The position numbers were made by a program, and so were the translations under genes. A stretch of DNA of 27,439 nt, from positions 1 through 27,439 of IMG/VR virus record IMGVR_UViG_3300044841_000212; one strand, 5' to 3'. Source of the DNA: a virus. Shown piece after piece: positions 1 through 27,439 of the stretch; position 1 is the stretch's first letter, and the number at the start of each line of letters is the position of its first letter. The notes beneath the pieces were generated by a model, which had not been told where the DNA came from, searched no databases, and was given only the letters and a program-made list of their open reading frames with translations.

Positions 1-906
1 GACCTCCAGAATGACGGGGTGGTCGGCGACAATGAGTTGGACGGCGCCGAAGAAGCGATGATCAGCGATTCGCAGACCATCCGCTTCGACCAGATTCGTC
101 ACGGAACAAAATCGAAAGGGGAAATGGCGGAACAGGCCACCATCATCCGGTTCCGCGAGCAGTCCAAGGACAAGCTCGGGTTCTGGCTCTCCGACAAGCT
201 CGACGAGCTGATGTTCCTGACGCTCTCGGGCCGCGCCTACTCGCTCAAGCTCGACGGGACCACCCGTACCGGATCGCAGCTTCCTTCGCTGCGGTTTGCC
301 GGCGACGTGGTCGCGGCATCGTCCAACCGCATCATCTTCCCGAACTCGGTCACCAGCGAAGCCACGATGACCACGTCGGACAAGATGTCGTGGGCGACGG
401 TGGTGCGCGCTCGCACCTTGGCGGAGCGCAAGCGGCTGCGCCCGATCCGTTCGGGCGGCAAGGGCTATTTCGCCCTGCTGATCAGCTCCGAGCAGCGGCG
501 CGATCTCGTCCTCGATCCGACCTATCAGACCATTGTTCGGTCGGCGGAGAAGATCGGCGACAAGAATCCGCTGTTCACCGGAGCAATCGCGGCCATCGAC
601 GGCGTCGTGATCCACAGCCATCAGAAGGTGTTCAACACGCTGGGTCTCTCGGGCTCCACCCGCTGGGGTTCCGGCAGCACCGTGGATGGCGCCCAGGCCA
701 TGCTGCTCGGCGCGCAAGCCGGCGGCATCGTCACGCTCGGATCGATGTTCTGGAGAGAGTCCGACAAGACCGACTACCAGAACCGTCCCGGCATCGGCGT
801 CGGCCGCAAAGTCGGAATGCTCAAGCCGCAGTTCAAGTCGGTCTACGACAGCAACACCAAGCAGGACTTCGGCACCATCGCGGTGAAGACCGCGGCGGCG
901 GCGTAA
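1..906 (+). CDS. Major capsid protein, N4-gp56 / DUF4043 family (5' truncated)
   Basis: This protein builds the icosahedral head shell. The reading frame is open from base 1, so the true start lies upstream; the GTG at 19 sits inside the conserved segment VVGDNELDGAEEA and is not the start. That segment, followed by IRFDQIRHGTKSKGEMAEQ, an FREQSKDKLGFWLSDKLDE-type block and a later GAIAAIDGVVIHSHQKVF strand, is the characteristic order of the N4-gp56 (DUF4043) phage capsid family. About 300 residues are visible; the family is usually about 330-430, so only an N-terminal part is missing. A long hairpin lies directly downstream, followed by another probable structural gene. Assignment rests on remembered family motifs; I am confident of capsid function and less so of the exact subfamily. 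Confidence 0.88.
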   Translation, partial: DLQNDGVVGDNELDGAEEAMISDSQTIRFDQIRHGTKSKGEMAEQATIIRFREQSKDKLGFWLSDKLDELMFLTLSGRAYSLKLDGTTRTGSQLPSLRFAGDVVAASSNRIIFPNSVTSEATMTTSDKMSWATVVRARTLAERKRLRPIRSGGKGYFALLISSEQRRDLVLDPTYQTIVRSAEKIGDKNPLFTGAIAAIDGVVIHSHQKVFNTLGLSGSTRWGSGSTVDGAQAMLLGAQAGGIVTLGSMFWRESDKTDYQNRPGIGVGRKVGMLKPQFKSVYDSNTKQDFGTIAVKTAAAA

Positions 907-920
907 GCCAAATCGCGCTT

Positions 921-968
921 CCGTGTCGATTTTCTTGACCAGCCTGTAGGTCGAAAAAATCGACACGG
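921..968 (+). promoter_or_regulatory. Long intergenic hairpin downstream of the capsid gene
   Basis: A 13-bp perfect inverted repeat (921-933 with 956-968, core CCGTGTCGATTTT) continues past one mismatch into six more pairs (935-940 with 949-954, one G-U), leaving an 8-nt loop. There is no U-tract after it, only GGCA and then eight C residues at 973-980, so it is not a standard Rho-independent terminator. In phage structural operons a hairpin after the capsid gene commonly stabilises the abundant upstream mRNA or partially attenuates transcription; that role is inferred here. Confidence 0.6.
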
Positions 969-1007
969 GGCACCCCCCCCATTCTCGTTCACTGAAGGAG
1001 AGCCCAG

Positions 1008-1706
1008 ATGGGCAATCTCGAATACCGCATCCAACTGAAGGACACCGGTCCCGGCGCCTTCGGCACTTCCCTTATCGGGACGGGCGGCCAGGTCTTCGTG
1101 GCCGCTGCCGGCACCGCCCACAAGATCGCGCTCGTCGACAAGAACGGCGCCAGCATCGCTAATCCGCAGGCCCTGACCCGCGGGTTCATGAACTTCTTCG
1201 TTCCGGACACCACCGCCTCGGTCGATCTCTACATCCAGGCGCCGGGCGGGCAGTTCAAGGTCGTGACCGGCGTCACGGCCTCGGGGCCGAACGAAATCCC
1301 GATCGACACGCCGCGCGGGCAGCAGCTGTTCAAGATCCCGTTCTCGATCGCGGACAGCGTCGCCAACGTGGAGCAGACCACGGGATTCGTCCTGCCGGTC
1401 AACTCGATGGTGCTGGACAGGCTGCATGGTGCTGGCCTGGAAGTCACCGTCGCGGAGACGGCAGGCGCCAAGACCATCACGGTCGGCACGCTCTCGACCC
1501 TTGCCGGCGGCAGTGCGACGGGCCTGATCAACGGCTCCTCGACCGGCACGCTCGGCCAGGTCATCGGCACCAACGGCGGCCTGTTCTCCTCGAACGCGCC
1601 TGCCCTGGTCGGCGCCAACCCGGCCGCCAACGTCATCAGCTACACGCTGGTGACGGCCTCGGTTGCAGCCGAGGGCTTCATTCTGCTGCCGGTGCTGCTG
1701 GGCTAA
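1008..1706 (+). CDS. Putative head decoration or accessory capsid protein
   Basis: A 232-aa protein starting at an ATG with a strong Shine-Dalgarno (GAAGGAG, 994-1000). I do not recognise a named family. It is rich in Gly, Ala, Thr and Val, has almost no charged helices, and looks mainly beta (for example FKVVTGVTASGPNEIPIDTP and the C-terminal NVISYTLVTASVAAEGFILL), as expected of a virion surface or decoration protein. Its position immediately after the major capsid gene, and before a strong terminator that would make it part of a highly expressed capsid transcript, supports a structural role. A second capsid component, a head fiber or a head-completion protein are all possible. Confidence 0.55.
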   Translation: MGNLEYRIQLKDTGPGAFGTSLIGTGGQVFVAAAGTAHKIALVDKNGASIANPQALTRGFMNFFVPDTTASVDLYIQAPGGQFKVVTGVTASGPNEIPIDTPRGQQLFKIPFSIADSVANVEQTTGFVLPVNSMVLDRLHGAGLEVTVAETAGAKTITVGTLSTLAGGSATGLINGSSTGTLGQVIGTNGGLFSSNAPALVGANPAANVISYTLVTASVAAEGFILLPVLLG

Positions 1707-1738
1707 GCCGCCCTCTCCATCACCACAACCAAGCTTGA

Positions 1739-1767
1739 GGTCGGCGCCCCCGGTGCCGGCCTTTTTT
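1739..1767 (+). terminator. Rho-independent terminator after the capsid genes
   Basis: A 10-bp stem (1739-1748 with 1752-1761, two G-U pairs, otherwise G/C) closes a CCC loop and is followed at once by six T residues (1762-1767). This is a textbook intrinsic terminator. It lies 33 bases after the stop codon of the putative decoration gene and 33 bases before the next start, so it separates highly expressed capsid products from the head-completion and tail genes. Confidence 0.85.
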
Positions 1768-1799
1768 CGTTCCGCCCCCTCCATCACAAGGACCACGCC

Positions 1800-2354
1800 A
1801 TGGCGAAGCCTCCCGCTGCCGCTACGGAATCGACCAAGGCCGACCCCAAGCCGGCCGCCAAGCTGTTTCTGGTCATCGACACCACCGCCACCCCCGAATT
1901 CCCCAAGCGCACGCACGAGATGACGGTTGACGGCATCGTCAAGCCGTTCGTGTTCGAGCACGGCAAGGCGCTGCCGATGCCGGAGGCCATCGCGATCAAG
2001 TTCCTCAAGCACGCCGCGTTCTGGCGGGTCGACGAGGAAGGCAACCGCATCGAGTATCAGCGGCGCCCCAAGCAGCCCGACGAGCTCGAGGCCGGCGAGA
2101 AGCTGATCCTCACCGACGAGCAGACCGTGGCGAACCTGGACGAGCTTTCCAACGTCGCGTTGCAGAAGCGCGTGATGGAAATGCCGGGCGGCGAGCGCTT
2201 CGCATCCGGCGTCACCAGCCGCGCCGCCGTCATCAAGTTCATGGTCGACGCCAAGCGCGCCACGCGCGAGGCCACCACGTCGAAGGAGCGGGAAGTCGGG
2301 CCGATGGATTTCGTGCCCGCGTCCGACGAGTTCGACGACGAAGAAGCGGCCTGA
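1800..2354 (+). CDS. Hypothetical phage structural-region protein
   Basis: A 184-aa acidic protein with an ATG start preceded by AAGGA. The N-terminus is a low-complexity Ala/Pro/Lys stretch, then a short beta-rich domain (KLFLVIDTTATPEF...MTVDGIVKPFVFEHGKALPMP), a helical middle, and an acidic tail DFVPASDEFDDEEAA. I recognise no catalytic motif or named family. Its place between the capsid genes and the head-tail adaptor is where podophages often carry head-completion, scaffold-like or small virion proteins. The gene is followed after five bases by the adaptor gene, so the two are probably co-translated. Confidence 0.6.
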   Translation: MAKPPAAATESTKADPKPAAKLFLVIDTTATPEFPKRTHEMTVDGIVKPFVFEHGKALPMPEAIAIKFLKHAAFWRVDEEGNRIEYQRRPKQPDELEAGEKLILTDEQTVANLDELSNVALQKRVMEMPGGERFASGVTSRAAVIKFMVDAKRATREATTSKEREVGPMDFVPASDEFDDEEAA

Positions 2355-2359
2355 TCTGA

Positions 2360-3169
2360 ATGTCCGCGGTCCTCACCGCCAGCGACATCTGCAGACGCGC
2401 GCTGCGGATGATCAACGACTTTCCGATCACGGAAAGCGCCGCGAGCGGCGAAAGCTTGCGCGAAGCCATGATCTGGCTCGACCTGATCATGGCGGAGACG
2501 GCCGGCATCGACCGGCTGTTCTTCCTGCGCACCGCGACGCTTCCGATCACGATCGTCAACGGTACCCAGAAATACGATCTCAACACGTCGCTGGGGGCAA
2601 ATCTCCCGCTCGATCGCGTGCAGTTCCCTATCGACGCCTGGCTGCAGGACCAGCTCGGCAATCGCACGCCGATCGAGCTCGTGGACCTGCAACAGTTCGA
2701 ATCGGTCGCCACGCCCACCCAAACCGGGCCTCCGTACTGGCTGCACATCGACCGGTTGCCTACCCCGACGCTGCGCGTCTTCCCGACCCCGGACGTTAAC
2801 GACACCAACACCTACACGATCCAACTGGTGGTGCAGACCTATGCGCCCAACGTGGCGCCGGGCGGGGTGACCGGGACGCAGCCCTCGGGTTCGATCCTAA
2901 CCAATTTCCGGCAGGCCTGGCAGCGCTGGTTGTGCTTCCAGCTCGCGCATGATCTGGGCTCCGGGCCGATCATCAAGCTCGATGAGCCCTCGCTCACTCG
3001 CTTCGGCGCGGTCGCGGCGTCGTCCAAGACGCGGCTCCTGGCCTTCGAGAACCGCGAACACGACACCTCGCCGCCGATCTGCGACCCGGCCTGGGACTTC
3101 GACGATGATTGCGGCGACGAGCGCTACTTCGTCGGCGGCTCCAGCGATTACGGGAACCGCTTGCGATGA
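2360..3169 (+). CDS. Head-to-tail adaptor, P22 gp4-like
   Basis: A 269-aa protein of the type annotated as phage adaptor or packaged-DNA stabilisation protein (P22 gp4-like; the analogous T7 protein is gp11). Visible features are an N-terminal helical region beginning TASDICRRALRMIND, a second helix with a REAMIWLDLIMAETAG segment, then the typical central beta insertion (LPITIVNGTQKYDLN, TLRVFPTPD) and a C-terminal helix ending in an acidic DFDDDCGDERYF tail. In this family the protein binds under the portal and forms the first ring of the tail. Downstream genes encode fiber, spike and a gp10-like hub, which fits. The last four bases overlap the fiber gene start (ATGA). The family call is from recalled sequence style, so moderately sure. 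Confidence 0.7.
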   Translation: MSAVLTASDICRRALRMINDFPITESAASGESLREAMIWLDLIMAETAGIDRLFFLRTATLPITIVNGTQKYDLNTSLGANLPLDRVQFPIDAWLQDQLGNRTPIELVDLQQFESVATPTQTGPPYWLHIDRLPTPTLRVFPTPDVNDTNTYTIQLVVQTYAPNVAPGGVTGTQPSGSILTNFRQAWQRWLCFQLAHDLGSGPIIKLDEPSLTRFGAVAASSKTRLLAFENREHDTSPPICDPAWDFDDDCGDERYFVGGSSDYGNRLR

Positions 3170-5943
3170 CCGTGATCCGCACCACCATCCCGGATTTCCA
3201 GCTCGCTAATCCGCTCTATACCGCCAGCCAAGTCTCGTTCTTCACGGTCGATGGCCTCGGGCACGCGACATCGACGCTGGCGACGCTCTATGCCGGGCCG
3301 ACCGGGCCGATCACCGCAGCCAATCCGCAGACGCTCGATGCCACCGGCAAGTTCCTGGCGCCGGTCTATATCGATGCTCCGGTCATCGCGAATGTCGTAG
3401 GACCGAACGTCGCCAGCCATTCGACCGGAGTCATCGACGTGCGCGGGACCTGGCGCGGGAATTGGGCCGCGGGCGCGATACTTTTCTCGACCGACCTCGT
3501 CCAGGACCCGGTCACCGGCAGCGTGTACGTGGCGGCTGCGGATTACACCTCCGCGGGGTCGATCGTCGTCGATATTGCGGCCGGTAACCTCGTCCTCATC
3601 CTCAATCGCGCCGCCGCGCTCAACGTCGGCGGCGGCTATCTGGCGACCATCGCGGCGCAAGCCGTAGCGACCTGGACCAAGTTCGCAGGCCCGGACGCCA
3701 ATGCGTATGTGGACGCGGCATGGTCGCCGGAACTTGGCCTGTTCGCCGCGACCGCGCCACAGGCGGTCGGCGCGATCAAGACCTCGCCCGATGGCATCAA
3801 TTGGACGGCGCGGACCGTTCCGAACTCGGCGTGGCACGGCATCGACTGGTCGCCGCAGCTCGGGCTGTTCTGTGCGGTCGGCGGCGGCAACGTCACCTCC
3901 AATATCATCACGTCGCCGGATGGCGTGACGTGGACCACCCGGACAGCACCGAACACCAACAATTGGGACGGCCTGGTTTGGGCGCCGCAGCTCGGGCTGT
4001 TCGTCGCGGTCGGGTATACCGGCACCGGCAACCGGGTCATGACTTCGCCCGACGGTATCAATTGGACGGCACGGGTCAGCGCGGCCGACAACAATTGGTC
4101 CGGCATTACGTGGTCCGGTAGCCTGCTGGTCGCCGTCGCCAATTCCGGCACCGGCAACCGGGTCATGACTTCGCCCGACGGCATCAATTGGTTGCCGCGA
4201 ACGGTCGCCATCGATCGCAATTGGGACGACGTCGCGTGGTCGCCGCAGCTCGGCCTGTTCTGCGCGGTCAGCTACTCCGGCACCGCCGACAGCGTCATGA
4301 CCTCGCCCGACGGAATCGCGTGGACGCTTCATACGACGCCCACCACCGACACCTGGACGCGGATTGCATGGTCGCCGGAACTTGGCCTGTTCGCCGCCAC
4401 CGGGGCGCCGGTCGCCGGCACCAGCAACGTGATGACCTCGCCGGACGGTGCCACCTGGGCGACGCATCTCACCGGCAATGAGAGTTGGGGCGGCATCGCA
4501 TGGTCGCCGGAGCTCGGTATCTTCGCCGCGCTCTCGTGGACCGGCGATTCGATGATCTCGACGCCGCCGCCGGTCAAACGGTCGTTTGCAACACAATATG
4601 GCGGGCTCGTGGGGATCGGGACCACGGCATCGCTGGCGAACCGGGGCATCACGATCAGCGCCGCTCAGTTTCCGTTCGGCGGAATCGGGTTCGCGGCGCC
4701 GACAACCCTGACTGAGCTTTGGGCTCTCGGCTACGAGCCGGGCACGCCAGCCAACCGCTTCGTGCTGTTCAATACGGTCACCGGCACCTATGCGGCGATC
4801 TTCGACCCCGCCACCAACAACCTCACTCTCGGCGGTGGCACGGCCGGAAACGGCGGGGCCGTCGGCTCGATCAGCTTCGGCAACGCCACCAGCGGACTTG
4901 TCAACCTGCGACCCGTTACCGGTGCGCTCGGCTCTCCTGTTTTGAGTTTGCCGGCCGCGACCGACACGCTCGTCGGCAAGGCCACCACCGACACGCTCAC
5001 CAACAAGACCTACGACACGGCCGGCGCCGGCAATGTATTCCGGATCAACGGCACCGGGATTTCCGCCATCACGGGCGCCGGGAGCGTGGTGCTCGCGACT
5101 TCGCCCACCTTGACGACGCCCACGATCAGCGGCCTCGCCACCATCTCGACCAACGTGGCCGCGCTGCCGGCGGGAGCGGCAGGTACGTTGCTGCGCATCG
5201 GCGCCAGCGATGGCACCGCCGCCCTCCAGGAGATACAGGCTTTCGGTAGCGCTGCCGTGTCCGGGAACTCGCCGGCCTATACGTTCCGGACCGCGCGCGG
5301 CACGGCGGTTAGTCCGACCGCGCTCCAAAGCGGCGATTATTTGGGCTTCGTCGCCGGCATCGGCTACGGGGCGACCGGCTATTCCACGGTGTCGCGCGCC
5401 GCGATCTCCTTCGTCACCTCGCAGATATGGACCGACGCCAACCAGGGCGCCGCCGTCCAGGTCGAGACCACCCCGAACGGCTCGACCTCCCGCGCCGTTG
5501 CGGCGAGATTTGGGCCGAGCGGCGGCTTTTCGGTCGGAACCCTCACCGACCCGGGAATCGGAGCGATCCTCGCCAACACGTCGATTCTGTCCCAGAGCCC
5601 CACCAACGGCATCGGCTACGCCACCGGCGCGGGCGGGACGATCGGGCAGGCCACCAGCAAGGCCACCAGCGTGGCGCTCAACACGATCTGCGGCGCGGTG
5701 ACGATGGCTAACGCATTGCTGGCCGCCGGCACGGTCGTTTCCTTCGTGCTCCAAGATACCGCCATCGCGGCGACCGACGTGCTGGTCCTCAATCACATAT
5801 CGGGCGGCACGCCGGGATCGTACTCGCTCAACGCCCAAGCCGCAGCGGGTTCAGCGACGATCAACGTCAGGAACAACACCGCGGGCTCCCTCTCCGAAGC
5901 CATCGTGATCCAGTTTGTGGTCATCAAGGGGGTCAACGCCTGA
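3166..5943 (+). CDS. Tail fiber with seven-bladed beta-propeller domain
   Basis: A 925-aa receptor-binding or fiber protein. I chose the ATG at 3166 because it overlaps the adaptor stop codon (ATGA); an in-frame ATG at 3109 would add 19 Arg-rich residues read out of the adaptor gene. Residues about 25-85 resemble the N-terminus of the next gene and probably anchor the protein to the particle. Residues about 185-465 form seven repeats of about 42 residues built on W..I.WSPELGLF and TSPDGINWT motifs, the pattern of a closed beta-propeller. A long Gly/Thr/Ser-rich shaft follows. The last 110 residues (from GIGYATGAGGTIGQATSK) are a beta tip domain I recognise at the C-terminus of many phage fibers. 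A carbohydrate or protein receptor on the cell surface is the likely target. Confidence 0.82.
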   Translation: MTVIRTTIPDFQLANPLYTASQVSFFTVDGLGHATSTLATLYAGPTGPITAANPQTLDATGKFLAPVYIDAPVIANVVGPNVASHSTGVIDVRGTWRGNWAAGAILFSTDLVQDPVTGSVYVAAADYTSAGSIVVDIAAGNLVLILNRAAALNVGGGYLATIAAQAVATWTKFAGPDANAYVDAAWSPELGLFAATAPQAVGAIKTSPDGINWTARTVPNSAWHGIDWSPQLGLFCAVGGGNVTSNIITSPDGVTWTTRTAPNTNNWDGLVWAPQLGLFVAVGYTGTGNRVMTSPDGINWTARVSAADNNWSGITWSGSLLVAVANSGTGNRVMTSPDGINWLPRTVAIDRNWDDVAWSPQLGLFCAVSYSGTADSVMTSPDGIAWTLHTTPTTDTWTRIAWSPELGLFAATGAPVAGTSNVMTSPDGATWATHLTGNESWGGIAWSPELGIFAALSWTGDSMISTPPPVKRSFATQYGGLVGIGTTASLANRGITISAAQFPFGGIGFAAPTTLTELWALGYEPGTPANRFVLFNTVTGTYAAIFDPATNNLTLGGGTAGNGGAVGSISFGNATSGLVNLRPVTGALGSPVLSLPAATDTLVGKATTDTLTNKTYDTAGAGNVFRINGTGISAITGAGSVVLATSPTLTTPTISGLATISTNVAALPAGAAGTLLRIGASDGTAALQEIQAFGSAAVSGNSPAYTFRTARGTAVSPTALQSGDYLGFVAGIGYGATGYSTVSRAAISFVTSQIWTDANQGAAVQVETTPNGSTSRAVAARFGPSGGFSVGTLTDPGIGAILANTSILSQSPTNGIGYATGAGGTIGQATSKATSVALNTICGAVTMANALLAAGTVVSFVLQDTAIAATDVLVLNHISGGTPGSYSLNAQAAAGSATINVRNNTAGSLSEAIVIQFVVIKGVNA
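3721..4560 (+). repeat. Seven propeller-blade repeats in the fiber gene
   Basis: Seven in-frame repeats of about 126-132 bases encode the blades. The protein repeats begin at the conserved WSP motif (tgg at 3721) and contain a TSPDG turn. Two neighbouring copies, 4021-4065 and 4147-4191, are identical over 45 bases except at one position and lie exactly 126 bases (42 codons) apart, which indicates recent duplication or conversion between blades. Such near-identical blades could allow blade number or surface to vary by recombination. Confidence 0.75.
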
Positions 5944-7805
5944 TGCCCTCCATCCGCATTGCCGACTTCGACACATGGCGTCCCGGCTACGGCCTCGCCA
6001 CCGTGAGCGCGTTCCTGGCCAACACCAACGTGCTCGCCGCGATCTTCACCGACGAGGCGTTGACCGTTCCGGCCGGAAACCCGCTAACGCTCATCCAGGA
6101 GACGCTCGGCGGCATCAGCTACGGCAAGTTCGCGCAGCCGCTCTATGTCGGCGCGCCCTACCAGTTGCAGATCAATTCGGTGGATACGACCGGCGTCATA
6201 CGCCCGCCGCTCGTCACGCTCGACGGGCAGGACGCGCAAGACGCCACGGTGGTGGTCACCGGCGGCACGCAGGCCAATTCGCTCGACGACATGCTGGCGC
6301 GGCGCATCGACGTGCGCGACTACGGCGCGTTCCTCCAGGTCGGGGTCAACAACGCATCGTCCGCCACCAATAACGCCACGCTGGTGGCCGCGCTCGGCGC
6401 GGCCGGCGCCGCATCGGGCGGCTTTGTGGAAGTGCCGGCCGGCACATTCCAGATCACCGCCTTCACCACTCCGCAGGGCGTGATCATCCGCGGCCAGGGC
6501 CGCGGCGCCACCATCCTGCAGTCCAACACAGCCGGCAACGTCGCCACCATCGGGGGTCCGCGCGCCGGGTTCTCCCGCATCAGCCTCGACGGCATCTCGC
6601 TCGTCGGCGGATCGGTCGGCATTTACGCTGCCAACCAGTCCCAGACCATTATCGACGACGTCGAGGTCAAGCGCTTCGACATTGGCATCCGGCGCTATGG
6701 CGGGACGCTGGCGGACTGGCGCCAGCTTTGGATTTCCAACTGCAACACGGGTTATTCGGCAGGCGGCAACAGCGCGGCCGGCGTAGGCGGCGCGCTCACC
6801 TTCAACCGCTGGCGCGGCGGCCAGGTCGACACCTGCGGCACCTTTGGAATCGATCTCGAAGACGTCGACCGTCTGGCTCAGGACAATGTCTTCGAGGGGA
6901 TCAAATTCGACACCAACACGGGGACGGCCGTCTACATCCAAGGCGCGCAAGGCACGGCCTTCCGTGATTGCGAGTGGGTCGGCAACACCGCCAATCTGGC
7001 CGTCGCCGACATACAGGCAACGACGCCGGTCATCGGGTTGGAAATCTCCGGCGGCGCGATGACGTCGGGCACGATCGCCGTGGCCGGAACCGCCCAGAAC
7101 TTCGTCATCCGGCGGGTCGCGCTCGCCAGCCTGACCGTGACCCTGACCACGCCCGCGCACAATATCGCGGTCGAGGATTGCATCGAGACCGCCGTCACCA
7201 TCGCGGGCACCGCCACGGCTTGGACCCGCAAGAAGTCCGAGGACCGCGGCAAGACCTTCGGGATAACCACCGGCAACGCCGCGACCGAGGCATGGCATAT
7301 CGTGCTCAACCCGGGGCAGAAGGTATATCTCGAGGCCAAGGTCGTCGGACGGCAGAACAACGGCGTCAATACCGGGTTCTATCACTTCTCGATCGCGGCG
7401 GGCCGCCCCGGCGCCACGCTCGCCTATGACAATCAGACCGGGAATTACACGGTCGGCAACATTCTCACCGGCGGCACGAGCGGCGCCAAGGCCCGCATCA
7501 CCGCAGACAGCGACGGCGGCGCTACCGGTACGCTGACGCTGCAGGACATCGTCGGCACGTTCGCGGACGACGAGACGATCACGGACGGGTCGGGCGGCTC
7601 CGCGCTGGTCAACGGCACGATCTCCGCGAGCGGCGCGGCGCTGATCGGGTCGGAGACCGACGTCAGCGCTGACCAGGAGACCAACGCCAATTGGGACGCG
7701 ATCTTCGCCGCCAATGGCAACCAGATCGAATTGCATGTCCTGGGCGACACGGCACAAACCGTTGAGTGGACGTCAGAGGTCCAGGCGCTCGTCGTCGGCA
7801 TCTGA
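5943..7805 (+). CDS. Tailspike with pectate-lyase-type beta-helix
   Basis: A 620-aa tailspike. The ATG at 5943 overlaps the fiber stop (TGATG). Residues about 20-95 are an anchoring domain similar to that of the fiber (NPLTLIQETLGGISYGKFAQ followed by TGVI). At about residue 120 the sequence VRDYGAFLQVGVNNASSATN opens the Pectate_lyase_3 type right-handed beta-helix, with the usual following VEVPAGTFQI and GVIIRGQGRGATIL coils; the helix runs to about residue 440. A C-terminal beta domain includes a repeat-like VGNILTGGTSGAKARI segment known from other phage proteins. Tailspikes of this fold usually cleave or bind surface polysaccharide; catalytic residues cannot be assigned by eye, so enzyme activity is inferred. 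Confidence 0.82.
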   Translation: MPSIRIADFDTWRPGYGLATVSAFLANTNVLAAIFTDEALTVPAGNPLTLIQETLGGISYGKFAQPLYVGAPYQLQINSVDTTGVIRPPLVTLDGQDAQDATVVVTGGTQANSLDDMLARRIDVRDYGAFLQVGVNNASSATNNATLVAALGAAGAASGGFVEVPAGTFQITAFTTPQGVIIRGQGRGATILQSNTAGNVATIGGPRAGFSRISLDGISLVGGSVGIYAANQSQTIIDDVEVKRFDIGIRRYGGTLADWRQLWISNCNTGYSAGGNSAAGVGGALTFNRWRGGQVDTCGTFGIDLEDVDRLAQDNVFEGIKFDTNTGTAVYIQGAQGTAFRDCEWVGNTANLAVADIQATTPVIGLEISGGAMTSGTIAVAGTAQNFVIRRVALASLTVTLTTPAHNIAVEDCIETAVTIAGTATAWTRKKSEDRGKTFGITTGNAATEAWHIVLNPGQKVYLEAKVVGRQNNGVNTGFYHFSIAAGRPGATLAYDNQTGNYTVGNILTGGTSGAKARITADSDGGATGTLTLQDIVGTFADDETITDGSGGSALVNGTISASGAALIGSETDVSADQETNANWDAIFAANGNQIELHVLGDTAQTVEWTSEVQALVVGI

Positions 7806-9226
7806 TGTCCGAAAACTGGAAGCCGCTCGACCTTTCGAAGGCGCTGTTCGCCAATCTCGACGAGGACGCCGTGGTCGGCTACCAGACCGCGATCGAGAAC
7901 GGCTTCGTCAACGAATTGGGCGGGCACTCCCGCTTCCCTGGCCTGGGCTCGCCCTTCGTCGATCTCGGCAATAATGACCGCATCTATCTCAGCGACTTCG
8001 ACGGCGATCTCATCGCCGCCACCAGCAAGGGCAGGGTGTTTCGCATCGATCAGTCGGGCAACGCCTCCGATGTGACCGGGGTGCCGGTGTCGGGCGGCCG
8101 CCGCGTCATCTTCGCCAAGACCGACCGCGAATTGCTAATGGCGGCGGGCGGCCCGATCGTGCGGCTGCGCAACGTCAAGACCGAGCTGCTGTCCGACCAG
8201 GCCCCGCTCACCACGCACGTCGGATGGATTCAAGGCTACACGGTCGCTATCGAGATCAATTCGGAACGGTTCTTCAATTCAGGGGCGGGCACGCCCGATC
8301 AATGGGACCCGCTCGACGTGTTCGCGGCGGACGGCACGCCGGAAAACATCAAAAATCTCATCATCACGCCGTTCGCGGAATTGCTCTTGGGTGGAGACAC
8401 TCATATCGAGCAGTTCGAGCGGTTGCCCACCGGCACGGTGCCGTTCTTCCGCCGCTGGTCGGTCGGCGACGGGATGAAGCTGCCCTATGTCTGCCTGTTC
8501 GCCGACAACGCGGTGTGGACGATCAATTTCCTGAACGAGTTCATCCGGTTTTCGGGGCAGGTTTCCACCTCGGCGTCGGCCGAGATCGGGAAGATGCTCG
8601 AGCAGATCGACGACTGGTCGGACGCCTGGCTGGGCGGATATCCGGATCGGCCGCTCCACATCGTCGGGCAGAAGTTCATGCTTCTGCAGGTGCCCAACGC
8701 CACCAACCCCTACGACACCAAGGGCATCACGCTCCTTTACGACTACCGCGCCAAGAAGTTCACCACGCTCTACGGCTGGGACACCGCCAACGGCGTGCCC
8801 TCGCGCTGGCCGGGCTGGTCGCATTGGACATTGTGGAACCGGGTGTTCGTCGGCGGCGAAGGTAAAATCTTCGAGCTGAAAGACGGCACCTACAACAATG
8901 ACGGGCGCCTGCAGCGGTGGCTTGTGCGAACAAGCCACGTCGCGGAAGGCAACGCGCTCCAGATCAAGGATTTCCGGCTGCAAGTGGTGCGCGGCGTCGG
9001 CGGCAGCGCCACGGCGCCCACGATCCGGGTGCGGTGCTCGCGTGACGGGCGCCCGTTCGGGCCGTGGATCACGAAAACGCTCGGCAAGGCCGGAGAGCGG
9101 CTGCAGATGATCAAATTCGGCGGGTTCGGCAACGGCTCGCACTTCCAATGGGAGATTTCGAGCGCAGACGATTGTAAGGTGAACCTGAAGAAGGCCGAAG
9201 TAAAAGACATGGCCTTGGGTCACTGA
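7805..9226 (+). CDS. Tail hub / packaged DNA stabilisation protein, P22 gp10-like
   Basis: A 473-aa protein, close to the length of P22 gp10 (about 470). The start is the ATG at 7805 overlapping the spike stop; an upstream in-frame ATG at 7766 is less likely. Family-like features are an N-terminal SRFPGLGSPFVDLG segment, a central STSASAEIGKMLEQIDDW (compare ASASIEKIL in gp10), a following aromatic YDYRAKKFTTLYGWDT strand, and a C-terminal beta-sandwich (FRLQVVRGVGG... IRVRCSRDGRPFGPW...). In P22, gp10 forms the hexameric hub under gp4 that carries tailspikes and the needle. The order adaptor, fiber, spike, hub is consistent with this. Homology is distant, so the call is by motif, length and context. 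Confidence 0.68.
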   Translation: MSENWKPLDLSKALFANLDEDAVVGYQTAIENGFVNELGGHSRFPGLGSPFVDLGNNDRIYLSDFDGDLIAATSKGRVFRIDQSGNASDVTGVPVSGGRRVIFAKTDRELLMAAGGPIVRLRNVKTELLSDQAPLTTHVGWIQGYTVAIEINSERFFNSGAGTPDQWDPLDVFAADGTPENIKNLIITPFAELLLGGDTHIEQFERLPTGTVPFFRRWSVGDGMKLPYVCLFADNAVWTINFLNEFIRFSGQVSTSASAEIGKMLEQIDDWSDAWLGGYPDRPLHIVGQKFMLLQVPNATNPYDTKGITLLYDYRAKKFTTLYGWDTANGVPSRWPGWSHWTLWNRVFVGGEGKIFELKDGTYNNDGRLQRWLVRTSHVAEGNALQIKDFRLQVVRGVGGSATAPTIRVRCSRDGRPFGPWITKTLGKAGERLQMIKFGGFGNGSHFQWEISSADDCKVNLKKAEVKDMALGH

Positions 9227-9228
9227 CG

Positions 9229-9735
9229 TTGGCCACCAAATTCAGCGCCCCTCCGAAACCGCCACGCCTCACCGGCGACTACAAGGCGGACGTGGTCAGC
9301 CTCAATAACTGGCTGTGGGCGTTCTTCACCACGACGGTGCTTGAAAGCGGGCTGCTCGATCCGGCGTTCCAGGCCAATGCCGGCACCTTCGATCCGGCGC
9401 ATCTTCCCGATCCGACCGCGACCAGCATCGCCAAGGCGCAAGATGTCGCGAATCGCGCGTATGCCGGTGTGACGCGGGCGGCCGTGTTCCTGGGCAATGC
9501 CACGCTCGCCGACCCGAACAATGTGCTCACCTTCACGTTCGCTTCGCCGATGGCGAACGCGAATTACCACGTCATTCCGGTTCCGGCCGGCTTCACCGGC
9601 TCGCCCGGCGCCTCCGCTTTCGTGCCAATCAGCATCACGAAAACTGCGGCGAGCTTCACCATCACATTCGCGGCGGCGCCTGGTCCGGGGAACACCGTGA
9701 CGTTCGATCTGGTGGTGCTGCCCAGCTCCGCTTAG
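9229..9735 (+). CDS. Small tail-tip or appendage protein
   Basis: A 168-aa protein with a TTG start, two bases after the hub gene. The N-terminal 60 residues look helical (VVSLNNWLWAFFTTTVLE), followed by an Ala-rich linker and a C-terminal beta domain (NVLTFTFASPMANANYHVIPVP ... FTITFAAAPGPGNTVTFDLVVL is the general region) that resembles the compact ends of phage fibers and short tail appendages. In P22 this position holds the tail needle gene. No named family is recognised; a tail accessory role is inferred from position and composition. It ends the tail block: the next gene encodes a lipoprotein and has its own ribosome binding site. Confidence 0.6.
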   Translation: MATKFSAPPKPPRLTGDYKADVVSLNNWLWAFFTTTVLESGLLDPAFQANAGTFDPAHLPDPTATSIAKAQDVANRAYAGVTRAAVFLGNATLADPNNVLTFTFASPMANANYHVIPVPAGFTGSPGASAFVPISITKTAASFTITFAAAPGPGNTVTFDLVVLPSSA

Positions 9736-9800
9736 TACGCGCTGCTATTGTGCTCCCGCCAAGATTGCACGATGATGCAGGCACGGGGAAGGGGAACACC

Positions 9801-10193
9801 ATGCGTAAATTTGGCATCGCGGCGGCGGTGGCGGTCTTTCTTGGCGCGTGCGCAGGACGAACGCCGCAGCCCGTCGCAGTCGTGCAGCCGCAGGACCAAT
9901 ACACGGATTGCGCGGCGATCTCGGCAGAGGTGCAGGCCAACAATGCGCGCATCTCCGAACTGGGGTCAGAGAAGGGGCAAAAGGTAGCCCAAAATGTAGC
10001 GGCCGGCGTCGCCGGACTTCTCATTCCGGTTCTGTGGTTTGGGATGGACTTTCAAGGTGCCGCGGGAACAGAGGAGGCGGCGCTGCAAAGCCGCCAGCAA
10101 TATCTCGGTGCGCTCGCTGTCCAGCGGTGCGCGGGGCCGCGCCCCGGTGTTGCGTCGCCACCCACGGACGGTTCCGCTAGGCCGCGGCGGTAG
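9801..10193 (+). CDS. Lipoprotein with internal membrane segment (accessory gene)
   Basis: A 130-aa predicted lipoprotein. I chose the ATG at 9801 because it has a purine-rich site (GGGGAAGGGG) upstream and gives a proper lipoprotein signal: MRKF, a hydrophobic core, then LGAC with Cys17 as the acylation site. A second hydrophobic segment, VAAGVAGLLIPVLWFGMDF, lies near residues 70-90, and two more Cys (in YTDCAAI and QRCAG) could form a disulphide. Similar small proteins occur in Bradyrhizobium-type genomes as host or prophage genes of unknown function. Sitting between tail and ejection genes it looks like an acquired accessory (moron) gene acting at the cell envelope. Function unknown. It converges with the regulator gene one base away. 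Confidence 0.68.
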   Translation: MRKFGIAAAVAVFLGACAGRTPQPVAVVQPQDQYTDCAAISAEVQANNARISELGSEKGQKVAQNVAAGVAGLLIPVLWFGMDFQGAAGTEEAALQSRQQYLGALAVQRCAGPRPGVASPPTDGSARPRR

Positions 10194-10194
10194 C

Positions 10195-10431
10195 CTAACG
10201 GCTCTTCTTGAGGGGCCGGATGTCGAGTCCTGGCTGCGGGCGGCCGTAGGCGAGTCCCAGTTCGATTAGGGTCCGGATGGCTTCAGGCCGGCTCATGGGT
10301 ACGAATTGGGCCTCGATCCAACGATCCAGGTGCGCGAGATGGTCGGGCTGAAGTCGCACCATAATGGGCGCTCCTTTGCCGGTCGGTTTGGGCCCGCGCC
10401 TTTTTTGTGGTATCACGGATTGACGTGCCAT
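10195..10431 (-). CDS. Ribbon-helix-helix DNA-binding regulator
   Basis: A 78-aa basic protein on the opposite strand to its neighbours. A basic, AT-hook-like arm (KRRGPKPTGKG) leads into a beta strand (APIMVRLQP) and two helices (DHLAHLDRWIEAQ and SRPEAIRTLIELGLAYG), the standard RHH (Arc/CopG/MetJ-like) layout. The start at 10431 is preferred over 10467 because homologous RHH proteins begin close to the basic arm and a promoter places the transcript start at or beside this ATG. It probably represses its own promoter and perhaps the rightward genes; an inverted repeat spans its start. Specific DNA target inferred, not shown. Confidence 0.78.
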   Translation of the reverse strand: MARQSVIPQKRRGPKPTGKGAPIMVRLQPDHLAHLDRWIEAQFVPMSRPEAIRTLIELGLAYGRPQPGLDIRPLKKSR

Positions 10432-10467
10432 AGAAAACTTGATACCACAGATAAATCGGGCCGCCAA
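10406..10467 (-). promoter_or_regulatory. Operator-like inverted repeat and leaderless promoter of the RHH gene
   Basis: A perfect 10-bp inverted repeat, TGTGGTATCA at 10406-10415 and TGATACCACA at 10440-10449, spans the RHH start codon. Reading leftward, a -35-like TTGGCG (10462-10467) is 17 bases from a -10-like TATCAA (10439-10444) that lies inside the right half-site; the predicted start is at or next to the ATG, so the mRNA would be leaderless. In the rightward direction TTGACG (10420-10425) lies between the half-sites and its -10 region would overlap the right arm. Binding here could therefore repress both directions. This is the usual layout of RHH autoregulation; occupancy by this protein is inferred. 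Confidence 0.5.
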
Positions 10468-10514
10468 GGTGTCTCACCACCCAGGCAGCCCTAACCCAAG
10501 CCAAGGAGTGACCC

Positions 10515-10916
10515 ATGGCCCAGGCTGAATCCACCCCTATCACGTCGCGACGAACTCTGCTCGGCGCTGCGGCGGCAGTTCTGGCGCTGCCGACCCACGC
10601 CGCGCTCCCCTGCAACCCGGACACCATCCTGATCGGTCTCGGCCACGAGCTGCGCGCGGCCTGGGACAGCGAACGCGCCATCTGCGATGGGCGCGAATGC
10701 AGCAATGACGAAGCGGACTCAGCCGCAAGCCTCCCCATGGCCGTCGTGCAGCGAATTCTGCGCGAGCGAGCCATGACGCTGGCGGGCATTCAGGTCAAGG
10801 TCACCGCCATCTCTTGGTGCTGGGGCGGCGTGATCGATTTCGATACCGAGACGACCGATATGGAGCTTGTCCAGTCGATGATTAACGATCTTCTTGCGAT
10901 TGCGCGGGGTGCGTGA
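10515..10916 (+). CDS. Tat-signal exported protein of unknown function
   Basis: A 133-aa protein with a good ribosome site (AAGGAG before ATG 10515). Residues 11-31 read TSRRTLLGAAAAVLALPTHA, a twin-arginine type signal with an AxA cleavage site, so the mature protein of about 100 residues should reach the periplasm folded. The mature part has three Cys in its first half (PCNPD, ICDGRECSN) and a fourth in SWCWGG, and no recognised domain. Proteins of this kind recur in rhizobial prophages. Exported Tat substrates are unusual in a virion operon, so a lysogenic or envelope role is more likely than a structural one. It leads a rightward run of three genes (overlap TGATG with the next). Confidence 0.65.
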   Translation: MAQAESTPITSRRTLLGAAAAVLALPTHAALPCNPDTILIGLGHELRAAWDSERAICDGRECSNDEADSAASLPMAVVQRILRERAMTLAGIQVKVTAISWCWGGVIDFDTETTDMELVQSMINDLLAIARGA

Positions 10917-11500
10917 TGCCGGAAGCCCTCACTATCGAGCTTCCGAAGCTCAACTTGCAGACCATGCAGCTTGTGCTGATCGGTGACAGCGCGCTCATCT
11001 GTCATGCGTGGAGCAAAAAGTCGAAAACGGCCATGCTCAACAAGCAGATGAAGAGGGCGGGGACGAAGAAACAGGCCAAGGACCCCGAGGCAGACTACGA
11101 GGAATCCCTCTATCTCCACGATGGCCGCTACGGGTTCCCGGCGGTCGCATTCAAATCGGCGGCGGTCGATGCCTGCCGCTTTGTCGACGGCATCAAGATG
11201 ACGGTGGCGCGCGGCGCGTTCCACATCGTCGGCGAGATGATCGCGATCGACGGCGATCCCTCACCGCGCGAGGATATGGTGCGGGTCGGCATGGGCGTCG
11301 CCGATATCCGCTACCGGGGAGAATTCAAGGAGTGGCGCGCGACGCTGCTCGTCCAGTTCAACGCCGACGTCATCTCCGCCGAGCAGGTGATCAACCTGTT
11401 TAATATCGGCGGATTCGGTGTCGGGGTTGGAGAATGGCGGCCTGAGAGAAACGGTTCTTACGGCCGCTTCCATGTGGCAACCGAGGAGCCGAGGGAATGA
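10916..11500 (+). CDS. Conserved phage protein with RAMP/Cas7-like features
   Basis: A 194-aa protein that I recognise as a recurrent, uncharacterised phage protein. ATG 10916 overlaps the previous stop; a GTG at 10913 is an alternative. Visible layout: strand (MQLVLIGDSALICHAW), helix (KKSKTAMLNKQMKRA), then YGFPAVAFKSAAVDACR, which resembles the hIPxxxxKxA(h)R helix entry of RAMP proteins, then strands, and a C-terminal beta-alpha-glycine-loop-beta unit (ATLLVQFNADV, SAEQVINLF, GGFGVGVGEWRPERNGSYGR). That glycine-rich loop after a beta-alpha unit is typical of RAMP-superfamily (Cas5/6/7) RNA binders. Similarity is judged by eye only. The partner gene overlaps by four bases and a pentamer array follows. 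Nucleic-acid binding is therefore a reasonable but unproven guess. Confidence 0.6.
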   Translation: MPEALTIELPKLNLQTMQLVLIGDSALICHAWSKKSKTAMLNKQMKRAGTKKQAKDPEADYEESLYLHDGRYGFPAVAFKSAAVDACRFVDGIKMTVARGAFHIVGEMIAIDGDPSPREDMVRVGMGVADIRYRGEFKEWRATLLVQFNADVISAEQVINLFNIGGFGVGVGEWRPERNGSYGRFHVATEEPRE

Positions 11501-12003
11501 CGACGGGAACATCGGTCTATCAGTGGCGACCGCGTACCAGTTTCAAGATCGACCCGCAGGTGGCGGGCGAGGCGTTGGAGCAGATCAGGGGACACAACAG
11601 CGGCGATCTCACTGCGGAAGCGGTGGTGAAGGCGGCAAAGCCTGCCTCCTCTCCGCTGCATCCTTTGTTCGATTGGAACGACAAGAGCGCAGCCCATGAG
11701 TATCGGCTGCAGCAGGCCGGCGCGCTGATTCGAAGCATTGTGGTGACGGTCACCGGCGAGGCCGGCGCCCACAGCGAGCCGCTCAAAGTGAGCGTGCGGC
11801 GTGAGCCCCGCGGAGGTGGCACGACCACGGCGGCCGTGATTCCGCCCGAAGAACTGCACCGCCGACGTGTCGACGGCGGCTGGAACGAGCTTGCGGACTG
11901 GCGCAAGACCTATGGCGACTTGCCGGAGTTCGCGGCGATCGGATCGATGATCGACGGCTTGCTGGTCGCCCGCAAGAAGGAAACAAGCTCGGCCGCGGCG
12001 TAA
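11497..12003 (+). CDS. Conserved phage partner protein of the RAMP-like gene
   Basis: A 168-aa protein, ATG overlapping the previous stop (ATGA), so made together with the RAMP-like protein. Segments FKIDPQVAGEALEQIRGHN, LTAEAVVKAAKPASSPLHP and LFDWNDKSAAHEYRLQQAG are conserved in the phage homologues I recall, where the two genes occur side by side. Helical N-terminus, then a short beta region (LIRSIVVTVTGE, PLKVSVRRE) and a helical C-terminus with WNELADWRKTYGDL. No catalytic motif is visible. The tight pairing suggests the two proteins form a complex or act on the same substrate. Function unknown. It ends 52 bases before the pentanucleotide array. Confidence 0.6.
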   Translation: MTTGTSVYQWRPRTSFKIDPQVAGEALEQIRGHNSGDLTAEAVVKAAKPASSPLHPLFDWNDKSAAHEYRLQQAGALIRSIVVTVTGEAGAHSEPLKVSVRREPRGGGTTTAAVIPPEELHRRRVDGGWNELADWRKTYGDLPEFAAIGSMIDGLLVARKKETSSAAA

Positions 12004-12022
12004 TTCGCGGCGTAGCGCGCGG

Positions 12023-12041
12023 AGCCGGCAGCCCGCCGGCT
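12023..12041 (+). other. Hairpin on the 5' side of the pentamer array
   Basis: A 7-bp perfect stem, AGCCGGC (12023-12029) with GCCGGCT (12035-12041), closes a five-base loop. It lies between the stop codon at 12003 and the array, so with the hairpin at 12135-12160 the array is bracketed by two stems in any rightward transcript. Confidence 0.55.
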
Positions 12042-12055
12042 GGCGAGGATCACGG

Positions 12056-12135
12056 CAGGGCAGGCATGGCGAGGCCAGGTCTGGCTTGGCCCGGCCCGGC
12101 GAGGCGTGTCGCGGCGTGGCATCGCAAGGCGAGGG
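12056..12135 (+). repeat. Degenerate pentanucleotide array, 16 units of NNGGC
   Basis: Eighty bases fall into sixteen consecutive 5-base units with constant positions 3-5 (GGC) and free positions 1-2. Eleven units match NNGGC exactly and five differ at one base (units 1, 5, 11, 14 and 16). Phase is kept throughout with no insertion. The dinucleotide part takes at least nine different values (AA, AT, CA, CC, CT, GA, GC, GT, TT), so this is not a simple copied microsatellite: the frame is conserved while the variable bases differ. A unit of five cannot keep a reading frame of three as a useful coding repeat, and no gene covers it on the + strand. Role unknown. Confidence 0.8.
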
Positions 12136-12160
12136 CGGCTCGGAGGCAACTCCGGGCCGC
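12135..12160 (+). other. Stable hairpin with GCAA tetraloop after the array
   Basis: An 11-bp stem (12135-12145 with 12150-12160, one G-U pair) closes a GCAA loop, a GNRA tetraloop. It starts in the last array unit, so array and hairpin are physically joined. Only a weakly T-rich stretch (ATTCATTTAG) follows, so it could be a poor terminator, an RNA 3'-end stabiliser, or the structured end of an array RNA. The next gene's ribosome site (AGGAAAGGCGAG) comes about 10 bases later. Confidence 0.65.
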
Positions 12161-12191
12161 ATTCATTTAGGAAAGGCGAGATCGTGAACTG

Positions 12192-12728
12192 ATGGCCCAG
12201 CAATCCAACCCAAACGTCGGCGCGTCCTACGCGGAGAACAACAATCTAACTCCGCAATTTACCGGCGGATCGCTCGATCCGACCACGGGTAATCTGATTC
12301 CACCCGGGGCGGGCGGGATGTCATCGGCCGGCGCCAATCTTGCGCCGCCACCACCCTTAGCGCCGTCGACGTCATCGGCCGGCGCCAATCTTGCGCCGCC
12401 ACCACCCTTAGCGCCGTCGCCGGCACCCTCCACCACGCAACTCGGCAGCATCACCGCGGACAGCCCGTCGGTAGGCGCGACCTTAGGGGCGCCCGGTGGC
12501 GGTGGCGGTGGTGGCGGCGGCCCCTCTCTTGGCAGCGCGCTCGCGCCCATAGTTGGCCCGGGCCTGACAAGTCTCAGTTCATTTCTGAACGCCAACGGTC
12601 AGGCGATCGGCGCCGCAGCTCTCGGCGCGATCGGCGGCTATCAAGCGAAGACATCGGCGGCGAGCTTCGTCGATAAAAATGTCGTCAAGCCGGTCAGCAC
12701 GTTCTTCAGCCGGGCGTTTCATTGGTAA
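12192..12728 (+). CDS. Pro/Gly-rich probable virion-internal protein
   Basis: A 178-aa low-complexity protein with a purine-rich ribosome site upstream. Residues about 40-80 contain two near-identical 17-residue units (SSAGANLAPPPPLAPS), residues about 100-110 are a run of nine Gly, and the last 65 residues form a Gly/Ala/Ser hydrophobic region (FLNANGQAIGAAALGAIGGY) followed by an amphipathic end. This composition is typical of small ejection or internal virion proteins in podophages, where Gly/Ala hydrophobic segments insert into the host membrane during DNA entry. No family recognised. It is the first of five consecutive genes of this style. Role inferred from composition and position. Confidence 0.55.
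   Translation: MAQQSNPNVGASYAENNNLTPQFTGGSLDPTTGNLIPPGAGGMSSAGANLAPPPPLAPSTSSAGANLAPPPPLAPSPAPSTTQLGSITADSPSVGATLGAPGGGGGGGGGPSLGSALAPIVGPGLTSLSSFLNANGQAIGAAALGAIGGYQAKTSAASFVDKNVVKPVSTFFSRAFHW
12321..12419 (+). repeat. 51-bp tandem duplication in coding sequence
   Basis: The 48-base segment 12321-12368 is repeated exactly at 12372-12419, a period of 51 bases that preserves frame and adds one copy of a 17-residue Pro-rich unit. Exact identity shows the duplication is recent; copy number may vary between related phages. Confidence 0.85.
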
Positions 12729-12746
12729 CCCAGGAAAGGCACAGCT

Positions 12747-13178
12747 ATGTTTGATCCTCAGTCTCAGACGCAAGATCAGCGGCAACCGATGCCGGCAGGA
12801 GCAGGCGGCCCGACGGCGGCAGCGCAAGCGCCTGGCGCGCCCGCGCAACCAGGAACCCATCCTGAGTTGGCCCCGCACCTCACCCCGAACGACCCACTGC
12901 AGGCCGCGCTCATAAAGAACCTGGATACGCTCACTGATCAAGACATCGAAGTTCTGAAGAGTCTGCCGCCGCCCGCGCTCCAAGTGCTCGCAAAGATCGC
13001 GCCGCCGATCGCGTTTGTGTTTCAAAAATTGGCGCATGGCGGGCAGGGCGGAGCCCAGCCGATGCCGGGAGCCGGTGGTGCACCAGCGCCCGGCGGCGCA
13101 CCGCCATCGCCCCTGCCGCAACCAGGCGCCGGCGGACCGCAGCGCCCCGTCACCGCGCTCGGCCAGATGCAGGCGTAA
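12747..13178 (+). CDS. Pro/Gly/Gln-rich probable virion-internal protein
   Basis: A 143-aa protein with ribosome site AGGAAAGG about ten bases before ATG 12747. Both ends are low-complexity (Pro, Gly, Gln, Ala). The ordered centre, residues about 40-95 (HPELAPHLTPNDPLQAALIK, LTDQDIEVLKSLPPPALQVL, IAPPIAFVFQKLA), looks like a short helical bundle with one moderately hydrophobic helix. No known family or motif. It lies in a run of ejection-type genes and probably belongs to the virion interior or to their assembly. Stop and next start are six bases apart. Confidence 0.52.
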   Translation: MFDPQSQTQDQRQPMPAGAGGPTAAAQAPGAPAQPGTHPELAPHLTPNDPLQAALIKNLDTLTDQDIEVLKSLPPPALQVLAKIAPPIAFVFQKLAHGGQGGAQPMPGAGGAPAPGGAPPSPLPQPGAGGPQRPVTALGQMQA

Positions 13179-13184
13179 GCCCAA

Positions 13185-14066
13185 ATGTGGGATTTGATCG
13201 CTCCCGCCATCGGCGGGCTTGCCACTCTTTTCGGCATGACGACTGCGGCGAATGCGAACACGGCTGCGGCAAACACGTCTGCGGCTGCCGATATCTACGC
13301 AGCGCAGATCGCAAGCAACGCCACCCTGCAGGGGTCGCAGCTTCAGGCGGGCGCGATCACAGACGCCACCAATCGGGCAATCGCACAGGAGCAGCAAGGC
13401 CTCGCGCAATCTGAGCAGCAATATCAAACACTACAAACCCAATCGGCGCCGGCGCGCTCGTACCTGAGCAACGTCATGGCCAGCCCCAGCGATCTCACCC
13501 CGGCGCAGCAGCAACAACTCACTGAGGCCGAGCTCGCCGCGAAAAACCAGATCGGCGGCTCCGCCATCGCGGGCTCCGGGCGCACCGCGGCGAGTATCTT
13601 GCGCAACGTCGACAGCAATTTCAGGACCTCTGCGCTCGCCACCAACCAGGCGCGCGCCGACAGCGCGGCGGGCACGCTCTTTGCGCCCGGCGTGAGCGCT
13701 AGTTTGGCTGGTGCCGCAGCTCCGCTTACCGCTGCCGGCACCACAGCGGGGCTCACAGCTGCAGGCGGCATAGCTGCTGGCAACGCGGCCGGGGCGGGCG
13801 TGACGAACGCCGGCAACACGACAGCCGCCGGGCTGACGGCCGCAGCTGGTGTCAAGGCGGCGGCGGGCACCAACAATGCCACGTTGACCGGCTCGGCCTT
13901 CGGCGACATCGGCAACCTGATCGCATCGGAGGGTCGCGCGCAGCGCTACAGCGCCACCAACACCGCCAACAACGATAAGCTGGTGAACGCGATCAGCGGC
14001 TTGCGCGGGAGCAGCAATCCACCCCCCGACCCGAATCCCTATACCGGCTTCAGCGCTGGCGGATAA
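13185..14066 (+). CDS. Ejection (internal virion) protein
   Basis: A 293-aa protein. The N-terminus (MWDLIAPAIGGLATLFGMTT) is a short Gly/Ala membrane-active helix followed by repeated AANANTAAANTSAAADIY-type Ala-rich coiled-coil and Gln-rich segments, then the sequence SYLSNVMASPSDLTPAQQQQ. This W...GG..G...A start followed by alanine coiled coil is what I expect of podophage DNA-ejection proteins (P22 gp7/gp20 or T7 internal core type), which leave the head with the DNA and form a conduit across the envelope. The C-terminal half is strikingly poor in charged residues. Sequence families here diverge fast, so the call rests on composition, position and neighbours. Confidence 0.6.
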   Translation: MWDLIAPAIGGLATLFGMTTAANANTAAANTSAAADIYAAQIASNATLQGSQLQAGAITDATNRAIAQEQQGLAQSEQQYQTLQTQSAPARSYLSNVMASPSDLTPAQQQQLTEAELAAKNQIGGSAIAGSGRTAASILRNVDSNFRTSALATNQARADSAAGTLFAPGVSASLAGAAAPLTAAGTTAGLTAAGGIAAGNAAGAGVTNAGNTTAAGLTAAAGVKAAAGTNNATLTGSAFGDIGNLIASEGRAQRYSATNTANNDKLVNAISGLRGSSNPPPDPNPYTGFSAGG

Positions 14067-14071
14067 GCACC

Positions 14072-15640
14072 ATGACCGAATTGCGATTCATCCAGGCCGG
14101 CGACATTCCGTTCACCGGCCGAAATCCGGCGACGGATGCCTACCAGCGCAGCGAGCAGATCGCGCAGCAGCAATTGCTCGCGCAACAGCAGCAGGACCAG
14201 GTCCAGCGGCAAAACACGATCCAGACGGCGACGCTGCCGAACCAGCTCCGCAGGATGACGGCCGACACGAATATGGCGGAGACGAATGCCGGCGTCGCGA
14301 CCGCGACCGCGCCGGCGCGGATATCGGAGGCGAATTCAGCGGCCACAACGGCGGGCGTAAATGCGCGATTCGCGGCACCGGAGGCACAAGCAAGGTTGCG
14401 GCAGCAGAACGCCTCAGCCAAGAGCGCCGAAATGGCCGGATTTTACAAGTCTCTCGAACTGCTCAATCAGGGCGACGTTGCGGGAGCAACGGAAGTGGCG
14501 CGGCAGACCGGCCACACCCTGCCGCCGCAGGTGGTGCAAAACGCCGAGCTGCGGAACTTTGTGACGTCGATCGCGAAGCGAGCGCAGGAACTCTACAAGG
14601 ATCGAGCCGACCTGCAGCAGCAGTTCATCCAATCGAAGATGGAGGCTCACGCGGCGCAGGTTCAACCGGGCGGACAGCCACAACCGGGACAGCCCCAACC
14701 CAATCAACCGCAGCAGCCGGCCCAGCAATCGAATCCCATCACGGACCCGTACACGATGCCGCCTGGCGCGCCCGCTATTCCGGAAACGAGCGGCGTGCAT
14801 AATTTCGAGGTGGTCAACCGGCAGGAGACCGACGCCGAAGGAAAGCCGGTGGTCAAGAGCTATCGTTTCGACAAGCGCTCCGGACAAATGACGCCGATCG
14901 AAGGCGACGGCGTGGTCCTGCCGCGCAACTCGGCCGGCGGCGCTGGCGCGGGCGGAGGTCTCACGCCGGAAGCGATCAATGGCGCCGCCGAGCGCGTCTT
15001 GAACGGCGACCCGAAGGCACTGCAGAACATCGGCCGCGGCGCACAGGGCGCAGCCGCCCTGACTGCGATCAACAATCGGGTCTATGAGTTGGCGAAGGAA
15101 CGCGGCGTGAGCGCGCAGCAAATCGGCACGCAAGTCGCCGCCTTTGCCGGTCAGCAAGCCGCGATGCGCACGCTCGGGACCAAAGGCGCCAATATCGAAT
15201 ATGCCGCCAACACCGCCAGCCGCGCGATCGACTTCGCGCAAGAGGCCATGTCGAAGGTTCCGCGCTCGCAATTCCTGCCGTTCGGAAAATTGCAACAGAT
15301 CATCGATACGCAGACGAATTCCCCCGAGCAGGCCGCGGCCTTCACGGCGACGAACACGCTCGTCAACGAATACGCCCGGGTCGTCTCGCCGACCGGCCAA
15401 CCGACCGAGGGAACGCGCCAGCACGCGCGCGAGATGCTCAACACCGCCCAAAGCCATGACGCGTTCAACGCGACGCTTGCCATGATGCGGCGGGAAATCG
15501 CATCGGCGAAAGCCGCCTTCGACCAGACGCGGCAGGAGTTCCTTGCGCGCGGCGGGCCGTCACCGACGCCCGCGCTTACGGGATCGCCCGACCATTCGTC
15601 GCTGTCCGACGATGATCTGAAGCTGAAGCTGGGCCTCTGA
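14072..15640 (+). CDS. Ejection (internal virion) protein, large helical
   Basis: A 522-aa mostly helical protein. Residues about 20-190 are Gln/Ala-rich coiled coil (for example QQQLLAQQQQDQVQRQ), residues about 195-225 a Pro/Gln linker (QPGQPQPNQPQQPAQQ), then a small beta region, and a conserved C-terminal helical domain with NTASRAIDFAQEAMSKVPRS and NTLVNEYARVVSPTGQPTEG, a motif I recall from many phage proteins in this position. Such proteins are carried in the head and ejected with the DNA. Five bases separate it from the previous stop and one base from the next start. Not an enzyme as far as can be seen. Confidence 0.62.
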   Translation: MTELRFIQAGDIPFTGRNPATDAYQRSEQIAQQQLLAQQQQDQVQRQNTIQTATLPNQLRRMTADTNMAETNAGVATATAPARISEANSAATTAGVNARFAAPEAQARLRQQNASAKSAEMAGFYKSLELLNQGDVAGATEVARQTGHTLPPQVVQNAELRNFVTSIAKRAQELYKDRADLQQQFIQSKMEAHAAQVQPGGQPQPGQPQPNQPQQPAQQSNPITDPYTMPPGAPAIPETSGVHNFEVVNRQETDAEGKPVVKSYRFDKRSGQMTPIEGDGVVLPRNSAGGAGAGGGLTPEAINGAAERVLNGDPKALQNIGRGAQGAAALTAINNRVYELAKERGVSAQQIGTQVAAFAGQQAAMRTLGTKGANIEYAANTASRAIDFAQEAMSKVPRSQFLPFGKLQQIIDTQTNSPEQAAAFTATNTLVNEYARVVSPTGQPTEGTRQHAREMLNTAQSHDAFNATLAMMRREIASAKAAFDQTRQEFLARGGPSPTPALTGSPDHSSLSDDDLKLKLGL

Positions 15641-15641
15641 C

Positions 15642-18600
15642 ATGGCCGACGACGATCGCGCGGCGCTTCTGGGTGAAGCCTATAAGCGAGGCCTCCTGCC
15701 CCCGGACATGAAGGCCGCCTACGAGGAGGCGCAAAAGCGCGGGCTGGTGCAGGCGCCGCAGCCCTCCAGCGGGGTCGGCGACTTCCTCAAGTCCATCCCG
15801 CGCGGAATCGTGTCGGGCTTCGCCGGCGCCGCCAGCGCGGTCGGACAGTCGGAAGCCAATCTCATGGCTGGATCGACCGGCAACGGTCCGCAGCCGCGCA
15901 AGCTCTCCGATTTGGTCACCGGGCACGTCCCGGACCAGGGCGATCTTGCCTTGGCCAACGCCGTTCCGGGGCCGGCCGAATCGACGGCCTTGGTCGAGCA
16001 GAACGTCACCGGCCCGATGCACCAACCCGAGGGCCCCGCCGGCAAGGTCGGCGCCGCCGTCGGGGAAGCGCTCGGCGACCCTGGCAGTTATCTTGGGCCC
16101 GGCGGATTGCCCTCCAAAATCGCCATCGCTGCCGGGGTAGGGGCCGGCTCCGAGCTCCTCGGCCAAGCGGCCGAAGGTACGCGGATGGAGATCCCGGCCC
16201 GCATAGCGGGCGGCTTCGCGGGCGGACTGACCAGCGCCGGCGTCTTGCGGGCCCTGGACCGCGGCACGGCAGAGCTGCTGGCCCCATTGAGCGGCACCGG
16301 GCAGGGCGTCCGGGACGTGGTCGCCCCTATGACCGAAGCCGGTCAGACCCGGATTGCCAGCGAAACGCTGCGCGGCCGCGCCACCAATCCGGACGCCGCA
16401 GCCGCAACGCTGGCGACCGAGCCGCTCGAAATCGTCCCCGGCTCGCAGCCGACGACGTTCCAGGCCTCTGGCGACATGGGGCTGGGCGCCTTGGAGCGTG
16501 AAGTCGCCACCAAGAACCCCGTCGAATTCAACCAGCTGCGCTCCGACCAGAACGTCGCCCGCCGGCGGGCCGTGGGAGGCCTGCAGGAGAGCGGCTCGTC
16601 GGCGGACGTGTCGGAACATCTTCGCTTGGCCTTGCGCGACCTCGACGCCGTCACCGAACAGGACGTCACCGCCGTCACCGCAAGGGCGCGCGCCGCCGCC
16701 GAGGGCATAGGCGGAACCGGGGCGCCAGAGGCCTACGGCGCGGCCATCCAGGGCGACCTTGCTCCTGGCACAGAGCGAGCCACTAGCGCCGCGCGCACGG
16801 CCGTACAGGGCATCGGGGGCGCCGGCCAGCCGGAAGGCTATGGCGCCGCGCTTCGGGGTTCGCTGGCGGATGCCCGCGCGGCAGCCAAGGCGCACGAGCG
16901 GGCCCTGTGGAACGCCGTAGACCCGGATGGCACCTTGGCGCTGCCCAGCGGGTCGCTGCGTCAGGCGGCATCCGGCATCGAAGCCAGCGTCACCCAATCG
17001 GCGCGCCCGATCGCTGGCGAGGAACGCGCCATCCTCGATACGATCGGCGGTTACCAGCCGGCGACACCATTTCGCGACATCACGGATCTGCGCAGCCGTA
17101 TCTCGACCGCAATGCGGGAGGAGCTGCGGACGTCCGGCGAGACGCCTGTGTATGCTCGGCTCGCCCGTCTGCGTAGCGCCATTGAAGCGACCATCTCGAA
17201 TGGGGTAGAACACCGTGCGGCGCAGGACGCGCAGGCCGTCGCCCGGGGCGAGATGTCGCCCCAGCAGACAATGGCCGCGATGCTCCAGCGGGCCGCGGAC
17301 GAGCGGGACACCTGGCTTGCACAACGCTCCGGAAACGCTCGAACAGGGGGTGGCGGCAGTTCTAGCGCCGCTGAGCCCGGCGCTGCGTCCGCTGTTTCTC
17401 CAGCATTGGGAGCGGAAAGCCAAGGCGGAGGGCGACTTCCTGGCACTGCGGGCGATCAGGGCCTACCAGAAGGCGCCGCCCTCCAGCCCAATTTCGACGC
17501 CGCCGCCCAGGAGCGCCTGAGAGCTGCCAGCGCGGCGACACGCCAGCGAAAACAGACCTTCGATTCCGGTCCGGTCGGCACCGTTCTGCGCTCAGCCGGG
17601 ATGCAGGGCCAGTACCGCACGCTCGACGCTATGGTCCCGGGGGCAATCTTCAAGCCGGGGCCGGGTGGATTCGAGGCCGTGCAGGCGTTCCGGCGGGCCG
17701 CTGGCAACGACCAGGCCGCGCTCGGCGCGTTGCAGGATTACGCCGCGGCCTCGCTACGGCGGGCCGCGGAGCGCCCGGACGGCACGCTCGACCCGGCGCG
17801 CTATGCCATGTGGCGGCGCCAGCACCAGGATGCGCTGCGCGGGATCCCAGGGCTGCAGGAGCGATTCGAGAACGCGGCGCGCGCCTCCCAAGCGGTGACA
17901 AACCCGCCATTGCGGCCGGATATCTCGGCCGCGCATGTGCCGGAGACTTTCTTTCACCCCGGCCCCGGCGGCTTCGAGGACGTCCAGCGCTTGCGCGGTC
18001 TCATCGGTGACGACCGAGCGCAATCCATCCTCGGTGACTATGCCGCAAGCCGGCTGCGCCAGGCTGCGCTCCGCGAAGACGGCACCCTCGATCCCGGCAG
18101 GTTCTCGACTTGGCGTCGTCAACATAGCGATGCCTTGCGGGCTTTCCCGGAATTGGAGACGCGATTTTCTGGCGCGGCGCAGGCGACGGAAGCCATCGGC
18201 GAGGCCGCGGCCGCGCGCAAAGCCGCACTCGACGAGCAGCAGCAAGGCGCGATCGGCAAACTGATCGGACTCAGCGAGCCGCAGGACGTAACGCGCGTGA
18301 TCGGTGGACTGTTCGGCCAAAAGAACGCGGTCCAGGAGATGCGCCGGCTTGCAACCGCGACCGCCAAGGATCCGGCCGCGCGCGCCGGCCTGCGCAAGGC
18401 AATCGTCGAGCACATCGCCAACAAGTTCATCGGCAATACGGAGGGGGCAACATCGGGCGCCGCGCTGATCAAGTCGGACGCTTTCCAGACGTTTATTCGG
18501 CAGAATAATGCCGCGCTTCGGCAGGTTTTCAGCGAGGAAGAGGCATCCGGCTTGCGCGCCATCGCGGCAGACCTCCAGCGAGCCAATCGCTCGATCACGG

Positions 18601-19805
18601 CGGTCAAGCTGCCGGGCGGCTCAAACACCGCGCAAGATCAGGCGGCGCAGCAGCTCAATTTGTTGCGCACCGTGCTGCATCACGCCTCGCATGTCGGCGC
18701 AGGCGCCGGTGCTGGCGCTGCGGCGGGCGCCTATTTCGGGCCCATTGGCGCTCTGGTCGGAGCCATCGGAGGTGCCGCGATTTCGGGCTGGCGCCAGGCC
18801 GGACTTCAAAAGATCGACGATCTCATAAAGACCGCGATGCTCGATCCCAAGGTTGCGTCCATGCTGCTCCAGCGGGCATCGACGAGGCCGGATCGCGGCC
18901 CGGCGATGCGGCTCGCGCATTATTTGAACCGCACCGCGGCCGTGTCGATTTGGAATGCTGCGGCAACAGCGCGCACCGATGACGGTCACCGAAGCCGGCC
19001 GGTCCAAGTGGAATCCCCGGAAGACGTGCATCGCGGATCGGAAAGGACGGAAATCCCCAGCCCCGCACAAGCCGAAGCGAATAATTACCGCAAACGCCAC
19101 GTCGCATGGAAAGGCCTCGACATCTCGATCGAGACCGAGGCCGGTCAGGACCGCGTCGGCATGGGCAAGGACGGCAAGCCCTGGTCCGTGGCAATGCCCT
19201 ATCCCTACGGCTATGTGAAACGGAGCAAATCCGCCGACGGCGAGCAGCTCGACGTGACCATGGGGCCCAATCCGCAGGCGCCGCGCGTCTTCGTGGTCGA
19301 TCAACGCGACCCCGTGACCGGCAAGCACGATGAGCCGAAAACCTTCGTGGGATTCCGCGACCAGGTCTCGGCCGAAGACGCCTATCACGCCTCATTCTCG
19401 GACGGCTCCGGGCCCGACCGCATGGGCGCCGTGACGTCATTGTCTGTGCCGGAATTCAAGAAGTGGGTCGCCGACGGCGATCTGCGCAAGCCGCTGGCCT
19501 ATGACGAGCAGGCTGGGCGCGCCCGCGCGCGGCAATCGCCCGCCATGATGGCGCAGCGGCCGAGCCTCAAGGATCTGCTGGCCGACGATCGCAGCGCCAA
19601 GGACATCAAGGCTGATCTGTTGCGCAGAGGGGTGCTGGCGAGCGATGGTGATGGCGATGGCAACGGCAAGCCCGGCAACGCCCCGTCATTCCGGCCGCGC
19701 GACCTCGCCTCGATCGGCGCGAAACGTGCGCCCGATGGCAACTGGTATTTGCCCGATCCGCAGCGTCCCGGAAAGTATCTGATGGTGTCGCGCAATGCCG
19801 CTTGA
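15642..19805 (+). CDS. Giant ejection protein with C-terminal InPase-like domain
   Basis: A 1387-aa multidomain internal virion protein. Seen in order: an N-terminal YKRGLLPPDMKAAYEEAQKR motif; an Ala/Gly-rich region (about 45-250); two short repeats around GIGGTGAPEAYGAAI and GIGGAGQPEGYGAAL (about 355 and 390); long helical regions; a tandem repeat of about 80-100 residues (from 671 and 772) starting PGPGGFE and including DGTLDP.R; a Gly/Ala hydrophobic hairpin (about 1017-1050); and at about 1147-1280 a domain beginning YRKRHVAWKGLDISIETEAG with GEQLDVTMGPNP, VFVVDQRDP and the following F-F-FSDGSG region. The last matches the pyrophosphatase-like (InPase) domain described in phage polyvalent proteins. 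It is probably injected with the DNA. Its end overlaps the next gene by 11 bases. Confidence 0.68.
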   Translation: MADDDRAALLGEAYKRGLLPPDMKAAYEEAQKRGLVQAPQPSSGVGDFLKSIPRGIVSGFAGAASAVGQSEANLMAGSTGNGPQPRKLSDLVTGHVPDQGDLALANAVPGPAESTALVEQNVTGPMHQPEGPAGKVGAAVGEALGDPGSYLGPGGLPSKIAIAAGVGAGSELLGQAAEGTRMEIPARIAGGFAGGLTSAGVLRALDRGTAELLAPLSGTGQGVRDVVAPMTEAGQTRIASETLRGRATNPDAAAATLATEPLEIVPGSQPTTFQASGDMGLGALEREVATKNPVEFNQLRSDQNVARRRAVGGLQESGSSADVSEHLRLALRDLDAVTEQDVTAVTARARAAAEGIGGTGAPEAYGAAIQGDLAPGTERATSAARTAVQGIGGAGQPEGYGAALRGSLADARAAAKAHERALWNAVDPDGTLALPSGSLRQAASGIEASVTQSARPIAGEERAILDTIGGYQPATPFRDITDLRSRISTAMREELRTSGETPVYARLARLRSAIEATISNGVEHRAAQDAQAVARGEMSPQQTMAAMLQRAADERDTWLAQRSGNARTGGGGSSSAAEPGAASAVSPALGAESQGGGRLPGTAGDQGLPEGAALQPNFDAAAQERLRAASAATRQRKQTFDSGPVGTVLRSAGMQGQYRTLDAMVPGAIFKPGPGGFEAVQAFRRAAGNDQAALGALQDYAAASLRRAAERPDGTLDPARYAMWRRQHQDALRGIPGLQERFENAARASQAVTNPPLRPDISAAHVPETFFHPGPGGFEDVQRLRGLIGDDRAQSILGDYAASRLRQAALREDGTLDPGRFSTWRRQHSDALRAFPELETRFSGAAQATEAIGEAAAARKAALDEQQQGAIGKLIGLSEPQDVTRVIGGLFGQKNAVQEMRRLATATAKDPAARAGLRKAIVEHIANKFIGNTEGATSGAALIKSDAFQTFIRQNNAALRQVFSEEEASGLRAIAADLQRANRSITAVKLPGGSNTAQDQAAQQLNLLRTVLHHASHVGAGAGAGAAAGAYFGPIGALVGAIGGAAISGWRQAGLQKIDDLIKTAMLDPKVASMLLQRASTRPDRGPAMRLAHYLNRTAAVSIWNAAATARTDDGHRSRPVQVESPEDVHRGSERTEIPSPAQAEANNYRKRHVAWKGLDISIETEAGQDRVGMGKDGKPWSVAMPYPYGYVKRSKSADGEQLDVTMGPNPQAPRVFVVDQRDPVTGKHDEPKTFVGFRDQVSAEDAYHASFSDGSGPDRMGAVTSLSVPEFKKWVADGDLRKPLAYDEQAGRARARQSPAMMAQRPSLKDLLADDRSAKDIKADLLRRGVLASDGDGDGNGKPGNAPSFRPRDLASIGAKRAPDGNWYLPDPQRPGKYLMVSRNAA

Positions 19806-20883
19806 TCTCGTGCCCGTCGAACACGATCCGTTTGCGACCGCGAAGCCAGGGAAAGTTGTGCCCCGGCAGAATGTGCTGGGCGATCTCAACGCAGCAACCG
19901 CGGCAGCGGGGCGCATGGTCGCCCCAAACTTGTCTGCCTATGTAAACGCTCCACCGGCCCCGAACGGGCTGGTCCCGACCGCAAACGGGAAGCTGTGGAG
20001 CGACCCGGGCGCGGCGGCTTTGATGGGTCCGATTGCCGACATCGCTGGGCTTGCCTTGATGGGAGTCGGGGGCGCAGAAACCGTTGCGGCACGGGCACTT
20101 CCAGAGGTCGAGTCGGCCTCGATAGTGCTGGCGCGCAAGGCCTCCGGGTTGTATAATCCTCCGGTCAAATCGGCGCGCCCATTCGCCGCCGATTACCCGA
20201 CAGGAGCGCAGTCCGATGCCGCAGGAAACCTCGCAACCGACATCGAAGGACGGCCACTCACCGCTCCCGTCATCGCCGGCCGGCGAATGGTGGGCCAACC
20301 GGATGTCGCCGTCTCGCCGCAGGAGCTTGACGCCGTCGCAACGGCAGGACTTGGCCGACAGCCTGCGAGCGTTGCGGCGAGCCAGATTCGCGGGAACGCT
20401 GGGCTGTTCACCACAAGAGCTGGCCCCGACGGCCCGGTAAACAACATCTTCATCGACCGTGATTTGTCGGACGCCGCGAAAGATCAGGTTCTCGCGCACG
20501 AGACCGGACATCTGATCGATTACATGGCGGCCGGAAAGGCCGGGATTCCTCAAAGCGGCCTTAGCGCTGAACTCAAGAATCTGTTCAATGTCGGCGTGAC
20601 CGGCCAGGAGCGCTCGCGCAATCTCACTTTGCCCGAGCACATCGGCTATCCGCAGGATCAAATACCCGGCGAGTATATGGCCGAGGCGATCCGCGCCTAC
20701 ATGACCGACCCCAACGCGATGAAGGCAATGGCGCCTAAAACGGCCGCCGCCATCCGAGCGGCGGTCAACAACAATCCGAGGCTATCGAAGATCATCCAAT
20801 TCAATGCGGTTCCAGCTGCCGCCGGCCTTGGCGCCGCCGGCTATCAGTTAGTTCCGGTTGACCACGATCCGTTCGCGCAATGA
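19795..20883 (+). CDS. HExxH metallopeptidase-like virion protein
   Basis: A 362-aa protein whose ATG lies 11 bases inside the preceding gene. Residues 235-239 are HETGH within VLAHETGHLIDY, a zinc-metallopeptidase HExxH helix, and EYMAEAIRAYMTDP (residues 293-306) supplies a downstream Glu (E297) suited as third ligand, as in gluzincin-type domains of phage polyvalent proteins. A hydrophobic Gly/Ala stretch lies near residue 80. Unusually, the same motif occurs at both ends: LVPVEHDPFA at residues 5-14 and LVPVDHDPFA at 352-361. The protein is probably packaged and may cut a host or virion protein during entry; substrate unknown. Peptidase call from motif only. Confidence 0.65.
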   Translation: MPLDLVPVEHDPFATAKPGKVVPRQNVLGDLNAATAAAGRMVAPNLSAYVNAPPAPNGLVPTANGKLWSDPGAAALMGPIADIAGLALMGVGGAETVAARALPEVESASIVLARKASGLYNPPVKSARPFAADYPTGAQSDAAGNLATDIEGRPLTAPVIAGRRMVGQPDVAVSPQELDAVATAGLGRQPASVAASQIRGNAGLFTTRAGPDGPVNNIFIDRDLSDAAKDQVLAHETGHLIDYMAAGKAGIPQSGLSAELKNLFNVGVTGQERSRNLTLPEHIGYPQDQIPGEYMAEAIRAYMTDPNAMKAMAPKTAAAIRAAVNNNPRLSKIIQFNAVPAAAGLGAAGYQLVPVDHDPFAQ

Positions 20884-21329
20884 CCGACCTTCGCAAGGCG
20901 ACCCGCGCCGATCTTGCCGCTTTGCTCGATCTCGATCATCGCCTGTTCGCTACCACTTTTCCCATGTCCCGCCGCAGCGTCGCGGGTTTTATCCAATCGC
21001 CGCGGGCGGCGGTGATCGTGGCGGAGGACGGCGGCCAATTCGCAGGCAGCGCCGTTGTCCTCTTTCGCGCTCGCGCCGCGGTTGCCCGGCTCTATTCGAT
21101 CGGGGTTGTTCCGGAAAGGGGCGGGCTCGGCATCGGATCGGCGCTGCTTGCGGCTGCAGAAGCCGCCGCAAGGGACCGCAGCTGCCGGGCGATTCGCCTC
21201 GAGGTGCGCGAGTCCAACGCGGTCGCGATCTCCCTCTATGAAAAACGCGGCTGGGCGGTGTTTGGTCGGCATCATCACTTCTACAAAGACGGCGAAGACG
21301 CGCTGCGGCTGGAAAGGGTTTTCTCATGA
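20880..21329 (+). CDS. GNAT acetyltransferase (RimI-like)
   Basis: A 149-aa GNAT-fold N-acetyltransferase, which would transfer the acetyl group of acetyl-CoA to an amine. The ATG overlaps the preceding stop by four bases. The acetyl-CoA loop is seen in YSIGVVPERGGLGIGSALL (about residues 70-88, R/Q-x-x-G-x-G form), preceded by the beta4 strand and followed by IRLEVRESNAVAISLYEKRG, the usual motif B with the N/Y pair, and by FGRHHHFYKDGEDALRLER at the end, typical of RimI-type enzymes. Substrate unknown. It opens a four-gene overlapping set with SpeD-like and ATP-grasp genes, so its amine could be a polyamine-like or peptide product of that set; inference only. Confidence 0.83.
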   Translation: MTDLRKATRADLAALLDLDHRLFATTFPMSRRSVAGFIQSPRAAVIVAEDGGQFAGSAVVLFRARAAVARLYSIGVVPERGGLGIGSALLAAAEAAARDRSCRAIRLEVRESNAVAISLYEKRGWAVFGRHHHFYKDGEDALRLERVFS

Positions 21330-21976
21330 GCGGATGCGGAGGGCCCTCGGGGGACGGATCGCACGAGCAGAAGCTCGATCGGCTGCTCAAGCACCCGCGC
21401 GTGGTGAAGTTCTTCAAGCGCGATACGGTCCTCGATCGCAAGCACCGCATCCCTTTTTTGGCGGGCTACAGCGTCGATGGGCACACGATCTATATCGACT
21501 CGACCATGCCGCGCTCGTTCCCGTTCAAGGGGCGCGAGTTCAAGACCGACCGATTCCTGATCATCCACGAGGAACTGGAAAAGGCCCTGATCGACGCGCT
21601 CGCCTGGGAATATCTCGGCGCGCACCGCATCGCGATCGTGGCGGAACGCCGTGCGGTCACGGCCGCCGGTATGCCATGGGAAGTCTACGACGCCTTCATG
21701 CAGGAGCACGTCAAGCGCATCCGCGCATTGCCGGTGCGTGACGTGCCGCTCGATCTCGATCTGGAGCCGTACAAGCTCGAGCCGGCATTGCTGGCGCAGA
21801 TCGTCGCGACGCGGGGCCGCCGGCCGGCGGGCCGTGTTGACTTAAAAAGCAACAGGCCGGCGCCGCCAAACCCGCCGCCGAATATTCCGAGAAATATTCC
21901 TGAACCAGCCAAGGCCCCGGAAACGGGGCCTTCTTCGTCCCGCCCCGCAAAAAAGAAGTGGTTCACCATTCGATGA
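21326..21976 (+). CDS. Hypothetical HEE-motif protein
   Basis: A 216-aa protein with ATGA overlap to the GNAT gene. Residues about 1-165 are folded; the rest is a Pro/Lys-rich tail. The folded part contains FLIIHEELEKALID followed by YLGAHRIAIVAERRA, a conserved HExxE...H pattern of a helical protein that I recall in phage genomes; it could bind metal but is not a standard HExxH peptidase. The N-terminal HKHPRVVKFFKRDTVLDRKHR type region is basic. No defined function. A terminator-like hairpin lies in the tail-coding part. It is coupled to the SpeD-like gene by ATGA. Confidence 0.58.
   Translation: MSGCGGPSGDGSHEQKLDRLLKHPRVVKFFKRDTVLDRKHRIPFLAGYSVDGHTIYIDSTMPRSFPFKGREFKTDRFLIIHEELEKALIDALAWEYLGAHRIAIVAERRAVTAAGMPWEVYDAFMQEHVKRIRALPVRDVPLDLDLEPYKLEPALLAQIVATRGRRPAGRVDLKSNRPAPPNPPPNIPRNIPEPAKAPETGPSSSRPAKKKWFTIR
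21911..21932 (+). promoter_or_regulatory. Terminator-like GAAA-loop hairpin inside a gene
   Basis: AAGGCCCCG (21911-21919), GAAA loop, CGGGGCCTT (21924-21932): nine perfect pairs, then TTCGTC rather than a clean T-run. It lies in the poorly conserved tail of the HEE-motif gene, 41 bases before the SpeD-like start. It could reduce transcription or change mRNA stability ahead of SpeD and ATP-grasp genes. Confidence 0.5.
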
Positions 21977-22383
21977 TCGCCCGCACGCGAAGCCGCGATC
22001 GGCACGCCATGGAACCGGAACCGGTGCTTGGCCGCACGATGCACTTTCACGGTTTTTCGCTCAGCGGATCGATGGAAAACGAGCGCTGGCGGGTGTTCCT
22101 CGCCGACGCGACGGCGGCGATCGACATGGAACCTGCCGGCGATGCGGCGGAGTGGACCTATCCGCTCGCCAACGGCGCGGGCGGGACCGGATCGACCATA
22201 TGCCAGCCGATCACCGAGTCATTCCTCGCGCTCGACACATGGCCGGATCACGGGGACCACGGCGGCGCCTATCTGATTGTTTGCTCCTGCCGACCGTTCT
22301 TCCCCGGCGACCTCGATCACGTCTTTCGCAAACACGGCCTCACCGTGACGGGTGACGCTGACCATAGGCTCGAAATCAGATGA
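21973..22383 (+). CDS. AdoMet-decarboxylase-like (SpeD-fold) protein
   Basis: A 136-aa protein. ATG 21973 overlaps the previous stop (ATGA). The segment ITESFLALDTWPDHG followed by a Y..hVCSC strand reproduces the SpeD core: the Glu-Ser processing site (E82-S83) that yields the pyruvoyl group, a TWP motif, and the strand with the catalytic Cys (C104 or C106). In bacterial SpeD the reference sequence is ESHxxIHTWPE; here the two His are Phe84 and Asp88, so the known proton-transfer His is missing. Such enzymes form decarboxylated AdoMet, and some relatives decarboxylate arginine or ornithine. With these changes the substrate or even activity is uncertain. Followed directly by an ATP-grasp gene (ATGA overlap). 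Confidence 0.62.
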   Translation: MIARTRSRDRHAMEPEPVLGRTMHFHGFSLSGSMENERWRVFLADATAAIDMEPAGDAAEWTYPLANGAGGTGSTICQPITESFLALDTWPDHGDHGGAYLIVCSCRPFFPGDLDHVFRKHGLTVTGDADHRLEIR

Positions 22384-23639
22384 CGAACGCCTACAAGCAG
22401 CGCACGGCCTGCGTTTTCGACCACGGCTTGTTTGTCGAAATGGCGGTGACGCTCGCGAAGGATTTCGGCCGCGTGCTCTATGCGTGCCCGTGGGAGTCGG
22501 GATATCCGAAATCGAACGCCATGCTGATCGGGGAGGGGCTCCCGGGCGTGACGCGGATTTCCTCGATCTGGGAACACCTGGACGACATCGATCTTTTCGT
22601 TTTCCCCGATGTTTATCAAGGTCCGCTTCAGATGCACCTAGCCTCGCTCGGCAAGCGCGTCTGGGGCGGCCGCATGGGCGAGGAGCTGGAGCTCGATCGC
22701 GACGCCAGCAAGAAGCATTTGAAGTCTCTCGGCATTCCGATCGGACCCTACAAGGTGGTGACGGGCCTCGACGCGCTGCGCGGGCACCTGCAGGAGCACG
22801 ATGATCAATATGTGAAAATCTCCCGCTCTCGCGGCGACATGGAAACGTTTCGATCAAAAAATTATCGACTGATCGAGCCGCGCCTGGACGAACTAGAGCA
22901 CTCGCTCGGCGCCATGAAAAAAATAATGCAATTCGTTGTCGAGGACGCGATCCCCGACGCGGTCGAAATCGGCTACGACGGCTATTGCATCGACGGCAGG
23001 TTCCCCAAGCAGGCGATGTGGGGGATCGAGGTGAAGGACAAGTCCTTTGTCATGCAGTGCGCGCCCTATAATGCACTGCCGAAACAGGTGCGCAGCGTAA
23101 ACGAGAAGATGGCGGGAACGCTGAAAAACTTCGGCTATCGGGGCTTCATATCGAGCGAGTTGCGCGTTACCAAGGACGGCATCGGCTACGCGATCGACCC
23201 CTGCGCTAGAGCTGGATCGCCACCATCCGAGCTTTACCAGATCATGGTGAAGAACTGGTCGGATATCCTCTGGGAAGGCGCCGAGGGCGTGCTGGTCGAG
23301 CCGGAATTCGTCGCGAAGTGGGGCGCGGAGCTTTTGCTCTTGTCCAGTTGGGCCACGAAAAATTGGCAGGCGGTCGAGTTTCCGCCGTCGCTCCGCGAGA
23401 ACGTCAAGCTCCGCCAGCTCACCGTGATCGAAGGCAAGTATTATTTCGTCCCGCAGATGAGCGACATGCCGGAAATCGGCGCGGTGGTCGCAACCGGCAA
23501 CACGATGGAGGCGGCGATCAAAGAGTGCAAGCGGATCGCGGGCCTGGTCGAAGGGCATTATGTCGAGGTGATCGACGGCTCGCTCGATGAGGCTTCCGCC
23601 GAATTCGAGAAGCTGGCAAAATTTGGCATCCAAGTCTGA
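22380..23639 (+). CDS. ATP-grasp ligase-like protein
   Basis: A 419-aa ATP-grasp superfamily protein. These enzymes activate a carboxylate as acyl-phosphate with ATP and join it to an amine or thiol. Visible elements: an N-terminal Rossmann-like region (VFDHGLFVEMAVTLAKDFG), DDQYVKISRSRGDMETF (about residue 140-155) for the ATP Lys and loop, FVVEDAIPDAVEIGYDGYCI (about 180-200) for the adenine-side Glu, and GYAIDPCARAGSPPSELYQ (about 275-295), which carries the Asp and Arg/Ser metal and substrate site as in PurD-like enzymes. Phage ATP-grasp relatives of this layout are often annotated only as hypothetical. Its coupling to a SpeD-like gene and a GNAT suggests amine conjugation; target unknown. 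Confidence 0.72.
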   Translation: MTNAYKQRTACVFDHGLFVEMAVTLAKDFGRVLYACPWESGYPKSNAMLIGEGLPGVTRISSIWEHLDDIDLFVFPDVYQGPLQMHLASLGKRVWGGRMGEELELDRDASKKHLKSLGIPIGPYKVVTGLDALRGHLQEHDDQYVKISRSRGDMETFRSKNYRLIEPRLDELEHSLGAMKKIMQFVVEDAIPDAVEIGYDGYCIDGRFPKQAMWGIEVKDKSFVMQCAPYNALPKQVRSVNEKMAGTLKNFGYRGFISSELRVTKDGIGYAIDPCARAGSPPSELYQIMVKNWSDILWEGAEGVLVEPEFVAKWGAELLLLSSWATKNWQAVEFPPSLRENVKLRQLTVIEGKYYFVPQMSDMPEIGAVVATGNTMEAAIKECKRIAGLVEGHYVEVIDGSLDEASAEFEKLAKFGIQV

Positions 23640-23847
23640 GGCGCAAGTCCCCGGCGATGCGCTCCGCTCCGCCTACGATCTCGCCACCACGCAAGAGAAA
23701 GACCCCAAGACGAGCCTGCTCAAGATCGGCGGGCCGCTTGTGGGCGTCAGCGTCAGCCAGGGCCATCCGAAGGGCGAGCTCGGCGCCGTCAAGGCCGAGC
23801 GCGCCAAGGAGAAGGCGCTCGACAAGGCATTCTCGCCGGCAAAGTAA
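23623..23847 (+). CDS. Small conserved hypothetical protein
   Basis: A 74-aa protein in a second frame overlapping the ATP-grasp end by 17 bases. I chose TTG 23623, with GAGAAG about ten bases upstream, giving an N-terminus ASKSEAQVPGDALRSAYDLA; an in-frame ATG at 23587 would add 12 residues lying wholly inside the ATP-grasp frame. Charged, helical, Lys-rich C-terminus (AERAKEKALDKAFSPAK), no membrane segment or motif. Unknown function. Its stop codon lies at the edge of the tRNA-like region on the other strand. Confidence 0.5.
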   Translation: MASKSEAQVPGDALRSAYDLATTQEKDPKTSLLKIGGPLVGVSVSQGHPKGELGAVKAERAKEKALDKAFSPAK

Positions 23848-23851
23848 CGAT

Positions 23852-23937
23852 GAGGGCGCGCTAACCGGGCTGCGCTACCGGGCTCCGGGGCTCCTTCCCC
23901 CGGCTCCCGGACGGGATTTGAACCCGCGACCTCCCTC
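23852..23937 (-). tRNA. Circularly permuted tRNA-like gene (3' half before 5' half)
   Basis: Read on the minus strand. First comes the 3' half: anticodon-stem GAGGG (23937-23933), variable loop AGGTC, T-stem GCGGG (23927-23923), loop TTCAAAT, T-stem CCCGT (23915-23911), acceptor CCGGGAG (23910-23904). A strong G/C hairpin linker with 7-nt loop (23897-23891) follows. Then the 5' half: acceptor AGCCCGG (23884-23878), T8-A9 (23877-23876), D-stem GCGC and loop AGCCCGGTTA and GCGC (23875-23858), G26, anticodon-stem CCCTC (23856-23852). D-stem 4/4, anticodon stem 5/5 across halves, T-stem 5/5 (one G-U), acceptor 5/7 plus six more pairs beyond a tandem AG/AG mismatch. G15-C48, T8-A14, G18G19 and T54T55C are present. 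Anticodon, ends and CCA cannot be assigned. Could be a decayed or tRNA-mimic element; activity unproven. Confidence 0.55.
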
Positions 23938-23975
23938 TTTCTTCCCTCTACCACGTCCACCACAGGAGACACACC

Positions 23976-24206
23976 ATGTTTGAATTCAGCTTCGCAGGCG
24001 TGCTCTGCGCCATCCTGCTCGGCGCCGTCACCCGACACTTTTTCCCCAAGCAATTCTTGGGGCTCGTGACCACGGGTGAAGCGGCGATTCATGCCCGCCT
24101 GGTCCTGCTTGAGCACAAGGTGGGGATCACGGAACAGGCCCTCAATCCTCCGACGGCCGCGCCGGTGGTCCCGGTGGCCTTGGCGCCGGCGCCTCCCGCA
24201 GCCTAG
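23976..24206 (+). CDS. Small membrane protein in lysis region
   Basis: A 76-aa protein with an AGGAG ribosome site before ATG 23976. One N-terminal membrane segment (FAGVLCAILLGAVTRHFF) is followed by a short helical part and a Pro/Ala-rich end. It sits ten bases before the endolysin gene. A holin or antiholin is possible because of size and position, but one membrane segment followed by a soluble tail is not diagnostic. The membrane segment ends in HFFPK, echoed by HFFIK at the end of the small membrane protein at 25697-25909. Confidence 0.55.
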   Translation: MFEFSFAGVLCAILLGAVTRHFFPKQFLGLVTTGEAAIHARLVLLEHKVGITEQALNPPTAAPVVPVALAPAPPAA

Positions 24207-24216
24207 AGCGACCATC

Positions 24217-25041
24217 ATGGGATTGCGCGCCCGGGTCGCCACCGCGGCCCTTTTCTTTGTCCTGTTCGCCTCGATCGGCGTCGCCTATCTGGCGAATCAG
24301 GGGCCGTCGATCGAGCGCGTCCTGGTCAGCGAGGGCGGCTACACCAACGATCGCGAAGATCCCGGCGGGTGCACTAATCTAGGAATTACGATCTTCGATA
24401 CCCGGCTCTATGTCAAAAAGAACGCGACGTGCGCCGACGTCAAGAGGCTGACCAAGCCGACCGTGGTTCCGATCTATGGAGGCAAATACTGGGACGCGCT
24501 CAATGCCGATGCGCTGCCCTCCGGGCTTGATTACAGCGTTTTTGACGAGGGTGTGAATAGCGGCGTCGCCCGCGCCGGCCGGGTGCTGCGCCAGCTCCTG
24601 GGCCTCCCCACGCACGATTGGCACGTCACCCCCGAGGTGATCGATGCCATCAAAGGCCGCGCCGTCACGGCCCTGATCCGGCAATTCAATGCCGAGCGCT
24701 CGGCCTTCCTGCATCGCCTGAAAACCTGCCCGACGTTCTGCGGCGGGTGGGACAAGCGGGTGCGGTCGGTCAACGCGATCTCGCTGCAGCTCGCCGCCGG
24801 CGCCGCGGTGCCACTGCCGCCTGCCGCTCCGACAATCGTTGCGCCCTTGCCGACACGCGAGAAACCATCGCCAAAGGCCGCTTCTCAGCCTCACCCTGTC
24901 CAAAGCGCGCCGGACAATTCCAAACCTATTCCGCCCCCGCCCAAGACCTGGTGGGAACGCTTCCTCGAGCGGCTGCCCGAGAACCCCTTCGTGCGCTGGA
25001 CGCCCTTGCTGCCGCAGCCCGGCCCCGGAAAGGCAATCTGA
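24217..25041 (+). CDS. Endolysin, GH108 (N-acetylmuramidase type)
   Basis: A 274-aa glycoside hydrolase family 108 endolysin that cleaves peptidoglycan. The chosen ATG (24217) gives an N-terminal membrane anchor (residues about 7-26, AALFFVLFASIGVAYLA), suggesting signal-arrest-release or anchored export. The catalytic region has VLVSEGGYTNDREDPGG with Glu39 and TNLGIT, the EGGY and NxGIT signature of GH108, and a PG_binding_3-type second half (DYSVFDEGVNSGVARAGRVL). The C-terminal 70 residues are Pro-rich and end in an amphipathic KTWWERFLERL segment. The family usually has 160-200 residues, so the N-terminal anchor and C-terminal tail are extra. It overlaps the spanin gene by one base. Confidence 0.87.
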   Translation: MGLRARVATAALFFVLFASIGVAYLANQGPSIERVLVSEGGYTNDREDPGGCTNLGITIFDTRLYVKKNATCADVKRLTKPTVVPIYGGKYWDALNADALPSGLDYSVFDEGVNSGVARAGRVLRQLLGLPTHDWHVTPEVIDAIKGRAVTALIRQFNAERSAFLHRLKTCPTFCGGWDKRVRSVNAISLQLAAGAAVPLPPAAPTIVAPLPTREKPSPKAASQPHPVQSAPDNSKPIPPPPKTWWERFLERLPENPFVRWTPLLPQPGPGKAI

Positions 25042-25466
25042 TGAGCTTTTTGACGGTCTTAAACTGGACGCTGGGCTTCGTCGCGACCTTCGGCGTGGCC
25101 GGGCTCGTCGTTCTTGCTTTCACGGTCCCGACTGCGGAGCAGCTGGCGGCAAGGGGGCTGACGGCCTTCCTTCGCCGCATGCTCGCGACCCGTATCGGCG
25201 TCGCCGTCCTGGTCGGGATCCTGTGCCTCATCGTGGGCGAGCTCGCCGGCGACTGGCATGGGCGGACCGCCTGCCGGGCCGAGCAGGCGCGCGCCGATGC
25301 CGAGGCCAAGACCCGCGACCAGGACCAGGCCGAGCTTGCGACCTATGACGCCATGCAACGCAGCGACGCGCTCAAGGCCGCTGCGGCCAAAGATCAGGAG
25401 ACCCAACATGCGCTCGCCAAAGCTGATGCGACTTGCCACCCTATTACCGCTCGCCAGTTGCGTTAG
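25041..25466 (+). CDS. i-spanin (Rz-like) with two membrane segments
   Basis: A 141-aa protein; ATG overlaps the endolysin stop (TGATG). It has two hydrophobic segments (about 8-28, TLGFVATFGVAGLVVLAF, and about 50-68, GVAVLVGILCLIVGELAG), then a charged, coiled-coil periplasmic part (EQARADAEAKTRDQDQAELA). Classical Rz has only one N-terminal membrane helix. The o-spanin gene starts in another frame within its 3' end, the strongest evidence for the spanin role. With its partner it would join and disrupt inner and outer membranes after peptidoglycan is cut. The extra helix may give it a holin-like function; inference. Confidence 0.7.
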   Translation: MSFLTVLNWTLGFVATFGVAGLVVLAFTVPTAEQLAARGLTAFLRRMLATRIGVAVLVGILCLIVGELAGDWHGRTACRAEQARADAEAKTRDQDQAELATYDAMQRSDALKAAAAKDQETQHALAKADATCHPITARQLR

Positions 25467-25689
25467 CGGCTGCGATCCCGACGCGCGCTCCAAGCTCGCC
25501 ATCAATCTTCCGCCGCCGCCGTCCTTCATGGGCGCGTGCGTGCGGTCCGGCGCGAAAGTGGGCGACATGCCGAATATCGCATTCGATGCCGAGCACGCCG
25601 CGCTCAAGCAATGCAGCCGCGCCGGTGCGGCGTCGCGCGATTGGTACAGCTCGGTCCGGCGCAGATACGCCGGCGCAAAGCTCAAGTGA
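25408..25689 (+). CDS. o-spanin lipoprotein (Rz1-like)
   Basis: A 93-aa lipoprotein in the +1 frame relative to the i-spanin, overlapping it by 59 bases. ATG 25408 follows a good AGGAG. A short hydrophobic signal (LMRLATLLPLASC) carries a LASC lipobox, so Cys at about residue 18 is the acylation site, and the mature protein is outer-membrane anchored. It has a proline run (PPPPSF) as typical of Rz1 proteins and a helical C-terminus with extra Cys. Overlapping Rz/Rz1 architecture is well known in Gram-negative phages. A second lipobox-like GC at VSGC is a possible alternative acylation site. Confidence 0.75.
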   Translation: MRSPKLMRLATLLPLASCVSGCDPDARSKLAINLPPPPSFMGACVRSGAKVGDMPNIAFDAEHAALKQCSRAGAASRDWYSSVRRRYAGAKLK

Positions 25690-25696
25690 GGAAGCC

Positions 25697-25909
25697 ATGA
25701 CCGAAAACACCGAGCTTCACCGCTCCGTAGGGCGCATCGAGGGAAAGCTCGACACGTTCATCCAGCAAATGAAGACGCAGGACGAGCGCGGCACAGATCT
25801 GGAAGTTCGGACGCGCAAGCTCGAAAGCCGGCAGTCCTGGACGTCGGGCGCATCGGCCATTCTCGGGATCATCTTCGGCTCTTTCACCCAGCACTTTTTC
25901 ATCAAGTAG
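25697..25909 (+). CDS. Small coiled-coil tail-anchored membrane protein
   Basis: A 70-aa protein with GAGGAAG just before ATG 25697. A charged N-terminal coiled coil (VGRIEGKLDTFIQQMKTQ and KLESR) is followed by one C-terminal membrane helix (SGASAILGIIFGSFTQHFFI). This XhlA-like topology is found in some phage lysis accessory and holin-associated proteins. A lysis role is supported by its position after the spanins; alternatives are a holin or antiholin. No diagnostic motif. Confidence 0.58.
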   Translation: MTENTELHRSVGRIEGKLDTFIQQMKTQDERGTDLEVRTRKLESRQSWTSGASAILGIIFGSFTQHFFIK

Positions 25910-25917
25910 AGGCCAAC

Positions 25918-26250
25918 ATGAAAAATCCCCTCGTCGTTTCTGCCGTCCTCGCTGCGGTGCTCATCGCCGGAATCGCCGCATCCGTGCCGTGGCGCGGCAA
26001 GCCGGAGGCCGGGGTTGTCACGAACTCACCGCCGCCGCCGCCGTCCCCGCCGTTGCCCAAGCCCAAGCCGGCGACGCCGGTAAAGCCTATGCACAAGCCC
26101 GTGGCCCCCAAGCCGAAGTCCGCCGATTCCTGCGCCAAGCTGAAAACCGCCGAAGCATTCCTGACCCAAGCGCAGCTCGAGGCGGAGGCCAAGAAGCGTG
26201 GCGCCACGCCCGACCAGGTCCGCGCCGCGCAGAAGGCGTGCAGCGCATGA
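25918..26250 (+). CDS. Membrane-anchored Pro/Lys-rich periplasmic protein
   Basis: A 110-aa protein with an N-terminal membrane anchor (about 5-24, VVSAVLAAVLIAGIAASVPW), a Pro/Lys-rich rod (SPPPPPSPPLPKPKPATP), and a C-terminal helical domain of about 45 residues (DSCAKLKTAEAFLTQAQLEA) with two Cys. The rod recalls TonB-type spacers crossing the periplasm. Unknown function; could act in lysis or in envelope changes. It is coupled to the following 32-aa peptide by ATGA. Confidence 0.58.
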   Translation: MKNPLVVSAVLAAVLIAGIAASVPWRGKPEAGVVTNSPPPPPSPPLPKPKPATPVKPMHKPVAPKPKSADSCAKLKTAEAFLTQAQLEAEAKKRGATPDQVRAAQKACSA

Positions 26251-26345
26251 GGATCATCGTTGCGACCATCGGCGCCATCTTCGGCGCCGTCATCGGGCTC
26301 ATGCTTTTCGCGTCGATCTGGTTTGCCACGATCGGCAGCGTCTGA
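26247..26345 (+). CDS. 32-aa single-span membrane peptide
   Basis: A short open frame starting at an ATG that overlaps the previous stop (ATGA), so likely translated by coupling. The product is nearly all one hydrophobic helix (IVATIGAIFGAVIGLMLFAS) after an Arg. Too short for standard gene callers. Holin or small regulatory membrane peptides of phages are of this size, but function is unknown. It is the last rightward gene before a convergent intergenic gap of about 90 bases in which I see no clear terminator. Confidence 0.45.
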   Translation: MRIIVATIGAIFGAVIGLMLFASIWFATIGSV

Positions 26346-26437
26346 ATCTCCGCTCTCCCCGCAAGCATTGCCGCGGCCCTAATTCTCCGTGCGCAATCGG
26401 CTCATTTCGATCAGCGTCCGCTTTGTCGTTCCGCCCA

Positions 26438-26731
26438 TCAATCGCGTAGAACTTCGAGCGCGCGCCGCGCACTTATCTGGCCATCGCCATCGCAGTCGTC
26501 ATCAACCTCAAACACAAAGCGCGATGCCCACCAAGGCAGCGGACGCTTGCTGTATCCGCGGTCGATGACGTAGCCCTGCCCGTCATTGAAGATGACAATC
26601 TCGCTGCCGCCGCTGGCTTCGAAATAAAACATGGCGATGGGGCAACTGTGGCAGTCGCGGTTTTCACCAACAACCTCTGTCGGCTGCTTTGCCTGTAGCC
26701 ATTTCGCGAATTTGGCTTTGTCGAGTCTCAT
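26438..26731 (-). CDS. Conserved small phage protein
   Basis: A 97-aa protein on the minus strand. ATG 26731 has AAGGAGG five bases upstream; a GTG at 26734 is an alternative. The N-terminal FAKWLQAKQPTEVVGENRDC and CPIAMFYF part is a pattern I recall from small, uncharacterised phage proteins (F..WL....VVG...C.CP.A); the C-terminal half has an acidic EVDDDCDGDGQ stretch. Function unknown. It belongs to a leftward group of three genes whose small sizes suggest an early-region tail end. Confidence 0.65.
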   Translation of the reverse strand: MRLDKAKFAKWLQAKQPTEVVGENRDCHSCPIAMFYFEASGGSEIVIFNDGQGYVIDRGYSKRPLPWWASRFVFEVDDDCDGDGQISARRALEVLRD

Positions 26732-26793
26732 CACCCCTCCTTGCTGCCCTCTGTCTCAGGTAACTGCCCCCGTTTGCTTGGACTTAGTTGTAA

Positions 26794-27081
26794 TCACTGC
26801 TCCGAATCGACCGCCTTCTGCTCACCACCGAGCGCCGCGCGAGCCGCTCTGACCTGGGCGGCCGTAATGCAAAGGTCGCGTCCGTCAATCCGATCATGGT
26901 GAGCATTGGGGTATTGGTCGATCCACAGCCCGATCTCGGCGAGCGGCTTGAGCGCCGCCCGCAGCTCCGCGATCTCGGCGGCGCAACGCTTACGCTCAGC
27001 GACGATAGCCCGGTAGACGGCCGCAGCTCTTGAGGCGTCGACCGCCTTGGTTTCATCGCTCCGCAAGTCCTCGGCGGTCAT
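26794..27081 (-). CDS. Small conserved phage protein
   Basis: A 95-aa protein on the minus strand, with AGGAG nine bases before its ATG. The middle is a heptad-like coiled coil (AIVAERKRCAAEIAELRAAL) followed by LKPLAEIGLWIDQYPNAHHD and DLCITAAQVRAARAALG, a pattern frequent in small early-region phage proteins that begin with a coiled coil. No function is known. Spaced 62 bases from the next leftward gene and 40 from the previous one. Confidence 0.6.
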   Translation of the reverse strand: MTAEDLRSDETKAVDASRAAAVYRAIVAERKRCAAEIAELRAALKPLAEIGLWIDQYPNAHHDRIDGRDLCITAAQVRAARAALGGEQKAVDSEQ

Positions 27082-27121
27082 GTTTTGCTCCTGTCGGCTG
27101 GTTTGATATGATCAAGATCGC

Positions 27122-27439
27122 TCATGCTCGCCTCTCCGCGGTCGCCCCAGTGGCGGCCGCGGGTTTTTTGCGTTTCCACTTCGCGCAAGCCGCATCGCGC
27201 AGACGAACATCGGTCCCGTAGCCGCCGGTCCATGTCGCCTGCCGCAGCCAACATTTGAAATAGGTGCGCGCCATCTGATTGCGGCAGAGGTGCTCGCATG
27301 TCCCGCACGTCTCGCCGGCAGGTCCCGTCCCGATCGGGGCGGCGTGGCCGTGTTTCTTCGTGCGCGTCGAGAGGCGCTTGCGCTGTCCTGGCGTGAGCAT
27401 AGGGCCGTCGGCGATGGCGAATAGGTCATCCTGCGTCAT
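27122..27439 (-). CDS. Cys-rich small phage protein
   Basis: A 105-aa basic protein; its ATG is at the very edge of the window, so an upstream start cannot be excluded. Four to five Cys (CGTCEHLC, YFKCWL, AACAKW) are spaced like a zinc-binding or structural-Cys fold, and the segment WTGGYGTDVRLRDAACAKW is a pattern I recall from prophage proteins usually annotated as hypothetical. N-terminus helical (LTPGQRKRLSTRTKK), basic C-terminus. Possibly nucleic-acid binding in the early module; unproven. Confidence 0.62.
   Translation of the reverse strand: MTQDDLFAIADGPMLTPGQRKRLSTRTKKHGHAAPIGTGPAGETCGTCEHLCRNQMARTYFKCWLRQATWTGGYGTDVRLRDAACAKWKRKKPAAATGATAERRA

Follow-up and report, generated by a model that had tools for sequence, protein, structure and literature searches.

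An 86-nt element on the minus strand of a phage late region, at positions 23852-23937 of the window (the whole stretch of 27,439 nt that was analysed), carries the two halves of a tRNA in swapped order, the 3' half before the 5' half. The element folds as a permuted cloverleaf, the fold recurs in other phages, and its acceptor end is sealed by a hairpin. We give an even chance to its being a stand-alone tRNA-mimic RNA, similar to the tRNA-like module of the Y RNA YrlA and devoid of the stem that binds Ro60. Imitation of a tRNA rather than decoding is the most likely role, and is favoured because the element matches the tRNA-like part of Y RNAs and is without the Ro60-binding part. The permuted fold in phages is of a kind already known, that of the tRNA-like module of YrlA, and the free-standing Ro60-less form is a variant of it.

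Read along the minus strand from 23937 to 23852, the element runs GAGGG-AGGTC-GCGGGTTCAAATCCCGT-CCGGGAG-CCGGGGgaaggagCCCCGG-AGCCCGG-TA-GCGCAGCCCGGTTAGCGC-G-CCCTC. Its parts and the neighbouring open reading frames are listed here with the source of each assignment.

23933..23937, minus strand: GAGGG, 3' strand of the 'anticodon' stem (tRNA positions 39-43) and first bases of the element (sequence, alignment to covariance model R1)
23928..23932, minus strand: AGGTC, variable region 44-48, with C48 opposite G15 (sequence, R1)
23911..23927, minus strand: T-arm GCGGG-TTCAAAT-CCCGT, stem 5/5 (arm search, Rfam, R1)
23904..23910, minus strand: CCGGG, acceptor 3' strand (66-70), then AG of the tandem A-G mismatch (sequence, folding)
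23885..23903, minus strand: distal hairpin CCGGGG-gaaggag-CCCCGG, which seals the acceptor end; no CCA (folding)
23878..23884, minus strand: AG of the mismatch, then CCCGG, acceptor 5' strand (3-7) (sequence, folding)
23858..23877, minus strand: T8-A9 and the D-arm GCGC-AGCCCGGTTA-GCGC with G18G19, stem 4/4 (arm search, R1)
23852..23857, minus strand: G26 and CCCTC, 5' strand of the 'anticodon' stem (27-31), 5/5 with GAGGG (R1, folding, covariation in the window-like group)
23587..23847, plus strand: 86-aa ORF without family match, upstream of the element on the opposite strand (ORF list, Pfam and PHROG profiles)
23976..24206, plus strand: 76-aa ORF without family match, downstream on the opposite strand (ORF list, Pfam and PHROG profiles)
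24076..25041, plus strand: GH108-type endolysin ORF (Pfam PF05838, 6.6e-21; phrog_315 endolysin)

A preliminary description made from the sequence alone had reported all tRNA arms in the order 3' half, linker, 5' half, and both the sequence and R1, the latter at exactly the same coordinates, bear this out. The D-stem (4/4), T-stem (5/5), anticodon stem (5/5) and acceptor stem (5/7) that it listed are confirmed in sequence and folding, and the contact bases T8-A14, G15-C48 and G18G19 are present as claimed, together with C56. The G/C hairpin said to join the halves past a tandem AG/AG mismatch is there as well, the 5 bp of the acceptor being followed by the mismatch and then by a hairpin of 6 bp. 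Unconstrained folding of the isolated 86 nt yields the permuted cloverleaf (-46.6 kcal/mol, 59% of the ensemble, z -2.16), where the two termini of the RNA pair as the short 'anticodon' stem; with flanks included the same arms form, and the overall stability is unremarkable (z -1.48). The window element has no anticodon loop, no U33 and no local anticodon stem, and a duplex test gives no support for a leader-trailer helix at its open end (z +0.72).

These features bear on the original designation as a circularly permuted tRNA gene, in which a circular precursor, joined at the anticodon, would be cut open at the acceptor and so yield a tRNA able to decode. The order of the halves and the 5/5 anticodon stem speak for such a gene, but the 5-bp acceptor (5/7) with its sealed extension, the lack of CCA, of U33 and of an anticodon loop, and the lack of a BHB-like flanking helix make it extremely improbable, and the designation is not upheld. 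Permuted tRNA genes of algae and one archaeon likewise place the 3' half first, but they have BHB junctions and mature into charged tRNAs (PMC3978253), neither of which is indicated for the element; since no leader-trailer helix occurs at its open end, it has no BHB-type junction of the algal or archaeal kind. The further idea that the element mimics a tRNA instead of decoding holds up and is likely.

Recurrence of the fold was assessed in IMG/VR, where pattern scans for a T-arm, a short linker and a D-arm returned mostly tandem collinear tRNAs, and where a script requiring acceptor pairing across the linker, with ARAGORN tRNAs masked, yielded dozens of permuted cores in other phages; a pattern specific to the window had 0 matches there. 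Alignment A1 comprises 43 permuted tRNA cores with the window left out, and R1, the model built from it, locates the element at exactly 23852-23937 on the minus strand with 51.7 bits (E 2.1e-12), the second-ranked match in the window reaching 8.7 bits; the search with a permuted covariance model that had been proposed as a check thus finds the element. All four helices of A1 covary, with 271 double-change cells against 88 in shuffles and pairing in 90.7% of cells (34-48% with slid partners), although the script picked loci for their pairing in the acceptor or anticodon stem, so that part of this covariation, as of that in alignment A3 below, is selected for. Because pairing of the acceptor and of the full anticodon stem partly decided which loci were taken, the fairest evidence in A1 lies in pairs 27:43 and 28:42, which are formed in 38/43 and 39/43 sequences with six and five pair types, respectively. 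Permuted cores are recurrent in many phages and show compensatory changes. The preliminary description, which was not aware of permuted tRNAs as a regular phage feature, had missed this: the cores are common in phages, and their fold is that of the tRNA-like module of YrlA.

R1 alone cannot separate a permuted tRNA from two identical tandem tRNAs (as in L269, 66.7 bits), so collinear tRNAs were checked for separately. ARAGORN found 0 tRNAs in the window, the Rfam tRNA model had 0 matches across its whole length, Rfam at curated thresholds reported nothing in it, and an arm search found one T-arm only on the minus strand between 23700 and 24150. With a single T-arm nearby and no Rfam tRNA in the window, no collinear tRNA accounts for the halves, and this identity is rejected. 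A tmRNA or two-piece tmRNA, with a D-domain that has no 4-bp D-stem, a tag frame and pseudoknots, was likewise rejected, the D-stem of the element being a canonical 4 bp with G18G19; the top match among the Rfam tmRNA models reaches 8.8 bits and covers the T-arm alone. BLAST of the element or its surroundings against isolated phages gave tRNA-arm matches only, which led to a Y RNA beside Ro60 in phage ET08.

Among the permuted RNAs, the window element groups with Ro60-less elements on other phage contigs, namely L149/L152, L204/L206, L174 and, closest to it, L341. L341 shares with the window an identical 23-nt D-arm stretch and 24/25 bases around the T-arm; its acceptor is CAGGG/CCCTG where that of the window is CCGGG/CCCGG, a compensated pair, and the mismatch and distal GC hairpin are also present. 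A second tandem unit in L341 has a GAAA-capped acceptor, and each unit has its own matching end stem (GCGG/CCGC, GGGG/CCCC). In A3, an alignment of ten sequences made up of nine Ro60-less ones, the window included, and the Ro60-linked L014, the end stem is paired in 95.9% of cells and double changes occur in 5/5 pairs. The group has in common the 5-bp closing end stem, a mostly 5-bp acceptor with mismatch, and a GC hairpin or tetraloop. No TROVE gene was found on contigs L341 (7.2 kb only), L174, L182, L149, L204 or L206. The relatives belong to other phages and lie near terminase, portal, endolysin or methyltransferase genes; L204 and L206 are followed by terminator-like hairpins, whereas the window element is not, and some members (L204, L206) fold poorly in isolation. 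Tandem arrays of two sealed permuted units are seen in L341 (6832-6976, minus strand), directly upstream of a phrog_546 gene and terminase, portal and head genes, and in L174 (662-803, minus strand). L149 also encodes an 840-aa ORF (2773-5295, minus strand) that matches portal and head maturation protease and has an N-terminus with an RNA ligase profile (phrog_2659).

The start of the window falls within a gene for a major head protein that shares about 39% identity with its counterparts in Pseudomonas phages KPP25 and phiR18, and lysis genes (the GH108 endolysin and a weak Rz-like spanin match) precede its end; as related contigs extend to 59-63 kb, it probably lacks over half of the phage. 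The nearby endolysin ORF places the element at the lysis genes, and the element is antisense to the late genes, as had been noted. Next to it, the minus strand showed neither a sigma-70-like promoter nor a terminator, apart from one weak terminator-like site 135 nt downstream. IMG/VR relatives sought by the endolysin or the 419-aa protein encoded next to the element gave none, and those sought by the capsid gave 35 contigs, none with the element or with a permuted core above 27 bits; several top R1 matches in related contigs overlap collinear tRNA-Met or tRNA-His genes. Two contigs with an endolysin relative have no tRNA arms at that place. The 419-aa gene has homologues in two related phages at 64-68% identity, with other DNA downstream and no permuted RNA, and the proposed link of the element to this adjacent 'amine-ligase cassette' is not evident; an AlphaFold model of the protein (pLDDT 40) was unusable. 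Elsewhere in the window (15642-19805, plus strand) a 1387-aa protein carries an inorganic-pyrophosphatase-like domain (PF18823) near its C-terminus, and its relatives in other phages are annotated as DarB-like antirestriction proteins or DNA methylases. Since the element is missing from related phages and the region differs in comparable relatives, it is accessory to this phage; that the phage lineage conserves it is unsupported. The compensating changes that had been called for are found in the cores of other phages (A1) and in the window-like group (A3), and are not found among the related-capsid contigs, 0/35 of which carry a core above 27 bits.

Absence from related phages and the lack of a promoter would also fit a functionless, decaying relic, either of a lost Y RNA or of a tandem array in which the 3' half of one tRNA met the 5' half of the next, an arrangement of identical tRNAs that does mimic a permuted tRNA in the model, as L269 illustrates. 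Arms, loops and elbow contacts are all intact, however, an array spacer would not give a 6-bp hairpin in line with the acceptor nor lose CCA exactly, and the sealed design recurs with compensation in unrelated phages (L341, L149, L204), so that a relic is unlikely, if still worth some weight. tRNA pieces are common attachment cores, and the 5+2+6-bp hairpin forms on both strands between late genes; the functional object might on these grounds be a plus-strand hairpin in late mRNA or a DNA site such as an attachment core. Little probability attaches to either, as the tRNA loop bases TTCAAAT and AGCCCGGTTA are kept in the minus sense only, the RNA model gives an E of 2e-12, an attachment core would consist of the 3' end of a collinear tRNA, and no integrase was seen among the ORFs scanned in the window.

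What defines a bacterial Y RNA is its link with Ro60. In PMC8394870 YrlA is described as modular: its basal stem holds Rsr, as Ro60 is called in bacteria, and its tRNA-like domain is the part to which PNPase binds and which DusA and TruB modify. PMC7790460 contains the proposal that this domain may competitively inhibit an anticodon nuclease. Phages with YrlA are cited in PMC7765460, one prophage YrlA is listed in PMC8190616, and some jumbo phages have TROVE proteins with a tRNA-like partner (PMC7824862). At permissive Rfam thresholds the window element, L006, L012 and L014 match YrlA (RF02553), the best Rfam family for the element (27.5 bits, E 3.5e-4 for 231 bases, against a gathering cut-off of 69), with the tRNA-like module aligned at high posterior and the basal stem poorly. 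This low score does not exclude membership of the Y RNAs, since all Ro60-adjacent phage RNAs checked miss the 69-bit cut-off too; of the RNAs checked, the bacterial one in L272 is alone in passing it, with 81 bits. The element resembles YrlA in the order of T-arm, sealed acceptor hairpin and D-arm and in the short enclosing stem at the anticodon-stem position, but it is without the Ro60-binding basal stem and without a Ro60 gene nearby in the window, its RNA ends at the 'anticodon' stem, it is antisense to late genes, and its score falls far below the cut-off.

A TROVE gene (PF05731) is present on 16/39 permuted-core contigs as against 3/50 control contigs with collinear tRNAs only (Fisher p 1.4e-4), which identifies the permuted fold as that of phage Y RNAs; on the 16 contigs all 20 permuted RNAs lie 0.2-2.8 kb from TROVE. 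Cultured examples of a permuted RNA with Ro60/TROVE are Mycobacterium phages ET08 and Sparky, the Sparky gene being annotated Ro. Phage Y RNAs of this type (ET08, Sparky, L014, L092, L104 and others) have the same permuted core and fit the same model, but they possess a basal stem and lie at most 2.8 kb from TROVE, whereas the window element has neither. Their leader-trailer duplex z averages -1.8 (21 Ro60-adjacent RNAs, 20 of them negative) against +0.72 for the window element, in which a Ro60 stem is therefore unsupported. An ordinary YrlA-type Y RNA, with Ro60 encoded in the phage outside the window or in its host, and bound through a degenerate basal stem, would share the permuted module and the missed Rfam cut-off, and would accord with a 27-kb fragment whose relatives have genomes of about 60 kb. 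It is nonetheless distinctly unlikely in view of the duplex value and of the absence of TROVE both from the 27.4-kb window, which covers 23.9 kb on one side of the element and 3.5 kb on the other, and from 15 related contigs. As neither a Ro60 stem nor a Ro60 neighbour was found, the element is not to be filed as a Y RNA.

A local anticodon stem with U33 and a purine at 37 occurs in 11/20 Ro60-adjacent RNAs, against 0-2 in shifted frames and none in the window. Complete anticodon stem-loops with U33 are frequent among phage Y RNAs (L055, L061, L077, L087, L089, L092, L104, L123, L127 and others), with anticodons that vary between Thr, Asn, Lys, Pro, Gln and Arg, and in the anticodon-bearing RNAs the opening lies on the 5' side of the anticodon stem, at about positions 28 to 30. 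Such Ro60-adjacent RNAs might act as decoys for anticodon nucleases, or real tRNAs might be made from them. On the tRNA-rich phage contig L014 a tmRNA (7175-7595, plus strand; RF00023, 127 bits) lies just upstream of the Y RNA and the Ro60 gene. A genome scan returned collinear tRNA pairs only, apart from three bacterial permuted RNAs at L272 3985-4061 (minus strand), L271 6596-6675 (plus strand) and L267 5806-5885 (plus strand), of which that of L272, an Anderseniella MAG, has an Asn-like anticodon loop, CTGTTAC.

Other permuted arrangements were met as well. A second permuted class is found mostly on AT-rich phage contigs without TROVE (L012, L027, L045, L052, L090, L114, L173, L196), with several RNAs per contig (four in L196) and a common leader motif, ACAGCA(A), after the basal helix, followed in L196 by CTGA. 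The permuted tRNAs L006:10464-10544 and L012:5521-5605, both on the minus strand, have a 7-bp acceptor, an encoded CCA and an A/T-rich linker, and are nearer to true permuted tRNA genes than the window element; a permuted group I intron was rejected for both, there being no Rfam intron match. L006 has a very strong leader-trailer helix (z -5.1) and no TROVE on its 115-kb contig. In L182 (11671-11825, plus strand) the acceptor strand of the D-arm unit pairs with either the upstream T-arm unit, giving a permuted tRNA, or the downstream one, giving a collinear tRNA with a shortened anticodon arm. L080 (about 7680-7830, plus strand) has a permuted tRNA nested within the halves of another: the 5' half of the outer tRNA is followed by the 3' half and then the 5' half of the inner one, and the 3' half of the outer tRNA comes last.

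The window element is presumably transcribed from the minus strand during infection. Such an RNA, retaining D-arm, T-arm and elbow contacts, would display a tRNA elbow, and with its acceptor end sealed by the hairpin it would be unable to accept an amino acid. It may bind proteins that recognise the T/D elbow, such as tRNA-modifying enzymes, RNases like PNPase, or defence nucleases that attack tRNA, and could be used as a decoy or a scaffold; it probably acts as a decoy for tRNA-binding enzymes. Because the element has no anticodon loop, any target would need to read the elbow. A free module without Ro60 would suit the nuclease-inhibitor role proposed for the YrlA domain (PMC7790460). More broadly, it is conceivable, though on balance doubtful, that sealed, permuted tRNA-mimic RNAs independent of Ro60, sometimes in tandem, make up a class in phages and decoy tRNA-elbow-binding host proteins, for example defence nucleases, with the window element, L341, L174, L149/L152 and L204/L206 as proposed members.

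Standard tRNA and Rfam searches overlook the permuted core, an RNA fold that recurs in phages. A tRNA-mimic module standing alone in phages would separate the two halves of the Ro60/Y RNA system and would suggest that the mimic has a use of its own, making the element a small, testable candidate for a phage tRNA decoy.
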